Shown piece after piece: positions 1 to 64,000 of a stretch of DNA of 64,000 bases (position 1 is its first letter; each line of letters opens with the position of its first letter). The notes under the pieces were generated by a model, which had not been told where the DNA came from, ran no database searches, and worked only from the letters and a program-made list of their open reading frames with translations. The DNA is from Candidatus Hydrogenedentota bacterium (GTDB taxonomy: Bacteria; Hydrogenedentota; Hydrogenedentia; Hydrogenedentales; JAEUWI01): the NCBI GenBank assembly GCA_016791475.1, contig JAEUWI010000014.1, forward strand, positions 1 to 64,000, in the 5' to 3' direction. The translations under genes were made by a program, and so were the position numbers.

Positions 1-1
1 T

Positions 2-55
2 CGTATGGGTCGTATGGGTCGTATGGGTCGTATGGGTCGTATGGGTCGTATGGGT
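2..55. repeat. 9-bp tandem array, 6 units
   Basis: Six perfect head-to-tail copies of CGTATGGGT lie at the left edge of the window, 25 bp beyond the stop codon of the minus-strand four-helix-bundle gene. Read in frame it would give repeated Arg-Met-Gly, but no ribosome-binding site or conserved protein is attached. It belongs to the 9-mer family that recurs across the window. Confidence 0.95.
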
Positions 56-79
56 TGGGCAAACTTCCAGTTTGCCAAA

Positions 80-643
80 TCAACCTTCTTTTTTGCGTTG
101 CTCCAAGCGGGCTCGCTTCATGCGTTCACGGATACCGCCTTCATTTATGAAGTCGCGCTCCAGTGCCCGCTTCTGTTGATCCAGCAGATAGTTCGCCTGA
201 TGAAGCAGGCAGATGGCAATGTTTACGACAACCTCGGGCGGTCGACTCTCGACAAACACTCGAAACAATTCAAAGTTGAAGGGTACTTTCTTTCCGAGCT
301 GGCGAACATATCGGGCCTCCCTGGAATCCTTGGCCCACAGGGGCAGGTCGCGTACGCGCAGAAAGTCTCTGTAGTCGACAAGCAACTCTTCCAGACTGGA
401 TCGTGCTACATTGATGAGCCGTATCTCTGTCTCCTTTGAAGTGCCTGACGCCTTCACGCCCTCCGCGATGTTCTGCTTTCCCTACCGAGCGGCCTGCACC
501 ATCTGGTCGACCGTACGATCTCCCCTGCCGAGGAAGCGTTGACAGAATCGGAACGTGATGTCAAAGATCACCTCGGTCTTCTGATAGAAGATTAGCGCCT
601 CATAATTTCCGTGAGGTGGGATAAAGCCGCCTTGCGTCATCAT
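80..643 (-). pseudogene. Four helix bundle suffix domain protein, interrupted by an in-frame TAG
   Basis: The intact downstream part (80-457, 125 codons) begins in the middle of a known fold. Reading upstream in the same frame gives a start ATG at 643 (a second ATG at 640) preceded by GGAGGG at 646-651, and 53 codons ending in MVQAAR. One TAG codon (482-484) follows, then GKQNIAEG continuing into the open part. In this family, related to 23S rRNA intervening-sequence four-helix proteins, the sequence at that point is AARSGKQNI, so TAG most simply replaces TCG by one base change. Full length would be about 187 residues. The intact ribosome-binding site and otherwise undisturbed frame suggest a recent nonsense mutation, a sequencing error or suppression. 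Many window genes end in TAG, so general recoding is unlikely. Function of the family is unknown. Confidence 0.8.
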
Positions 644-705
644 GTGCCCTCCGATTTACAGGTCTATCGAGATTCCGATAGACACTATACCACTTTCGCT
701 GCCCA

Positions 706-723
706 ACCCATAAGACCCATAAG
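706..723. repeat. Short 9-mer repeat, 2 units
   Basis: Two copies of the ACCCATAAG unit, the reverse-strand form of the CGTATGGGT family, lie between the four-helix-bundle gene and the typA terminator. Confidence 0.7.
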
Positions 724-745
724 CCCCCCCACGGATGCCCCAATT

Positions 746-780
746 CAAAAAAAACCGGCGTCTCTCAGGGAGACGCCGGT
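746..780 (-). terminator. Rho-independent terminator of typA
   Basis: A perfect 11-bp GC-rich stem (754-764 with 770-780) has a short loop. On the minus strand it is followed by a run of eight T (746-753). It sits 28 bp beyond the typA stop codon. Confidence 0.9.
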
Positions 781-807
781 CGTGGAAATGATTCAGCCAA
801 CTCAATC

Positions 808-2700
808 TCAGGCCGAAGTTCGCCTTTTCTCGTCGCGCTTGCGCTCTTCGGAATTCAGCACCGCCTTGCGAACCCGCACGAATCGCGGCGTGATTTCCGC
901 CAGCTCGTCGGGGGCGATCCATTCGAGGGCGACGTCGAGGGTCAAAATACGGGGCACGTCGAGGCCGCTGCTGTGGTCTTTGCCGGCGGCGCGGTGATTG
1001 GTGAGGGCTTTGCGCTTGGTGGGCTTGCAGGGCATGTCGCCGGGGCGGGAGTATTCGCCGATGATCATACCCTCGTAGACCGGCTCCATCGCGCCGAGGA
1101 AGAGGGTCCCACGCTCCTGGAGGTTTTCCAGGCTGTAGGACGTGCTCTGGCCGGTTTCCATGCTGACCATGGAGCCGCGCTTTCGGGTGACGACATCGCC
1201 GCACCAGGGGCCGTAGCCCACGAAGCGCGAGGCCATGATGCCGAGGCCGCGGGTGTCGGTGAGGAATTCGCCGCGATAGCCGATCAGGCCGCGGGTGGGG
1301 ATGTTGAATTCGAGGCGGACCATGCCCGTGGGCTCGACGTGCATGGCGGCCAGTTCGCCTTTGCGGCCCGCGATCTTTTCGATAACCGTGCCCTGGTATT
1401 CGCCGGGCACGTCGATGGTCAGCACTTCCATGGGCTCCAGGCGCTTGCCGTCTTCATCGCGGTGGATGATGACTTCGGGCGGGGAAACGCAGAGCTCCAT
1501 GCCTTCACGGCGCATTTCTTCGAGCAGGATGGCCAGGTGGAGTTCGCCGCGGCCGGAAACCTTGAGGGCGTCGCCGCGCTCGGTCTCTTCGACGCGCAGG
1601 GCCACGTTGGTGCGAAGCTCCTTCTCCAGCCGCGCGGAAATCTGGCGCAGCGTAACGGCGTCGCCGTCCTGCCCGGCGAAGGGGCCGCTGTTCATCATGA
1701 AATTCATGGAGACCGTCGGCTCTTCGATTTCCAGGGGGTGAAGCACCTTGTCGTAGTCGAGATCCGAGAACGTGTCCCCGATGCTGATGTCGTCGGGTCC
1801 GGCGAGGGTCACGATGTCGCCCGCGCTGACTGTGTCGACGAGTTCACTCTCGAGGCCGCGCGTGACCCAGAGGTAGGTGCATTTTTCCTGCCGGTCGCCG
1901 GTGATGTCCCACTCCCGCTGGTGGTGGAAATCGTCGTGATGGGCGAGCTTCTCGCCCAGCCACCGGGTGGACACACGGCGAAACTTCTGGCCTTTCTTGA
2001 GGCTGCCCTGGAGCACGCGGCCCAGAGCGGTTCGGCCGATGTGGTCTTTCCAGCCGATGGAGCTGACCTGCATGAGGAAGGGTGCCTCCGGATCGCCCTT
2101 GGGCGCGGGCACCTCGCTGATGATGGTCTCGAAGAGGGCTTCCATACCTTCGTGGGCGTCGTCTTCCAGATCACGCACGAGCCAGCCGGCCAGGCCGGAG
2201 CCATAGAGCACGGGGAAGTCGCACTGTTCATCCGTCGCGCCGAGTTCGACGAAGAGGTCGAAGGTCTTGTCGAGCGCCTTGTCGGGCTGGGCCTGGGGCC
2301 GGTCCACCTTGTTCACGACAACGACGGGGCGATAGCCCATGCGAAGGGCGCGGGTAAGCACGTAGCGCGTCTGGGGCATGGGGCCTTCGTTGGCGTCCAC
2401 CAGCAGCAGCACGGAGTCCACCATGGAGAGGGTACGCTCCACCTCGCCGGAAAAGTCGGCGTGGCCGGGGGTATCGATGATGTTGATCAGGTAATCTTTC
2501 CAGGTGACCGTGCAGTGCTTGGCCCGGATGGTGATACCCCGCTCCCGTTCGAGCTCGTTGTTGTCCATGACCCGCGTCGCCACCGCTTCGTTGCTGCGAA
2601 AGAGGTGCGTGGCTGCAAAAATACTGTCGATCAGCGTGGTTTTTCCGTGATCGATGTGGGCGATGATGGCCACGTTGCGGATTTTATCAATCGAATGCAT
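808..2700 (-). CDS. typA: TypA/BipA ribosome-associated GTPase
   Basis: This 630-residue translational GTPase of the EF-G-like superfamily binds ribosomes and aids 50S assembly and stress adaptation in studied bacteria. The G1 loop HIDHGKTT is at residues 15-22, the switch region at RERGITI (53-58), DTPGH at 76-80 and NKVD at 130-133. EF-G-like domains and the BipA-specific C-terminal region follow. Length is within a few residues of typical TypA. The ATG at 2700 has AAGGAG upstream with rather long spacing. The gene stands alone between a terminator at 746-780 and a 281-bp spacer without recognisable features at 2701-2981. Confidence 0.97.
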
Positions 2701-2981
2701 GAACGAGAATTCTCCTTGGCTTTAACGATTTGGCTGCCCGGTCAGTTGAGGGATCTAGCGAAAACCGGGTGAACGGAACAGGGCCGGAACCAAAACATCC
2801 TGGCGCCCCCCTGACCGAAACGAGGCAGGGATCGGGAGTCGGCGGTTTTCGGGTAGACAATCGACGAGACCCCCGATTATACAAGGCCGGGACGCCGAAA
2901 GGCAAGTTTTCGCGGCGCGTTTCATGCGTAAGGGCAAGGAAATGCGCGTGTTAGGGCGGGGTTAGGCTCTCCCGATGCCCG

Positions 2982-3425
2982 TCAATCCGCCTGGGGCAGT
3001 TCATCGAGGTTAAGCAGGATTTCGTCCTCCAACGCGTGGGGGTCGTCCGCAATGCTTAAGAGAAGCCCTTTCAAGTACATATAGGAAACCGTGTCATAAC
3101 CGGTCAGGCGTACGCCGAAGCTCTCATGGTCTCGGGAGCACACGATGCCGCGCACTTCGATGAGCGTGTGGGTCTCTCCGACGAAACTGCAGACTACGGG
3201 AGTCCCCCGCTCCATGGGCTCGCGGTGTTCGACGCGCAGGCCGCCAACGGAGATGTCAACCACCGAAGCTTCGAAAGAAGCGCCGCCCTCGGGAACCACA
3301 GTCACAGGAAGATTTACGTCAATACGGGTGTAGGTGCGCTGGTTGTAACTGGACAATCGGGGAACTTTCCTCTCAAAGGGTAGATTCAACACCTCAGAGG
3401 CCGATGAGGCAAAAAATATGATCAA
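2982..3425 (-). CDS. PilZ-domain protein, putative c-di-GMP receptor
   Basis: A 147-residue single-domain protein. The c-di-GMP signature is complete: RTYTR at residues 30-34 (RxxxR), then DISVGG at 57-62 ([D/N]xSxxG), at the normal separation in a beta-barrel PilZ fold. The C-terminal 40 residues are acidic and Leu-rich. The longest frame starts at a TTG (3423-3425). A later TTG at residue 24 has AGAGG upstream and would start just before the PilZ motif, so the start is uncertain. No output domain is present, so it is likely to act by binding a partner. The window also encodes a diguanylate cyclase (16021-17625) that could supply the ligand. Confidence 0.88.
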   Translation of the reverse strand: MIIFFASSASEVLNLPFERKVPRLSSYNQRTYTRIDVNLPVTVVPEGGASFEASVVDISVGGLRVEHREPMERGTPVVCSFVGETHTLIEVRGIVCSRDHESFGVRLTGYDTVSYMYLKGLLLSIADDPHALEDEILLNLDELPQAD

Positions 3426-3559
3426 AATCCACGGCGTTGGTGGAATTATACCCGATGCCAGCGAATTCTGCGGCAGGCGGCGGGAGTGCGAAGAGCCGTG
3501 ACCTGCGAAGCCGAAGGTCGATACACTACCGAAGCCCTAATCACGAGGATTCCAACGCC

Positions 3560-4996
3560 ATGCGCTACCCACGAGCCTGTCTGAGCTTTTTCGCTGTCCT
3601 TACCGCCGCGCTGCCCGCTTTCGCCCCCGCTGCGCCACCGGATCGAGACACGCGCAATGCTCAGTGCCTGAAGCCCGCCGCGGCGAACCCCTTCTACTGG
3701 GAGTACAAGGGCGCGCCCGTGGTGCTGCTGGGCGGCTCGGTGGAGGACAACCTGTTCCAGATTCCCGATCTGGAGGCACATCTCGATTTGTTAAAGGCCT
3801 CGGGCGGGAACTACATCCGCAACACCCTCTCCTCTCGGGACGAAGGCAATGTGTGGATGTTTCACCAGAACGCAGACGGTAAATACGACTTGGAGCACCT
3901 GAACGAGGAGTACTACGCGCGTCTGCGGCACCTGCTGGATTTTTGCCTGGCGCGGGACATCGTCATCCAGTATGAACTGTGGGATCGATTCGACTATGCG
4001 ATGCAGTATTGGGAGAAGAATCCCTTCCGGCCAGTAAACAACATCAACTACACCGAAGAGACATCGGGGCTGCTGAACGACTATCCCGACCACCCCGGCG
4101 CCAACAAGAATCGCTTTTTTCGCACGGAGCCTGCGGAGGAAAACAATATGCTGCTTCTGAAGTACCAACAGAAGCACATCGACAAAGTGCTGGAGATCTC
4201 CCTCCCCTATCCCAACGTGCTCTATTGCATGGACAACGAGACGGGGGCGAATCCCGAGTGGGGCGCCTACTGGTCGGGCTATGTGAAGGCGAAGGCGGCG
4301 GAGATGGGGGTGGTGGCGCAGACGACGGAGATGTGGGATGACTGGAACCTTCAGGCCGAGCAGCACCGGAGCACGCTGGACCACCCGGAGATCTACAGCT
4401 TCGTAGACATGTCGCAGAACAATCACAATAACGGCGAGAAGCACTGGGGCAATCTCCTCTGGGTACGAGACTACCTGAAAGACGCGCCCCGGCCCATCAA
4501 CCACGTAAAGTGCTACGGCGCGGACGGCGGGCGCTTCGGGAGCAGCCGGGACGGCGAAGCGCGCTTCTGGCGCAGTTTGCTGGGCGGTGCGGCGTCCATC
4601 CGCTTCCACCGACCCGATTCGGGGCTGGGCCTCAGCGAGCGGGCCCAGGCAAACCTGAAGAGTGCGCGGATGTTTGCGGAGGCCTTCGATCTGGTGGGGG
4701 CGGAGCCGAAGCCCTTCGGCTACAACCTGGTCGGCACCGACGCCACGCCGGTCTACCTGACTCTCAATCGCGCGGAGCAGCAGGCCTATTACTTTCCCGA
4801 AGGTGGGGAGGCCACCTCCATGCTCGCGAACTGCGCTGGCGGCACGGTACTGCGCTGGCTGGATATTGAAAAAAGCCGGTGGCTCGATCCAATTCCGGCA
4901 GGGGGACTCTCACAGGCATTGAAGGCTCCGGACACACGCCCGTGGATTGTGATCAAGGAGCCGGAAGGCCTGCACAAGGCTGTAAAATCCGACTGA
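3560..4996 (+). CDS. Secreted glycoside-hydrolase-like protein (DUF4038-type barrel plus collagen-binding-like C-terminal domain)
   Basis: About 478 residues starting at ATG 3560, preceded by CGAGGA. An upstream ATG in frame (3437) would place 41 non-signal residues before the leader and is rejected. Residues 1-27 form a signal peptide (MRYPRACLSFFAVLTAALPA). The body resembles (beta/alpha)8 glycosidase-like proteins of the DUF4038/apiosidase-like group, with Trp/Asp/Glu-rich loops, GGNYIRNTLSS near residue 90 and the acidic segment YCMDNETGANPEWG, where a catalytic Glu may lie. The last 90 residues, with YYFPEGG and LRWLDIEKSRW, resemble the small beta domain often fused to these barrels. 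Probable export and action on an extracellular glycan are inferred; the substrate is unknown. The stop codon lies in a 9-mer repeat. Confidence 0.72.
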   Translation: MRYPRACLSFFAVLTAALPAFAPAAPPDRDTRNAQCLKPAAANPFYWEYKGAPVVLLGGSVEDNLFQIPDLEAHLDLLKASGGNYIRNTLSSRDEGNVWMFHQNADGKYDLEHLNEEYYARLRHLLDFCLARDIVIQYELWDRFDYAMQYWEKNPFRPVNNINYTEETSGLLNDYPDHPGANKNRFFRTEPAEENNMLLLKYQQKHIDKVLEISLPYPNVLYCMDNETGANPEWGAYWSGYVKAKAAEMGVVAQTTEMWDDWNLQAEQHRSTLDHPEIYSFVDMSQNNHNNGEKHWGNLLWVRDYLKDAPRPINHVKCYGADGGRFGSSRDGEARFWRSLLGGAASIRFHRPDSGLGLSERAQANLKSARMFAEAFDLVGAEPKPFGYNLVGTDATPVYLTLNRAEQQAYYFPEGGEATSMLANCAGGTVLRWLDIEKSRWLDPIPAGGLSQALKAPDTRPWIVIKEPEGLHKAVKSD

Positions 4997-5017
4997 TCGG
5001 GCGGATCCGACCGATCG
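4991..5017. repeat. 9-mer repeat, 3 diverged units
   Basis: Three consecutive 9-bp units (GACTGATCG, GGCGGATCC, GACCGATCG) of the dispersed family. The TGA stop codon of the upstream secreted protein (4994-4996) is inside the first unit. Confidence 0.65.
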
Positions 5018-5083
5018 GGGTGTCCTATCTAGTCGCGACGCTGCTGACCCAGACCCCTTCGGGCGAATAATCGTGCCCGCAGC

Positions 5084-5113
5084 TTGTATGGGACCCAGGG
5101 CGCTTTGTATGCT
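5084..5113 (+). promoter_or_regulatory. Candidate sigma-70 promoter of the AI-2E-type transporter gene
   Basis: TTGTAT at 5084-5089 is separated by 18 bp from TATGCT at 5108-5113, with the gene start at 5176. This rests on sequence match only. Confidence 0.45.
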
Positions 5114-5175
5114 TGCCGTGCGGCGGCAGGATCGGCCCCGCTTCAATGAGTTTACTTCACCCCGAGGGTAGGTGC

Positions 5176-6675
5176 ATGGTTTTAGAAGTCTTTCAGAACA
5201 AGTGGGTGCGGGCCGTGGGCCTGCTGGGGGCGATCATTGTCGTTTCCGCCGTGCTCTATCTCCTGAGCGCCGTGCTGGTGCCCCTTTTCTTCGCCTTTAT
5301 CGTGGCCTATGTTTTTGATCCGGTCATCGACAAGATCGAGACCTACAAGATCAAGGGCCGCCATATCTCGCGGGTGGGCGCGATTGTCACGCTGGTGGGG
5401 GGAATTGTTCTGGCTTCCATGCTCCTGCCGTTGTTCGTTTTTTCGAGCGTGATGGAGCAGGCCACTGAAATGATGGAGCCGGCCCGCAGGCAGGCGGCGG
5501 ACGCGGACAACATGGAGCAGCCCGGCGAGCCATTGGAAGGCGCGGCGAAGGTGGTTGCGCCCGCGCCGACTCCGGAGCTCCCCGCCCCCACTGCCGGTGA
5601 CGGAGCGACGGGAGTAACGGAGGTCAACGGTACGGAGGTGGGCGAGCGAATCACCGATCTCTTCGACGGGCCAACTCGGTCGGAGGAGGACAAAGTAGCC
5701 GCTTCCCAGTTTCAAAAAGTGGTCGCGGCGAAGTTGGAGAAATGGCTGGCTCTGGACAGCCTGGTCCGGGTGATGAAGCTGGCGGGTCCAGAGGTGGAGG
5801 ATCCCGACGCCATGGCCCTGCTGCGCCAGAAGATCGGCGAGACGGTAACGGAAGACGCGGGCGCCATCTTCAAGTCCCTCTTCCCCCAGTTCAAGGATGC
5901 GGGCAGCTCCCTGATTCGACTTCTGGGGCTGATAGGCGATACTTTCCTGCGGTCTTTTCTGTTCATAGGCAACTTTGTGCTGTTTGCCTTCGTGGCCATC
6001 TATCTGCTGAAGGACTACGACCACATTGTGGCCGCCTGCGACGACCTGGTGCCCCACCGCTACCGGAAAAAGACGCGCCGGATCATGTCCAGCATTGACC
6101 GCCAGTTGCGTTCTTTTCTTCGGGGCCAGGTGACGGTGTGCTTTTGCCTGGGCGCGATGTACGCGATTGGCTTCCTCATCGCGGGAGCGCCTTTCGCCCT
6201 GCTGCTGGCGTTCCTTGGGGCGCTGGGGAGCTTCGTCCCTTATCTGGGCCTGATCCTGACCATCGGCCCCGCGGTCATTCTGACCATGCTCCACTACGGC
6301 CCGGTGAACTGGCACGTGGGTGCGGTGCTCGCCACGTTTGTCATCTCCCAGTTTCTGGAGGGCAACTTCCTCACGCCGCGCATCGTGGGATCGCAGGTGG
6401 GTCTGGGGCCGGTGTGGGTCATCCTGGCGATTATGGTCTTCGGCAGTACGCTGGGGTTCGCCGGGCTGCTGCTGGCGGTGCCGATCGCGGCGACACTCAA
6501 AGTTATCCTTGGCGAACTGCTGGAGAACTACCGGGCGTCCGACTTCTTCTCGGGAATCGACGACGACGGGGACGGGCCGGACTCCGAGACCGAAGGTGAA
6601 AAAGGCTCCAAAGGCCGCAAGACCGGCCCGACCGCCTCTTCGGCGGGCAAGGGCCGCCGCTTGAAAAAGGTGTAG
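5176..6675 (+). CDS. AI-2E family transporter (PF01594-type)
   Basis: About 499 residues with the start chosen at ATG 5176, which has GAGGGTAGG upstream and gives the usual short N-terminus before the first helix. Membrane helices form the characteristic pattern: two N-terminal segments (AVGLLGAIIVVSAVLYLLSA and the following VPLFFAFIVAYVFDPVID), a third near residue 75, a soluble insert, then a C-terminal block with GAPFALLLAFLGALGSFVPYLG and GNFLTPRIVGSQVGLGP, both typical of the family. The soluble insert (about residues 95-240) is longer than usual, with a Pro/Ala/Glu-rich low-complexity part. Family members include AI-2 exporters, Na+/H+ antiporters and proteins of unknown substrate, so the substrate is open. 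The charged tail overlaps the end of pssA on the other strand by 148 bp. Confidence 0.9.
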   Translation: MVLEVFQNKWVRAVGLLGAIIVVSAVLYLLSAVLVPLFFAFIVAYVFDPVIDKIETYKIKGRHISRVGAIVTLVGGIVLASMLLPLFVFSSVMEQATEMMEPARRQAADADNMEQPGEPLEGAAKVVAPAPTPELPAPTAGDGATGVTEVNGTEVGERITDLFDGPTRSEEDKVAASQFQKVVAAKLEKWLALDSLVRVMKLAGPEVEDPDAMALLRQKIGETVTEDAGAIFKSLFPQFKDAGSSLIRLLGLIGDTFLRSFLFIGNFVLFAFVAIYLLKDYDHIVAACDDLVPHRYRKKTRRIMSSIDRQLRSFLRGQVTVCFCLGAMYAIGFLIAGAPFALLLAFLGALGSFVPYLGLILTIGPAVILTMLHYGPVNWHVGAVLATFVISQFLEGNFLTPRIVGSQVGLGPVWVILAIMVFGSTLGFAGLLLAVPIAATLKVILGELLENYRASDFFSGIDDDGDGPDSETEGEKGSKGRKTGPTASSAGKGRRLKKV

Positions 6676-7478
6676 AAGACGGTATCGGCGAGGCCGTAGA
6701 GCACATAGGTCGCCCCCAGGGGGAATAGCACGATTTTGGGGGATTTGCTCACGGCGTAGTGGATCACGACGATAATGACCGCATAGACGGCGAGGGCGAT
6801 GAGGGCATGGCGCGGTGCGAGCAGGAAGGACTTCATCTTGTTCTTGGGGTAGCGCACGGTGCTGACCATGAGCAGGCCGCAAATCACCGCCATCGGCCCC
6901 AGCAGGTAATAGGCGAAGGGCCCCATCTGGTAGTTGTCGAGGCGCGACTCGAAGTAAGCCAGGAAGAGCACAAAAGACGCCAGGGTACCCCCCGCCGCGG
7001 GCGACGGTAGCCCCGTGAAGTAATCGGTGCGCTCGGCCTGGAACGTATTGAAGCGGGCGAGGCGCCACGCCGCGCAGATGACGTAGAGAATGGCCATGTA
7101 GGAACCGGTGCGCCCGATGATGGATTCGGTATGTTTCGTCATCTCCAGGTGCAACGTGGGCGCGTCGGGCAGATAGGATGTAAATACGAGCACCGCAGGG
7201 GCCACGCCAAAGGTCACGATGTCGCAGAGGCTGTCGAGTTCCTTGCCGAAATCGGAGGTGCTCTTGGTGAGGCGGGCTACGGTCCCATCCAGCGCGTCGA
7301 AAATGATTCCAACGAGAATGAAGATGGCCGCCTGCTCGAATTCATTGCCGATACTGGCGAAAATACTTGCGATTCCGCAGTAGAGATTCAGGACGGTCAT
7401 GAAGCTCGCCAGCGCGTTGATGGGCTTGCGCCGGACGAGATGGCGTCGCTTGTGGGTGCGGAATCGGGCAATTTTCAT
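6528..7478 (-). CDS. pssA: CDP-diacylglycerol--serine O-phosphatidyltransferase
   Basis: A 316-residue membrane enzyme that makes phosphatidylserine from CDP-diacylglycerol and serine. The CDP-alcohol phosphotransferase motif DG-x2-AR-x8-G-x3-D-x3-D is complete (DALDGTVARL, then DFGKELDSLCD, about residues 62-88). Several hydrophobic segments follow. The N-terminus has the basic KRRHLVRRKPIN stretch common in type II PssA. The ATG at 7478 overlaps the TGA of psd by one base, indicating translational coupling. The tail beyond about residue 270 is a Pro/Ser-rich low-complexity extension encoded opposite the last 49 codons of the convergent transporter gene. Confidence 0.95.
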   Translation of the reverse strand: MKIARFRTHKRRHLVRRKPINALASFMTVLNLYCGIASIFASIGNEFEQAAIFILVGIIFDALDGTVARLTKSTSDFGKELDSLCDIVTFGVAPAVLVFTSYLPDAPTLHLEMTKHTESIIGRTGSYMAILYVICAAWRLARFNTFQAERTDYFTGLPSPAAGGTLASFVLFLAYFESRLDNYQMGPFAYYLLGPMAVICGLLMVSTVRYPKNKMKSFLLAPRHALIALAVYAVIIVVIHYAVSKSPKIVLFPLGATYVLYGLADTVFYTFFKRRPLPAEEAVGPVLRPLEPFSPSVSESGPSPSSSIPEKKSDAR

Positions 7479-8116
7479 CAGAATCGAGCCATCACGGTTA
7501 AGCCGGCGTAGACGGTCTGGTTCAGCGTCACGGTGACTTCCGTACCGGCCGGCAGATAGAGTTCAGTGCGGGAACCAAAGCGTATCATACCAAATTTCTC
7601 GCCCTTTGTGAGGGTTGTTCCCACGCCGACGGGGCAGACGATGCGGCGGGCCACTGCGCCGGAGATCTGCCGGATGGTCATGGGGCCCTTTTCCGTTTCC
7701 ATCCAGACGGCGTTGGACTCGTTCACCTGGGAGGTCTCGGGCAGCCGGGCGTCCTTGAAGGCGCCGGGGGCGTACTTGACCGCCGTCACGGTGCCGGGAT
7801 AGGGTGCGCGGTTCAGGTGGGCGTTGAAGACGGAGAGGAATATGGAAACGCGACGGGTGGGGCCGTCGTAGTGGGGGGATTCGTCCAGATCCTCAATCGC
7901 GACCACGGTGCCGTCCGCCGGGGAGACGACTTCGTGGCCCGCCGCGCTGACGGTTCGCGGGAAATCGCGGAAGAAGAGCGCCATACACACACCGAGAAGG
8001 GCGACGAGCGGGGCGAACCAGCCGATGACGGGGAAGAAGCCCAGAAGCACGGCGGCCGCGAGCACGGGGCCATAGAAGGGTAAACCCTCTTTCCAACCAT
8101 TGAACGGTTTATTCAC
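7478..8116 (-). CDS. psd: Phosphatidylserine decarboxylase proenzyme (short form)
   Basis: A 212-residue protein that converts phosphatidylserine to phosphatidylethanolamine at the membrane. Two hydrophobic segments are at residues 14-47. VVSPADGTV and NAHLNRAPYPG follow, both typical of the short PSD family. The self-cleavage site is FGMIRFGSRTELYLP near the C-terminus: cleavage at Gly-Ser makes the pyruvoyl cofactor. The start is GTG (8114-8116), overlapping the radC stop in the string ATGTGA. The gene is coupled to pssA downstream, so the two consecutive steps of PE synthesis are made together. Confidence 0.96.
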   Translation of the reverse strand: MNKPFNGWKEGLPFYGPVLAAAVLLGFFPVIGWFAPLVALLGVCMALFFRDFPRTVSAAGHEVVSPADGTVVAIEDLDESPHYDGPTRRVSIFLSVFNAHLNRAPYPGTVTAVKYAPGAFKDARLPETSQVNESNAVWMETEKGPMTIRQISGAVARRIVCPVGVGTTLTKGEKFGMIRFGSRTELYLPAGTEVTVTLNQTVYAGLTVMARF

Positions 8117-8814
8117 ATCAATTGCCTTTCTTTCAAACTTACAAATTTCATATCGCCGAAGACCACATGGTCCAGGAGGGATACCCCGAGTATCTTGCCC
8201 GCCTCGACCAGTTGCTGCGTCAGCCGAAGATCGGCCTGGCTCGGTTCGGGGTTCCCACTGGGGTGGTTATGGCATATAATAATTCCGGCGGCCGCATCGC
8301 GCACGGCCTCGCGAAACACATCGCCGGGGGCGGCCAGTGTTTCCGCGATGGAACCGCTGGACACCGTCACGACCCGGAGCACTTCGTTTTTCGTGTTCAG
8401 GAGCACGCTCTTGAAGCGCTCCGTCTCGTACTCTTTGAAATCGTACTTCAGCAGGTCGAAAACGTCCCGCGCACTGGAGATCTTGGGCCGCCCCAGGGAC
8501 TGGTGCCGCGCGAGGCGCATTCCCAGTTCCAGGGCCGCTTTCAACTCGATCGCCTTCACGCGCCCGACGCCGGGCACCTGCTGCAATTCCTGAAGACTTG
8601 CGCGCCCCAGACGACGCAAATCGCCGAAGCGCCGAATCAGCTCTTCGGCCAGTCCGACCGCGCCCTGCTTGCGGGTGCCGGTACGAAACAACACGGCGAT
8701 CAACTCGGCATCGCGCAGGGCCTCCGCACCCACCTGCTCCAGGCGTTCCCGAGGGCGATCCGTCTCCGGCATCTCCCGCACGGCCATGCTGCGAAACTGA
8801 GGTAACTCGCTCAT
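8113..8814 (-). CDS. radC: RadC family JAB-domain protein
   Basis: About 233 residues. The start at ATG 8814 is chosen because GGAGGGG lies 7 bp upstream; an in-frame ATG at 8847 lacks such a site. The N-terminal half has a helix-hairpin-helix segment (LQQVPGVGRVKAIELKAALE). The C-terminal half is a JAB/MPN domain with a complete zinc motif, HNHPSGNPEPSQAD (HxH-x7-S-x2-D). RadC proteins were first linked to DNA repair, but their role is unsettled; a DNA-associated metalloprotease or nuclease activity is usually assumed. It is the first gene of a radC-psd-pssA operon, an arrangement without obvious functional logic. Confidence 0.95.
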   Translation of the reverse strand: MSELPQFRSMAVREMPETDRPRERLEQVGAEALRDAELIAVLFRTGTRKQGAVGLAEELIRRFGDLRRLGRASLQELQQVPGVGRVKAIELKAALELGMRLARHQSLGRPKISSARDVFDLLKYDFKEYETERFKSVLLNTKNEVLRVVTVSSGSIAETLAAPGDVFREAVRDAAAGIIICHNHPSGNPEPSQADLRLTQQLVEAGKILGVSLLDHVVFGDMKFVSLKERQLM

Positions 8815-8967
8815 CCCGACCCCTCCGCGTTCAAGAAAATATCTCAAGACTGCCGATCCGACTGCGAAGGGGGAATTCTAGCACCTGGACGCCCCGCGAG
8901 TCGATGAAAAGAGACCAGACGCTTGACTGCCTATCGAGAAGAGCGCAGATGAGGTCAAATGTGGTTT

Positions 8968-9080
8968 GAACCGCGAATGGAAGCGAATTCTGGTGCAAAT
9001 AAGAGAGGCGAGCCAGGCTCAAACTCTTGTGAGCGCGACCGTTGGACAAATTCGCGTCCATTCGCGTTCATTCGCGGTTC
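8968..9080. mobile_element. MITE-like inverted-repeat element, 113 bp
   Basis: The left end GAACCGCGAATGGAAGCGAA (8968-8987) faces the right end at 9049-9080, which on the opposite strand reads GAACCGCGAATG, then AACGCGAATG and GACGCGAATT. The core between them has no coding signal. The right end overlaps the last codons and TGA stop of prmC (9068). The same terminal motif AACC-CGAATGGA recurs at 47934-48193. Confidence 0.7.
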
Positions 9081-9919
9081 AGAATACTCCCCCTTCGCCC
9101 GCTGGCGATTCTATTGTGCCCCGCGAGGTCTTCCGCAATCTTTATCTCCTCGTAGCACGCACCGGCGAGGAGTGTGCGGAGTGCGGGGCCCTGGGCCTCC
9201 CCCATCTCCAGCGCGAGAAGTCCGCCGGGCACGAGCCAGTCTTGCGCCTGTGCGACGATGCGGCGGATGCAGTCCAGCCCGTCACTTCCGGAGAGGAGCG
9301 CGCGGGGATCTTCGTAGTTCCGGATATCCGGTGCGAGTCCCTCCCACTCGTCATCCTGCACGTAGGGTGGATTCGATACGATCACATCGAAGGGGCCAGC
9401 ATCCGCTGGCAGGGGCGCGAAGAGATCGCCTTCGACAACGTTGAGCGTGACCCCATGGCGGGCGGCGTTGGCGCGGGCGGCGTCCACCGCGATTGGATTG
9501 AGATCGCCGGCCCACCATTCCCCGCCTCGGGCGTTCTTTGCAATGCTTAGGATCACGCAGCCGGTGCCGGTGCAGAGATCCAGCACGCGCCCTTCCGAGT
9601 CGCCCAGATGGTCAAGGGCAACCTCGACGAGATGCTCGGTCTCGGGCCGTGGCACGAGCAGGGGCGGCGGCGTGTCGAATTCGAGAGAGAAGAATTCCCA
9701 GTTGCCCAGGATATGGGCCACGGGCTCGTGGGCGAGCCTCCGAAGCACCAGTGGCTCCAGGAGGTCAGCGTCCGCCGCGGAAGCGGCATTCATAATCAGT
9801 CGGGCACGGTCCCAACCCCAGGCGTGGCCGGCGAGAAGGTTGGCTTCGAACTCGGGGGTTTCCGTGACGCCCGCGAGGCGTTTTGCCGTCTCCGCCAGAA
9901 CCTCGCGGACCGTGGCCAT
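9068..9919 (-). CDS. prmC: Release factor N5-glutamine methyltransferase
   Basis: A 283-residue SAM-dependent enzyme that methylates the Gln of the GGQ motif in release factors. The helical N-terminal domain covers roughly residues 1-85, followed by RPETE (91-95), the SAM loop DLCTGTGC (114-121) and the catalytic NPPY motif (183-186). The start overlaps the prfA stop by one base (TAATG), so the enzyme is coupled to its substrate RF1. The last codons (ILNRE-stop) are contributed by a dispersed inverted-repeat element that covers 8968-9080. The natural C-terminus may therefore have been replaced by repeat-derived residues, but all catalytic parts are intact. Confidence 0.97.
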   Translation of the reverse strand: MATVREVLAETAKRLAGVTETPEFEANLLAGHAWGWDRARLIMNAASAADADLLEPLVLRRLAHEPVAHILGNWEFFSLEFDTPPPLLVPRPETEHLVEVALDHLGDSEGRVLDLCTGTGCVILSIAKNARGGEWWAGDLNPIAVDAARANAARHGVTLNVVEGDLFAPLPADAGPFDVIVSNPPYVQDDEWEGLAPDIRNYEDPRALLSGSDGLDCIRRIVAQAQDWLVPGGLLALEMGEAQGPALRTLLAGACYEEIKIAEDLAGHNRIASGRRGSILNRE

Positions 9920-10998
9920 TACTCTTCCGTGAGTTTCGCGGCGCGGTCGGCGGCGATGAGGGAGTTCACCACTTCATCCAGCTCGCCGCCGCTCATGACG
10001 CGGTCGAGGGAATTGATCGATAGCTTGATGCGGTGATCGGTAAGGCGATTCTGGGGGAAGTTGTAGGTGCGGATGCGCTCGCTGCGATCGCCGCTCCCCA
10101 CCTGAGACTTGCGGTCTTTCGAACGGCTGTCGGCCTCTTCCTGCATCTTAATATCGAGGAGGCGCGCGCGAAGCACCTTCAGGGCCTTGGCCTTGTTCTT
10201 GTGCTGAGACTTTTCGTCCTGGCAGGTGACGATCATACCCGTGGGCTTATAGGTGACGCGGACGGCGGAGTCGGTGGTGTTCACGCTCTGGCCACCGGGC
10301 CCGGAACTGCGGTATACGTCGAACTGGAGATCGTTCATGTCGAGCTCCAGTTCCACTTCTTCCGCTTCGGGCATTACGGCCACGGTAACGGCCGAGGTGT
10401 GTACGCGGCCCTGGGTCTCGGTATCGGGCACACGCTGGACGCGGTGCACTCCGCCTTCGAACTTCATTTGACTGAAGACCTGATCGCCCGTGATCTGGAA
10501 AGAGATTTCCTTGTAGCCGCCCAGCTCCGTGACGTGTGAATTCATGACGTCGATCTTCCAGCCCTTGCGCTCCACAAATCGGGAGTACATGCGGAAGAGA
10601 TCGGCCACGAAGAGCGCGGCTTCGTCGCCGCCCGTGCCCGCCCGGATTTCGACGATGGTGTTCTTGTCGTCGTTGGGATCCTTGGGCACGAGGAGCATGC
10701 GCAACTCCTGCTCAAGGGACTCGAGCGAGACACGCAACGTGTCCCGCTCTTCCTCGGCGAGGGCGAGCATTTCGGGGTCGTTTTCCTCGCGGATAACGGC
10801 CTCGGCTTCCCGGAGGCCGTTTTCCTGTTCCTCGTAGCGGCGAAAACAGCGCACGAGATCGTTCATCTCGGCGTGGGCCTTGGCATGCTTGCGATAGGCT
10901 TCGGGATCGGCCGCCACTTCCTGCGTGGACATGGCCGCGCTCAACCGGTCGGACTCAGCCGCGACGGCGAGGAGCTTTTCGCGCATGTTTCTATCCAT
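9919..10998 (-). CDS. prfA: Peptide chain release factor 1
   Basis: A 359-residue class I release factor reading UAA and UAG. The stop-codon recognition loop has PDT at residues 191-193, matching the PxT tripeptide of RF1 rather than the SPF of RF2. GGQ is at 235-237 in SSGPGGQSVN. The N-terminal coiled region and GTGGDEAALF are normal. It is central in rpmE-prfA-prmC. Working RF1 here bears on the TAG in the gene at 80-643: TAG should be read as a stop in this organism. Confidence 0.98.
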   Translation of the reverse strand: MDRNMREKLLAVAAESDRLSAAMSTQEVAADPEAYRKHAKAHAEMNDLVRCFRRYEEQENGLREAEAVIREENDPEMLALAEEERDTLRVSLESLEQELRMLLVPKDPNDDKNTIVEIRAGTGGDEAALFVADLFRMYSRFVERKGWKIDVMNSHVTELGGYKEISFQITGDQVFSQMKFEGGVHRVQRVPDTETQGRVHTSAVTVAVMPEAEEVELELDMNDLQFDVYRSSGPGGQSVNTTDSAVRVTYKPTGMIVTCQDEKSQHKNKAKALKVLRARLLDIKMQEEADSRSKDRKSQVGSGDRSERIRTYNFPQNRLTDHRIKLSINSLDRVMSGGELDEVVNSLIAADRAAKLTEE

Positions 10999-11010
10999 GT
11001 TGAAAGGCGC

Positions 11011-11271
11011 TTAGTCCTTTTTCAACGTGCGGGCGTACTTCTTCTGGAAGCGTTCTACGCGACCTTCGGTGTCGATGAACTTCTGCTTGCCCGTGTAGAA
11101 GGGATGGGAACGGCTTGAGATTTCCAGCGTGAAGAGGGGATATTCCTTGCCGTCTTCCCAGGTGATGGTGCGATCGGTCTTCACGGTGGAGCGGGTAATC
11201 CAGGCTTCGTCCGCGCCTACATCCTTAAATACCACATCCCGGTAGTTCTTCGGGTGAATGCCTTCTTTCAT
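11011..11271 (-). CDS. rpmE2: 50S ribosomal protein bL31, zinc-free type B
   Basis: An 86-residue protein starting at ATG 11271 with AAGGAG upstream; the longer frame is rejected because it adds 27 unrelated residues. [15 protein letters not shown] and the [20 protein letters not shown] segment are typical of bL31. The two CxxC zinc-binding pairs of type A are absent, which defines the type B (C-minus) paralogue, elsewhere often used in zinc limitation. Only this copy is visible here. It is 12 bp from prfA and probably cotranscribed with it. Confidence 0.95.
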
Positions 11272-11459
11272 GATGATTCTCCTTGATCGGGCTTTGGAGC
11301 CGCGCCATGTATTGCCGCCCGCCTTGAAATCCGCAAGGGCCTGGGGGCTCACTTAACCTGTAATAACCTAACGACAGCCAAGGTTGGAAGCGGGTGCCGT
11401 TGGGCCTGAAAATTCGGGCAGAACGCAACCGCAGGTGTTCCTGCCCGGCAAAACGCGAT

Positions 11460-11489
11460 ACTATACCATTCGTTGGGGTTGGGAAGCAA
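11460..11489 (-). promoter_or_regulatory. Candidate promoter of rpmE-prfA-prmC
   Basis: On the minus strand TTGCTT (11484-11489) is followed after 18 bp by TATAGT (11460-11465). This leaves a leader of about 180 nt before rpmE. No zinc-regulator operator is recognised. Confidence 0.45.
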
Positions 11490-11492
11490 CTT

Positions 11493-13040
11493 TCAGACGC
11501 TGGCCGCAACATCTACGGGCCGGATCGGCACCTCGCTGCTGGAGAGCGCCAGGTATTTGTTCATGGCGTTCAGGTAGGCCGTAACGGCGGCTTCGATAAT
11601 GTCCGTGCTCGCGCCGTTGCCCTTGTAGGTCTTTCCACTGAAAGAAACCGTTACATAAGCCTCGCCCAGGGCGTCTTTACCCGGAGTGGTGGCGCGGACA
11701 TCGAACTGTTCCAGGCGACCGGAGACGCCGATGATGCGTTCGATGGCCATGCACGCGGCGTGAACCGGGCCGTCGCCCGTGGCCGTATCGGTGTAGGTCT
11801 CCTCGCCTTTGGAAAGGGTCACCAGGGCCATGGACGGGTCATTGCCGGAGGTTCGTAGCTGCTTGAGGTGATATACCTCGAAGCTTTCGTTATTCAGCGA
11901 CACGATCAGCATGCGCAAATCGTCGTCGTAGACTTCCTTTTTCTTGTCGGCCAGGGCGATAAACTTCTCGTAGAGCTGGCTGATGGCGGCGTCGTCCAGC
12001 TTGTAGCCCAGGTGCTCGCTTCGATTGGCCAGCCCCGCGCGCCCGGAATGCTTACCCAGGACCAGCTCGCTCCGGTTACGCCCCACGGATTCGGGGGTCA
12101 TGATTTCATAGGTCTGGCGGTTCGCAATCATGCCGTGCTGGTGAATGCCGGACTCGTGGGCGAAGGCGTTGCGGCCGACAATGGGCTTGTTGTAGGGGAT
12201 GGCGAGGCCGGTAATCTTGCTGAGGAGACTGCTGGAGGGCACCAGCTCGACGGAATCGATGCCGCAGTCGAAGGGATAGATGTCGTGACGGGTGCGCATG
12301 GCCATGACGACTTCTTCGAGGGCGGTGTTGCCCGCGCGCTCGCCAATGCCGCTCACGGTACACTCGACCTGGCGCGCGCCACCGAGCACCGCGGCCAGCG
12401 CGTTGGCCACGGCGAGACCGAGATCATTGTGGTTGTGAGAGGAGAAAACGATCTTGTCGGAACCCGGCACGTTCTTGATCACGTGCTCGAACATGCCCCG
12501 AATTTCGCCGGGAGTGGTGTAGCCCACGGTGTCGGGGAGATTGATGACATCCGCGCCCGCCTGAACGGCGACCTTGGTGACCTCCACCAGGAAGTCCCAG
12601 TCGGAGCGGGTGGCGTCTTCGGCGGAGTATTCCACGCGCGGCACGAGGCTCTTGGCCAGGGTCACCGCTTTCCCCACGTGGTCGAGCACTTCCTGACGCG
12701 ACATGCGCAGCTTGTGTTCGAGGTGGATATCGGAGGTGGCGAGAAAGGTGTGCAGCACGGGGCGCTTCGCTTTTTCCAGCGCGCTGGCCGCGCGCTCGAT
12801 GTCTTTGGGCAGGGCGCGGGCGAGGGCGGCCACCCGGGCGCGCTCCACGGCCTGGCCCACCTTGCGGACCGCCTCATACTCCTGGTTGGACGCAATGGGG
12901 AAGCCGGCCTCTATAATGTCCACACCAAGCCGATCGAGCTGCTGGGCCATTTGGACCTTTTCGCGCTCATCCATGCTCGCTCCGGGCGACTGTTCGCCGT
13001 CCCGCAGGGTGGTGTCAAAAATCTCGATCTGTACTGCCAT
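11493..13040 (-). CDS. leuA: 2-isopropylmalate synthase
   Basis: A 515-residue protein catalysing the first committed step of leucine synthesis, condensation of 2-ketoisovalerate with acetyl-CoA. The DRE-TIM barrel signature [16 protein letters not shown] begins at residue 8. The metal-binding [16 protein letters not shown] motif and the GIGERAGN loop follow. The C-terminal third is the LeuA dimer regulatory domain, where leucine normally binds. The start at ATG 13040 gives the standard [15 protein letters not shown]-terminus; the extended frame to 13208 runs through the promoter region and is rejected. leuB, leuC and leuD are not in the window. Confidence 0.96.
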
Positions 13041-13160
13041 GACTGCTGGCTCTCCTCTTCGTAGCGGCCGCGGGGCGGTCCCCTGCCCCCTTCGGGGCGA
13101 TAGTGCCGGGGCGGGGACAGGCGCGATGGGAGCGCGTGGTCCCGCCGGACCCGGCCCTAT

Positions 13161-13190
13161 AGTATAAAGCCCCATCCGGGAATTTCGCAA
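13161..13190 (-). promoter_or_regulatory. Candidate leuA promoter
   Basis: Minus-strand TTGCGA (13185-13190), 18-bp spacer, TATACT (13161-13166). The leader to the leuA ATG is about 115 nt and very GC-rich. I see no clear leucine leader peptide or T-box. Confidence 0.45.
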
Positions 13191-13236
13191 TGCGGCGGCT
13201 TGCGGCATGGCGGGGCCGGGTTGCTATACTCGGCCC

Positions 13237-13806
13237 ATGCGTATTGAAGACCATAAAGCCTTGCGGCGGATGATCCTGGAATTGTTGTACCAGTCCTATC
13301 TGGACGATCCCCTCCGCATGGTCGAGCCGGAGGTATTTTTCGCCCATCCCCCGCTTGACCGCCACAATATCGTGCCCAACATGCACTATCTGTCGGACCG
13401 GAAACTGGTGGAGATGATGATGGGTTACACACCGCCCATGTTCTCCGCCGTGCGAATCACGGCCGCGGGCATCGATCTGGTGGAGCACCGATTCGCTTTC
13501 GACCTCCAGTTCCCCCCGCTGAGCGGGGGGCCCGAAACAGAGATTCCCGCATTGCTGGAACGCTTGATCGAGGAATGTGATTTCCTGCCCCTGGAAGGCG
13601 TGGCGCGGCACCAGCTTCTGGGCGATGCGCTGCACCTGCGGGAAGAACTGAATCGCCCCGTGGCGCGGTGGCGCCCCGCCCTTGTACGCGTCCTGCTGGA
13701 CGTGATCGAGGAACACCGCGCGGCAGCCGACACCCCGCTGGCGGTGCTGGATCGTCTCCGGGCCGCGCTTGACGCCGTACTTAAGGCGCAGGCGCGTCCC
13801 TCCTGA
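13237..13806 (+). CDS. Small winged-helix-like protein of unknown function
   Basis: About 189 residues from ATG 13237, only seven bases after a TATACT box (13225-13230), so translation may begin almost at the 5' end of the mRNA. The first 90 residues alternate predicted helices with a turn (ALRRMILELLYQSY, HNIVPNMHYLSDRKLVEMMMG, AVRITAAGIDLVEHRF), resembling the winged-helix arrangement of PadR-like or phage-repressor-like proteins. The C-terminal half is helical and Leu/Arg-rich. No catalytic motif is seen. It diverges from leuA and converges on the HDOD gene with no gap (ends 13806 against 13807). The function is not recognised. Confidence 0.6.
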   Translation: MRIEDHKALRRMILELLYQSYLDDPLRMVEPEVFFAHPPLDRHNIVPNMHYLSDRKLVEMMMGYTPPMFSAVRITAAGIDLVEHRFAFDLQFPPLSGGPETEIPALLERLIEECDFLPLEGVARHQLLGDALHLREELNRPVARWRPALVRVLLDVIEEHRAAADTPLAVLDRLRAALDAVLKAQARPS

Positions 13807-14715
13807 TCAGGCGGCGCGCCCGGTCAGGCTGCCAACCATCTGCTCGATCTTGGCCGCGTTCTCGACCAGTTCGGCCACCACGGTTGCGCAATGGGCTTCG
13901 GTGAGTCCAAGACGCGCCATGATCTCCGGGGACAACTCCGGCGCGCACCCACCGCTCGCTTCGCCCAATCCCGCCTTGTAGGTCAAAATGTTGGCCGCCG
14001 CGATGATGTAGACCTGCTCTGGATCCAGCGTGGCGGCGGCGGGGTCGTGATGAAACCTGATCGTTTCCACGACGCTCTCCGGGAGATTCCAATATTCGCC
14101 CAGGAGCCCGCCCACGGTGGCGTGGGTCATGCCAAAAATGGGAAGCTCCGCATCGGCAATGGAGCAGGGCTTTGCGTTGGCGTCGGCGACGGCGTCGCGG
14201 AAGAATTCCGGATAAAGCCAGTCGAGTACGACTTTGCCGATGTCGTGAAGCAGCCCGGACTCAAAGCAGCCCTCGGTATTTCGCTTCAGCAATTTGGCAA
14301 TGCGATCCGCCGCGATGGCGACGGCGAGGGAATGACGCCAGAGCTGGGGGCGGTCGTACTTGGAGGGCACCGAATCGAAAGCCTGAAAGGCGGTCGCGGT
14401 CAGGGTCAGATTTCGCACTTCGAGAAAGCCCAGCACAACGATGGCCTGGGTAACGGTTTTGATTTGCCTGTAGAAACCGTAGTAGGACGAGTTCACAAGC
14501 TTGAGGAGCGTCGCCGAAAGACTCTGATCGGCGGCGATGAGCCGACCGAGATCAATGGCGGAGGCATCGGGGTCCGCTGCCGTACTAAGGATCTTGCCCA
14601 ATACGGCGGGCAGGGTGGGCAGTTCCCGGATGTTGAGCAGTGCTTCTTCTATATTGGGAGTTTTCACCAATGTGAATCCTTCTGGTGTTTCAATCGAGCG
14701 TTTCGCTATAGTCAT
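13807..14715 (-). CDS. HDOD-domain protein
   Basis: A 302-residue protein with one HDOD domain covering about residues 20-240. LPTLPAVLGKILSTAADPDAS, LIAADQSLSATLLKLVNSSYYGF and GLLHDIGKVVLDW are family hallmarks. The metal-binding HD pair survives in LLHDIGK, yet most HDOD proteins lack the full HD phosphohydrolase set, so activity cannot be assumed. HDOD proteins usually act as scaffolds in signalling, chemotaxis or c-di-GMP-linked pathways. No REC, EAL or GGDEF domain is attached. It is a single gene with the nearest signalling neighbour, a diguanylate cyclase, about 1.3 kb away on the same strand. Confidence 0.9.
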   Translation of the reverse strand: MTIAKRSIETPEGFTLVKTPNIEEALLNIRELPTLPAVLGKILSTAADPDASAIDLGRLIAADQSLSATLLKLVNSSYYGFYRQIKTVTQAIVVLGFLEVRNLTLTATAFQAFDSVPSKYDRPQLWRHSLAVAIAADRIAKLLKRNTEGCFESGLLHDIGKVVLDWLYPEFFRDAVADANAKPCSIADAELPIFGMTHATVGGLLGEYWNLPESVVETIRFHHDPAAATLDPEQVYIIAAANILTYKAGLGEASGGCAPELSPEIMARLGLTEAHCATVVAELVENAAKIEQMVGSLTGRAA

Positions 14716-14911
14716 AATACGTCATGGAAGAGATCGAAGCAAGCCTCTTTCACATGGTTGAAGTGTACCGCGTCGGGAGCGCGGTATGCCCCGGTGCGCG
14801 TGTGGGACGCGGGCAGCACCCCACACCGGCGGCGGGGCATTCTGACCGACCCGGACGACCTGGCCGTTGGCCACGGTCGATTGTTGTGCCACACCAAGGA
14901 GTACCCCGGAC

Positions 14912-15397
14912 ATGCCCACTGATGCCACTGTCCCCCCCGTCGGCAAGAAAGCCCCCACCTTCACCGCGACCAGCCATACCGGCGAGAAGGTGAGGTTGAG
15001 TCAATTCAAAGGCCGGTACGTTGTGTTGTATTTCTACCCGAAGGACAACACGCCCGGGTGCACGGTAGAGGCCCGTGAGTTTCGGGACGCCCACGAGGAC
15101 TTCCTGGCGGCCAATGCCGTGGTACTCGGGGTGAGTCCGGATTCCGCCGCATCGCACTGCAAGTTCATGGAGCGCTTCGAGCTCAACTTCACCCTGCTGG
15201 CGGACGAGAGCCACGCGCTGGCCGAGGCCTACGGTGTCTGGGTGGAAAAGAGCATGTACGGCAAGACCTTTGAGGGCATCCAGCGCTCCACCTTCCTCAT
15301 CGGGCCGGACGGCACCCTGATCCAGGCGTGGCCCAAGGTGAAAGCCGAGGGGCACGCCGGCCAGGTACTCAAATACCTGTCCGGCCTCCAGCATTAA
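14912..15397 (+). CDS. bcp: Thioredoxin-dependent peroxiredoxin, BCP/PrxQ type
   Basis: A 161-residue cytoplasmic peroxidase with the start at ATG 14912 behind AAGGAG. The active site FYPKDNTPGCTVEAREFRD places the peroxidatic Cys at residue 50. The common PrxQ resolving Cys five residues on is Arg55 here. Cys83, in SHCKFMERF, sits about where PrxQ enzymes with the alpha-3 resolving Cys carry it, so an atypical 2-Cys mechanism through C50-C83 is possible; a 1-Cys mechanism is the alternative. A GC-rich hairpin lacking a T-run (15404-15428) follows, between convergent genes. Confidence 0.94.
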   Translation: MPTDATVPPVGKKAPTFTATSHTGEKVRLSQFKGRYVVLYFYPKDNTPGCTVEAREFRDAHEDFLAANAVVLGVSPDSAASHCKFMERFELNFTLLADESHALAEAYGVWVEKSMYGKTFEGIQRSTFLIGPDGTLIQAWPKVKAEGHAGQVLKYLSGLQH

Positions 15398-15403
15398 CAG
15401 GAG

Positions 15404-15428
15404 CGCCCTCCGCGCGGTGCGGAGGGCG
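15404..15428. terminator. GC-rich hairpin between convergent genes
   Basis: A perfect 10-bp stem (CGCCCTCCGC with GCGGAGGGCG) follows the peroxiredoxin stop codon. It has no T-run on either strand, so intrinsic termination is only possible, not shown. Confidence 0.4.
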
Positions 15429-15484
15429 AATCTGGATTGGCGTGGGCGCTATGGCGTCACGGCTTGATTCGTCACCCCCCGGAA

Positions 15485-16024
15485 TCACGGGGATTCAGTT
15501 TCGGGCGCGTGCTGCTGGCCGCTTTTCATGAGGGGTACGCGCGCCTGAAAAAAGGTTTCCTGGATGGCGGAAAGGGACGCGGGCGGCCAGTTGTTGGCCT
15601 TTAAGAGGCCTTCGTAGATGGTCCAGCGATTGTTGTTTTCGCTCATGACCACGAGGGCTTCCCGATCACGCTGAGCGCTGGTGGTCGCCTTCTTGTAGGC
15701 GCTGCTGCGCTGCACCGCGATCAGGCCGTTGTCTTCTTCGATTCCGAAGCCGCTGTCGAGAAACTCGGACACGAGGGTGTGGCGAATGGCGCGGGTGCGC
15801 ACCGCCTGTTTGATCTCCGGTGTATCGACCACGATACCGCCGACGGAATCGAGGGCAAACTCTTCCCGGCCCTCCGCGACAATGGCTTCGATGGACGCGG
15901 CGACCGCCTTGAGGTCATCGGCGGGCAGGGCCGAGTAATCGGGCTTCATGCTGATAAACGCGTTGGTGGTGCTGCAACCCGCGAGAGCCACGAGAGCGAC
16001 AACGAATACGACTGCTTTTTTCAT
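15485..16024 (-). CDS. Lipoprotein, possibly DUF1318/YdbL-like
   Basis: A 179-residue protein with a lipoprotein signal peptide, MKKAVVFVVALVALAGC, and the lipobox at LAGC (Cys17). The remainder is soluble and mostly helical. VRTRAIRHTLVSEFLDSGFGIEEDNGLIAV and the later ENNNRWTIYEGLLKANNW recall the pattern of YdbL-type DUF1318 proteins, in which a small periplasmic protein is encoded beside envelope functions; that match is tentative. The ATG overlaps the TGA of the diguanylate cyclase by 4 bp (16021-16024), so it is translated with that enzyme and could be a periplasmic partner. Confidence 0.6.
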   Translation of the reverse strand: MKKAVVFVVALVALAGCSTTNAFISMKPDYSALPADDLKAVAASIEAIVAEGREEFALDSVGGIVVDTPEIKQAVRTRAIRHTLVSEFLDSGFGIEEDNGLIAVQRSSAYKKATTSAQRDREALVVMSENNNRWTIYEGLLKANNWPPASLSAIQETFFQARVPLMKSGQQHAPETESP

Positions 16025-17625
16025 TTGCTTCCTTTTTCCGGTGCCAGCACCACTTGATTCTTGCCATTGCGCTTGGCCTGGTACAGCGCCTGATCGGCGG
16101 CGCGGAGCAGGTCTTCGGCATTCAGCATCACATCATGCTCCAGTATACTTACCCCGGCGCTGATCGTCACGCGGCGATCTTCGGGAACCTCGCGAAAGGG
16201 CGTGTTCGCAATGATGGCGCGAATACGTTCGCCCTCGACCTCGGCCCCCTCCCGCCCGGTCTGGGGCATGATGACGACAAATTCCTCGCCGCCGTAACGG
16301 GCGATAAGATCGCTCTTTCGAACGCACTTGAGGGTGCGCTCCGCGATTTCCTTGAGCACCAGATCGCCCGTCAAGTGGCCGTAGGTGTCGTTGAGCTTCT
16401 TGAAGTCATCCACGTCAAAGATCATGCACGCCAGGGGGAGGCGATAGCGGCTCGCCCGGTCGAATTCCTTCTGCATATGGTCGCGGAAGTGCCGATGATT
16501 GTAAAGTCCGGTCAGACCGTCCGTAATGGCGAGGCGTTCGAGGCGCTCGTTCGCCACCTGGATACTTTCAAAAAGCTGGGCGCGTTCCAGCGCATTGGAG
16601 GCGGCCTCGGCGACGATCTCGAAGAAGCTGATTTCCCGCGGGGTGAAGTTTCCTTCGAAGCGGGCGGCCCGCAACAGCAACGAGCCCACGTGCTGATCAA
16701 AGAGCACGATGGGGATGACGACGAGGCTGTTGATATTGGCCTGTTTAAGCTCTTGAACGAAGGGCTCGGAGGCCTGAGAGGTGCGGGCGTCGTTGACCAG
16801 GACCTTCTGATGGGTGTTCATGCTGTGATGCAGTTCGGGATACTTGAAGAGCTCGATGGTCTTGTCCACTACGGTCGCATCTTCATGGGAAGCCATGACG
16901 TGGCCGTGGGGATCCCCACCCCAGATGCGGACGATGGAGCAGCGGTCCGAACGAACCACCTTGGAAATGTGCTCGACGAATACGAAGAGAATGTCGTGTG
17001 CTCTGCGCTTGGCCGAGATGGCCTTCAGGATTGCAAGCACGGAGAAGAGGTCCGCCTTGTCTTTGGCGATACTCTCGTGCTGCACCGCCTGAACCCGCGC
17101 GTGTGTCGCCATCAAGTCCATGGCCAGCAAGGACATTTCCTTGTCGCTCGGTTCGGGGATTTCGGCGACCGCGGCGGCGTGCGCCCCATCCCAGCTACCG
17201 ATGGCGGCGAGGCAATCGAGGAGGGCGTCGGCATTGACGCGTTTGAGCGACCAGCCGCCGGTAAATCGGCCTTCACCCAGGTGAGAGCCGAGGAGGGTGA
17301 GGGTGATGTGGTTCGATATGCAGACGAAGAGACGATCCGAGGGCAGGAGAACCGAAGCGCGAATACTGGCCAGGGTCCCTCCCGGAATGGAGGCGGCGAG
17401 GATGGTGGTCCCCACCCACTCGGGAATGGCAGCGCCGCTATCGGCGACCAAGGCCAGGGTGGCTTCATCGGCCACGACCACCGCCCCGCCGTCCGCGCCG
17501 GTTTCCAGACGCTTGAGACACTCCTGAAGCAGGGTGAGATAAACGGCGTGATCATGGAGGGGGATGAAGGTGGAGAAGGAGGTGTTGTGGGCGACAAGGA
17601 GGCGGTCTAATAGAGGAGATTCCAT
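16021..17625 (-). CDS. GAF-GGDEF diguanylate cyclase
   Basis: A 534-residue protein. Residues 1-190 form an unrecognised N-terminal sensor region. A GAF domain covers about 195-350 (from AILKAISAKRRAHDILF through FEIVAEAASNALERAQLFE). A linker helix leads to a GGDEF domain (about 370-530) with the active-site motif GGEEF near residue 445. An RxxD product-inhibition site (RKSD) lies exactly five residues before it, so the enzyme should make c-di-GMP and be feedback inhibited. No membrane segment is evident. A small lipoprotein gene is coupled downstream by a 4-bp overlap. The spacer upstream (17626-17886) has no gene; it holds a short hairpin near 17680-17700. Confidence 0.93.
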   Translation of the reverse strand: MESPLLDRLLVAHNTSFSTFIPLHDHAVYLTLLQECLKRLETGADGGAVVVADEATLALVADSGAAIPEWVGTTILAASIPGGTLASIRASVLLPSDRLFVCISNHITLTLLGSHLGEGRFTGGWSLKRVNADALLDCLAAIGSWDGAHAAAVAEIPEPSDKEMSLLAMDLMATHARVQAVQHESIAKDKADLFSVLAILKAISAKRRAHDILFVFVEHISKVVRSDRCSIVRIWGGDPHGHVMASHEDATVVDKTIELFKYPELHHSMNTHQKVLVNDARTSQASEPFVQELKQANINSLVVIPIVLFDQHVGSLLLRAARFEGNFTPREISFFEIVAEAASNALERAQLFESIQVANERLERLAITDGLTGLYNHRHFRDHMQKEFDRASRYRLPLACMIFDVDDFKKLNDTYGHLTGDLVLKEIAERTLKCVRKSDLIARYGGEEFVVIMPQTGREGAEVEGERIRAIIANTPFREVPEDRRVTISAGVSILEHDVMLNAEDLLRAADQALYQAKRNGKNQVVLAPEKGSK

Positions 17626-17886
17626 ACGCGCTTTGGAAGTACTTTCTTTTGATCGGGCGGCCCTGTTCCCGCCGACGCCACAGCGTGGCGGTCTCCGGCG
17701 GAGGTCCGAGACAACGAAAACGGACCGGGATGCCTATGGTCGTAAAGTAAGATCAAGCTGGACGCCATCGATAACGAAACCCGACCGGGGTATCGACCGC
17801 TCAAGTCCAGCCAAAACGCCCACACCAACCATCGATGGCGACTCGCATAATTATCGTTTCCCCCGCCCCGATTGTCAAGGAAAGGT

Positions 17887-19134
17887 TCAGGCCGCCGTCC
17901 CTTTGGCGTGAATCGACCAGTCGATTTTCTCGACTACTTCAACCGGAGTGGAGCGTACGATGAGGTCGAAGAGTTCTTCCGCCGCTTCGTTTCGAAGTCG
18001 CGGGCACCCGTGGGACTTGTAGTAGCCGATGGTTTCCGGAGCAATTGTGCCGTGAATTCCCAGGTCGGTGGGCAGGCCCTCCTCGGCCGGCACCATAGGC
18101 ATCCACCGTGTCCCGAGTTCATTGGCGGGGTCGTTGGGCGGAACCGGCGTTCCATTGGGGCGAAACCAGGTCGGGTCTTTCTGTTTGTTGCCGATGGTGT
18201 ACTTCCCGAGGGTGGTCTCGTATCCCGGCATTCCCAATCCGGTGGGATAGAGCTTAAAAGGCCCCTGGTTGTCCATCAGGTAGAGCCTGCAGGTACTGCG
18301 CTCCACGATAATGCGGAAGTCCTTGGGGGTATGTTTCAGGCGCTGGCCGGGATGAAGGTTGCCCGCGTCCGAGATTCCATTCGCGCGTAAGAGCAGGCCC
18401 TGGGTGGTGTTAAGTTTGATGCCGATGCTGGTCATGGTATCGCCGGACTCGACGGTGTAGTACTTACTCTCGGGCGTTTCGAGCTGGCCGAATATGAGAG
18501 ATATGTTGAGCCGACCCATTTCTTCCAGGGCGTGCATCCAGGTTTCCGATTCAATCGGGGCGTCGTTCAGGGCATCGCGGTAATAGTCCCGCGCGACGAC
18601 GGGTCCTTGCTTCTTTTCGGCCAGGCGCCCCAGCCCGATCAAGGCGGGCGCCTTCAGGCCTTTAGGCGAGGCCTTGATAATTTCTTCGTACTGTTTCCGC
18701 GCTTCCTCCACGCGATCCTGTCGTTCGAGGGCTTCTCCAAAGGAAGCGGCAAGCACGGGATAGTCGGGACTGTTGGGGTAGTCGGAAAGGGCGGACTGCA
18801 AGAGTTCGCCGGCGAGGGGCCAGGCGCCCGCTTCCCGGGCGAGGTCGATACGCATGCGCAGCAGGTCGTAGCGCCGTTCGGGATTGCTCTCCGAGGCGAG
18901 CCCTTCATCCAGGAGGGCGGCGGCGGCGGCGGCGTCCCCGCCCTCGCGCTGCTGCCGGGCTTCGGCGAGAATATCCCGGGGCGCCGCGCCGGGCACCCAA
19001 CTCTGCCAGAGCCCCTTGACATGGGGATAGGCCTGGACTACGGCCACGAGCGCCACACAAGCGATTGCCGCCCGAAAAAAATAGCGAAACATGCCCGGCT
19101 TGCTGGGCCGGTTTGGCGTGTATTGAGATACCAT
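17887..19134 (-). CDS. LysM-containing L,D-transpeptidase (YkuD) with TPR-like region
   Basis: A 415-residue envelope protein. One N-terminal membrane segment (about residues 17-38, FFRAAIACVALVAVV) is followed by a helical TPR-like region (about 55-215), a LysM peptidoglycan-binding domain (about 224-268, YYTVESGDTMTSIGIKLN) and a YkuD catalytic domain to the end. The catalytic signature is HGTIAPETIGYYKSHGCPRL, with the nucleophilic Cys near residue 377. The enzyme should form 3-3 crosslinks in peptidoglycan or attach proteins to it. It is encoded behind the Ser/Thr kinase gene with a 16-bp gap, suggesting cotranscription. The start has only a weak ribosome-binding site. Confidence 0.92.
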   Translation of the reverse strand: MVSQYTPNRPSKPGMFRYFFRAAIACVALVAVVQAYPHVKGLWQSWVPGAAPRDILAEARQQREGGDAAAAAALLDEGLASESNPERRYDLLRMRIDLAREAGAWPLAGELLQSALSDYPNSPDYPVLAASFGEALERQDRVEEARKQYEEIIKASPKGLKAPALIGLGRLAEKKQGPVVARDYYRDALNDAPIESETWMHALEEMGRLNISLIFGQLETPESKYYTVESGDTMTSIGIKLNTTQGLLLRANGISDAGNLHPGQRLKHTPKDFRIIVERSTCRLYLMDNQGPFKLYPTGLGMPGYETTLGKYTIGNKQKDPTWFRPNGTPVPPNDPANELGTRWMPMVPAEEGLPTDLGIHGTIAPETIGYYKSHGCPRLRNEAAEELFDLIVRSTPVEVVEKIDWSIHAKGTAA

Positions 19135-19150
19135 TTGAACTACCAGGCGG

Positions 19151-20104
19151 TCAGATTCTGGACTCGGCCATTCTAGAGAGGTCCATCAGCATTTCGGTGA
19201 CGGATTGATAGCGGCGATCGAGCGGGCGACGGAGTGCTTTGAGAATGATGCGGTCCAAGAGCGGGGAAACTTCTTTATTGTACGTGGACGGCGGCTCGAA
19301 TTTGTACTTACGGTCGCAGATCTGTTTCTGGATAGCCCGTGTGTCGTTGCCGTCACAGGGGTGGCGGCCGGTAAAGAGTTCGTACATGGTGATACCGAAG
19401 GAGAAGATGTCCGAACGCGCGTCGAGTTTCTGCTTGGTCAACTGCTCGGGCGACATGTAAAGTCGCGTGCCGCCGCTTTCCTTCATCCACCGCGTGCGCC
19501 AGTTGGCATTGGACTTCGAAAGACCAAAGTCCACGATCTTTACCTGGGAGCCATCGCGCGAGAAAAGGAAGTTGGCGGGCTTGATATCGCGGTGCACGAC
19601 ATTATTCTGGTGGAGGAAATCGAGCCCCTGACAAAGACGGATGCAGAGGTCGATCATCTGCGCCATGCTCAGGTCGCGATCATGGATGTGTTTTTTCAAG
19701 TCGTAGCCGTCGATATACTCCATGAGCAGACAGCGGCGCTTGTTCCCGGCGCGATCCTCCTGGATTACGATTTCCTTGTGCATCTTGATGATCGTCGGGT
19801 GATTCAACTCGGCGGCGATGAGAATTTCGCGGCCGAGATAGTCGCGCTTCTTCTTGCGCTTGTCCAGATCGTAGCGACGGTCCAGCACCTTGATGGCGAT
19901 AGTGCGGTCATTGGCGCGGTCGATGGCCTTGTACACGGTTCCCATACCGCCGCTGCCAATGGGCGCGATAATCTCATAGGGTCCAACGTGCGTCAGTTCG
20001 AACTGGGACTCGTCCCCGGTTTCGAAGCCCGGTTTCCCGTCTTCACCCGAGGAGGGGTTGTTCGCTGCTGCAAGTGCCTTCTTTCTTCTGCCAAACCATC
20101 TCAT
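19151..20104 (-). CDS. Ser/Thr protein kinase, cytoplasmic, no sensor domain
   Basis: A 317-residue Hanks-type kinase. The Gly-rich loop IGSGGMGTVYKA is at residues 49-60, the ATP-binding Lys at 72, the catalytic HRDIKPAN at 171-178, DFG at 192-194 and the SGGTRLYMSPEQL activation segment follows. It ends soon after the C-lobe. No membrane helix or PASTA repeat follows, unlike PknB-type kinases. A PASTA protein with a membrane anchor but no kinase is encoded at 46871-47899. The neighbours are a MoxR ATPase upstream and an L,D-transpeptidase downstream, so control of envelope remodelling is a reasonable inference. The ribosome-binding site GGGAG is 7 bp from the ATG. Confidence 0.94.
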   Translation of the reverse strand: MRWFGRRKKALAAANNPSSGEDGKPGFETGDESQFELTHVGPYEIIAPIGSGGMGTVYKAIDRANDRTIAIKVLDRRYDLDKRKKKRDYLGREILIAAELNHPTIIKMHKEIVIQEDRAGNKRRCLLMEYIDGYDLKKHIHDRDLSMAQMIDLCIRLCQGLDFLHQNNVVHRDIKPANFLFSRDGSQVKIVDFGLSKSNANWRTRWMKESGGTRLYMSPEQLTKQKLDARSDIFSFGITMYELFTGRHPCDGNDTRAIQKQICDRKYKFEPPSTYNKEVSPLLDRIILKALRRPLDRRYQSVTEMLMDLSRMAESRI

Positions 20105-20163
20105 AGGATGCTCCCGATTAAGTACGCTCCGATCATAGGGACATTCAGCACCCTAATTCAATG

Positions 20164-21129
20164 TCATGGTGCCCCCCCCTTCCACGAGGCGACGCCGGCG
20201 GGCACGGCAACCTCTTTCATGAGGTCGTTCAACACCAGATCGGTGGTAACGCGGCGCAACCGGCTCTCGGGATTGAGGATGAGCCGATGTTGCAAAACGG
20301 GCACGACCAGGACCTTGATATCGTCCGGAATGACGTAGCTCCGCCCCTGCACCGCGGCCAGGGCCTGTGCCGCGCGAAAGAGCATGATAGAGGCCCGGGG
20401 GCTTCCCCCGAGCGTCAGGTGGGTCGAGTCCCGGGTGCGATTGACCAGGCGAACGATGTAGTCGCGCACTTTCTCGTGGACGAATATTTCTTTGATGGAC
20501 TGCTGCATCCGCTGGATCGTCTCGGCGTCTGTAACCGCCTGGAGCGAATCGATGGGGTGCGCAATGCGTGTATTCTCAAGGATTTTCAGCTCCGCCATCA
20601 TGTTGGGATAGCCGACGGAGAGGCGCATCATGAAACGATCCAACTGGGCTTCGGGAAGGGGAAAAGTGCCCTCGTGCTCCACGGGGTTCTGCGTGGCGAA
20701 GACGGTGAAGGGCTGGGCCAGCTTGTAGGTGCGACCGTCCACGGAGACCTGACCTTCGGCCATGGCTTCCAACAAAGCCGACTGGGTCCGGGGCGTCGCC
20801 CGGTTTATTTCGTCCGCCACCAGCACCTGGGAAAAAATGGGCCCCCGGCGGAACTCGAAATCCTGTCGTTGCTGGTTGTAGATGGACACACCGCTTATGT
20901 CGCTGGGGAGCAAATCGGGCGTGCACTGGATGCGATTGAAGGAGCAGCCGCTGGACACGGCGAAGGCCCGGGCCAACATGGTCTTGGCAACGCCGGGCAC
21001 GTCTTCGAGCAGGACGTGGCCTCCCGCCAGGTAGGCGGCCAGCGCACTCTTGACCACCTGGGGCTTGTCCAGGATGACGCGCTCCACGTTGGCAATGAGA
21101 TCTTTGATAATCTGTCGAAATCCGGCCAC
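20164..21129 (-). CDS. MoxR-type AAA+ ATPase
   Basis: About 321 residues. I choose the GTG at 21127-21129 because GGAAGGG is 7 bp upstream; the longer frame to 21198 would run into the intergenic region. Walker A is degenerate-looking but family-typical (EDVPGVAKT), Walker B is VLVADEINRA, and ATPRTQSALLEAMAEGQVSVDG and FATQNPVEHEGTFPLPEAQLDRF are MoxR hallmarks. MoxR proteins act as chaperone-like remodelling factors and usually sit beside DUF58 and VWA-domain genes. Neither partner is present here: the next same-strand genes are the kinase and the L,D-transpeptidase. Confidence 0.94.
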   Translation of the reverse strand: MAGFRQIIKDLIANVERVILDKPQVVKSALAAYLAGGHVLLEDVPGVAKTMLARAFAVSSGCSFNRIQCTPDLLPSDISGVSIYNQQRQDFEFRRGPIFSQVLVADEINRATPRTQSALLEAMAEGQVSVDGRTYKLAQPFTVFATQNPVEHEGTFPLPEAQLDRFMMRLSVGYPNMMAELKILENTRIAHPIDSLQAVTDAETIQRMQQSIKEIFVHEKVRDYIVRLVNRTRDSTHLTLGGSPRASIMLFRAAQALAAVQGRSYVIPDDIKVLVVPVLQHRLILNPESRLRRVTTDLVLNDLMKEVAVPAGVASWKGGAP

Positions 21130-21228
21130 AATCAAACCCTTCCTGTGAAACAGTTTGGGAGGATAATACATGGGTTGAGCGGGAGAAGCAACCCGCAAGT
21201 TTTCACGGTTCGACGTATTTTGACCGGG

Positions 21229-21257
21229 TTGACAGGTCCCGCCAGGGCTGCTATGCT
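21229..21257 (+). promoter_or_regulatory. Strong sigma-70-like promoter of the STN/Gly-rich protein
   Basis: A perfect TTGACA box (21229-21234), 17-bp spacer and TATGCT (21252-21257) precede the ATG at 21310 by about 45 nt of leader. It is the best consensus promoter I find in the window. Confidence 0.75.
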
Positions 21258-21309
21258 GAACTTGTGTCGTTCAGATGAAATCGTGAACCCAACCCGAGGG
21301 GATCATCCC

Positions 21310-22254
21310 ATGTTTAGCCCTCCCACTGGCTGGAAATACCTCACAGCCGTCACCCTTGTTGCCGCGCTGCCAACATTCAGCCCCGCCGATGAAATTACCG
21401 TAGACGGTGTCCACCACAAAGACGTGTACGTCCGATCGACGGCGCGCATGTATTACATCCAGACGCCGGACGATGGCAAGGTGCTCTCCGTCCTGCGCGA
21501 GGACGTGGCGCCAGAGTCTGTCGTCATCACGGCGGACGAAGGCGAACGGGCGGCCCTGCTCGCGCGGTGGAAATCGAACAATTCGGGCGAGAAGCAGGCG
21601 GCGAAAGTGCGCGACGCGATGGCCGATGCGGCCTCTTCCGAAGCTCAGGCGGCCTCATCCCCCACGACCCTCCAGGGCCGGGGCACGGGCGTGGGCGCGG
21701 AAATGCGGGCCATGCGTTCCAATGGGTATATCCCCTACATCAAGCTCAAAGATGTGCCCCTGGGTCAGGCGCTGGACGCTCTTCTGCGTCCCCTTGGTCT
21801 GGACTACAAGGTCTATGGCGACATTGTTTACATCAGTTCGCCGGAGTTGCTCCAGCGTGAAGCGCCGGGCGGCATGGTGACCCGCAGCTATGCCTACAAC
21901 GGAAACGACACACTGCACAAGATTGTGCTCCGCAATCAGTTTGGTGTGTCATCCATCCCGCAGATGGGTGGCCTGGGCGGTGGCTTCGGCGGCCAGCAGG
22001 GCTTTGGCGGTGGCTTCGGCACGCCGGGGGCGGCCGGTGGTCAAGGCGGCTTTGGTGGTCAGGGCGCCGGCGGGTTTGGCGGAGGTGGGGGCGGTGGATT
22101 TGGCGGGGGCGGGGGTGGCGGATTTGGTGGGGGTGGCGGCGGCGGCGATGTAACCGGAACCAGCAACATCAGTGATCTGTTTTCCACCATCGATGATCGC
22201 TTGGTGGGCGAAGCCCCTGCGCAGATTGGCAGCGGATACTACTTCCAGGATTAA
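21310..22254 (+). CDS. Secreted STN-domain protein with Gly-rich C-terminus
   Basis: A 314-residue protein with the start at ATG 21310 behind GAGGGG. A signal peptide covers about residues 1-28. Residues 29-90 form a small beta-rich region. Around 140-185 the segment GYIPYIKLKDVPLGQALDALLRPLGLDYKV, then YGDIVYISSPELL, matches the STN fold found at the N-termini of secretins and TonB receptors. The C-terminal 100 residues are low complexity, dominated by FGGGG, GFGGQ and related repeats, ending in a short charged tail. No secretin barrel is present, so it is not a channel. Strong promoter, export and Gly-rich tail suggest an abundant surface or periplasmic protein; role unknown. It diverges from the MoxR gene. 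Confidence 0.7.
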   Translation: MFSPPTGWKYLTAVTLVAALPTFSPADEITVDGVHHKDVYVRSTARMYYIQTPDDGKVLSVLREDVAPESVVITADEGERAALLARWKSNNSGEKQAAKVRDAMADAASSEAQAASSPTTLQGRGTGVGAEMRAMRSNGYIPYIKLKDVPLGQALDALLRPLGLDYKVYGDIVYISSPELLQREAPGGMVTRSYAYNGNDTLHKIVLRNQFGVSSIPQMGGLGGGFGGQQGFGGGFGTPGAAGGQGGFGGQGAGGFGGGGGGGFGGGGGGGFGGGGGGGDVTGTSNISDLFSTIDDRLVGEAPAQIGSGYYFQD

Positions 22255-22270
22255 GCCCGGCCTAACCGGA

Positions 22271-22313
22271 TGAGGCGCGGCCCCCAAGGTGGGGAACCGC
22301 GCCTCACGTTTTT
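22271..22313 (+). terminator. Rho-independent terminator of the STN/Gly-rich gene
   Basis: TGAGGCGCGG (22271-22280) pairs with CCGCGCCTCA (22297-22306), followed by CG and five T. It lies between convergent genes and protects the aldo-keto reductase gene from read-through. Confidence 0.85.
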
Positions 22314-22321
22314 GGGGGAAC

Positions 22322-23302
22322 CTACCAGCCCCGCTGCTTCATAGCGTTCATGGATTCGCGGTCGGTGGCGCGGGGCGGGTCGACCGAGAGTGCGGTCACT
22401 TCTTGACGCGCTTCCAGGCTCAAGCGGTGATCCAGACAGGTCAGTGTATTTTCGAATTGTTCCAGGGTCCGGGCGCCGAAAAGGGCTGAAGTTACGAGGG
22501 GGTGGCTCATGACCCAGGCCAGCGCCAGGGCGGCGGGTGACACGCCTTTTTCTTTCGCATAGGCCACGAAGCGCTGGGTGATTTCAACGTATTGGGGGTT
22601 GTCATAGCGCTGACGATACATCTCGGCCTCCTTCAGTCGGCCCGAGCCTCCTTCGAGGTACTTTCCGGTGAGGAGTCCCGCGCCCAGGGCGTTGTACGGC
22701 ACCACGGCAAAGCCTTCGTACTCCGCCATGGGCAGGATTTCCACTTCGACCTGGCGCTTCACGAGGCTGTACATGGGTTGAACCACGGAAATCGGCGCGA
22801 AGCCACGGGCTTCGGCGGTGGCTTGCGCGCGCAGGGTCTGCCACGCGGAAAAATTGGACACTCCGGCGTAGTGGACCTTGCCCTGCTCGATCAGGGTGTT
22901 CAGCGCGCCCATGGATTGCTCGATGGAGACGTTTTCGTCCCAGTGGTGCAGGTAGACAATATCGATGTAGTCGGTCTGAAGCCGTTTCAGGGATTTCTCA
23001 ACCGAGCGAATGATATTGCGCCGGGAAATGCCCTGATCGTTCATGCCGCCGCCGCTGGGAAAGAAAACTTTGGAGGTGAGTATGATCTGATCGCGATGGG
23101 GCCCAATCCAACGCCCCACGATCTCCTCGGTCTTTCCCAGATTGTAGTTGTGCGCGGCATCGAAGAAATTGATGCCCGCTTCGAGGGCCCGCTCCATGAG
23201 GGCTTGCGAGGTCTTTTCGTCCGCCTCATTGCCGAAGGTCATGGTGCCCAGGCACAGCTCGGAAACCAGCAATCCGGTTTTTCCCAATCGATTGTATTCC
23301 AT
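22322..23302 (-). CDS. Aldo/keto reductase
   Basis: A 326-residue NADPH-dependent oxidoreductase of the AKR superfamily, closest in appearance to YajO/YhdN-like enzymes. The catalytic tetrad is intact: Asp48, Tyr53, Lys78 and His119/120 (VYLHHWDE). The barrel C-terminus has the usual cofactor region LFGARTLEQFENTL. AAGGAA lies 8 bp before the ATG. Substrate cannot be told from sequence; small aldehydes or sugar-derived carbonyls are typical. It is a single transcription unit facing the terminator of the neighbouring gene. Confidence 0.93.
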   Translation of the reverse strand: MEYNRLGKTGLLVSELCLGTMTFGNEADEKTSQALMERALEAGINFFDAAHNYNLGKTEEIVGRWIGPHRDQIILTSKVFFPSGGGMNDQGISRRNIIRSVEKSLKRLQTDYIDIVYLHHWDENVSIEQSMGALNTLIEQGKVHYAGVSNFSAWQTLRAQATAEARGFAPISVVQPMYSLVKRQVEVEILPMAEYEGFAVVPYNALGAGLLTGKYLEGGSGRLKEAEMYRQRYDNPQYVEITQRFVAYAKEKGVSPAALALAWVMSHPLVTSALFGARTLEQFENTLTCLDHRLSLEARQEVTALSVDPPRATDRESMNAMKQRGW

Positions 23303-23334
23303 GGTGGGTTCCTTTCATCACGGGCGCGACGAGA

Positions 23335-23370
23335 TATGTGGGTCGTATGGGTCTTATGGTGTGTGGGTAT
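23335..23370. repeat. Degenerate 9-mer repeat, 4 units
   Basis: TATGTGGGT, CGTATGGGT, CTTATGGTG and TGTGGGTAT follow one another between the divergent aldo-keto reductase and DUF2851 genes. This is a decayed copy of the family at 2-55. Confidence 0.65.
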
Positions 23371-23489
23371 GTCTGCTCAACGGGGCGGCTATTTCAGGTT
23401 GTCCGCCGAGGCGCGCTATAGTACCATGGTCCTGGCGGGCGCATCACCCGTCGGCGGCTTTGGTCAGTGATCGCGGCAATGGGCGGGAC

Positions 23490-24938
23490 ATGGACAAACA
23501 ATTTCTGGCAGATGGCTACCTGGAGGCCCTGGCCTGGCGCGACGGCCTCACCCCGCGTGCGGCCGAGGCGGTACCGGAACGCGTGGTGCAGCAGTTGTGG
23601 TACGACCGAACGCGGAACGCGGGCCTGCTGAGCACCCTGGAAGGGCACCAGCTTGAGGTGGTCTCGCCGGGCTGGTGGAATTTCTGCGCGGGTCCGGACT
23701 TTCAAGGGGCGCAATTGCGCTTCAACGGAACCCTTTTCAAGGGCGATGTGGAAGTCCACCTGGACCAGGCCGCCTGGCGACATCACGGCCATGATCGGGA
23801 CCCGCGCTACAACAACGTTCTGCTTCACGTCCTGCTGAATTCGCCACCGAATCCCATGCCGGTGTTGACCCATTCCGGTCGCGCCCTCCCCCACTTCGTC
23901 CTGAAATCATTGCCGAGCGTGGAAGAGAGCGTGGGACAACTCTTCGACGTGGAGGAGCACCCGGAGCTCGCGCCGCGCGCGCACGGAAGCTGCAATCGAT
24001 TTTTTGCGCAGGGCGCGCCGGAAGCCCTGACGGGTTTCCTGCCGCTGGCCGGCGACTGGCGCATGCTGAACAAGGCGCGGCGCATGGAGGAGCAGATCGC
24101 GGCGGTGGGTCCGGACCAGGCGGCCTACGAGGCCATTTTCGGCGCGCTGGGTTATCGCAACTTTACGGTGCCCTTCCAGCGACTGGCCCGCGCCCTGCCC
24201 TATGAACGGGCCGCCCAGTTGAGTCGACAGGAACCTCACCTGCTGGAGGCGGCCTTGCTCCACCTGTCGGGGCTGCTGCCCGACCAGTCGACCGGCGAGG
24301 CCAAGGCAGTGCCGCATCTGGAGCGCCTCCACGCGCTTCGCGCGGAGCACCTGACCACGCTTCGTTCGCTGCCCCTGGAATGGCCACTGGCCGGGGTGCG
24401 CCCGAACAATTATCCGAGCCGCCGTATCGCGGGAGCGGCGGGCCTGATCGGGCGCGTAGCCCGGGATGGCCTCGTTTCCTCGCTGGAGCGGCTGTGGCGT
24501 GAGCATGCCGGGCCGACGGCGTTGCGAAAGGCCTTTGAAGGGATCTTTCCCCGCCCGCTGGGTTTCTGGTCGCGCCACTATCGCTTCGACGGCCCGACGC
24601 TGGCGAAAGCGACGGCGGTGGTGGGTACGGGGCGGGTGCGCTCAATTATCGGCAACATTTTCGTGCCCCTGGCGCTGGCGCGGGCGCGGATGGCGGGCGA
24701 TCAGAGTTGGGAAGAGCAGATCTTCACCTTCTATCGAGCGTTGCCGCTGGAGCCGGACAACCATGTCTATCAACGCATGGCCCCGCGCGTACTGGGCGAT
24801 ACGAAGCTCCGGCTTAACTTCCGCCTGCAGCAGGGCCTGCTCCAGATGCACGAGGACTGGTGCCGGAACAATCCGAGCTGTCGCGATTGCGCGCTGCTGG
24901 CCTATCTGGAGCGAGGCGCGCGCGCCTCAATCACATAG
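23490..24938 (+). CDS. DUF2851 family protein
   Basis: About 482 residues from ATG 23490. The frame is open further upstream, but there it crosses the repeat and the intergenic region. The N-terminal segment LVVSPGWWNFCAGPDFQGAQL-like (GWWNFCAGPDFQGA in this protein), GDVEVHLDQAAWRHHGH and HDRDPRYNNVLLHV are the recognisable DUF2851 block, with several conserved His/Asp/Glu that look like a metal site; nuclease-like activity has been suggested for such folds but is not established. A C-terminal Cys pair occurs in NNPSCRDCALL. The last 37 bp overlap the end of the M14 peptidase gene on the other strand. Confidence 0.8.
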   Translation: MDKQFLADGYLEALAWRDGLTPRAAEAVPERVVQQLWYDRTRNAGLLSTLEGHQLEVVSPGWWNFCAGPDFQGAQLRFNGTLFKGDVEVHLDQAAWRHHGHDRDPRYNNVLLHVLLNSPPNPMPVLTHSGRALPHFVLKSLPSVEESVGQLFDVEEHPELAPRAHGSCNRFFAQGAPEALTGFLPLAGDWRMLNKARRMEEQIAAVGPDQAAYEAIFGALGYRNFTVPFQRLARALPYERAAQLSRQEPHLLEAALLHLSGLLPDQSTGEAKAVPHLERLHALRAEHLTTLRSLPLEWPLAGVRPNNYPSRRIAGAAGLIGRVARDGLVSSLERLWREHAGPTALRKAFEGIFPRPLGFWSRHYRFDGPTLAKATAVVGTGRVRSIIGNIFVPLALARARMAGDQSWEEQIFTFYRALPLEPDNHVYQRMAPRVLGDTKLRLNFRLQQGLLQMHEDWCRNNPSCRDCALLAYLERGARASIT

Positions 24939-25957
24939 TCGAGGGCGTGGACGATCATGGCGAACTGAAGGGCTACCTGCGAACCCAGAGACAGGGTGCG
25001 CAGCTTGAAGTCCGCCGCGAGTTTGACCAGCGCCTCCGGTGTACCCACCGCGCGGGCCACGTTGAGGGCGTCCCGAAAACGATAGAGCACGGGATCGTCC
25101 AGGGCGGGAGGAACATCGAGCAGGAAAAGGGGCAATTCCGAAACCATGCAGAGGGGGTCGTCCCCGGTTTTCATGGCCATTTCCATGGAGCTGGGAAGAA
25201 ATCTTGCCGCCATGTCGGTATCGCCCAGCCCGAGGAAATGCTCTTTCATGGCCGTGCTGGTGGGGGTGGTGGAGAATCCCTGCCCGATGCGGGAGAAGCC
25301 TTTCTCGCCGTTGCGCTCCAGCTCCATCAGGGGCAGGCCCCCGTCGCGGCACAGCCTTGTCAGGGAGTCCATTAAAGCCTGGCATCGCGTAGCCCAGGGC
25401 GCGTTGATCAGAAACCACATGCCTTCGGCCCACGCCATGCCGTGGAGCGAGAAATGGGCAACCACCGGGCCGTGGCGCCAGAGGAAAGGGATGGCGGCGC
25501 GACACTCCGGGCGGGCCTCGGCGTCTTCAGAGAATCCGAACTCCACATCATCGCCCGGCAATTCGCGAACGGTATGGGCGAGGTAGGTCTGGAAGTCCGG
25601 GCAGGTGGAAAACCAGGCGCGGTTCAGGTCCGCGCCATCGGGGTTCATCTGGGGAGCGACCCGAAAGGTAAAGGCCTCAAGCAGGTGCGGCGCGTGGGTC
25701 CGAAGAAGTCGTGGAAGGGCTTGCGCGGTCATGGGGCCGACGGGTTCGTCGGCGTGGCAGCCCGCCGTGATGGAGACGAGCAGGGGGCCGGAACCCGCCA
25801 CGTAGCCAAAGAGCGGCTGGCCTTTCCGGGACTCGCCGATCAAGCTGACACACAGTCCGGGCTGCGCGTCGAGGCATTCGCCCACCGCAACAGCGTCGCG
25901 AAAGGCGATGTCTTCCGGGCTTATCACGATACCCGTCGGGTGGATCAGACTCGGCAT
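24902..25957 (-). CDS. M14-family metallocarboxypeptidase-like protein
   Basis: About 351 residues, starting at ATG 25957 with AGAGG upstream; an ATG five codons earlier has no site. The zinc motif HxxE is present in ITAGCHADEPVGP (His68, Glu71), substrate-binding NPDGADLNR follows (Arg113), and a third ligand is likely in HFSLHGMAW. This resembles the succinylglutamate desuccinylase/carboxypeptidase A branch of M14. No signal peptide is seen, so it probably acts in the cytoplasm on peptides or N-acyl amino acids. It converges on the DUF2851 gene with a 37-bp overlap. Confidence 0.82.
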   Translation of the reverse strand: MPSLIHPTGIVISPEDIAFRDAVAVGECLDAQPGLCVSLIGESRKGQPLFGYVAGSGPLLVSITAGCHADEPVGPMTAQALPRLLRTHAPHLLEAFTFRVAPQMNPDGADLNRAWFSTCPDFQTYLAHTVRELPGDDVEFGFSEDAEARPECRAAIPFLWRHGPVVAHFSLHGMAWAEGMWFLINAPWATRCQALMDSLTRLCRDGGLPLMELERNGEKGFSRIGQGFSTTPTSTAMKEHFLGLGDTDMAARFLPSSMEMAMKTGDDPLCMVSELPLFLLDVPPALDDPVLYRFRDALNVARAVGTPEALVKLAADFKLRTLSLGSQVALQFAMIVHALDYVIEARAPRSR

Positions 25958-25981
25958 GTCGCGACCTCTCATTCCGCCGGA

Positions 25982-27055
25982 TCAGGTGGCGGGCCTGGGT
26001 GCGGGGAGTTCAACATTCATGGACGTGCCGCCGCCAACGCGTGGCTCCATCCAGATCTTGCCCTTGTGTTCGTGGGCAATGCCGTAGGCCACGCTGAGCC
26101 CGAGTCCCATGCCCTCGCCAAAAGGTCGGGTTGAAAAGAAGGGGTCAAAGATTTTGTAACGCACGGTCTCCGGAATTCCGGGGCCGTTATCCGCCACTTG
26201 AATGTGAATACTGCCCTCGGTCATCGCGGTCATCACCCAGACGTTGCGGCGGGACTCGGGCACTTCCAGAAGGGCCTGATGGGCATTGTGCACGAGATTC
26301 AGGAAGAGGCGGCGTATGGCGTCCGGCTGAGCCAGAATGAGGGGCACGGCGCTGTCGTAGTAGGCGTGGATTTTCACGTGGTCGACCCGCATCTGGTAGG
26401 CGCGCAGAGAGACGACTTCCTCCACCAGGCTGTTCAGATTGACGGTCTCCAGTTTCTTACCGTAGCTGCGGGTGAACGTCAGCATGTTGGCGATGATCTT
26501 GGCGCAGCGATCCGCCTCCTCGGCAATCAGGGCGGCGCGCTGCTTGCGCCTGGGTTCCATTTCGGAGGACAGGAGCAATTCGGCATAGCCCAGGATGGCC
26601 GTCATGGGGTTGTTGAGTTCATGGGCGATACCGGCCACGACGTTGTCCATCGCGGCCAGTTTTTCCGCCTGAAGGCATTCGCGTTCGAGGTTGACGCGCA
26701 CGGTCAGATCGGTGATGAGCGCAAGCCAGCAGGCGCCGACGTCGTCCGGCTCGGGGAGGGGCAGGAAAACGATTTCTACGGGTAGCTCCGCGCCAAAGGG
26801 GGTACTTGCCGAATAGGTTCCATCGATGGGATCGCCCACATCCGAGGAAACAAAGCGCGGATCGAGGCGAATCCCGTCTTCGCCTTCCGCGGCACGGAGT
26901 GCGAGTCCAATCAGATCCTCGGGCTTTCGCGCACCGAACAAGGTGGCGGCTCTCCGATTGGATTGGAGCACCCGATAGGATTGATCGAGCTGGAGCAGCC
27001 CCTGGGAACAGTTCTCTACGAGTAAATCGGTATACCTGGCGGCCCAATGCGTCAA
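25982..27055 (-). CDS. PAS-domain sensor histidine kinase, soluble
   Basis: A 357-residue protein. A PAS domain (about residues 8-125) is followed by a dimerisation/phosphoacceptor domain with the H-box AGIAHELNNPM (about 142-152) and an ATPase domain with N-box NLVHNAHQAL, G1 VADNGPGIPE and G2 GMGLGLSVAYGI. The HELNNP form is typical of NtrB/AtoS-like kinases. There is no transmembrane segment, so the signal is probably cytoplasmic. The start is TTG (27053-27055), supported by GGGAG 8 bp upstream. No response regulator gene lies beside it. The 143-bp spacer upstream shows nothing of note. Confidence 0.93.
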   Translation of the reverse strand: MTHWAARYTDLLVENCSQGLLQLDQSYRVLQSNRRAATLFGARKPEDLIGLALRAAEGEDGIRLDPRFVSSDVGDPIDGTYSASTPFGAELPVEIVFLPLPEPDDVGACWLALITDLTVRVNLERECLQAEKLAAMDNVVAGIAHELNNPMTAILGYAELLLSSEMEPRRKQRAALIAEEADRCAKIIANMLTFTRSYGKKLETVNLNSLVEEVVSLRAYQMRVDHVKIHAYYDSAVPLILAQPDAIRRLFLNLVHNAHQALLEVPESRRNVWVMTAMTEGSIHIQVADNGPGIPETVRYKIFDPFFSTRPFGEGMGLGLSVAYGIAHEHKGKIWMEPRVGGGTSMNVELPAPRPAT

Positions 27056-27199
27056 CCCGTGTACTCCCTAAACCTGTATGGTCATTTCAAGACGAACCCT
27101 GGCGCCGCAAGCGCATGCGACACCACCCCGTTCCGGCTGGTTGCCGGCCCCAGATCGTCCATTCTATCCCCCGGACACGGGCGCTTCAATCCTTTCCTG

Positions 27200-28018
27200 T
27201 TACCACTCGGATTTCCATTCCCGCCAGAGCAGCAGGAGGAACTTCGAATCACGTATAAGATAGCGATGGGCCATGCGCGAGGGCTCCTGGAGGATACGCC
27301 AGACCCACTCCAGGCCGAGGTTCTGCATCCACACGGGGGCGCGCTGGATGGTGCCCGCTACAAAATCGAAGGAGGCGCCAACGCCGAGAAACAGCTTCGC
27401 ACCGGCCTCTTTGTGGTGGCGCCAACTCCAGAGATCCTGCTTCGGAGCGCCCAGGGCCACGAAGCAGATATCGGCGCCGGACTCGCGCACAAGATCGATG
27501 GCTTTCTGATTCTCCACGGGGTTCTTTTCAAAACCCAGGGGGGGCGAATAGCTGCCGGCGACTTTGAGCCCAGGGTATTTCTCCGCGAGCTTCTTACCGG
27601 CCATTTCCGCCACACCCTCTTTCGCGCCGAGAAGGTAGATGGAATAGCCTTTCTCCGCCGCGTATTCGCTTAGCCAGTAGATCAGGTCGGATCCGCTGAT
27701 CTTGGCCTTGATCGGCTTCCCGAAAAGTCGGCCCGCCCATACCAGGTACATGCCGTCGACCAGGACCATTGCCGCGTCGTAGTAGGCCTGTCGAAAATCC
27801 GGGTTCTCGTCGAACTCGACGGCGTGGTCCACATTGGGCGTGACCACGAAACCTTGTTCGTTCGCGTCGACGTGCCGACCTATGGCCTCCAGCGTTTCCT
27901 GGAGGTTGAGGTTGTTCATCGGCATGTTGAACAAGGTCACCGTTTCGAGACCGCGCTGCGCGCATCGGGGCGTGCCCGGACCATGGCTTGGGGAATTGCT
28001 CATGAAATTTGTTCTCAT
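27200..28018 (-). CDS. WecG/TagA/CpsF family glycosyltransferase
   Basis: A 272-residue GT26 enzyme. TPNVDHAVEF, DGMYLVWAGRLFGKPIKAKISGSDL and GVGASFDFVAGTIQRAPVWMQNLGLEWVWRILQEP are clear family signatures. Members transfer N-acetylmannosamine, glucose or related sugars to undecaprenyl-linked acceptors in teichoic-acid, capsule and enterobacterial common antigen synthesis. It is 30 bp downstream of a GT4 glycosyltransferase gene on the same strand, so both probably act in one polysaccharide pathway, though polymerase and flippase genes are absent. Start could also be the ATG at 28003. Confidence 0.92.
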   Translation of the reverse strand: MRTNFMSNSPSHGPGTPRCAQRGLETVTLFNMPMNNLNLQETLEAIGRHVDANEQGFVVTPNVDHAVEFDENPDFRQAYYDAAMVLVDGMYLVWAGRLFGKPIKAKISGSDLIYWLSEYAAEKGYSIYLLGAKEGVAEMAGKKLAEKYPGLKVAGSYSPPLGFEKNPVENQKAIDLVRESGADICFVALGAPKQDLWSWRHHKEAGAKLFLGVGASFDFVAGTIQRAPVWMQNLGLEWVWRILQEPSRMAHRYLIRDSKFLLLLWREWKSEW

Positions 28019-28048
28019 TTCTTACGGCCGGACCACACCGGCCTGGGT

Positions 28049-29200
28049 TCAGGAGCGCGCGGTGCTGCCCACCTCGCGGATAATATCTACGGTCTGCTTC
28101 ACGTTGTCACGCCAGTTGTATAGTTTCGCGCGCTGGAGGCCCCGCTCCACGCAGCGGGCACGGAGGACATCATCCGTCAGCACCCGCTCCATGGCGCGGG
28201 CCATCGAATTCACGTCGTACGGATCGAAGAGCTCCGCAGCGTCGCCGGCAATCTCGGGCAAACAGGAAATGTCGGCACAGGCCACCGGTATGCCGCAATT
28301 CATGGCTTCTACAATGGGAATGCCGAATCCCTCGAAGAGGGAGGGAAACACAAACAGGTCGGCCCCACGATACAGGGCGGGAAGATCCGCCGACGGGGCA
28401 AAACCGGTAAAGACGATGCTCGACGCGCTCGGGGAGTTCTCCGCCGCCTTGTGGACTTCGTCGGCCCGGCTCCAGTCGCTTCCGGCAAGCACGAGCTTGT
28501 GGGGCAGGCCGGTTTCCTGTTTGAGCTGGTTGAAGGCCTCGATGAGGCGAATGTGATTCTTGCCGGGGTGGTCGATGCGGGAAATATAGAGCAGGTAGGG
28601 CGCGTCAACCCCGTAGTTCCTCTCCACGATGGCTCGCGCCTCCGCCTTGTCACCCGGCTGGTAGGTCTCGTGATCCACGCCGTTGTAGGTGACCGATACC
28701 CGTTCCTCGGGGATGCCGGTGTAGGACACGATATCTTTCTTGCTGGTCTCGCTGACGGTCAGGAGATGGGTCTGACGGCGCAATAACCTGGGCAGCACGC
28801 GAAGATTGTAGAAGGCGTGGAGGGCGTCGTACTTATCTGGAACGTGGAGAATGCCCAGATCGTGGCAGGTGGCCACCGTCGGGCAGGGCAGGTTCCAGGG
28901 AAGGCGGCGGTTGCCGCCGGGGATAAACACGACATCGTAGCCATTGGCGCGACACAGACCGGGAAAACCGACCTGATGCCAGAGAATGTTGATGGTCGCC
29001 TTGCGCAGCTTTTCGGACTGGACGATGCTCTTCAGTCCGGGGTCGTGATCGGTATAGACCTTTTTTTCGTCTTCATACAGAATCACGTCAAACTGCATGT
29101 CGGGGCCAAATTCACGGCAGTAGCGTAGAAATTGGATGATGTATTGACTTACACCGGACTTCCCGCCGTCACCGCCGAAGGTCGTCACAAGGACTTTCAT
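28049..29200 (-). CDS. GT4-family glycosyltransferase
   Basis: A 383-residue GT-B enzyme starting at ATG 29200 (MKVLVTTFGGDGGKSGVSQY, with GGAG upstream); the longer frame adds 32 unrelated residues. The Gly-rich N-terminal loop, SRIDHPGKNHIRLIEAFNQL, VFTGFAPSADLPALYRGADLFVFPSLFEGFGIPIVEAM and the EX7E catalytic pattern within FEGFGIPIVEAMNC place it in family 4, similar to mannosyl- or rhamnosyltransferases. It precedes the WecG/TagA-type gene and likely adds another sugar to the same glycan. The upstream spacer (29201-29452) shows no gene. Confidence 0.93.
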   Translation of the reverse strand: MKVLVTTFGGDGGKSGVSQYIIQFLRYCREFGPDMQFDVILYEDEKKVYTDHDPGLKSIVQSEKLRKATINILWHQVGFPGLCRANGYDVVFIPGGNRRLPWNLPCPTVATCHDLGILHVPDKYDALHAFYNLRVLPRLLRRQTHLLTVSETSKKDIVSYTGIPEERVSVTYNGVDHETYQPGDKAEARAIVERNYGVDAPYLLYISRIDHPGKNHIRLIEAFNQLKQETGLPHKLVLAGSDWSRADEVHKAAENSPSASSIVFTGFAPSADLPALYRGADLFVFPSLFEGFGIPIVEAMNCGIPVACADISCLPEIAGDAAELFDPYDVNSMARAMERVLTDDVLRARCVERGLQRAKLYNWRDNVKQTVDIIREVGSTARS

Positions 29201-29452
29201 GCAAAATAACTCCAAGGTATAGAGGCGACCCATCCCCCGATGATGGTGCCGCGCGCCGTATTTCGTGATCGTAAAGATTTGGTTAGGAGAATTCAATCAG
29301 TAAATTGTTGACAGTTTACCATATTCGGTCCCCGCCCGGTGGATACCTGCCCCAATCGGAGGCGGCGCTTGTCGCCCACAGGATTGGTATGTTAGGCTTT
29401 CCACTCACTTCTTACGGGTGGATACCCCTCTCGAAACCTTCCAGGGAAAGCC

Positions 29453-30283
29453 ATGAACTACCTGAAATCATTTGATTTGACGGGCAAGAACGCCGTCATC
29501 ACCGGCGGCGGCGGCGTGCTGGGCGGCGCCATTGCCGAGGGCCTCGCCGGGGCGGGCGCCCGGGTGGCGGTGACGAGTCGAAACGTGGAAAATGCGCAAC
29601 GGGTTGTGGACCGGATCACCGCCCGGGGCGGCGAAGCCAGGGCCTACGCGCTGGACGTGCATTGCGCGGTGGTGACCGAGGACTGCAAGAGCGCCATTCT
29701 AAATGACTTCAACCGGATTGATATCCTGGTCAATGGCGTGGGTGGCAACTTGAAAGAAGCCACCACTTCGGCGGAGCAGAGCTTTTTTCAGTTGCCCAAC
29801 GATGCCTTCAACCGCGTGATGGACCTGAATCTGGCGGGGGGCGTCATCATCCCCACGCAAATCTTTGTGAAAGCCATGCTGGGCAATGAGAACGGCGGCA
29901 GCATCATCAACGTCACCTCCATGAACGCCCTGCGCCCGCTGACCCGCATTCCCGGCTACAGCGCGGCCAAAGCCGCCGTCAGCAACTTCACCCAGTGGTT
30001 CGCAGTGCACATGGCGCAGGAGTACAGTCCCAAGTTCCGCGTCAACGCCATCGCACCAGGCTTTTTCCTCACCGAGCAGAATCGATTTCTCCTGACCGAC
30101 GAGAAAACCGGCGCGCCGACGCCGCGCGGGAAGACGATCATCGATCACACCCCCATGGGCCGCTACGGCGAGGCCGACGAGTTGGCCGGCGTGGCCGTGT
30201 GGCTCGCCAGCGACGCGTCGCGCTTCGTGACGGGTACGATTATCCCGGTGGATGGCGGCTTTTCGGCCTTTTCGGGCGTGTAG
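29453..30283 (+). CDS. SDR-family oxidoreductase, possibly a fructuronate/mannonate oxidoreductase
   Basis: A 276-residue classical short-chain dehydrogenase. The cofactor loop TGGGGVLGGAIAEGLA is at residues 17-32, the catalytic Ser in NVTSMNAL, YxxxK in YSAAKAA, and DGGFSAF at the end. The C-terminal stretch NRFLLTDEKTGAPTPRGKTI, followed by IDHTPMGRYGEADEL, resembles SDR proteins annotated as D-mannonate oxidoreductases, so a sugar-acid substrate is a reasonable but unproven guess. AGGGAAAGCC precedes the ATG. It begins a plus-strand series with HAD, PdxB-like and LarA-like genes. Confidence 0.9.
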   Translation: MNYLKSFDLTGKNAVITGGGGVLGGAIAEGLAGAGARVAVTSRNVENAQRVVDRITARGGEARAYALDVHCAVVTEDCKSAILNDFNRIDILVNGVGGNLKEATTSAEQSFFQLPNDAFNRVMDLNLAGGVIIPTQIFVKAMLGNENGGSIINVTSMNALRPLTRIPGYSAAKAAVSNFTQWFAVHMAQEYSPKFRVNAIAPGFFLTEQNRFLLTDEKTGAPTPRGKTIIDHTPMGRYGEADELAGVAVWLASDASRFVTGTIIPVDGGFSAFSGV

Positions 30284-30327
30284 CTGGCCCAAGACCCCAT
30301 TTGAAAATTACAGGGACTTCAGCGACG

Positions 30328-30373
30328 GCAGGGACAACAGGTCTTAATTGCCTGATTTCCCTGATGTCCCTGC
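30328..30373. repeat. Inverted repeat, 9-bp arms
   Basis: GCAGGGACA (30328-30336) and TGTCCCTGC (30365-30373) are perfect inverted copies, with a further ACAGGGACT nearby. It lies between the SDR and HAD genes and could fold in the mRNA. Confidence 0.5.
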
Positions 30374-30425
30374 AACAAAACAACACGACACTACTCGAGT
30401 AAGAGCATCGCGAAAGGCCAAGACC

Positions 30426-31313
30426 ATGAGTGACCCCACCGCTCCCTTAAAAGAGCACAAGCCGCAGCACGACTTTCTCATTTGCATCGACTCCGATGGC
30501 TGCGCCTTCGATACGATGGAGCTGAAGCACAAGGAGTGCTTCATCCCGAACATCATCAAATTCTGGGGGCTGCAGGCGGTCTCCAAATATGCGCGCGAAG
30601 CCGCCGAATTTGTAAACCTCTACTCAAAATGGCGCGGCATCAATCGCTTTCCCGCGCTCATCGACACCTTCAACCTCCTGGCCGAGCGGGAGGAAGTCAA
30701 AGCCCGCGGCGTAACCATGCCCGCCGCGCCCAACCTGCGCCACTGGGCCGCCACGGAGACCAAGCTGGGCAATCCGGCGCTGGAAGCTTACTGCAAAGAA
30801 CATGATCACGAAGACATGCATATCGCCCTGGCGTGGAGTAAGGCCGTGAATGTCACGGTCGCGGATGTGGTGGGCAAGGGCCTTCCTCCCTTCCCGTGGG
30901 TGCGCGAGTCCCTGCTAAAGGCGGGCGCCAAGGCCGACCTCATGGTGTGCTCCGCCACGCCGGTGGGTGCGCTTCGCGAAGAGTGGGAAGGCCAGGATCT
31001 GGCCCATCTGGTCTTCACCATTGCGGGGCAAGAGCAGGGCAAGAAATCCGAGCACATCGCCTTCGCCTCCGAAGGGCGCTATGAAAAGAGCCATATTCTC
31101 ATGGTGGGCGACGCCCCCGGCGACCAGAAGGCCGCCGAAGCGAACGGCGCGCTTTTCTACCCCATCAATCCCGGCCACGAAGACGCGAGCTGGAAACGCT
31201 TCCATGATGAGGCCCTGGATAAGTTTTTCGCGGGTACCTTTGCCGGGGACTACCAGGCGAAGATTATCGCGGAGTTTGAGCAGTACCTGCCCGCGACGCC
31301 GCCCTGGAAATAA
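30426..31313 (+). CDS. HAD-superfamily hydrolase-like protein
   Basis: About 295 residues from ATG 30426; the extended frame to 30348 is rejected because MSDPTAPL has the better spacing to AAAGG. HAD motif I is ICIDSDGCAFDT (DxDGxxxD-type nucleophile Asp near residue 22), a large helical cap follows, and motif IV is MVGDAPGDQKAA near residue 225. The mid motifs (VCSATP as motif II and KKSEH as motif III) are present. Phosphatase or phosphoglucomutase-like chemistry is likely; substrate unknown. Context with the SDR and PdxB-like genes suggests sugar-phosphate or sugar-acid metabolism. Confidence 0.85.
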   Translation: MSDPTAPLKEHKPQHDFLICIDSDGCAFDTMELKHKECFIPNIIKFWGLQAVSKYAREAAEFVNLYSKWRGINRFPALIDTFNLLAEREEVKARGVTMPAAPNLRHWAATETKLGNPALEAYCKEHDHEDMHIALAWSKAVNVTVADVVGKGLPPFPWVRESLLKAGAKADLMVCSATPVGALREEWEGQDLAHLVFTIAGQEQGKKSEHIAFASEGRYEKSHILMVGDAPGDQKAAEANGALFYPINPGHEDASWKRFHDEALDKFFAGTFAGDYQAKIIAEFEQYLPATPPWK

Positions 31314-31331
31314 GACGGATAGGACCTATAG

Positions 31332-31375
31332 GACGGATAGGACCGATAATATTTGCCAAATCGGTCCTATCTGTC
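31332..31375. repeat. 9-mer inverted pair forming a 16-bp hairpin
   Basis: The left arm GACGGATAGGACCGAT (31332-31347) pairs with ATCGGTCCTATCTGTC (31360-31375) with one mismatch around a 12-nt loop. Degenerate 9-mer units continue outwards on both sides (31318-31389). There is no T-run. It lies between the HAD gene and pdxB. Confidence 0.8.
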
Positions 31376-31399
31376 GAATTCGTCCTATGAAAGCCCCCC

Positions 31400-32533
31400 A
31401 TGAAGATCATCGTTGACGAAAACATTCCCTACGGCCGCGAGGCTTTCTCCACCCTCGGCGAAGTCGTCACGCGCCCCGGTCGTGCGATTTCGCCCGACGA
31501 CGTACGGGGTGCCGAACTCTTGCTGGTACGCTCCATCACCAAGGTAAACGCCGGGCTGCTGGAGGGCTCGGCGGTGCGATTTGTGGCTACGGCAACTATC
31601 GGCGAGGACCATATCGATAAAGCATGGCTCGCCGCGCAGGGCATTGGCTTCTCCAGCGCCCCCGGCTGCAACGCCAACAGCGTGGGCGAGTACATTGTGG
31701 CCGCGCTGTTGCACCTGGCGGCAAAGCACGACCTCACCCTGGCGGGCATGTCCCTCGGCGTGGTGGGTGTGGGCAATGTGGGCTCAAATGTGGCCCGCAA
31801 GGCCGTCGCGCTCGGCATGACCGTAGTGCTGAACGATCCGCCCCTGGCCGAAACGACGGGAGATACGAAGTATCGTCCGCTGGAAGAGATCCTCGCCTGC
31901 GACTTCATTACGACGCACGTGCCCCTGACCAAAGAGGGCCCGCACCGCACGGTGTATCTGGTGGACGGGGAATTTCTTTCGCGGATGAAGCCCGAAAGTT
32001 TCTTCTTGAACACGGCGCGGGGGCCGGTCTGCGACAATGGCGCGCTGCTGGAATGCTTACGGCGCGGTCACCTGCGCGGGGCGATTCTGGACGTATGGGA
32101 AGGCGAGCCGGAAGTCCGTCTCGATGTGCTGGATGCCGTGGACATCGCCACGCCCCACATCGCGGGCTATTCTTTTGACGGCAAGGTTAACGGGACCCGC
32201 CAGATCTATGAAGCGGCTTGCAAACACCTGGGCGTTCCAGCGGACTGGTCGGTGGATGCCCTGCTGCCCGAACCGGAGCATCCCGCGTTGCACCTCGAAG
32301 GTGCGCCCGGTGATTTGAAGCGCGCGGTCGATACGGTCTATCCGCTATTGGAAGACGACGCGCGAATGCGCGTAATCAAACAGCAACCGTCGGAAGGTCG
32401 GGCAGCTTATTTCGACATGTTGCGAAAAACCTATCCCCGGCGGCGAGAATTTCAGAATACGGTTGTGACATTGGCAAAGTCGGATGCGGAGCTGATTTCA
32501 CAGTTACAGGGAATTGGATTTCGCGTAGAATAG
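31400..32533 (+). CDS. pdxB: Erythronate-4-phosphate dehydrogenase (PdxB-type)
   Basis: A 377-residue D-2-hydroxyacid dehydrogenase. MKIIVDENIPYGREAF matches the PdxB N-terminus, the NAD-binding loop is GVVGVGNVGSNVARKA (about residues 119-134), and catalytic residues are in NTARGPVCDNGAL and PHIAGYSFDGKVNGT. The C-terminal 90 residues carry the PdxB dimerisation domain, with FDMLRKTYPRRREF, which ordinary hydroxyacid dehydrogenases lack. PdxB oxidises 4-phosphoerythronate in DXP-dependent vitamin B6 synthesis. Other pdx genes are not here, and the neighbours suggest sugar-acid metabolism, so a related substrate remains possible. Confidence 0.9.
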   Translation: MKIIVDENIPYGREAFSTLGEVVTRPGRAISPDDVRGAELLLVRSITKVNAGLLEGSAVRFVATATIGEDHIDKAWLAAQGIGFSSAPGCNANSVGEYIVAALLHLAAKHDLTLAGMSLGVVGVGNVGSNVARKAVALGMTVVLNDPPLAETTGDTKYRPLEEILACDFITTHVPLTKEGPHRTVYLVDGEFLSRMKPESFFLNTARGPVCDNGALLECLRRGHLRGAILDVWEGEPEVRLDVLDAVDIATPHIAGYSFDGKVNGTRQIYEAACKHLGVPADWSVDALLPEPEHPALHLEGAPGDLKRAVDTVYPLLEDDARMRVIKQQPSEGRAAYFDMLRKTYPRRREFQNTVVTLAKSDAELISQLQGIGFRVE

Positions 32534-32612
32534 CGGGAGCACGGACTTTCCTGTCCGTGTGTTGTGCAACAAAGTTGCACGAAATACGCGGGTAAGAAAA
32601 CCCGCGCTCCCG
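32534..32612. repeat. Cloverleaf-like three-hairpin element
   Basis: An outer stem (CGGGAGC 32534-32540 with GCTCCCG 32606-32612) encloses three perfect hairpins: CACGGAC with GTCCGTG (32540-32546 with 32553-32559, sharing one outer-stem base), GTGCAAC with GTTGCAC (32564-32570 with 32574-32580) and GCGGGT with ACCCGC (32588-32593 with 32600-32605). It starts directly after the pdxB stop codon. It lacks the conserved tRNA loop sequences. It resembles REP/RAYT-type palindromic units. Confidence 0.75.
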
Positions 32613-32658
32613 GTGCGCAAACCATCTGAAAAAACACACTGAGCTTACGAGACACACC

Positions 32659-33912
32659 ATGTTAATTCAGAAAATCGCCGAAAACGATTTCCTCAACGAA
32701 GATGAAATTCGAGCCACGGTCACCGAGGCCTGCGCCTCCATGGACGTGGACAACAAGCGGGTGCTTTTCATCATCCCCGACAGCACGCGGAGCATGCCGC
32801 TGCCGCTGCTGTTCCGCGTGCTCTTTGATGCGCTGCACGACCGCGTGGCGAAGATGGACTACCTCATCGCGCTGGGCACCCACCCCCCCATGCCGGAATC
32901 GGCGATCAATCATATGCTCGGCGTGACGGCGGAAGAGCGGTCCGGGCAATTCGCCGGCGTGGGCATCTTCAACCATGCGTGGCGCGATCCAGCGTCGCTC
33001 ACCACCATCGGCCGCCTCACCGAGGACGACATAGAAGAGATTTCGGGCGGGCTGCTACGGGAGTCGGTCGAGGTCACCATCAATAAGCGTGTGCTGGACT
33101 ATGACCTGATCTGCATCGTCGGACCGGTATTCCCCCATGAGGTGGTGGGCTTCAGCGGCGGTTACAAGTACTTTTTCCCGGGTGTGGCGGGCGAAGCCAT
33201 TCTGGATGTGTTCCACTGGCTCGGCGCGCTGATCACGAACTACAAGATCAACGGCACCAAGGACACGCCGGTTCGGGCCGTCATCAACCGGGCCGCCAGC
33301 CTGGTGCCCACGAAAACGATGTGCTTCTGCCTCACGGTGGTACGCAAGGACACGAAGGCCGTCTTTTTCGGCGAGCCTCTGGAAGCCTGGAGCGCGGCGG
33401 CGGATCTGTCTTCGCAGACCCATATCATCTACAAGAAGAAGCCCTTCAAGACGGTGCTGGCCATCGCCCCGCCCATGTACGACGAGATCTGGGTCGCGGG
33501 AAAATGCATGTACAAGCTGGAGCCCGTGGTGGCGGATGGCGGCGAGCTGATCATTTACGGCGGTCACATTCACGAGGTGAGCGTAACCCACGACGTGATG
33601 ATCAAGAAGGTAGGCTACCACGTGCGCGACTATTTCACGAAGCAGGCCGAGCGCTTTGCGGATATTCCCGGTACGATCAAGGCTCATTCAACCCACGTGC
33701 GCGGGAACGGCACCTTTGAAGACGGTGTGGAAAAGCCCCGCGTCGATGTGACGCTGGCCACTTCGATACCGGAGGAAATCTGCAAGCAGATCAACCTGGG
33801 CTACCGCGATATCAACACGATTGACGTGTCGGCGTACGAGGGCCGGGAGGACGAGGGGATTCTGGTGGTGCACAACGCCGGGGAAATCCTTTATCGGATC
33901 GAGGGCGAGTAG
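32659..33912 (+). CDS. LarA-like (DUF2088) nickel-pincer racemase-family protein
   Basis: A 417-residue protein with the lactate racemase domain. Recognisable motifs in order: IIPDSTRSMP (the DxTR segment near residue 40), LIALGTHPPMP near 75, and VVGFSGGYKYFFPGVAGEAI near 165, which corresponds to the LarA region binding the nickel-pincer nucleotide through a Lys. LarA homologues racemise or epimerise hydroxyacids, including sugar acids. The cofactor genes larB, larC and larE are not in the window. With the adjacent SDR, HAD and hydroxyacid dehydrogenase genes, epimerisation of a sugar acid is inferred. Confidence 0.83.
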   Translation: MLIQKIAENDFLNEDEIRATVTEACASMDVDNKRVLFIIPDSTRSMPLPLLFRVLFDALHDRVAKMDYLIALGTHPPMPESAINHMLGVTAEERSGQFAGVGIFNHAWRDPASLTTIGRLTEDDIEEISGGLLRESVEVTINKRVLDYDLICIVGPVFPHEVVGFSGGYKYFFPGVAGEAILDVFHWLGALITNYKINGTKDTPVRAVINRAASLVPTKTMCFCLTVVRKDTKAVFFGEPLEAWSAAADLSSQTHIIYKKKPFKTVLAIAPPMYDEIWVAGKCMYKLEPVVADGGELIIYGGHIHEVSVTHDVMIKKVGYHVRDYFTKQAERFADIPGTIKAHSTHVRGNGTFEDGVEKPRVDVTLATSIPEEICKQINLGYRDINTIDVSAYEGREDEGILVVHNAGEILYRIEGE

Positions 33913-33943
33913 TTGCTACCACGGATGGCGCGAACTTCCCACT

Positions 33944-34159
33944 CGTTACCACGGTCCTCCGTGGTAATGCATATCGTTCCGCTCCAGCGGGACAGGGCGG
34001 GGAGTAGCTTCTCGAACCATCGAAAGACCACCGGCATAGGAACGCTACGGGCTGAACTGGCCACAAGACCAGTTGCCCTTTGTGCGTCCAAGCGACCCAC
34101 GCTCAACTTGTTCCGCAGAAGCGGAACGGTAGGCATTACCACGGTGGACCGTGGTAACG
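33944..34159. mobile_element. 216-bp inverted-repeat element, MITE-like
   Basis: The outer 26 bp at 33944-33969 and 34134-34159 are inverted copies differing at one position, and each is itself a palindrome (TTACCACGG with CCGTGGTAA). Similarity continues inwards about 25 bp on each side, including a second palindrome at CGTTCCGC...GCGGGAC and TTCCGC...GCGGAA. A further AACTGG-CCAGTT hairpin lies in the centre. It covers most of the spacer upstream of the TPR lipoprotein. It has no ORF of its own that I accept. Confidence 0.75.
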
Positions 34160-34179
34160 AGACTTTTTCTCTTTCGTTC

Positions 34180-34803
34180 TTGCGCTCTTTGTGGTTAATC
34201 CCTCTCCTCTTCTCCCTTTGCGGTTGCTACGAGGATCCCCGCGAGACCACATACACGCCCAAGACCCAGGCCGTGACGGCGTATGAAGCCGCCCAAACCG
34301 CCCTAAAATCGGGCGCCACCGACGAGGCCCTCGCGCAGGCTCGAGCGGCCCATGAGGCGGATCCCGCCTTTGACGCGGCGTCCTTCCTCCTCGCGAGTCT
34401 ACTCGGGCGTGCCGGACAATTCGAGGAAGCCATAGAGATCAGCGCCACCCTGACCGCCCGTTCGCCGAATTTTGTACAGGCCCATCTGCTCCAAGGTATA
34501 CTATGGGACCGATCGGGAAATTCGGACGCGGCCAACACCAGCTATGACGCGGCCCTGCGCTGTTTTGCGGCACTGCCGGAGTCGGATCGCGCCCGCCCGG
34601 AAACTGGACTGTACGAGGCCCTGACCACCTTTCTCCGTCATGGGAAACTGGAGGGCGTCAAGGCTGCAAACCGGCTGCTGGCAATATATCCGGACTATGA
34701 ACCGGCCTTGTATGTGAAGTCCTGCATGCTGGACAAGGATCGCGGCTTCCTGCTGCGCTGGTTCTCCGAACACAACGGAGACAGGCCACGGGAAGACGGC
34801 TGA
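34180..34803 (+). CDS. TPR-containing probable lipoprotein
   Basis: About 207 residues from a TTG at 34180. This start is inferred: it gives a clean leader, MRSLWLIPLLFSLCGC, whose Cys16 could be lipidated. The frame extends upstream to 33913, but that part is the inverted-repeat element. No strong ribosome-binding site is visible. The mature part has two to three TPR-like helical pairs (AYEAAQTALKSGATDEALAQARAAHEADPAF; ASLLGRAGQFEEAIEISATLTARSPNFVQA; then a third). A scaffold role in the periplasm or at the outer membrane is likely. It is followed 34 bp later by the phosphofructokinase gene. Confidence 0.65.
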   Translation: MRSLWLIPLLFSLCGCYEDPRETTYTPKTQAVTAYEAAQTALKSGATDEALAQARAAHEADPAFDAASFLLASLLGRAGQFEEAIEISATLTARSPNFVQAHLLQGILWDRSGNSDAANTSYDAALRCFAALPESDRARPETGLYEALTTFLRHGKLEGVKAANRLLAIYPDYEPALYVKSCMLDKDRGFLLRWFSEHNGDRPREDG

Positions 34804-34837
34804 ATACCATATCGATTGCGGAAACAGGAGAAGTACC

Positions 34838-36124
34838 ATGGGAAAGAATGTCATCGTCGCACAGTCCGGCGGCCCCAGCCCGGTGATCAACAGTTCGCTG
34901 CGCGGCGTCATCGACGGCTGCAAGGCCTTCCCCAATGCCTTCGGGACGATCTACGGCGGCTGGCACGGCATCGAGGGTGTGCTTAAGGAGGAACTGCTCG
35001 ACCTCTCGGCACAGTCCGAAGACGAAGTGGCCCTGCTTCGTTACACCCCGGCTGCGGGCGCCATCGGCACGTGCCGCTACAAACTCAAAGACAAGCAGAC
35101 CGAAGATTTTGATCGCATCATTGCCGTGATGAAGGCCCACGACATCGGCTACTTCTTCTACAACGGCGGCAACGACTCGATGGACACGGCCAACAAGGTG
35201 GCGAAGCTGGCCCACGAACGCGGGCTGGACCTGATTGCCGTTGGCGTGCCCAAGACCATCGATAATGATGTAGGCGACTCCGAATTCAAGCTCATCGACC
35301 ACACGCCCGGCTACGGCAGCGTGGCGCGCTACTGGATGGGCATCGTTCAGAACGCAAACGAAGAAAACGCCGGATCCTCCCCCGCCGACCCCGTGCTGGT
35401 GATCCAGGCGATGGGCCGCCAAATCGGCTACATCCCGGCTGCGGCGCGTCTGGCCGATCCGAAGCGCGAGCTGCCCCTCCAGATTTACATGCGCGAGTCC
35501 GCCGTGAGCGCCGAGGAAATGTGCGACAACATCAATGACCAGCTCCGCAAGGATGGCCGTTGCGTGGTGGTGGTGAGCGAAGGCTTCGACGTGGGCGACC
35601 TCGGCGAAGTGAAGGACTCCTTCGGCCACGCCCAGTTCGGCGCGTCCAAGCTGACGGTGGCGCAGAAGGTGGTAAATCTGTTGAATGATCGTGGCCTCGC
35701 CACGCGCGGCGCGGCCCGGGGTCAGGTGCCCGGCTGCGATCAACGCGACACCTGCACATACGCTTCCGTGGTGGACCTGGACGAGGCCTACCGCGTGGGA
35801 CAGAAGGCTGCGGAAATCGCGGCGAGCGGCGAGAACGGCTGGATGTCCACCATCCTGCGCAAGCCGGGCCTCATTTACAACGTCGAATACGACAAAGTGC
35901 CGTTGGAGCTCGTGGCCAACTCCGAGCGCACCTTCCCGGAAGCGTGGATTGCGCCGAACAAGATCGACGTCACCGACGAGTTCCTGAAGTATGCCACGCC
36001 GCTCATCGGCGAGGACTGGGCGAGCGTGCCGGTCATCAATGGCCGCCAGCGCTTCACCCGCTTCGTACCGAAGTTTGCCGAGAAGAAACTTCCCGCGTAT
36101 CAGCTTCAGGCGGCGCGGGACTAA
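34838..36124 (+). CDS. pfp: 6-phosphofructokinase, probably PPi-dependent
   Basis: A 428-residue PFK-family enzyme. AQSGGPSPVINSSLRG is the N-terminal phosphate loop, FFYNGGNDSMDTANK (near residue 105) replaces the GGDGS loop of ATP-PFK, and GVPKTIDNDV (near 137) has the Lys typical of pyrophosphate-dependent enzymes, where ATP-PFK has Gly. The length and the LVIQAMGRQIGYIPAAARLA segment fit the longer PFP/clade III group. The reaction interconverts fructose 6-phosphate and fructose 1,6-bisphosphate, reversibly if PPi is used. AGGAG is 6 bp before the ATG. Direct assay is required for the phosphate donor. Confidence 0.88.
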   Translation: MGKNVIVAQSGGPSPVINSSLRGVIDGCKAFPNAFGTIYGGWHGIEGVLKEELLDLSAQSEDEVALLRYTPAAGAIGTCRYKLKDKQTEDFDRIIAVMKAHDIGYFFYNGGNDSMDTANKVAKLAHERGLDLIAVGVPKTIDNDVGDSEFKLIDHTPGYGSVARYWMGIVQNANEENAGSSPADPVLVIQAMGRQIGYIPAAARLADPKRELPLQIYMRESAVSAEEMCDNINDQLRKDGRCVVVVSEGFDVGDLGEVKDSFGHAQFGASKLTVAQKVVNLLNDRGLATRGAARGQVPGCDQRDTCTYASVVDLDEAYRVGQKAAEIAASGENGWMSTILRKPGLIYNVEYDKVPLELVANSERTFPEAWIAPNKIDVTDEFLKYATPLIGEDWASVPVINGRQRFTRFVPKFAEKKLPAYQLQAARD

Positions 36125-36225
36125 GAAAGGCCAAGTGGTACCCGATGGTTTTGTAGTGCGGGCCCCCTATTACGTCGAAATACGTTTTGCGGATATCAAT
36201 CTCTTTACCATGAAGGAATCACGCG

Positions 36226-36444
36226 ATGGCAGACGGTTGGGAATACAAGACACTCTCGGTGAATGTAATCCACGGGCACGTTCAAGAGAGCTGCGATCTC
36301 GATACGCAACTCTCGGCGCTCGGCAGCGAAGGCTGGGAGCTGGTGGCGGTGACGCCCCTGCAAATTGAAGATAAGACCGCCTGCCTTATCCATCACTTCC
36401 GCAGACCGGAAGAGCGCACGCGCAAGGCAGGCTTTGCGCCCTGA
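36226..36444 (+). CDS. Small DUF4177-like protein
   Basis: A 72-residue soluble protein from ATG 36226 with AAGGA 8 bp upstream. WEYKTLSVNV, QLSALGSEGWELVAVTPL and the basic tail fit the DUF4177 pattern, a short beta-alpha-beta domain seen in many bacteria with no known function. It lies between the phosphofructokinase gene and gnd, separated from the latter by two tandem-repeat arrays. No membrane segment or catalytic motif is visible. Confidence 0.75.
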   Translation: MADGWEYKTLSVNVIHGHVQESCDLDTQLSALGSEGWELVAVTPLQIEDKTACLIHHFRRPEERTRKAGFAP

Positions 36445-36448
36445 GGGA

Positions 36449-36511
36449 AGGCTGAAGGCTGTAGGCTGTAGGCTGTAGGCTGTAGGCTGAAGGCTTCAGG
36501 CTGTAGGCTTT
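36449..36511. repeat. 7-bp tandem array, 9 units
   Basis: Nine consecutive heptamers of the AGGCTGT type (variants AGGCTGA, AGGCTTC, AGGCTTT) start five bases after the stop codon of the DUF4177-like gene. This is one of four heptamer loci in the window. Confidence 0.9.
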
Positions 36512-36531
36512 CAGAATGGCCTCGGCCGCAG

Positions 36532-36603
36532 AAGACCCATAAGACCCATAAGACCCATAAGACCCATAAGACCCATAAGACCCATAAGACCCATAAGACC
36601 CAT
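36532..36603. repeat. 9-bp tandem array, 8 perfect units
   Basis: Eight identical copies of AAGACCCAT occur in the gnd upstream region, only 21 bp after the heptamer array. It ends 43 bp before the gnd ATG and so would be in the gnd leader or promoter region. Confidence 0.95.
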
Positions 36604-36646
36604 TACCCGCCAACGGTGACCATAGAAACCCAACAAAGGAATACGC

Positions 36647-38104
36647 ATGAGTACAATGAATATCGGGCTGATTGGCCTCGCCGTCATGGGCGAGAACCTG
36701 GTCCTGAATATGGAACGCAACGGCTACGGCGTGGCCGTCTACAATCGCACGATCGAAAAAGTGGACGCCTTCACGGCGGGCCGCGCCAAGGGCAAAAACA
36801 TCAAGGGCTGTCACAGCATTAAGGAGCTGTGCGAAAGCCTGGAGAAGCCCCGACGCGTGATGATGCTGGTGAAGGCCGGCAGCGCGGTCGATGATTTCAT
36901 CGAGCAGCTTATTCCCCACCTTGAAAAAGGCGACATCATCATCGACGGCGGCAACACCTATTTCCCCGACACGATCCGCCGCGCGAAATATCTCGAAGAG
37001 AAGGGCCTGCTTTTCATCGGCACCGGCGTCTCCGGCGGCGAAGAAGGCGCGCTCATGGGTCCCTCCATCATGCCCGGCGGCTCGAAAGAAGCCTGGGCCC
37101 ACGTGAAGGGCATTTTCCAGTCCATCTCCGCCAAGGTGGCCGACGGGTCGCCCTGCTGCGAGTTCATCGGCGCGGACGGCGCCGGCCACTACGTGAAGAT
37201 GGTGCACAACGGCATCGAGTACGGCGATATGCAGATGATCTGCGAGGTGTACTCCATCATGAAAGGCCTGCTCGGCCTCTCCGCGCCGGAGCAGGCGGAG
37301 GTTTTCGCGAACTGGAACAAAACCGAGCTGGACAGCTACCTCATCGAGATCACGGCCGAAATCCTCGCGAAGATGGACGACGAAACCGGCAAGCCCATGG
37401 TCGATGTGATCCTGGACACGGCCGGCCAGAAGGGGACAGGCAAGTGGACCTCCACCAGCGGCCTGGATCTCGGCGCACCCGTCCCCACGGTGGCCGAGGC
37501 CGTGTTTGCGCGCTGCCTCTCGGCGATCAAGGGCGAACGCGTGGCCGCTTCCAAAATTCTCACCGGCCCCTCCGCCTCCCCCATCGACATCGACAAGGCC
37601 GAAGCGCTGGAAAACCTGCGCCAGGCCCTCTACATGTCGAAAATCTGCTCCTACGCCCAGGGCTTCCAGCTCATCCAGTATGCGGCGAAGGAATACAAGT
37701 GGGATCTCAACTACGGCGATATCGCCCTCATGTGGCGCGGTGGTTGCATCATACGCGCCCAGTTCCTGGACGAGATCAAGAAGGCCTTCGACGCGGACCC
37801 CAACTGCGTGAACCTGCTCCTCGTGCCCTATTTCAAGGCGGCGGTGGACAAGGCACAGCCGGCATTGCGCTGGGCGGTTTCCGAGGCGGTAAAGCACGGC
37901 ATCCCCACGCCGACCCTCTCCTCCGCCATCGCCTACTACGACAGCTACCGCGCGGAAGTGCTGCCCGCCAACCTGCTCCAGGCCCAGCGCGATTACTTCG
38001 GCGCCCACACCTACGAGCGCACGGATAAGCCGCGCGGCGAGTTCTTCCACACCAACTGGACTGGTCGCGGCGGCGATACAGCCTCGACGACCTACAACGT
38101 GTAA
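36647..38104 (+). CDS. gnd: 6-phosphogluconate dehydrogenase, decarboxylating
   Basis: A 485-residue enzyme converting 6-phosphogluconate to ribulose 5-phosphate with NADPH formation. The N-terminal [20 protein letters not shown] is the cofactor loop (residues 7-26), NRT at 33-35 is the NADP phosphate region, [19 protein letters not shown] and [19 protein letters not shown] hold catalytic Lys and Asn residues. The long-form C-terminus with [16 protein letters not shown] and the closing [10 protein letters not shown] tail is complete. A strong terminator follows. Its product is the substrate of Rpe, encoded at 48277-48921. Confidence 0.97.
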
Positions 38105-38119
38105 GCCTGTGTAATGTTT

Positions 38120-38151
38120 CGGCCTCCGGGATAGCCCGGAGGCCGTTTTTT
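38120..38151 (+). terminator. Rho-independent terminator of gnd
   Basis: A perfect 11-bp stem (38120-38130 with 38135-38145) closes an ATAG loop and is followed by six T. It starts 16 bp after the stop codon. Confidence 0.92.
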
Positions 38152-38153
38152 AT

Positions 38154-38215
38154 GACCGATACGACGGATAGGACTGATAAAGCCGATCACATCGGTCGTA
38201 TCTGTCCTATCGGTC
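38154..38215. repeat. 9-mer inverted pair forming a 25-bp hairpin
   Basis: The left arm 38154-38178 is three 9-mer units (GACCGATAC, GACGGATAG, GACTGAT). The right arm 38191-38215 is its reverse complement with four mismatches. The loop is 12 nt, as in the hairpin at 31332-31375. It lies just upstream of the YcxB-like gene. Confidence 0.82.
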
Positions 38216-38241
38216 CTATGAATCGCCCACGGAATTCAGCC

Positions 38242-38775
38242 ATGCCCGATATCACCGCCCGATTCACCCTCACCGGCGAGGACTACGAGTCCTACCTTCG
38301 CTACTACTACGCCCACACGAAAAAAGGGCGTCGCCAGATGCGGCGCATGTATTTCGTGGGGCTGATTCTCTATGTGTGGTTCATGATCATGGAATACGAC
38401 CACCCGAAGTTTGGCATCGCCCAACCGGGTTATTACGCCGCCTACGCGGTCGTCACCGCCGGGCTCCTCGGCGGCGGCTTCTGGTTTTTCCTCAACCGCG
38501 TCTGGCCCACCCTCGCCCAGGGCGCGATAAAGCGTTCGGCGCAGAAGGGGATGTTCACCGAAACTTTCATCACCCTGAGAGACGACGCCCTCTATGTAAA
38601 AACCAAAGACGGCGAAGGGCGAATGGCCTGGAAAAGCGTGGAGCGCGCCGAGGAAGACGAAGGGTACATCTACCTGTTCATGGGCGGGCTGAACGCCTTC
38701 ATCATCCCGAAGCGCGGCTTTGAAGGGGATGGGGCGGACGCAACAAAGAAGATTCAAGAACTCACGAAAAAGTAG
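38242..38775 (+). CDS. YcxB-like membrane protein
   Basis: A 177-residue protein from ATG 38242; an alternative ATG at 38218 adds eight residues. A short N-terminal domain (ITARFTLTGEDYESYLRYYYAH) precedes two membrane helices (about residues 37-53 and 67-85). A C-terminal beta domain (ITLRDDALYVKTKDGEGRMAW, then LNAFIIPKRGF) follows. This order matches proteins with the YcxB-like C-terminal domain, which are of unknown function and probably inner-membrane with a cytoplasmic tail. No partner is suggested by neighbours; the gene is isolated between a hairpin repeat and a long inverted repeat. Confidence 0.72.
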   Translation: MPDITARFTLTGEDYESYLRYYYAHTKKGRRQMRRMYFVGLILYVWFMIMEYDHPKFGIAQPGYYAAYAVVTAGLLGGGFWFFLNRVWPTLAQGAIKRSAQKGMFTETFITLRDDALYVKTKDGEGRMAWKSVERAEEDEGYIYLFMGGLNAFIIPKRGFEGDGADATKKIQELTKK

Positions 38776-38785
38776 ACGTTACAGT

Positions 38786-38826
38786 TGTGCCACACGAATG
38801 CTCGTACCTCGCTTTCGTGTGGCACA
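38786..38826. terminator. 13-bp stem hairpin between convergent genes
   Basis: TGTGCCACACGAA (38786-38798) and TTCGTGTGGCACA (38814-38826) are perfect inverted copies between the convergent YcxB-like and DUF2140-like genes. There is no T-run, so it may be a repeat element or a structural 3' end rather than an intrinsic terminator. Confidence 0.5.
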
Positions 38827-38847
38827 TCACTCAACCGGGTAACCCCA

Positions 38848-39537
38848 TCACTCCCGCAGCTTGAGGTAAAGATTTCCGTCTTCCAGTTTGATGGCTTCCA
38901 CGCCCCGGGAGAGTCCGTCCCAGAAGCCGCCCTGGCCGCCGAATTCCTGAACCAGATCCTTGTTCTTCAGGTCGCCCATCCAGGCCGAGGGCAGGGGTAC
39001 ACCACCAATGCTGATGCCGCGCACGATAACGACGGGCTTGTCGTTTTCAAAGCGGAGGGTTGCCCCGGCCGTGATTCGGGCCGTGGTCCCGCCGATGACC
39101 GGAAACTCGGGGTCCACCGGAACGAGCAATACAACGCTCAACAAATCACGAGAGATGTCGATGGCCACGCGATCCGCCCACTCCGGGTTCTTGTCGATAA
39201 TCGCGTTGAGCTCTCTCTCCGTGATGCGGATTTCCCGCTTGGCGTCATCTTCCGAGTAGGGCTCCGGCTCGGCCACGTTGCTGCCAGGGGGGGCTGCGGA
39301 TGCGCCCGCCGCTTCCAGCCTGGCCAGTTTCTCGGCGAAGGCCGCCTCTTCTTCCTCCGAAAGGGTCGTGGTCTTGAAAGCCGAGGCGTAGACGTTGTAC
39401 TTGACCCAGACGCCCGCAGCGATGGCGGAAAGCAGCGCGGCGGCGAGGATGATCCCCAGAATTTGCATGCAGCCGAAGCGGCGTTTCGGTGCGGAGGCGG
39501 GTGCCGTTGGGGGTGGGGTCGGACTTTGATCTGTCAT
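38848..39537 (-). CDS. Membrane-anchored protein, weakly YpmS/DUF2140-like
   Basis: A 229-residue protein. A Pro/Thr-rich cytoplasmic N-terminus leads to one membrane helix (about residues 25-48, MQILGIILAAALLSAIAAGV). The exported part has an acidic linker, then ITERELNAIIDKNPEWADRVAIDISRDLLSV and a beta-rich region with GGTTARITAGATLRFENDKPVVIV. The ITExELNxII motif and following strands recall YpmS-type (DUF2140) proteins, but the match is weak and I do not assign a function. It is a single gene on this strand. Confidence 0.55.
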   Translation of the reverse strand: MTDQSPTPPPTAPASAPKRRFGCMQILGIILAAALLSAIAAGVWVKYNVYASAFKTTTLSEEEEAAFAEKLARLEAAGASAAPPGSNVAEPEPYSEDDAKREIRITERELNAIIDKNPEWADRVAIDISRDLLSVVLLVPVDPEFPVIGGTTARITAGATLRFENDKPVVIVRGISIGGVPLPSAWMGDLKNKDLVQEFGGQGGFWDGLSRGVEAIKLEDGNLYLKLRE

Positions 39538-39610
39538 GGGGGAACTCCTCCGGGTGCCGAGTATACATCGCCGTAAGGCAGTTTATTCGATCTGGCATGG
39601 TACCATGTCG

Positions 39611-39640
39611 GACGGATCCGACGGATTGCACCGATCAGAC
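39611..39640. repeat. Degenerate 9-mer repeat, 3 units
   Basis: GACGGATCC, GACGGATTG and CACCGATCA, then GAC, lie between the RAYT gene and the membrane protein gene. Confidence 0.6.
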
Positions 39641-39685
39641 TAAATAGACGCCGTTGCATGCCCTGATTCGCGACTCACGCGGAAA

Positions 39686-40219
39686 CTATACACCGTCCGC
39701 CCTCGTCACCCGCAAGAGCCCGCGCTCGCCCGCGTAGTTCCGGGCGCTGGAATAGCGCCAGTGCTCGGGCCTGTCCACGTACCCCCGCTTAACCGGGTTC
39801 TCGTGGATGTAACGAATCTTCTCCGCCATCATCGTATCGTTCAGGATCAACTCGGGATGTACGCTTTCCTGCCAAAACTGCACATCCCGCTCGTCCTTGC
39901 GGTAACGCGGATAGAAATCGAAGTGGTCCAGCATCACGCGGACGTTGTGGTCGTTGAGAAATTTCAACAACTGCCGTCCTGTGTTGTATTTGAGGCGCGT
40001 GATGGTCTTTTCCAGATTTGGGCTCCGGGCGATAAAGTGAACGTGGTTATCCAGGACGACATAGGCATACACCACGAGGCCTTCGCCCATGAGGTAGTCG
40101 AAGCCGTCGAGGAGAATTGCCACGGTGTCGGGCCGCGTGAACACGGGCGCCCAGTGATAGACCGTGCACGTCATGAAATGGGGCTGGGTGGGATCGAGGA
40201 AGCGATTGGCGGAGTCCAC
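39686..40219 (-). CDS. REP-associated tyrosine transposase (RAYT, Y1 HUH family)
   Basis: A 177-residue Y1 transposase-like protein. The HUH motif is NHVHF (about residues 57-61), and the candidate catalytic Tyr is in IRYIHENPVKRGYV (about 135-148), followed by the RAYT hallmark EHWRYSSARNY. The length is typical. The start is GTG (40217-40219), three bases after the PPOX stop, and its ribosome-binding site GGGGGAG lies inside the last PPOX codons. It therefore looks cotranscribed and coupled to a haem gene rather than carried on an IS with its own ends. RAYTs act on REP-type palindromes; candidate palindromes occur elsewhere in the window. Confidence 0.9.
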   Translation of the reverse strand: MDSANRFLDPTQPHFMTCTVYHWAPVFTRPDTVAILLDGFDYLMGEGLVVYAYVVLDNHVHFIARSPNLEKTITRLKYNTGRQLLKFLNDHNVRVMLDHFDFYPRYRKDERDVQFWQESVHPELILNDTMMAEKIRYIHENPVKRGYVDRPEHWRYSSARNYAGERGLLRVTRADGV

Positions 40220-40222
40220 CCG

Positions 40223-41581
40223 CTACTCCCCCACCGCCTTCAGCGCCGAGACGACGCAATCGTTGATTCCCACGCCGCGATAGGCGTTGCCCGCGAAGCG
40301 CAGGCCGCGGTGACGCTCTTCGGCGGTCTCGATGGCGCGCACGCGGGACTGATGGCCGAAGGTGTATTGGGGTATCGCTCTTTCCCAGCGAAAGATGCGA
40401 TGGAGGACGGGGTCCGACTTGATGTCGAGAATGGGAAAGAGTTCCTGCCGGATCACATCGAGCATGGCGCCGTCGTCCAGCTTAACGGCATCGGGGTCGC
40501 TCGCGCCGCCGATCATGGTGCGCAGCAGGATCTTGCCTTCGGGCGCGCGGCCCGGAAAGAGTGTGGAGGTCCAGATACAGCCCAGGATGCGCTTGCCCTG
40601 GGTGCGGGGGATCAGAAAACCGAACCCGTTGAGGTTGTGGCCCACGGCGGCGCGCTCGTAAACCGTACAGATTACGCTCATGCTGGCATAGGGGATCGCG
40701 GCCAGGGCATCGGCCAGGGGCGCGTCGAAATCGCTCACCATCCCCGCGGCGGCGTGCGCCGGGGCGGCCACAATGACGGACTCCGTCAGGAAGCGCTCAC
40801 CGTTGGCGCAATGCACTTCGTAACCACATTCGTGCTTCTGAATAAGCGAGACCGGTATCGAGAGGCGCGCGCGGTCGCCGAGTTGCTCCGCCGCACGGTT
40901 CACCAGCGTGGCCATGCCGCCCTTGAAACTCGTGAGGGTGCCGCCGGGCCCCATGGCGGTGCCGCCCCCCGAACCCTTGGCCTTCTTTTTCGCCAGCATG
41001 GCGCGGCACAAGCCGCCGTGCTCCGCTTCCATTGCCGCCATTTTCGGAAAGCACGAGGCGAGGTCGAGCTTGCGGGCATCGCCGCCGTAGATGCCGCTGA
41101 CCATGGGCGCAACGAGGGTATCGGCAGCCTCGGCCCCGATACGGCGCGCGGCGAAATCCCAAATGGATTCCTCTTCCTCGGAAACACGCTGGGGAATGAA
41201 GGGCTCGCCCATGAGACGCAGACGTCCCTGCAGAGACAGCACCTTGGAGAATAGGAATGCCGGCGGTGGCTGGAGCTCGTGCAACGCGCCATTGCGAAAG
41301 ATGAAGCGCTTCGCGGCGAGGGTATTGGCCCGGATGAGCTCGCTGTCGAGCCCGAGGTCGGTAACCCACTGGAGTGTCTTAGGCTCCTTGTCGAGAAAGC
41401 CATTCGGGCCTTTCTCAAAGGTAAAGCCATCGGTGGATTCGGTAGAGGCGGTGCCGCCGAGGCTGTCCCCCGCTTCGAGTAGGAGCGTCTTGTCCGCGCC
41501 ATTGCGCTTCATGGCATAGAAGGCGGCACAGAGGCCGCTGATACCGCCGCCGATGATGAGGGTCTTGAGGGGCTCGGTCAT
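40223..41581 (-). CDS. hemY: Protoporphyrinogen oxidase, FAD-dependent (HemY type)
   Basis: A 452-residue flavoprotein oxidising protoporphyrinogen IX to protoporphyrin IX. The Rossmann GxGxxG is in LIIGGGISGLCAAFYAM (residues 8-24), with the acidic FAD ribose residue in LLLEAGDSLGGTAST. FEKGPNGFLDKEP and VSGIYGGDARKLDLASCFP are PPOX signatures. The C-terminal RFAGNAYRGVGINDCVVSA closes the FAD site. hemN lies upstream on the same strand, but the 154-bp spacer carries a 9-mer repeat pair, so cotranscription is uncertain. The 3' end contains the ribosome-binding site of the RAYT gene. Confidence 0.94.
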   Translation of the reverse strand: MTEPLKTLIIGGGISGLCAAFYAMKRNGADKTLLLEAGDSLGGTASTESTDGFTFEKGPNGFLDKEPKTLQWVTDLGLDSELIRANTLAAKRFIFRNGALHELQPPPAFLFSKVLSLQGRLRLMGEPFIPQRVSEEEESIWDFAARRIGAEAADTLVAPMVSGIYGGDARKLDLASCFPKMAAMEAEHGGLCRAMLAKKKAKGSGGGTAMGPGGTLTSFKGGMATLVNRAAEQLGDRARLSIPVSLIQKHECGYEVHCANGERFLTESVIVAAPAHAAAGMVSDFDAPLADALAAIPYASMSVICTVYERAAVGHNLNGFGFLIPRTQGKRILGCIWTSTLFPGRAPEGKILLRTMIGGASDPDAVKLDDGAMLDVIRQELFPILDIKSDPVLHRIFRWERAIPQYTFGHQSRVRAIETAEERHRGLRFAGNAYRGVGINDCVVSALKAVGE

Positions 41582-41596
41582 GGGGATCCTTGGGGA

Positions 41597-41731
41597 TATG
41601 GTCGTATGGGTCGTATGGGTCGTATGGGACCAATGGGTCTACTGAAACTACTGCGCGTTCGGGGCCATAATGATGGGCATTTTCTAAAGACCCATAAGAC
41701 GCATACGACCCATAGGACCTATAAGACCCAT
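41597..41731. repeat. 9-mer inverted pair flanking a spacer
   Basis: At 41597-41640 direct TCGTATGGG units occur; at 41688-41731 the opposite-strand form (AGACCCATA, AGACGCATA, CGACCCATA, GGACCTATA, AGACCCAT) occurs. The two arms, separated by about 47 bp, could pair into a long imperfect hairpin between hemN and hemY. Confidence 0.8.
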
Positions 41732-41735
41732 CCCC

Positions 41736-43145
41736 CTAAATCGTTCTCGAAAAATTCTTAAAATGCGCTGGCTTCTTCAGGTGCGCATCGAAAACCATAG
41801 CCACATTGCGCACGAAAGCCTGGCCCAGGGGCAACACCGTCAAACCACTGGCATCCCGCACCATGAACTGTTCCTGGTAGAACTCCTGGAGCCGCGACTC
41901 TTCATCGGCAAAATAGGCATCATAGTCCACGCCGAAACGGCTTTTGAGCACGGCAAAATCGAGGTAGAAATTACACATGAGCTGGCGAATGGTCCAGCGG
42001 CGTATGGCGTCGTCTTCCGTGAGCCAGGCGCCGCAGAGCGTTGGGAAAACCCCTTCGTCCAGGGCCTTGTAGTACATTGCGGGACGTTTCTCATTCTGGG
42101 CATAGGCCCCGCCCACTTCACCAATCCCGGATACGCCAAAGGCGACCATATCCTCGGCAGGCACAACCGTATAACCCATGAAATTGCGGTGCAGGCGTCG
42201 CTCATTCAGCGCTACCGCAAGTTCATCCGTCGGCAGCGCGAAATGGTCCATGCCGATGATGCGATAGCCCGCGGCCACAAAAAGTCGCCGGGCGATGGCG
42301 AAGAGATCATATTTCTCCGCGCCCGTGGGGCGCGGACGTTCGTCCATCTTCCGCTGGTGCTTGATCTGTTCGGGCAGGTGGGCGTAGCTGTATACCGCGA
42401 GGCGGTCGGGCCGGATGTCGATGACCGTTTCGATGGTCTTCGCCCAGGTTTCCGGCGTCTGGTCGGGCAGACCATAAATGAGGTCGATGTTGATGCCGGA
42501 GAAACCGAGATCGCGGCATCGATTGAACAGGGTGCGGGTCTGTTCTTCCGTCTGATTGCGATTGATGGTGGCCTGAACAGCGGGATCCAGGTCCTGAACG
42601 CCCATGCTGATTCGATTGAATCCCAGAGCGCGCAGGGTCTGGAGTTGCTCAAGCGAAGTGACCCGTGGATCGACCTCCAGCGCGACCTCCGCATCGGGCG
42701 CGAAGTCGAACTCGCGCGTCAGCACACCATGAAGGGCCTTTATCTGCTCCACGGACTGATAGGTCGGTGTGCCGCCGCCCCAGTGGAGTTGTTTGATGGT
42801 CTTGCGGTTGCCCAGGCGCTTCGAGGCCATGCCGATTTCCTGATAAACGTACTGGAGGTATTTCTCGGAGACCTCCGGATGCTTGGAAATGACCACATTG
42901 CAGCCGCAGAAGTGGCAACGCTCCCAGCAGAAGGGCAGATGCACATAGAGGGAGAGGGGCTCGGCGCTGTTTTCGGCGGCGCGGTCGAGCGCACGACCGT
43001 AATCCGCAGCGCCAAAGTCGTGGCTCCATTCCGGAGCCGTCGGATAACTCGTATAGCGAGGCCCCGGCCGATCATAGCGGTCCAACAGTTCTCGGGTGAC
43101 CTCCAGGCTTTCCTGGGTGGCGGATGGTGCGGTGGTTGGGCTCAC
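41736..43145 (-). CDS. hemN: Oxygen-independent coproporphyrinogen III oxidase
   Basis: A 469-residue radical-SAM enzyme converting coproporphyrinogen III to protoporphyrinogen IX without oxygen. The N-terminal YDRPGPRYTSYPTAPEW is typical, and the cluster motif CX3CX2CXC is at residues 73-82 (FCWERCHFCGC). GGGTPTY, the NIDLIYGLPDQT segment and the C-terminal HemN domain (GFSVSGIGEV-like region, FGVSGIGEVGGAY here) are present, which separates true HemN from HemW. The start is GTG (43143-43145) with GAGG upstream. Product feeds the PPOX encoded next. Confidence 0.96.
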   Translation of the reverse strand: MSPTTAPSATQESLEVTRELLDRYDRPGPRYTSYPTAPEWSHDFGAADYGRALDRAAENSAEPLSLYVHLPFCWERCHFCGCNVVISKHPEVSEKYLQYVYQEIGMASKRLGNRKTIKQLHWGGGTPTYQSVEQIKALHGVLTREFDFAPDAEVALEVDPRVTSLEQLQTLRALGFNRISMGVQDLDPAVQATINRNQTEEQTRTLFNRCRDLGFSGINIDLIYGLPDQTPETWAKTIETVIDIRPDRLAVYSYAHLPEQIKHQRKMDERPRPTGAEKYDLFAIARRLFVAAGYRIIGMDHFALPTDELAVALNERRLHRNFMGYTVVPAEDMVAFGVSGIGEVGGAYAQNEKRPAMYYKALDEGVFPTLCGAWLTEDDAIRRWTIRQLMCNFYLDFAVLKSRFGVDYDAYFADEESRLQEFYQEQFMVRDASGLTVLPLGQAFVRNVAMVFDAHLKKPAHFKNFSRTI

Positions 43146-43223
43146 AGAAATACCTCGACGCTCTCACAGTTTCTCAAGGACTTAAGTATAGCGCATCGGG
43201 GCGCACGGCTGATAGTCACGAGG

Positions 43224-43258
43224 TAATGGTCAATGGACAATTAACAATGGACAACGGA
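43224..43258. repeat. 7-bp repeat, 5 units
   Basis: TAATGGT, CAATGGA, CAATTAA, CAATGGA and CAACGGA follow one another. This heptamer family (CAATGGA/CAATTGA) is also found at 44035-44185. Confidence 0.8.
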
Positions 43259-43355
43259 GAGGAGGAAATAGATCTATCATCGACCGGACAAGTCGTGTGG
43301 TTCGAGGTTTCTCCATCCTTCATCCTCCCACTATTCTCCGGACTCCTGCCCGCCG

Positions 43356-43385
43356 TTGACCCACCCGCTTCCAAACCAGTAAGAT
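43356..43385 (+). promoter_or_regulatory. Candidate promoter of the GlcG-like gene
   Basis: TTGACC (43356-43361), 18-bp spacer, TAAGAT (43380-43385), about 85 nt before the ATG. Sequence match only. Confidence 0.4.
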
Positions 43386-43474
43386 ACGAATCAGTCCCGG
43401 GCGCAGTCATTGAATCCCAGCAGGGGTGCTGCATGCCCTCATAAAGAACCCAACGCAAAAGGAAGAATCCCCCC

Positions 43475-43984
43475 ATGAAGAGCAAGCTGTTCTTTGCCGG
43501 CGCGCTGGCCCTGTGCCTCTTGAGCGCGGCCACCTACAACTGGTCCACGGTTTCCGCCCACGACGAGGCGGGCAAATTTGAGGGTGCGGACATCGATCTG
43601 CACTCCGCAACGCACGTCATTGAAGCCGCCATCAAGAAGGCCGAAGAGCTCGACACCAAGATGGATATCGCCATCGTGGACGCGGGCGCCAACTTGAAGG
43701 CCTTCGTGCGCATGGACGGCGCCTGGCTGGGCAGCATCGACATCGCCCAGAAGAAAGCACGCACAGCCCGCTACTTCGACATGAACACCGGCGTCATCGG
43801 CGAGCTGAGCCAGCCCGGCGGCGCGCTTTACAACATCGAGCACTCCAACGGCGGCCTGATCACCTTCCCCGGTGGCGTGCCGCTTAAGAACAAAGACGGC
43901 GTCATCATCGGCGCCATCGGCGTATCCGGATCCACGGTCGAAAACGACCACGCCGTCGCCGAAGCCGGCGCGGCCGCCCTGTAA
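43475..43984 (+). CDS. Secreted GlcG/HbpS-family haem-binding-like protein
   Basis: A 169-residue protein with an N-terminal signal peptide (residues 1-28, [19 protein letters not shown]) and one GlcG/HbpS domain. [32 protein letters not shown] and [37 protein letters not shown] are typical of the family. HbpS binds haem extracellularly and is redox linked in Streptomyces; other members are of unknown role. The adjacent divergent haem-synthesis genes make haem binding attractive but unproven. AAGGAAG precedes the ATG and a strong terminator follows. Confidence 0.85.
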
Positions 43985-44002
43985 TCCATTTCCCAAGCCA
44001 TG

Positions 44003-44034
44003 GCCCCTTCGGTTCGCCGGAGGGGCTTTTTTTT
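44003..44034 (+). terminator. Rho-independent terminator of the GlcG-like gene
   Basis: GCCCCTTCGG (44003-44012) pairs with CCGGAGGGGC (44017-44026), with one T-G wobble, a TTCG-type loop and eight T after it. Confidence 0.9.
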
Positions 44035-44185
44035 ACAATGGACAATTGACAATGAACAATTGTCAATGACAATGAAATAGGACGAATTGGACCGATACGA
44101 CGGATTTGATCAGCCAGTTGATCGGCCTAAGCCGTCCTGATTTACTTTTTCATTGTCAATTGTCAATTGTCCATTGTCAATTGCT
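44035..44185. repeat. Composite element: heptamer inverted pair enclosing 9-mer units
   Basis: The left arm (44035-44076) is ACAATGG, ACAATTG, ACAATGA, ACAATTG, TCAATGA and a partial unit. The right arm (44151-44185) is CATTGTC, AATTGTC, AATTGTC, CATTGTC, AATTGCT, its inverted form. Between them are three 9-mers (44081-44107: GACGAATTG, GACCGATAC, GACGGATTT). The whole lies between the GlcG-like terminator and ybaB. Confidence 0.82.
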
Positions 44186-44272
44186 GCCCGAACTGTCAAC
44201 CGCCCCCTTCGCTGTGCTACCCTATAGGGATGCTCCTTTCAAGCAATCAGCACATTATAAAAAGGAAATACC

Positions 44273-44605
44273 GTGTTTAATTTTGGCGATATTGGGAAAA
44301 TGGGCAGCATGCTCAAGCAGGCGATGGAGGTGAAGGCGAAGATGGAGGAACTGAAGGAATCGCTGGGCAGCGAACGTATCGAAGCGGCCTCGGGCGCCGG
44401 CATGGTTCAAGTCGTTCTGACGGGCAAGATGGAGCTCGTTTCCATCAAGATCGACCCCGAGATCATCAATCCTGCCGAACCCGAAGTGCTGGAAACCATG
44501 ATCCAGGCCGCCTTCAACGAGGGTATCTTCAAGGCCCAGGAACTGGTGAAATCCAAGATGACCGAAATGACCGGCGGCATCGATATTCCCGGATTGACGA
44601 GCTAG
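44273..44605 (+). CDS. ybaB: YbaB/EbfC nucleoid-associated protein
   Basis: A 110-residue DNA-binding dimer. The helical N-terminus (KMGSMLKQAMEVKAKMEELKESL) and the core GAGMVQVVLTGKMELVSIKIDPE are typical of the family, as is the C-terminal MTGGIDIPGLTS. In many bacteria it sits beside dnaX and recR; here it leads ybaB-fmt-rsmB-PASTA. The start is GTG (44273) with AAAGGA 6 bp upstream, and its TAG overlaps the fmt GTG. Confidence 0.95.
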   Translation: MFNFGDIGKMGSMLKQAMEVKAKMEELKESLGSERIEAASGAGMVQVVLTGKMELVSIKIDPEIINPAEPEVLETMIQAAFNEGIFKAQELVKSKMTEMTGGIDIPGLTS

Positions 44606-45540
44606 TGCGAACCGTATTCTTCGGCACACCGGACATTGCGGTCCCGTCGCTCCAGGCGATCGAAGCGCTCCACGAGGTGACTGCGGTGGTATGCCAGCCC
44701 GACCGGCCTCAGGGGCGCAGCAGCAAGCTGGTGCCGCCCCCCGTCAAGGTGGCGGCGGAGAAGCTGGGAATCCCCGTGCACCAGCCAGAGAAACTGAACG
44801 ACGGAACGTTTGAGGCCTGGTTGAAAGCCCAGGCGCCGGAAGTTTGCATGATCGCCGCCTATGGCCGACTGTTGAAGCAGCCCCTGCTCGACATTCCCAC
44901 CCACGGCTGGCTCAACATGCACCCGAGCCTCCTGCCCAAATACCGGGGGCCCTCCCCCATTCAGTCCGCCATCCTGAATGGCGACACCGTGACCGGGGTC
45001 AGCATCATGCGTCTGGTGCTCGAAATGGATGCGGGCGACCTGTTGCTTCAGGAGCGTGTCGAGATCGGTGAAAATGAAACCGCCGTGGAACTCGCCCAGC
45101 GTCTGGGCATCCTGGGAGCGGAATTGATGTTCAAGGGCCTGCGCCTGATCGAGGAGGGCAACGCCGTCTTCACGCCCCAGGATCCGGCGGGCGTGGTGGA
45201 ATGCAAAATGTTTGAAAAAAATGACGGGCAAATCCGGTGGGGAGCATCCGCCCGCGAAATTCACAACCTGGTGCGCGCCGCCCAGCCCTGGCCCATCGCC
45301 CACTGCGAACTCGGTGGCGAGGTCTACCGCATCCACGAAACACGCCTGACGGACGGCACCGCCGCGTCCGCGCCCGGCACGGTTGAAGAAGTACTCAAGG
45401 ATCGCCTGGTGGTTTCCACGGGTGAAGGCCGCATCGCCATCACTCAGATTCAGGGCCCCGGCAAACGGGTCATGAACACGGGCGACTTCCTGCGGGGCCA
45501 CAAACTGGACGCAGGCGCGACCTTCACGGACCTTCACTGA
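44605..45540 (+). CDS. fmt: Methionyl-tRNA formyltransferase
   Basis: A 311-residue enzyme that formylates initiator Met-tRNA using 10-formyl-THF. The N-terminal FFGTPDIAVPSLQAI, the catalytic core NMHPSLLPKYRGPSPIQ (Asn and His of the triad) and the VTGVSIMRLVLEMDAGDLL segment with its Asp are complete. The C-terminal OB-like tRNA-binding domain is present. GTG start overlaps the ybaB TAG by one base (TAGTG), and the TGA overlaps the rsmB ATG (TGATG), so all three are coupled. fmt-rsmB adjacency is common. Confidence 0.97.
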   Translation: MRTVFFGTPDIAVPSLQAIEALHEVTAVVCQPDRPQGRSSKLVPPPVKVAAEKLGIPVHQPEKLNDGTFEAWLKAQAPEVCMIAAYGRLLKQPLLDIPTHGWLNMHPSLLPKYRGPSPIQSAILNGDTVTGVSIMRLVLEMDAGDLLLQERVEIGENETAVELAQRLGILGAELMFKGLRLIEEGNAVFTPQDPAGVVECKMFEKNDGQIRWGASAREIHNLVRAAQPWPIAHCELGGEVYRIHETRLTDGTAASAPGTVEEVLKDRLVVSTGEGRIAITQIQGPGKRVMNTGDFLRGHKLDAGATFTDLH

Positions 45541-46874
45541 TGCCCGCCGAACCGGTACGCGACGCCGCCCTGGATGTACTTCTCCGTGTGTTCGATGAAC
45601 GCGCGGTCTACCTGGATGTTTCCCTGGACAAGACCCAGCGGCGCAAGAAGCTCTCCGAACGGGGACGGCGCTTTCTCGGTATGCTCGTCTATGGGACGGT
45701 TCGCCACAAAACGCTTTGCGATTTTGTGCTTCAGCAGTACTGCCACCAGCCCCTGGACGAGCTGCCGCTGGTCATCCGGACGATTCTCCAGATGGCGGTG
45801 TTCCAATCGCTCTTCTGCGATCAGGTGACCCACCCCGCCATGGTCCATACCTCGGTGGATCTGGCCAAGCATCGCACCCATGCGGGCCTCGCCCGTATGG
45901 TTAATGCCGTACTGCGCAAAGTGCCCCAGCGCCTGGACGAGATCACCTTTCCCGACCCGGAAAAGGAACTGGCAAAGTACCTCAAGATCCGGCACTCCAT
46001 GCCCAAGTGGCTCATCCGAAAGTGGATGGACCAGTTCGGTGACGAGACGGCCCGCGCGCTGTGCGAAGCCTCCTGCGAGACGGCGGACAGCATCCTGCGG
46101 GTGAACACCCTCAAGACGACCAAGGCTGAACTCTTGGAACGCCTCGGGAACTCCGGCGTCGTCGCTGCGGACGACGTGCCCCTGCCCGATGCGCTTCGCG
46201 TGATTCAGGGCGGAGCCCTGCCCCGTACCAAGTGGTTCCAGCAGGGCCATTTCTTCCTGCAGGACACGGCCTCCATGCTCCCGGCGCTGTTGTTGGAACC
46301 CCGGCCGGGCGAGCGGGTATTGGATATGTGTGCCGCGCCGGGTGGCAAGACCACACACCTGGCGGAACTGGCGGAGGGCGGAGCCCATATCATTGCGATG
46401 GACGCCAGCCGGACCCGTCTTTGGAAGGTGCTGGAGAATATCGAGCGCCTCGAAACTCCCGGTATCAGCGTGGTTTGCGGTGACGGCATGAACCCGCCTA
46501 TTCGGGGTGAGTTCGACCGGGTGCTGGTGGATGCGCCGTGCAGCGGACTGGGTACGCTCCGGAGGCACCCCGACCTGAAATGGCGGATGACGCAGGAATC
46601 GATAGACGAAATGGCCCGAAACCAGCGGACCCTGTTGCGATCCGCCATTGGCCTCTGCAAAAATAACGGAATTATTGTCTATTCCGTGTGTACTTTTACC
46701 CCCGAGGAAACCACTACGGTCATCGAATCCGTGCTGGCCGAGGGCGGCGTCACGCTGGAAAACGGACCGGAGTATCTCAATACGTGGAACATCGCCCAGG
46801 GAATGTATCAGAGCCTCCCCTCCAGCGGAGCTTGGGACGGATTCTTCTTGACGCGGTTTCGGAAACAATCCTGA
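45540..46874 (+). CDS. rsmB: 16S rRNA cytosine-C5 methyltransferase RsmB
   Basis: A 444-residue enzyme making m5C967 (E. coli numbering) in 16S rRNA. The NusB-like N-terminal domain covers about residues 1-150. The SAM site is VLDMCAAPGGKTTHLAELA, motif IV DAPCSGLGTLRRHPD holds one catalytic Cys and motif VI YSVCTFTPEE the nucleophilic Cys. Length is standard. It overlaps fmt at its start, and its stop overlaps the frame of the following PASTA gene. Confidence 0.97.
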   Translation: MPAEPVRDAALDVLLRVFDERAVYLDVSLDKTQRRKKLSERGRRFLGMLVYGTVRHKTLCDFVLQQYCHQPLDELPLVIRTILQMAVFQSLFCDQVTHPAMVHTSVDLAKHRTHAGLARMVNAVLRKVPQRLDEITFPDPEKELAKYLKIRHSMPKWLIRKWMDQFGDETARALCEASCETADSILRVNTLKTTKAELLERLGNSGVVAADDVPLPDALRVIQGGALPRTKWFQQGHFFLQDTASMLPALLLEPRPGERVLDMCAAPGGKTTHLAELAEGGAHIIAMDASRTRLWKVLENIERLETPGISVVCGDGMNPPIRGEFDRVLVDAPCSGLGTLRRHPDLKWRMTQESIDEMARNQRTLLRSAIGLCKNNGIIVYSVCTFTPEETTTVIESVLAEGGVTLENGPEYLNTWNIAQGMYQSLPSSGAWDGFFLTRFRKQS

Positions 46875-47899
46875 ACTTCGTCTTCTTTATCCTGAAATTC
46901 GCCGCCTGGGGCATCCAGTGGACGGCGGCCCTCGTCGTGTTCCTGGTGGTTATGGCCGGGGCGGGCTACTATGTTTTCATGGAGACGCTGGACGGCGGCG
47001 AGCCCGTGCAGGTGCCGAACATCATGAACCTGCCTCTGGACGAGGCCCAGAACCGTGTCGCGGAACAGGGCCTGGAGATGGGTCGGCCAAACAACGTGTG
47101 GCACGAGACCATTCCGAAGTACCACATTATCAGCCAGCGCCCCGCACCGGGCCGGGTGGTGCGCACGGGCCGGAAGGTCTACCCCACCGTCAGTATGGGC
47201 CGGGATTTCCTCACCGCCCCCGCTCTTGAAAAGGGGACGCTTGACGAGGCGCGATCCCAACTGGACAGTTCGCAATTCCGGCTGGGCAGCGTGGCGCGAA
47301 TCCGCCACAAGTCCCCGCGAAACACCGTGCTTTCCCAGTATCCGCCGCCCGGCGCGCCGCTGGAAAAACTGGGCGATCTTCACCTCCTGGTCAGCGAAGG
47401 CGACGCCCGTTATGAAGACTACATGCCCGACCTGCGGGAAAAGCCCGTCAGTGAAGTGGCTGCAATCATGGCCCCCTACAAAGTGGTCCTTGTGCCGAAG
47501 TATGTGGACATTCCCGATGCCCGCGAGGGCGTAGTGCTCAATCAGGATCCCCAGCCGGCCACGCTTATTACAGAAGGCCAGACGGTTACCTTCGAAGTAA
47601 AGTTGTCCAAGGATGAAGAGTTCCAGAAGGGCGTTGTCCGGCACCAAATGGCCATCGACTTCTATGACAAGGAAGTACGCGTGGATCGCATCGACAACTT
47701 CGGCAACCGCCAGGTTATCAAGAGCTACCCGCCGGCCTTCGACGAGCAGTCCCGGGCAAGCCGGGTAATCGGCGGCACACTCGCCATCTCTGTAACCTAT
47801 GTCAAGAACTGCACGGTGGAGATCTACGTCGACAACAATATCATCGCCGCCTATTCCCTGAAGAACGGCGAAGAGCCGGTGAAGTCCTCAGTGCCCTGA
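46871..47899 (+). CDS. Membrane-anchored PASTA-domain protein without kinase
   Basis: About 342 residues. A membrane helix (FAAWGIQWTAALVVFLVVM) is followed by three PASTA repeats: residues about 35-105 (VQVPNIMNLPLDEAQNRVAEQG), 110-170 and 175-235 (YMPDLREKPVSEVAAIMAPY). A C-terminal beta-rich domain, about 100 residues, contains VRHQMAIDFYDKEVRVDRI. PASTA domains bind peptidoglycan stems and normally sit on PknB kinases or high-molecular-weight PBPs. The start is unclear: no ATG or GTG precedes the helix outside the rsmB coding region. I give the CTG that overlaps the rsmB stop codon; the next ATG (46952) would cut the helix. Confidence 0.8.
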   Translation: MNFVFFILKFAAWGIQWTAALVVFLVVMAGAGYYVFMETLDGGEPVQVPNIMNLPLDEAQNRVAEQGLEMGRPNNVWHETIPKYHIISQRPAPGRVVRTGRKVYPTVSMGRDFLTAPALEKGTLDEARSQLDSSQFRLGSVARIRHKSPRNTVLSQYPPPGAPLEKLGDLHLLVSEGDARYEDYMPDLREKPVSEVAAIMAPYKVVLVPKYVDIPDAREGVVLNQDPQPATLITEGQTVTFEVKLSKDEEFQKGVVRHQMAIDFYDKEVRVDRIDNFGNRQVIKSYPPAFDEQSRASRVIGGTLAISVTYVKNCTVEIYVDNNIIAAYSLKNGEEPVKSSVP

Positions 47900-48276
47900 G
47901 CCCCACCGATCGTTGTCTTACAATTGAATCGTTAAACCACGAATGGACACGAATCCAAACAAATAAAGATTGAAGCGCGCGCAGGAAGCATCAATCTACC
48001 GTGTGGCTTTGGTGCTGCGCATTCACTTTTTTCTCCGCGCTATCCGTGGTCGGAAGACGAAATTGCTGACTGCGGAATGCATGGGTTGGCGGCATCTGAA
48101 CCATTTTGCTTTCGTTGAAATCTACGCGCTCCAGGCACAAGATATTGCTTTTTTCGTCCTCTTATTCGTGTGGATTGGTGTCCATTCGTGCTTAGAAAGA
48201 TTTGTAACCACTCGCGGATTCACCGTGCCCCCGTGAACCGCGCCTCAACCGGATGAACTGAAAAGGTAGACCCTTC
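47900..48276. other. Intergenic region holding a MITE-like element
   Basis: This 377-bp spacer between the PASTA gene and rpe consists mainly of the inverted-repeat element at 47934-48193. The remaining 80 bp before rpe contain a second degenerate CGCGGATTCACCG / GTGAACCGCG piece. No acceptable ORF is present. Confidence 0.6.
47934..48193. mobile_element. MITE-like inverted-repeat element, 260 bp
   Basis: The left end AAACCACGAATGGACACGAA (47934-47953) matches the reverse complement of the right end at 48172-48193 with about three mismatches over 22 bp. The 215-bp core is non-coding and AT-richer than the surroundings. The ends are related to those at 8968-9080 (AACC-CGAATGGA). I do not see a clear target-site duplication. 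Confidence 0.68.
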
Positions 48277-48921
48277 GTGTCTCAGATAAAGATTGCCCCC
48301 TCCATTCTCGCCAGCGATTTCAGTAAGCTCGGCGAAGAGATTTCCGATGTTATCACCGCCGGCGCCGACTGGATTCATGTCGATGTGATGGACGGTCACT
48401 TTGCCCCGAACATCACCCTCGGCCCCCCTGTTGTCGCGTCCATCCGCAAGCATTGCACCGTGCCCATGGATGTTCACCTGATGATCTCCGACCCCATGGC
48501 CTATGTGGCGGACTTTGCCAACGCGGGCGCGGACACGATCTCTTTCCATGTCGAAGCGACCGACCATCCCCTCCGTGTCATAGACAAGATCAAGGAACTG
48601 GGCTGTCTCGCGGGAATTGTGGTGAACCCCGGAACCCCGGAAGACGACATCGAGTACATCGTCGAACACGTCGACATGGTGCTCGTGATGACGGTCAACC
48701 CCGGATTTGGCGGCCAGGCCTTCATCCCAGACATGCTCCGGAAGATCACCAACGTCCGCGCCATGATGGATGGCCGGGATGTGGAAGTGGACGGCGGGAT
48801 TGACCCGAGCACGGCCCCTCTGGTCATTGAAGCGGGCGCCAACGTGCTCGTGGCGGGCAACTACATCTTCAAACACGAATCCTACCTCGAGGCGATTGAG
48901 TCACTGCGGGGTGGCGTGTAA
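48277..48921 (+). CDS. rpe: Ribulose-phosphate 3-epimerase
   Basis: A 214-residue TIM-barrel metalloenzyme interconverting ribulose 5-phosphate and xylulose 5-phosphate. IAPSILASDFSKLGEEI is the N-terminal signature, catalytic/metal residues are in HVDVMDGHFAPN and MDVHLMI, MTVNPGFGGQAFI is the phosphate loop and VDGGIDPSTAP the C-terminal motif. GTG start (48277) with AAAGG upstream. It works immediately downstream of Gnd in the pentose phosphate route. The 260-bp spacer after it (48922-49181) contains no gene I can support; a possible degenerate inverted repeat is noted there. Confidence 0.97.
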   Translation: MSQIKIAPSILASDFSKLGEEISDVITAGADWIHVDVMDGHFAPNITLGPPVVASIRKHCTVPMDVHLMISDPMAYVADFANAGADTISFHVEATDHPLRVIDKIKELGCLAGIVVNPGTPEDDIEYIVEHVDMVLVMTVNPGFGGQAFIPDMLRKITNVRAMMDGRDVEVDGGIDPSTAPLVIEAGANVLVAGNYIFKHESYLEAIESLRGGV

Positions 48922-49181
48922 TCGGGACGGACTCGCTTCCACTGCCCTCTTGGGCGCGAGCCAAATCGTTTGTTAAGGGTGCATCCGACATGGACGCAGC
49001 GAGTGCAACGTGCGTGCCCGTGGATGTGTGGGAAGACTTCACCTCTTGCGTCCCCGTTGCGAATCGGGCTTCCACGGGACACGCCGCCTCATTGGCGTGG
49101 ACTCCGCCCGGCTCGGTGGCGCACCTTGCACGCACTCACCTTGCTCAATTCAGTCGGCCGTGCGGCGGTACGTCCCCCGGA

Positions 49182-50384
49182 TTACTCCTCCGGGGACTCG
49201 CCCTCGGACGACGCGGCTACGCCCGTCATGTTTTCAAGGCCTTTCCATTGGGCGACACCGTCGCGAATGGACAGATACCACCCATCCGATTCGACTTCAT
49301 CGGAAACCAGCAGCGGGACGGTCGTGAGGGTGGTGTTGTTCAACGACACGGTTAACTCGCCCACCACCGACATGGGGCTCAGGGGAGCCTCCAGCTTTTC
49401 CGGATGTATGGCGGAGACCTCCACCTCGCTCATGAGGTTGCGCGGCAGAAGGATGGACACATCGCCACCCGCGCAGACCGAGGCCGTCTCCACCTTCCCG
49501 TGATAGACGGGAACATCCACACCCAGTGGCGCACCCTTTCCAATGAGGGTTATCTCGGCGTAGTCGTCCAGAAAGCGGTTGAACAGGTCTTCCGCGAGTT
49601 GAAAGCGCCCGTACTTGCTCTGAGAGCCCATAATCACACATACGAGCCGCCGCCCATTGCGCTGGGCCGTGGCCGCGACACAGAAGCCCGCCGCATTGAT
49701 GAAGCCGGTCTTCAGTCCATCGCAATCGGCCATGCGCCAGAGTAACTTGTTGGTATTGGACTTCACGGGCTCGTCCGGCCGAAACTGGAGTTCCTTCTGG
49801 CGCACGAGCGCCATAATCTGATCTTTCTGGATGCAGGCGAGGGCGAGCTGGGCCATATCGCGGGCGGTGGTTTCATCAAAGGACTTGCGGTCGGACGGCG
49901 GGAGTCCGTGCACGCCCCGGATGACCGTGTGGCTCATGCCGAGGGTCTTCGCCCGTTCATTCGCCACCTTCAGGTACGCCTCCGCGCTGCCCCACAGACC
50001 CTCGGCGACCGCCATGGCGGCGTCGTTGGCCGACGCCACCGCGACCGCCTGCATCATCTTGCCCAGAGGCCACTCCTCACCCACCTTTAACTGAACCTGC
50101 GTGCCCCCCATGCCCTGAGCGCGTTCCGTCACGGGGATCATGGTTTCGGGGACCCAGTCTCCCCGCTCGTAGCCCTCGGTTACGAGCAGCATGAGCATGA
50201 GCTTGATCATGCTCGCCGGTGGTCGCACCACATCGGCGTTTTCCTCGTACAGCACCAGCCCGCGATCCATCTCCATGCAGATGATGCTGTGGTTCTCGGG
50301 GTTGGCGGGTGCCGCAACGGTGGCGGAAACGCCGGCCAGGACGGCGGCGGCGCAGCAGAGCGGGTAAAGGAGGATTCTGGTCAT
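49182..50384 (-). CDS. dacA: D-alanyl-D-alanine carboxypeptidase, PBP5 type
   Basis: About 400 residues with the start at ATG 50384, which has GGAG 6 bp upstream; the ATG at 50396 overlaps that site and is rejected. A signal peptide covers residues 1-28. The penicillin-binding motifs are complete: SMIK (Ser58-Lys61), SAN near residue 115 and KTG in DCDGLKTGF near 225. A C-terminal beta domain (PBP5 C) follows; the usual amphipathic membrane anchor at the extreme C-terminus is not obvious (GVAASSEGESPEE). It trims pentapeptides, giving the tetrapeptides that L,D-transpeptidases such as the one at 17887-19134 use. Confidence 0.93.
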   Translation of the reverse strand: MTRILLYPLCCAAAVLAGVSATVAAPANPENHSIICMEMDRGLVLYEENADVVRPPASMIKLMLMLLVTEGYERGDWVPETMIPVTERAQGMGGTQVQLKVGEEWPLGKMMQAVAVASANDAAMAVAEGLWGSAEAYLKVANERAKTLGMSHTVIRGVHGLPPSDRKSFDETTARDMAQLALACIQKDQIMALVRQKELQFRPDEPVKSNTNKLLWRMADCDGLKTGFINAAGFCVAATAQRNGRRLVCVIMGSQSKYGRFQLAEDLFNRFLDDYAEITLIGKGAPLGVDVPVYHGKVETASVCAGGDVSILLPRNLMSEVEVSAIHPEKLEAPLSPMSVVGELTVSLNNTTLTTVPLLVSDEVESDGWYLSIRDGVAQWKGLENMTGVAASSEGESPEE

Positions 50385-50416
50385 TGCATGCTCCATATTT
50401 CAGGGACTTTTCTCGT

Positions 50417-53215
50417 TCAACCTATGCCGATGGGCGTCTGCTCGCTTTCGGCGGGCGATTCATCTATTTCCAGGTGCTTCCGAACCAACGCCATCAGGTC
50501 GTCGGTGGTAAATGGTTTGCGTATGCACCCCGCCACACCCTGCGGAATGCGACTACGCTGGGGCAGTCCGGTCATTACGTAAAGGGGAACGCCACGGCTC
50601 TGGGCCTGGGGCAGTATCTCGCCCAACTGCTCCGTCACACTGGCGCCCGGCACATCCACATCCACCAGGATCAGACCGGGCCGCTCGATCTGCAACAGCT
50701 CCAGCGCCTGGGCGGGAGCGGCCGCGCAGTAGGCCAGCACATGACGACGCGCCATGGCCGTGTCCACCCACTCCAGAAGGCCAGGATCATTGTCCACCAC
50801 CAGAATTCGGGCGAGAACGCCCTCGCCCTCCGAATCGCGCACGCGCCGTCCCTTCTCCATACCGCTTTCATCTTCATTGCAGACGGCATGAAGGGCGTCG
50901 GCCAGATCCTGGGCGCTGAAGGGCTTGGAAACGAAATAGATATCGCCCCAGAGATCGCCCGCCTCTCGCAGGCGTTCTCCCGACGCGCCGGTGAAGGCGA
51001 TCACGGGCAGGGTGTCGGAGGTGAGGTTCTGTCGCAGCAGCGTCAACGTGCTCAGCCCCGCGATATCGTTCACCGTGTCGTTCAGCAGAATCAGCGCGGG
51101 CTGCTTTCGCTCGAGTTCGCGCAGGCATTGATAGCCGTTTGTGGCCCGCCGGAATTCGATGCCGATGGGCTCGAGCACATAGGCCAGCGCGCGGGGAAAG
51201 GCTTCTCCTTCGTCCACCACCAGGACGTCAAGCCCGGCGAGATGGTCCAGCGAGTCCCGTTTCCACTCAGGGTCGAAGACCGCTGCCGGAAGGACCACCG
51301 TGAAGGTGCACCCCTTGCCCTCCTCGCTCTCCACCGCAATGGTTCCCCCGTGGGCCTCAACGATGCTCTTGGCGATCGACAGGCCGATACCGGTGCCTTC
51401 GTAGCGTCGGGTCTTGGAGCTGTCCACCTGGAAGAATTTGTCGAAGACCTTCTGCTGATGTTCTCGGCGGATGCCGATACCGGTATCTGTAACCGTCATC
51501 TTGAAGGTACGCCCTTCGAGGCACGCCGCGCGAACCGAAATGCTGCCGCCTTCTGGTGTGAACTTGAGGGCGTTGTTGAAGAGAATTCCCAGCACCTGAT
51601 CCATTTTCGTCCGGTCACACCAGATGGGCGGGAGGCCTTCCGGCACATCGGACGTCAGCTCGATGTCCCGGGCCAGGGCTCCCGGATGGAAAGAGGAAAC
51701 CGCCTCCTGAATCAGGGCCGAAGGCGTACAGAGCCGACGCGAAATCTGGACGCCGCGAATCTCCATCCGGCTGAACTCTATAATCTCGTTCAGGTGCCCC
51801 ACCAGACGACGAACGTTTCTATCCATGACGCGCACGGCGGCGATCTGCGGCCCGGCCATTTCGCCCAGGCTGCCCGACTCCAGCATTTCCACATAGCCCT
51901 GGATCGTGCTCAAGGGCGTACGAAGTTCATGGCTCACATTGGAGAGAAAGCTGTCTTTGGCCCGATCATGCATGAGAAGCTCTTCATTCAACTCTTCCAG
52001 CTTCTGGGCGCGCTGTTCGAGCTGGAGCTGCATCTGCTTCAACTCGCTCACTCCGGTAACCACCAGGGAGTAGACGGGCTCCATGGCGCTGCCCTGGGCG
52101 AGATAGGTCACCGCGAGCATGGCGGGAACGACGGCGCCGCTGGTGTCCACAAAGTTGAGTTCGAGACGGGCCTCTTCGTCGGGCAGCGACTCTCGCTTCA
52201 CGAGCAGATTCAGCAAGCGTACCCTGCCCGCCGCATCCACAAATTCCAGGACGTCCCTTCCGAGTATATGGTCCTTATCGGTCTTGAGAAGGTCGCAGAC
52301 GCGCCGATTTACGAACTGGATACGGTTGCTGGTGTCGATCGTCAGGAAGCCTTCATTCATGGAGAGCAGCAGGGTGCGAAATCGTTCTTCCGATTCCTGG
52401 AGCTTCTGGGTCTGTTCTTCCACGAGCGTCTGGAGGCCCTGGGCATAGCGTTCAACCCGCTTGGCCAGTCGCTTCTGCTCTGTGATTTCGCGCACGGTCG
52501 CAAGATTCGCGTAGTGGCGCCCGAATCGATTCAGCACGGGGGTGCCGCTGAACCAGAAGTATCGCTCTTCGTCGCCCACGTTCCAGGTAACTTCGTATTC
52601 CGACGCGACCCGGTTTTTCCGCTGCTCGATGTGTTCGGAGATGCCTTGAATCTGGAAGCGCTCCGCCAGGGCGAGGGTGTCCTGGCCCAGCACCTCCCCC
52701 TCGTCAATGTGAAACATCTCCAGGAAACGCTTGTTCACCATCAACACCGGGCCGTCCACACGACTCAGGATAAAGCCCTCGTGCATATGGTTCGCCAGGT
52801 ACATGAATCGCTCGGCCATCCCTTCGACGTCTTCCCCGGTCCGGGCCACCATATACAAGACCACAATCAGGCCGAGCATGAGACTGCCGATTCCGATGAC
52901 CCGCGAATACAGGGCGATCTGCTGGCTCATGACCGTCGCATCGTTGGAGGGGTCGGCGAAGCCGGTAACGCTCAATCCCGCGCCCAGGAGCAGCATGACC
53001 ACGCCGAGGAGCAGGAAGAGGCGCTCCACGAGACTGATCTGGAAGCGGGCCAGCAGGTTGCCACAGGAAATGAGGGGAATCGCCACGGAAAGCAGTGCGA
53101 CCACGCTTCGCAGGGCCACACTGTCCAGTTGCAAGGAGAATAGAATCCCACCGAGTCCCATGAGGATGGGAATCAAGTAGAGAATCAATCTTTTTCTTGG
53201 ATAGCGACTTTTCAT
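50417..53215 (-). CDS. Hybrid sensor histidine kinase with two receiver domains
   Basis: About 932 residues from ATG 53215. Four membrane helices cover residues 8-125. Two PAS domains (about 140-265 and 285-410) and a coiled region lead to the phosphoacceptor domain (H-box SNVSHELRTPLS, about 435) and an ATPase domain (N-box GILFNNALKFTPEGG, G1 DTGIGI, G2 GTGIGLSIAKS). Two receivers follow. The first (about 675-795) has Asn in place of the phosphorylated Asp (ALILLNDTVND), so it should not accept phosphate. The second (about 805-920) keeps it (LILVDVDVPGA). No output domain. A longer TTG-started frame reaches 53281 but has no ribosome-binding site. Confidence 0.9.
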   Translation of the reverse strand: MKSRYPRKRLILYLIPILMGLGGILFSLQLDSVALRSVVALLSVAIPLISCGNLLARFQISLVERLFLLLGVVMLLLGAGLSVTGFADPSNDATVMSQQIALYSRVIGIGSLMLGLIVVLYMVARTGEDVEGMAERFMYLANHMHEGFILSRVDGPVLMVNKRFLEMFHIDEGEVLGQDTLALAERFQIQGISEHIEQRKNRVASEYEVTWNVGDEERYFWFSGTPVLNRFGRHYANLATVREITEQKRLAKRVERYAQGLQTLVEEQTQKLQESEERFRTLLLSMNEGFLTIDTSNRIQFVNRRVCDLLKTDKDHILGRDVLEFVDAAGRVRLLNLLVKRESLPDEEARLELNFVDTSGAVVPAMLAVTYLAQGSAMEPVYSLVVTGVSELKQMQLQLEQRAQKLEELNEELLMHDRAKDSFLSNVSHELRTPLSTIQGYVEMLESGSLGEMAGPQIAAVRVMDRNVRRLVGHLNEIIEFSRMEIRGVQISRRLCTPSALIQEAVSSFHPGALARDIELTSDVPEGLPPIWCDRTKMDQVLGILFNNALKFTPEGGSISVRAACLEGRTFKMTVTDTGIGIRREHQQKVFDKFFQVDSSKTRRYEGTGIGLSIAKSIVEAHGGTIAVESEEGKGCTFTVVLPAAVFDPEWKRDSLDHLAGLDVLVVDEGEAFPRALAYVLEPIGIEFRRATNGYQCLRELERKQPALILLNDTVNDIAGLSTLTLLRQNLTSDTLPVIAFTGASGERLREAGDLWGDIYFVSKPFSAQDLADALHAVCNEDESGMEKGRRVRDSEGEGVLARILVVDNDPGLLEWVDTAMARRHVLAYCAAAPAQALELLQIERPGLILVDVDVPGASVTEQLGEILPQAQSRGVPLYVMTGLPQRSRIPQGVAGCIRKPFTTDDLMALVRKHLEIDESPAESEQTPIGIG

Positions 53216-53281
53216 AGGGGTCGGACCACACACGGCTCTAACTGGAGCCAGTATACCAGATATTGTGTGTGCAATACCCAA

Positions 53282-53737
53282 TCAACCACTACCCATTCTC
53301 TCCCGGGCAATGGCCTCGCTGGCGAGCACGTCACAGCGCTCGTTGTAGTGAACCCCGGCGTGCCCTTTGACCCAACGCCACTGGATATCATGCTGGCTCG
53401 CAGCGGCGTCGAGGGCCTTCCAAAGATCCACATTCTTTATTTCGCCGCCCTTTCGCGTCCAGTTCTTCCGCTTCCAGCCCGGCAGCCATTCCGTGATGCC
53501 TTTCTTGAGGTATTCCGAGTCGGTGTGGATCGCCACCTTGCAGGGCCGCTTCAGGGCATTCAGACTCGAGATGGCCGCGGTCATCTCCATGCGGTTGTTC
53601 GTCGTATCGGGGTGGCTGCCGGACAATTCCCTGATTTTTCCCTTGTAAATGAGGATGGCGCCCCATCCACCGATGCCGGGATTGGGCACGCAGCCGCCAT
53701 CGGTATAGATGACGACCCGATCTTCGGATTCAGACAC
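53282..53737 (-). CDS. rnhA: Ribonuclease HI
   Basis: A 151-residue endonuclease cutting RNA in RNA-DNA hybrids. The catalytic tetrad is complete: Asp13 (YTDGG), Glu51 (NRMEM), Asp73 (HTDSEY) and Asp136 (NERCDVLA), with the substrate-handle region KRKNWTRKGGEIKNVDLW and His in VKGHAGVHYNE. The start is GTG (53735-53737) with AAGGAG 9 bp upstream. It is 12 bp from the EamA transporter gene and about 65 bp from the hybrid kinase gene on the same strand. Confidence 0.97.
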   Translation of the reverse strand: MSESEDRVVIYTDGGCVPNPGIGGWGAILIYKGKIRELSGSHPDTTNNRMEMTAAISSLNALKRPCKVAIHTDSEYLKKGITEWLPGWKRKNWTRKGGEIKNVDLWKALDAAASQHDIQWRWVKGHAGVHYNERCDVLASEAIARERMGSG

Positions 53738-53749
53738 GATTAGCGCTCC

Positions 53750-54709
53750 TTACGCGTTCTTATTGTTGTGCCGCAGGCTATTTCGACACCAGAAGAATAC
53801 ACCATAGAGGCCCGCGCCGATCAGCCCCATGGATACGAGCAGGTTCCAGGTCAGCGCTTCGCCCAGCACCGCCGACGCAAGCAGGGCGGCCACCGGCGGT
53901 TTAAGCAGGATAATACTGGCGGCGCGGGTGGCGTCCACGTGGGCAAGCCCCTTGAAGTACAGCCAATAGGCCAGACCCGTGCCGCCGACGGAAAGGTAGA
54001 GAATGGACCCGGCATGGCGCTGGAGTACGGCCCAGTCGATGCCCTCGCTTTCCAGGAGGGCGAAGGGCGTCATGAACAGGACGCCAAAGGCAAAGCATAG
54101 TACCGTCACGGGAAGGCCCGTGAAAGCGCCCGCCGACTTCTTGACCAGCACGGTCCAAAGGGAGAAGGTACCCGCGGCACATAGCGCCAGGAGCAGTCCA
54201 GCGAGGGAAAAGGCGGGCGAGGGCTTTCCCAGGGAGAGCACCGCTATTCCCGCGAGACCGAAGCACAAGCCCGCCACCCGGGCAAAATCCATGGGTTCCC
54301 GCAACAGGAGACGCGACAGGGCCAGCACGAAAAGGGGCGAGGCGCCATAGACCGTGGCCACGACGGCCGCGCCGGTCAATTGCAGACTGTATTGCAAGGC
54401 AATATTGGAGACGACCACGCCGGGCACGGATACCCAAAGGCAGAACCAGAGAATGCGGCGGTCGATGCGGAGTCCCCGTCGCTTCAAGTCGTGGGAAAGG
54501 AGCGTAGAGAGAAAAACACCGCCGACAAAGAACCGTATCCAGGCCAACTGGATCGGTGGCACCTCGGTCAGGATGGTCCGGGTCACTACTTCGACCGTGC
54601 TCCAGAGACCAATGGCGGTCAAGAGACAAAAATAGCCAAGCCGTTCTTGCTTTCGTGGAATCATGGGCTGGGTGGGGCTCGGTTGGTGGGGAAATGAGGC
54701 GATGGTCAT
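53750..54709 (-). CDS. EamA/DMT-family transporter
   Basis: A 319-residue inner-membrane protein with ten predicted helices arranged as two EamA repeats (about residues 26-155 and 165-305). LTAIGLWSTVEVVTRTILTEVPPIQLAWIRFFVGG and VVATVYGASPLFVLALSRLLLREP are typical of repeat one, and SVGGTGLAYWLYFKGLAHVDATRAASIILLKPPVAALLASAVLGE of repeat two. Family members export amino acids, nucleotides or other metabolites; substrate is not predictable. Possible alternative start at Met16 (54664). Confidence 0.93.
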   Translation of the reverse strand: MTIASFPHQPSPTQPMIPRKQERLGYFCLLTAIGLWSTVEVVTRTILTEVPPIQLAWIRFFVGGVFLSTLLSHDLKRRGLRIDRRILWFCLWVSVPGVVVSNIALQYSLQLTGAAVVATVYGASPLFVLALSRLLLREPMDFARVAGLCFGLAGIAVLSLGKPSPAFSLAGLLLALCAAGTFSLWTVLVKKSAGAFTGLPVTVLCFAFGVLFMTPFALLESEGIDWAVLQRHAGSILYLSVGGTGLAYWLYFKGLAHVDATRAASIILLKPPVAALLASAVLGEALTWNLLVSMGLIGAGLYGVFFWCRNSLRHNNKNA

Positions 54710-54779
54710 TTTAGCGTTGCGGAATATGCGGACGCAAACAACGCAGAAATACCCGCCCGACTGGCGTGGAAAAGAGGGA

Positions 54780-55346
54780 TCAGGATGTCTTGCTCGCGAT
54801 TAGCTTCTCGATGAACTGCGCCGCCCGATCCTTACGATGCTTCCGGGCGAGATCCAGGGGCGTCATGCCGGCGTCATTCTTGTCGGCCAGGGAGTCCCCC
54901 GCTTCAAAGAGTATCTTCAGGACACCACCCTGGCCGTGGATCGCGGCGGTATGGCTCGGCAGATCTCCGAAATGATCGCGCTTGTTCATGTCCGCACCGT
55001 GGGCCAGGAGCCAGCGGGCGCCGTCCTGCCAGCCGAGGAGTGCGGCCGCGTGGAGTGCTGTCATGCCGGTGAAATCCGCCGCGTTCACGTCGGCACCCGC
55101 TTCCAGCAGGGCCTCCATAGCGTCGATCTGGCGATAGCTCACGGCATACTGAAGCGGCTGCTTACCCAGTTCATTTTCGTCGGCCGCCAGACCGGGGTCG
55201 GCCTCCAGCATGGCCCGGGCCTCTTCCAGGTCGCCCCGTCCGATGACATCATGAAGCGATGGCGTACAACCCGCGAGAAAAACCGCGCAGAGGGCGCACA
55301 CCGCGCGTGCGTCGCGGGCGAAGCGAAGTATGAGGCGGCAATTCAT
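54780..55346 (-). CDS. Ankyrin-repeat lipoprotein
   Basis: A 188-residue protein with a lipoprotein leader ending in FLAGC (Cys at residue 27). About four ankyrin repeats fill the mature part: LHDVIGRGDLEEARAMLEADPG, KQPLQYAVSYRQIDAMEALLEAGADVNAAD, MTALHAAALLGWQDGARWLLAHGADMNKRD and DLPSHTAAIHGQGGVLKILFEAGDSLADKN, then a capping repeat. It is probably a periplasmic or outer-membrane protein-interaction module. It starts 6 bp after the sugar-binding protein gene, so the two are likely cotranscribed. Confidence 0.87.
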   Translation of the reverse strand: MNCRLILRFARDARAVCALCAVFLAGCTPSLHDVIGRGDLEEARAMLEADPGLAADENELGKQPLQYAVSYRQIDAMEALLEAGADVNAADFTGMTALHAAALLGWQDGARWLLAHGADMNKRDHFGDLPSHTAAIHGQGGVLKILFEAGDSLADKNDAGMTPLDLARKHRKDRAAQFIEKLIASKTS

Positions 55347-55352
55347 GGAGCG

Positions 55353-56351
55353 TTACTGCGCCCCGGCGGGTGCGGGAAGCCACTCGCCCCCGCCTTCGAT
55401 GTTCTCCGGCGTAAAGAAACGAGAGGGCAGCACGATGGTCTTGGGGACGCTCTCGCCCGCGAGGAGTTTCAGGGCCGTTTCGATGGCCTGTCCCCCGCCG
55501 GTGGGATATTCGAAACAGACGTCGAGGATGCCCTCGCGGACATACTGCAAGCCTTCATGGGGCAACCCATCAATCCCCACAAATCGCATTTCATTTTCCC
55601 GGCCCGCAGCCTTCGCCGCCAGCCATGCGCCGTGGGCGGCCGGATCGTTGTGGGCGTAGACGAGATCGATCTTGTCGAAGCGCGCCAGCGCGGATTCCAT
55701 CTCCTTTCGAGCTTCGGGCTCCAGCCATTGCATGTCGGCCTCAAAAACGACTTCGAGCGGGCTGCCCTCGATGCCCTTGCGGAATCCGCTGTTCCGATCC
55801 TGGCCGGGCGTGCTGGTCATCAGACCTTTCAGTTCCACGACCTTTCCGCCTGCTTTCAGGGCCTCCGCAACCCAGCGGCCCGCCGCCTCGCCGATGATCT
55901 TGTTGTCCGCGCCGATAAACTGTGTGTAGCTGTCGCCCTGAACGGCGCGATCCAGGATAATCACGGGAATCCCCGCGTCAAAGGCTTTCTTCAGCGGCTC
56001 GGTGAGGGGACCGGCTTCTTTGGGGCTGCAAATCAACACGTCCACGCCCTGATTCACAAACTCTTCGATGTGGGCGCGCTGCACGAGGGTATCGTTCTGG
56101 GCGTCCTTGAACTGGACATCGAGTTCCGGGTGCATGGCCGCGGCCGCCGCAATATCGCTGTTCATCTGCACGCGCCAGGGCTCGGCAAGATTGCACTGGC
56201 TCATGCCGATGACTTTGGCGGTCTGTTCCGATGCGGGCTGGGCCACTTGCGGCCCCCCATCGGGCGCGCCGCTTCCGCCGCAGCCCGACACCATCACCGC
56301 CGCCAGCAGCAGCCACGCCACGGAATGCTGAATCGATTTGCCCATGTGCAT
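55353..56351 (-). CDS. RbsB-like sugar-binding lipoprotein
   Basis: A 332-residue type I periplasmic binding protein of the ribose/galactose family. A lipoprotein signal ends at VSGC, followed by a Gly/Ala-rich linker. KVIGMSQCNLAEPWRVQMNSDIAAAA, DVLICSPKEAGPLTEPLKKAFDAGIPVIILDRAV and AHNDPAAHGAWLAAKAAGRENEMRFVGIDGLP match the family. The start ATG at 56351 has GGGAG 6 bp upstream. It pairs with the RbsC-like permease just upstream in transcription order. Lipid anchoring in a diderm would tether it to a membrane. Confidence 0.92.
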   Translation of the reverse strand: MHMGKSIQHSVAWLLLAAVMVSGCGGSGAPDGGPQVAQPASEQTAKVIGMSQCNLAEPWRVQMNSDIAAAAAMHPELDVQFKDAQNDTLVQRAHIEEFVNQGVDVLICSPKEAGPLTEPLKKAFDAGIPVIILDRAVQGDSYTQFIGADNKIIGEAAGRWVAEALKAGGKVVELKGLMTSTPGQDRNSGFRKGIEGSPLEVVFEADMQWLEPEARKEMESALARFDKIDLVYAHNDPAAHGAWLAAKAAGRENEMRFVGIDGLPHEGLQYVREGILDVCFEYPTGGGQAIETALKLLAGESVPKTIVLPSRFFTPENIEGGGEWLPAPAGAQ

Positions 56352-56372
56352 TTCTCTCTCCCGATACCCCGC

Positions 56373-57374
56373 TCAGGGGCTTCTCCGCCGCTGCAGAAGC
56401 ACGGCCGCCACAATGATGGCGCCGGTCAGCATGAGCCGACTGGCTTCGCCCACGGCGTTCAAACTCAGAATCTTCTCAAGATACCCTATTGTGAGCGCTC
56501 CCAGCAATGTCAGGAGCACGCTGCCGCGCCCGCCCATTAGATTGGTGCCGCCGATAACCACGATCGCAATGGCGCTGAGCTCGTAGGCCGATCCCGCTTC
56601 GGGATCGCCCTGAGTTTCCTGAGCCGCCTGGCATATGCCGGCGATAGCCGCGAACACGCCACTCGCCCCGTAGGCCAGAAGCTTCACCCGTGTGACCGAT
56701 ATGCCTGAAAGATGGGCGGCGGTTTCATTGCCACCCACGGCGTAGAGCTGGCGACCGGCGCGGGTGCGGGCCAATACAAACCAGGCCAGGGCAACACAGA
56801 CTAGGAAGATGATGGTCACAACGGCCAGGTTTCCACCCAACACCCGGGTGTCAATAGCTGAAAAAACGGCGGGAAGTTCCCGGTTTTCGAAGCCGCCGCC
56901 GGGCAGCTCGACGTAGGTGGAGATCTTTTTCCCGCCGGAAATATGCTTGGCGAGCCCCCGCGCGAACACCATCATGGCCAGGGTGACAATGAAGGGCTGA
57001 AGGGTATAGCGCGCGATCAGCGTCCCCGAGAGCAGTCCACAGCCGGCGCCTGCGGCAAGACACAGGGGCGTGGCCAGCCAGGCGCTCCATCCCCAGTGGA
57101 TGGTGAGTATGGAAAACAGCACGGCGACGAGCCCGAGGACGCTGCCCACCGAGAGATCGATTCCGGCGGCGATGATAACGAGGGTCATACCGCAGGCCAG
57201 AATCCCGTAGACCGAAACCTGGCGCAGCATGTCGCGATGGGTGTGCCAGGCATAGAAAGCGCCGTCCGCGTGGAAGAGGGCCCCAATCATAATCACGGCG
57301 GCCAGTGCCAGCACCGCGCGGGAAACGGGGCTTCCCAGCAGCCCCGCCAACGGGGAAGTGGACCGGGCCTTCAT
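56373..57374 (-). CDS. RbsC-like ABC transporter permease
   Basis: A 333-residue inner-membrane permease with eight to ten helices. QVSVYGILACGMTLVIIAAGIDLSVGSVLGLVAVL is the hallmark N-terminal region of RbsC/XylH-type permeases; QPFIVTLAMMVFARGLAKHISGG and GNETAAHLSGISVTRVKLLAYGASG follow, the latter holding the ATPase-contact loop. The ATG overlaps the TGA of the upstream mutarotase-like gene by 4 bp. No ABC ATPase (RbsA-type) gene is found beside it; the four genes downstream are binding protein, ankyrin lipoprotein, EamA exporter and RNase H. Confidence 0.93.
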   Translation of the reverse strand: MKARSTSPLAGLLGSPVSRAVLALAAVIMIGALFHADGAFYAWHTHRDMLRQVSVYGILACGMTLVIIAAGIDLSVGSVLGLVAVLFSILTIHWGWSAWLATPLCLAAGAGCGLLSGTLIARYTLQPFIVTLAMMVFARGLAKHISGGKKISTYVELPGGGFENRELPAVFSAIDTRVLGGNLAVVTIIFLVCVALAWFVLARTRAGRQLYAVGGNETAAHLSGISVTRVKLLAYGASGVFAAIAGICQAAQETQGDPEAGSAYELSAIAIVVIGGTNLMGGRGSVLLTLLGALTIGYLEKILSLNAVGEASRLMLTGAIIVAAVLLQRRRSP

Positions 57375-58273
57375 GGCAGTTCCTCTACGAAAATCTCGTC
57401 GCCAATGGGCTCCTTATGAACCGCAATGGCAGCGGGCGGGCCAATGGTCCAATGCTCTATCACCACGAGGGGCGCACCCACGTTCACGCCCGATTGCGCC
57501 CCTTCCAGGGCGGATTCATAGATGTGCGTGTCGTCATCCAGCAGGGCCATCATCCCCATGCGATTCTCGCTTTCGGGCTCTTCCAGTGCACTCTGAATTT
57601 CGAGTCGCCGGGTCCACACGCCAAACTCCGTGTTCATCGTCAGCTCGCTCGCAGGCGAGGCCAATACAGCCCGCGAGCGCCTGGTTTTTGCGCGCAGGGG
57701 CAGCACATAGGAATCCTCGGGGTATTTCAGGATCTTATCGACGCCCTCGAATCGGCCCCGGACCAGCTTCATGGGGCCCCCGTCGACCGGAGCCAGCAGC
57801 GCGCCGCTCCAGGCGATTCTGGCCGTATTGCGAATGCGCACGTCCCGCTCTTCCTTCAACGAACTGAGCACCGTTACCTTGTAGGTCAGTGCGGCCGTGT
57901 CCCTCGCCAGTTGAACCTCTTTCTTTACCCGCCAGTGCGACTCCGGCTGCTCGGGGCCGAGCAGGAGAACGTAGTCGTCTTCGCGCTCGATAAGTTCGGC
58001 GGGACCGCGGCGCAGTACGACATCTTCAGGCCGGGTGGGCAGCACGTCGGTCACGAGCCCGCCCGGTTCGATCCAGCCGCGCCCGTCCAGCTCGGCGGGC
58101 GTCAAGTGCACCGGCTCCAGGAAGTTGCGCCCCCCGGGCACCCCCACGAAGCGAACGGAAAAAGTGCGACTGTCGAGCTCGATGCGGATTTTCCCGTTGT
58201 CTAGGGCAACGGGTCCGCTGGCGGCGGAGACCAGCGCGCTGATGAGCACGATGCAGTTGAATGTCAAGTTCAT
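57371..58273 (-). CDS. Exported mutarotase-like beta-sandwich protein, unknown function
   Basis: About 300 residues from ATG 58273, starting with a probable signal peptide (MNLTFNCIVLISALVSAASG). The frame is open further upstream to 58654 but there crosses the cysK promoter region. The body is nearly all beta: ALDNGKIRIELDSRTFSVRFVGVPGGRNFLEPVHL, then WRVKKEVQLARDTAALTYKVTVLSSL, RIRNTARIAWSGALLAPVDGG and EFGVWTRRLEIQSAL. This layout recalls galactose-mutarotase-like and DUF4380-like sandwiches. Overlap with the permease start (ATGA, 57371-57374) suggests a role in sugar recognition or release before import. Confidence 0.62.
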   Translation of the reverse strand: MNLTFNCIVLISALVSAASGPVALDNGKIRIELDSRTFSVRFVGVPGGRNFLEPVHLTPAELDGRGWIEPGGLVTDVLPTRPEDVVLRRGPAELIEREDDYVLLLGPEQPESHWRVKKEVQLARDTAALTYKVTVLSSLKEERDVRIRNTARIAWSGALLAPVDGGPMKLVRGRFEGVDKILKYPEDSYVLPLRAKTRRSRAVLASPASELTMNTEFGVWTRRLEIQSALEEPESENRMGMMALLDDDTHIYESALEGAQSGVNVGAPLVVIEHWTIGPPAAIAVHKEPIGDEIFVEELP

Positions 58274-58369
58274 GGATCCGAATCGATTCCCCGGCAAGGC
58301 CCCCGATACCAGGAGCGCTCCGCCGGACATTTTAATCGTTGGGACCGCGCCGGGCAAGGAAAAAGGGGA

Positions 58370-58398
58370 TTGAAATGGACGTTGGGGGATGCTAGCAT
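58370..58398 (+). promoter_or_regulatory. Candidate cysK promoter
   Basis: TTGAAA (58370-58375), exactly 17 bp, TAGCAT (58393-58398). A leader of about 135 nt runs to the cysK ATG. It has GC-rich possible stems but no riboswitch I recognise. Confidence 0.55.
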
Positions 58399-58538
58399 GA
58401 CCGGTGCGTGCGTTTGACACGTCGCGCGCGCCCTCGCCGGGCTGGACCACAAGGCAAATCCAGAGGACAGGCCCGCGGCGGCTGCCAGGCAGCTTTCCAT
58501 TTTTCCCGGCAAGAAATCCAACAGGAGGAGCCACTCTA

Positions 58539-60900
<2,362 letters not shown>

Positions 60901-60939
60901 GAAAGGGAACCGCGTTCATACGCGGTCAGAAGGTACTCC

Positions 60940-62742
60940 ATGGTTGAAGAGGATTCGGTCGGCATTGTAGAGGTGCGCCACTTTACCTTTGCGGAGCCGC
61001 CCCACCCGTTGAAACTGGCCAGCGGAGCCACCCTCGGCCCCATCACGCTGGCCTATGAGACCTACGGCACGCTGGACGAGAACCAGAGCAACGCGGTGCT
61101 GTTGACCCATGCCTTGTCGGGCGACGCCCACGCGGCCGGTCGCCATTCGGAATCCGACGCCAAGCCGGGCTGGTGGGACTCCATGGTGGGGCCGGGAAAA
61201 GCCTTCGATACGAACAAGTACTTTGTCGTCTGCTCCAACGTGCTCGGCGGCTGCATGGGATCCACGGGCCCCTCCTCGATCAACCCGGCGACGGGCAAGC
61301 CGTACGGCCTGGATTTCCCCGTAATCACCATCGGCGACATGGTCGTCGCGCAATACCATCTCGTGCAACATCTGGGAATCTCAAAGCTCCTGGCCGTGGC
61401 CGGCGGTTCCATGGGCGGAATGCAGGCCCTGGAGTGGGCCACGCGTTATCCCGATGCCGTGGAGTCGGTGATGATCATCGCGTCGACCCATCTCAGCGGC
61501 GCCCAGCAGATCGCCTTCGACGCCGTGGGCCGCCACGCGATTCAAGCGGACCGCTCCTTTAACGGCGGAGACTACTACGGCACCGAGGGACCGGCCCAGG
61601 GCCTGGCCATCGCGCGGATGCTCGCCCACATCACCTATCTCTCCGAAGAATCGATGCGGATGAAATTCGGCCGGAGCCTCCGCAGCGCCGAGGCGCTCCA
61701 ATATGACTTCGACAGTGAATTCGCCGTGGAGACCTACCTGGACTATCAGGGCGAGCAATTTGTAAACCGCTTCGACGCCAACACCTATCTTTACGTCACC
61801 AAGGCGCTGGACTATTTCGACATTGCGGCAACTTATGGCTCCCTCGATGAAGCGATGAAACGTGTCCTCGGCAAGGTACTCGTCATTTCTTTCTCGTCGG
61901 ACTGGCTCTACCCGCCCTACTTCTCCCAGGAGATTGTCTATACACTGGCCCGGCAGAAGAAGAATGTGAGCTACTGCAACATTCAGTCCGACTACGGGCA
62001 CGACGCCTTTCTGCTGGAAGTCGGCGTGATCTCGAAAATTGTCCGGGGCTTCCTCGATCACACAAAGAACCCGGAACTGGTGCGCACGCAACACCTGAGC
62101 GCGGACTCCGAGACCGAGTCCGCGCCCCCGACGGCGGCGATGGAAAACATCTACGAAGGCCACCGCGTCGACTACGAAATGATCGTGAACCTGGTGGAAA
62201 GCGGCAGCCGCGTGCTGGATATCGGCTGTGGCGATGGCGAACTGCTCTGCAAGCTCATTGCGAAAAAAAACGTGCAGGCCGTGGGCCTCGAAGTGGCCCA
62301 GGGCAGCGTCGTGAGTTGTATTCGCCGGGGCATCTCCGTGATTCAGGCGGACATCGACAAGGGCCTGAGCGCCCTGCCCGATCAGAGCTTCGATTACATC
62401 ATCTTGAGCATGACCTTGCAGGTCATTCGCAAGCCGGACCTGGCCCTCAAGGAAATGTTGCGGGTCGGCAAGAAGTGTATCGTGAGCTTTCCCAACTTTG
62501 GACACTGGCGCGTGCGTTGGATGACCTTCTTCGAGGGACGCGCTCCGGTGACCCGCAACCTGCCCTATGCGTGGTACCAGACGCCAAACCGGCACGTGCT
62601 GGCAATCGATGATTTCCGCCAGCTCTGCAGCGACCTGAACGCCCAGATCGAACGGGAGATCCCCCTTTATAGCGAGGGCGTCGCCCGCTTCTGGCCCAAC
62701 CTCTTCGCCGAGGAAGCGCTGTACGTGATTACGTCGCCGTAA
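60940..62742 (+). CDS. metX-metW: Homoserine O-acetyltransferase - MetW fusion
   Basis: One 600-residue frame joins two proteins usually encoded by adjacent genes. Residues 1-385 are MetX: LTHALSGDAHAAG, GCMGSTGPSSINP, nucleophile elbow GGSMGGMQ (Ser157), and the Asp and His of the triad in FSSDWLYPP and YGHDAFLLE. A linker of about 20 residues with SETESAPP leads to MetW from about 401: ENIYEGHRVDYEMI, the methyltransferase-like SAM loop VLDIGCGDGELL, SFPNFGHWRVRWMTFF and the C-terminal LFAEEALYVI. MetX acetylates homoserine; MetW supports MetX activity in several bacteria. I see no stop or frame slip between the parts. It completes methionine precursor synthesis with metY. Confidence 0.95.
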   Translation: MVEEDSVGIVEVRHFTFAEPPHPLKLASGATLGPITLAYETYGTLDENQSNAVLLTHALSGDAHAAGRHSESDAKPGWWDSMVGPGKAFDTNKYFVVCSNVLGGCMGSTGPSSINPATGKPYGLDFPVITIGDMVVAQYHLVQHLGISKLLAVAGGSMGGMQALEWATRYPDAVESVMIIASTHLSGAQQIAFDAVGRHAIQADRSFNGGDYYGTEGPAQGLAIARMLAHITYLSEESMRMKFGRSLRSAEALQYDFDSEFAVETYLDYQGEQFVNRFDANTYLYVTKALDYFDIAATYGSLDEAMKRVLGKVLVISFSSDWLYPPYFSQEIVYTLARQKKNVSYCNIQSDYGHDAFLLEVGVISKIVRGFLDHTKNPELVRTQHLSADSETESAPPTAAMENIYEGHRVDYEMIVNLVESGSRVLDIGCGDGELLCKLIAKKNVQAVGLEVAQGSVVSCIRRGISVIQADIDKGLSALPDQSFDYIILSMTLQVIRKPDLALKEMLRVGKKCIVSFPNFGHWRVRWMTFFEGRAPVTRNLPYAWYQTPNRHVLAIDDFRQLCSDLNAQIEREIPLYSEGVARFWPNLFAEEALYVITSP

Positions 62743-62767
62743 GGGATGGGCAGCCGCCGGGGGGATT

Positions 62768-62848
62768 TATGGGTCGTATGGGTCTTATGGGTCGTATGGG
62801 TCTTATGGGTCGTATGGGTCGTATGGGTCTTATGGGTCTTATGGGTCG
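62768..62848. repeat. 9-bp tandem array, 9 units
   Basis: Nine head-to-tail units of TATGGGTCG or TATGGGTCT alternate in two variants. They start 26 bp after the metX-metW stop codon. Confidence 0.95.
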
Positions 62849-62884
62849 TATAGGAACCCTGACCCGTTGAGCTTTACTACGATA

Positions 62885-62975
62885 CTATCAACTATCAACT
62901 ATCAACTATCAACTATCAACTATCAACTATCAACTGTCAACTGTCAACTGTCAACTGTCAACTGTCAACTGTCAC
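62885..62975. repeat. 7-bp tandem array, 13 units
   Basis: Seven CTATCAA units are followed by five CTGTCAA units and one CTGTCAC. The array ends at the base before the stop codon of the minus-strand ABC-F gene, so its transcript would carry the array directly after the stop. Confidence 0.95.

Positions 62976-64000
<1,025 letters not shown>

Follow-up and report, generated by a model that had tools for sequence, protein, structure and literature searches.

The ends of IS200/IS605 elements are not known to carry terminal inverted repeats. In the REPINs and REPtrons of Pseudomonas fluorescens and Escherichia coli, as presented in the text passages of two reports (PMC3116915, PMC8266576), dispersed extragenic palindromes in inverted pairs form one long hairpin, single and paired repeats coexist, and the gene of a Y1 REP-associated tyrosine transposase (RAYT) is flanked by the same repeats. 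TIRtrons (TIRYT), in the text of Di Nocera et al. (2013, PMC3733652), carry a RAYT-like gene with long terminal inverted repeats (TIRs) that are partly self-complementary or double-palindromic and unrelated to GTAG REPs, and these repeats are scattered singly, in dimers, and in groups. Among the TnpA-Y1 transposases, subclass 2.6 has REP-like flanks without GT[AG]G and copies of the structure in the host genome, and the structures of subclasses 2.6 and 3 themselves are described as weaker or atypical (passages of PMC6006769).

We analysed a 64,000-nucleotide stretch (the window) of a Candidatus Hydrogenedentota genome of 7.7 Mb in 529 contigs (G000), in which a palindromic element lies between a LarA-like gene and a TPR lipoprotein gene. 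The many copies of its hairpin repeat, together with a transposase gene of the same genome framed by that repeat, make a non-coding jumping element the most likely reading. We are confident that it is a non-autonomous REPIN-like (TIRtron-derived) element, in which two inverted 53-bp units, each with a CTCG tag and two hairpins, would be the substrates of a trans-encoded Y1 (HUH) REP-associated tyrosine transposase.

As in REPINs, two inverted REP units fold together, the repeat is dispersed, mostly extragenic, and present in many copies (at a modest number, 29 unit matches in G000), single and paired copies coexist, and a RAYT gene is flanked by the same repeat. Unlike the REPINs and REPtrons of the passages cited above, the repeat has a CTCG tag and not GTAG, a 53-bp two-hairpin unit, variable spacers, and only these 29 matches; since the GT[AG]G that precedes the hairpin on its 5' side in canonical REPs was not found in that role, we filed it as REPIN-like and not as a canonical GTAG REPIN. 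With TIRtrons it has in common a RAYT-type gene with non-GTAG TIRs, copies of which are dispersed as singles and dimers, and with subclass 2.6 the REP-like flanks without GT[AG]G and the structure copies in the host genome. The main text of PMC3733652 does not contain CTCG, and Hydrogenedentota was not found in the text covered; more generally, no earlier account of the CTCG tag appeared among the papers listed for the motif or for Hydrogenedentota. We regard the element as a previously unrecorded member of the known REPIN/TIRtron kind, and an earlier account of its tag may exist.

Architecture of the element

The element (Table 1) extends 2 bp further at either end than the earlier note had placed it. 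Conservation ends sharply outside the C of CTCG, with at most 0.4 bit per column across the 20 columns beyond it in an alignment of 22 units of G000, so that positions 33942 and 34161 are its true edges. Its two arms are 89% complementary (47/53 identical), and each follows the order CTCG, hairpin 1, GCATA-type linker, hairpin 2. The earlier note had described 26-bp ends differing at one base, each self-complementary, with similarity continuing inward: positions 33944-33969 and the reverse complement of 34134-34159 indeed differ by that one mismatch (1/26), and the similarity reaches 53 bp, while the ends are palindromes of an imperfect kind, with 6 and 4 mismatched positions against their own reverse complements. 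The alternative folds that it had anticipated were also recovered by computation. The element folds better than every one of 200 dinucleotide shuffles (z -11.0 as DNA, z -11.7 as RNA). Its two predicted alternatives are one extended hairpin, at -130 kcal/mol as RNA, and a set of short local hairpins, at -85 kcal/mol, that include all four of the two units.

Table 1. Features of the element and of the surrounding gene cluster (positions in the window)
Feature	Positions	Strand	Details
Whole element	33942..34161	.	220 bp; tags-outward (head-head) inverted pair of 53-bp REP-like units with spacer
Left unit	33942..33994	+	Tag CTCG, hairpin 1, linker, hairpin 2; model R1, 78.7 bits
Left unit, hairpin 1	33946..33967	+	9-bp stem, loop TCCT
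Left unit, hairpin 2	33976..33993	+	7-bp stem; covariation
Spacer	33995..34108	.	114 bp; unlike spacers of other pairs
Right unit	34109..34161	-	Architecture as left unit; model R1, 79.6 bits
Right unit, hairpin 2	34110..34127	-	Covariation
Right unit, hairpin 1	34136..34157	-	Inverted repeat and covariation
LarA-like nickel-dependent racemase/epimerase gene	32659..33912	+	Lar_N, 76.9 bits; stop 29 nt before element
TPR lipoprotein gene	34180..34803	+	Likely TTG start at 34180, 18 nt after element; lipobox by eye
Phosphofructokinase gene, diphosphate-dependent type	34838..36124	+	NF010675, 368 bits (cut-off 273); third of conserved trio

A dispersed family of two-hairpin units

Searching G000 with the element returned 36 matches that cover the unit rather than the spacer, of which no second copy was found elsewhere in the genome; since the unit is palindromic, many places appear twice among the 36, once per strand. 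With a covariance model, the 29 matches of G000 are accompanied by 52, 44, and 60 in three congeners (G001, G002, and G003), by 87 in each of G004 and G005, and by some match in 15 of 60 genomes overall. A sequence in G003 that resembles the unit only weakly (L063, E 0.51) was not counted as a match. Other copies thus exist, and the earlier note's proposal of an inserted, repeated, mobile-type element is supported, that note having missed the paired 53-bp dispersed units and the transposase partner. A scan with an exact pattern of the unit, strict enough that it may omit the window's own genome, returned a single locus, in a Candidatus Hydrogenedentota MAG. In G001, four units of the same orientation stand in tandem with a period of ~81 bp (L133, G001:C10:118000-124500, positions 3026-3318).

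A profile search gave 89 unit hits within 60 stretches around known places and the window. Alignment of 77 distinct units (11 hits below 33 bits and one duplicate being excluded) showed that both hairpins are kept by compensatory changes: (i) 96.6% of 1232 cells are paired, versus 33 to 56% in slid controls, (ii) 94 cells have changes on both sides versus 24.8 in shuffles, with 0 of 500 shuffles equalling it, and (iii) such changes on both sides are seen at 8 of the 16 base pairs. Outside the genus, matching places often have hairpin 1 and a GCAT linker, diverging in the second part. The units are mostly intergenic, since only 20 of 78 (again without the 11 hits below 33 bits) fall within crude ORF calls versus 63.2 expected, a count that may be an overestimate, since some ORFs, the TPR frame among them, cross the element without a stop.

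Single units outnumber paired ones. In the count of pairs, which took all 89 hits, 22 neighbours lie at most 150 bp apart, 15 of them tags-outward (+-), 2 tags-inward, and 5 on the same strand, three of the latter belonging to one tandem array. Two independent single-unit insertions facing each other by chance, and not one paired mobile unit, would agree with the predominance of single copies and with the unrelated spacers, which vary from 50 to 114 nt and are mutually unlike in the 15 tags-outward pairs, save for a 12- to 14-nt end common to a few G003 pairs. We consider such a coincidence rather unlikely, given the excess of tags-outward neighbours (p 2.5e-5 against an expectation of 1/4), the narrow spacing of 60 to 71 nt in all tags-outward pairs of G003 within 150 bp, and the likewise arrangement of the transposase element described below. 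Nevertheless, with most copies single and the spacers unlike, the pair of the REPIN-like element may not move as one piece.

A transposase framed by the unit, and its tag

A 178-aa ORF of G000 (C9:73068-73604) lies between two copies of the element's unit that are 52 bp long, 94% complementary, and 678 nt apart. It passes the NCBIfam model of REP-associated tyrosine transposases (NF047646, 89.8 bits for a cut-off of 80) and falls below the Pfam Y1_Tnp cut-off (15.7 bits versus 23), and was detected by a home-made profile. A partner search with Pfam Y1_Tnp only had given 14 genes in G000, none with a confident unit nearby and one with a chance-level match (E 8, in L021). The AlphaFold model of the C9 protein (pLDDT 86, pTM 0.83) has as its best Foldseek match 4er8, TnpA-REP bound to a REP hairpin (E 5e-8), followed by IS200/IS605 transposases, and the HUH motif and the Y of YIHNNP are conserved among the aligned flanked transposase copies. 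The partner protein thus combines the HUH motif, the Y1 tyrosine, and the Y1 fold of the IS200/IS605 family, from which the C9 element differs by its long TIRs. It is these terminal repeats, flanking a Y1/HUH transposase gene, that make a classical MITE of a DDE transposase extremely improbable, even if the window's element is short, non-coding, and bounded by terminal inverted repeats as a MITE would be. At this one copy, which has no clean empty site, no target-site duplication is visible by eye.

Relatives of the C9 transposase were found in 18 of 40 genomes at E 0.001 and in 20 of 68 genomes of the phylum at E 1e-20. Among 25 loci examined, the 17 that reached both 42% identity and 145 aligned residues were counted; of the others, five were below 36% identity and three had short matches or flanks (L192, L193, L235). 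The motif CTCG[TC]TNCC stands inverted on both sides in 13 of the 17 loci, on one side in one, and on neither in three (the window, G001, and G053 copies), and it is absent from all five loci below 36% identity, where other repeats are found. The stem sequence of the TIRs is lineage-specific and the foot CTCGTTCCC is fixed, a second hairpin being predicted in 8 of 10 folded TIRs and not clear in G004 and G023.

Several observations concern the surroundings of these genes. The gene left of the C9 element is conserved in G001, G002, and G003, where neither unit nor transposase was found at the orthologous locus and the right flank does not align; by eye, a hairpin and a T-run follow this gene in G002 and G003, and the C9 element begins 5 nt past a stem matching that hairpin. 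At E 1e-20, the incomplete assemblies of these three congeners yielded no close transposase relative that is intact, the sole match, in G001, having lost catalytic residues; their repeat populations apparently outlive or borrow their transposase. The window itself holds a second REP-associated tyrosine transposase gene (39689-40222, minus strand; NF047646, 89.4 bits), without terminal repeats and directly behind the gene of a protoporphyrinogen oxidase. These two neighbours recur in G001, where the oxidase is 72.5% identical and the transposase, in the alignment, lacks the catalytic Y as well as the second H of HUH, possibly a domesticated or decaying copy.

Two other Y1 genes close to units were examined as partners. 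One, in G005 (L098), has a unit ~160 bp upstream of its start and its own, other inverted repeats; we therefore interpreted this gene and the second, in G013 (L109), where a unit is cut by the flank, as lying next to units or as having inserted into them. In L109 (G013:C68, positions 1059-1090), the flank of the Y1 gene begins inside a hairpin-1 unit, beside GGGGACAG-type sequence, an arrangement that would fit the insertion of a TIR-type element into the repeat.

Columns 1 to 4 of the unit alignment read exactly CTCG in 69 of 77 units. On the opposite strand, 2 nt from hairpin 1, GT[AG]G is present in 11 of 77 units and GTAT in 29 of 77, a pattern that may reflect a degenerate GTAG-type tag within the genus; by eye, it is not kept in more distant TIRs. 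A passage of PMC6006769 on the recognition of the GTAG guide names W94, Q95, E100, H101, and R104, the role of W94 being unclear. In an ungapped and weak sequence match to 4er8 (E 0.45), the C9 transposase, unlike the E. coli TnpA-REP, keeps only W94 and Q95, with P, Q, and L in place of E100, H101, and R104. The CTCG tag coupled to the replacement of three of these five contact residues makes a differently tagged branch possible. We tentatively raise, as a serious though not the favoured possibility, a separate class in Hydrogenedentota, made up of a RAYT branch and its own repeats, tagged with CTCG and often double-hairpin, in which the replacement of contact residues would accompany the changed tag and the hairpins would diverge by lineage around the fixed foot. 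If true, CTCG and the foot of the stem would be what the enzyme reads in place of GTAG.

Insertion into the lar-TPR-pfk cluster

In each of the 15 loci examined, the window's among them, the lar, TPR, and pfk genes lie next to one another (the best 15 TPR matches, from 25 genomes searched and 21 with a match); for the LarA-like protein, NF052594 is the best NCBIfam match, below its cut-off. The unit is absent from the 14 other orthologous loci, and insertion in this lineage is therefore the simplest reading; conservation of the spacer in distant relatives, which the earlier note had named as evidence for a cis-regulatory site, was not observed. A cis-regulatory RNA or attenuator native to the operon could be suspected from the position of the element inside a gene cluster, from the very stable hairpin possible as RNA, and from the T-rich sequence that follows it. 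Besides the absence of the unit from the orthologous loci, the copies at many unrelated places and the lack of any Rfam family at gathering score argue against it, and a consensus scan of 33700-34400, whose consensus may not suit this phylum, returned no promoter-like or terminator-like site; we judge this explanation quite improbable. The only sizeable match under lax Rfam settings, MIR839 (44 bits for a gathering score of 200, E 1.1e-7), was taken as a generic long hairpin.

Within the genus, the TPR ATG of G003 overlaps the lar stop codon, and 234 and 277 bp of other sequence separate the lar stop from the aligned TPR start in G001 and G002. Judging from these spacers, the lar-TPR site is variable within the genus. 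The unit is absent from the congener loci, but none is a clean empty site, G001 and G002 carrying other sequence, and by eye the flanks of the three congeners show no match to the remnants of 29 and 18 nt that border the element. No excised, newly inserted, or polymorphic copy was observed. At C7, a search for an empty site listed no orthologous flanks in the congeners. The TPR frame is open across the entire lar-TPR spacer both in G001 (L064) and in the window (33913-34179), and the two spacers look unrelated.

The earlier note had reasoned from the TTG start that the insertion may have changed the expression of the lipoprotein, which our comparison does not support so far. The poor start codon is a weak argument, because the G001 locus, free of the unit, also has no nearby ATG, GTG, or TTG; no ribosome-binding site is clear by eye at TTG 34180. 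According to the fold prediction, the transcript could form a 220-nt hairpin, and an effect of the element on TPR/pfk expression is plausible.

We propose a model in which the units, through their 5' CTCG tag and two hairpins, would be substrates of the C9 transposase acting in trans. By analogy with TnpA-REP and the IS200/IS605 enzymes, we infer that hairpins folded in single-stranded DNA would be bound by this transposase, which would cleave next to the tag and join the ends again. Pairs would thereby spread into intergenic sites, and one copy would have reached its present place between the lar and TPR lipoprotein genes.

Our study describes, in an uncultured phylum, a clear REPIN-like system and its matching transposase, together with a set of related transposase-repeat pairs. 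It also documents three congeners that have populations of the repeat but in which the search for intact close relatives of the transposase found none. Moreover, the recognition of the tag by RAYTs (GTAG versus CTCG) becomes testable by repeat swaps between purified enzymes.
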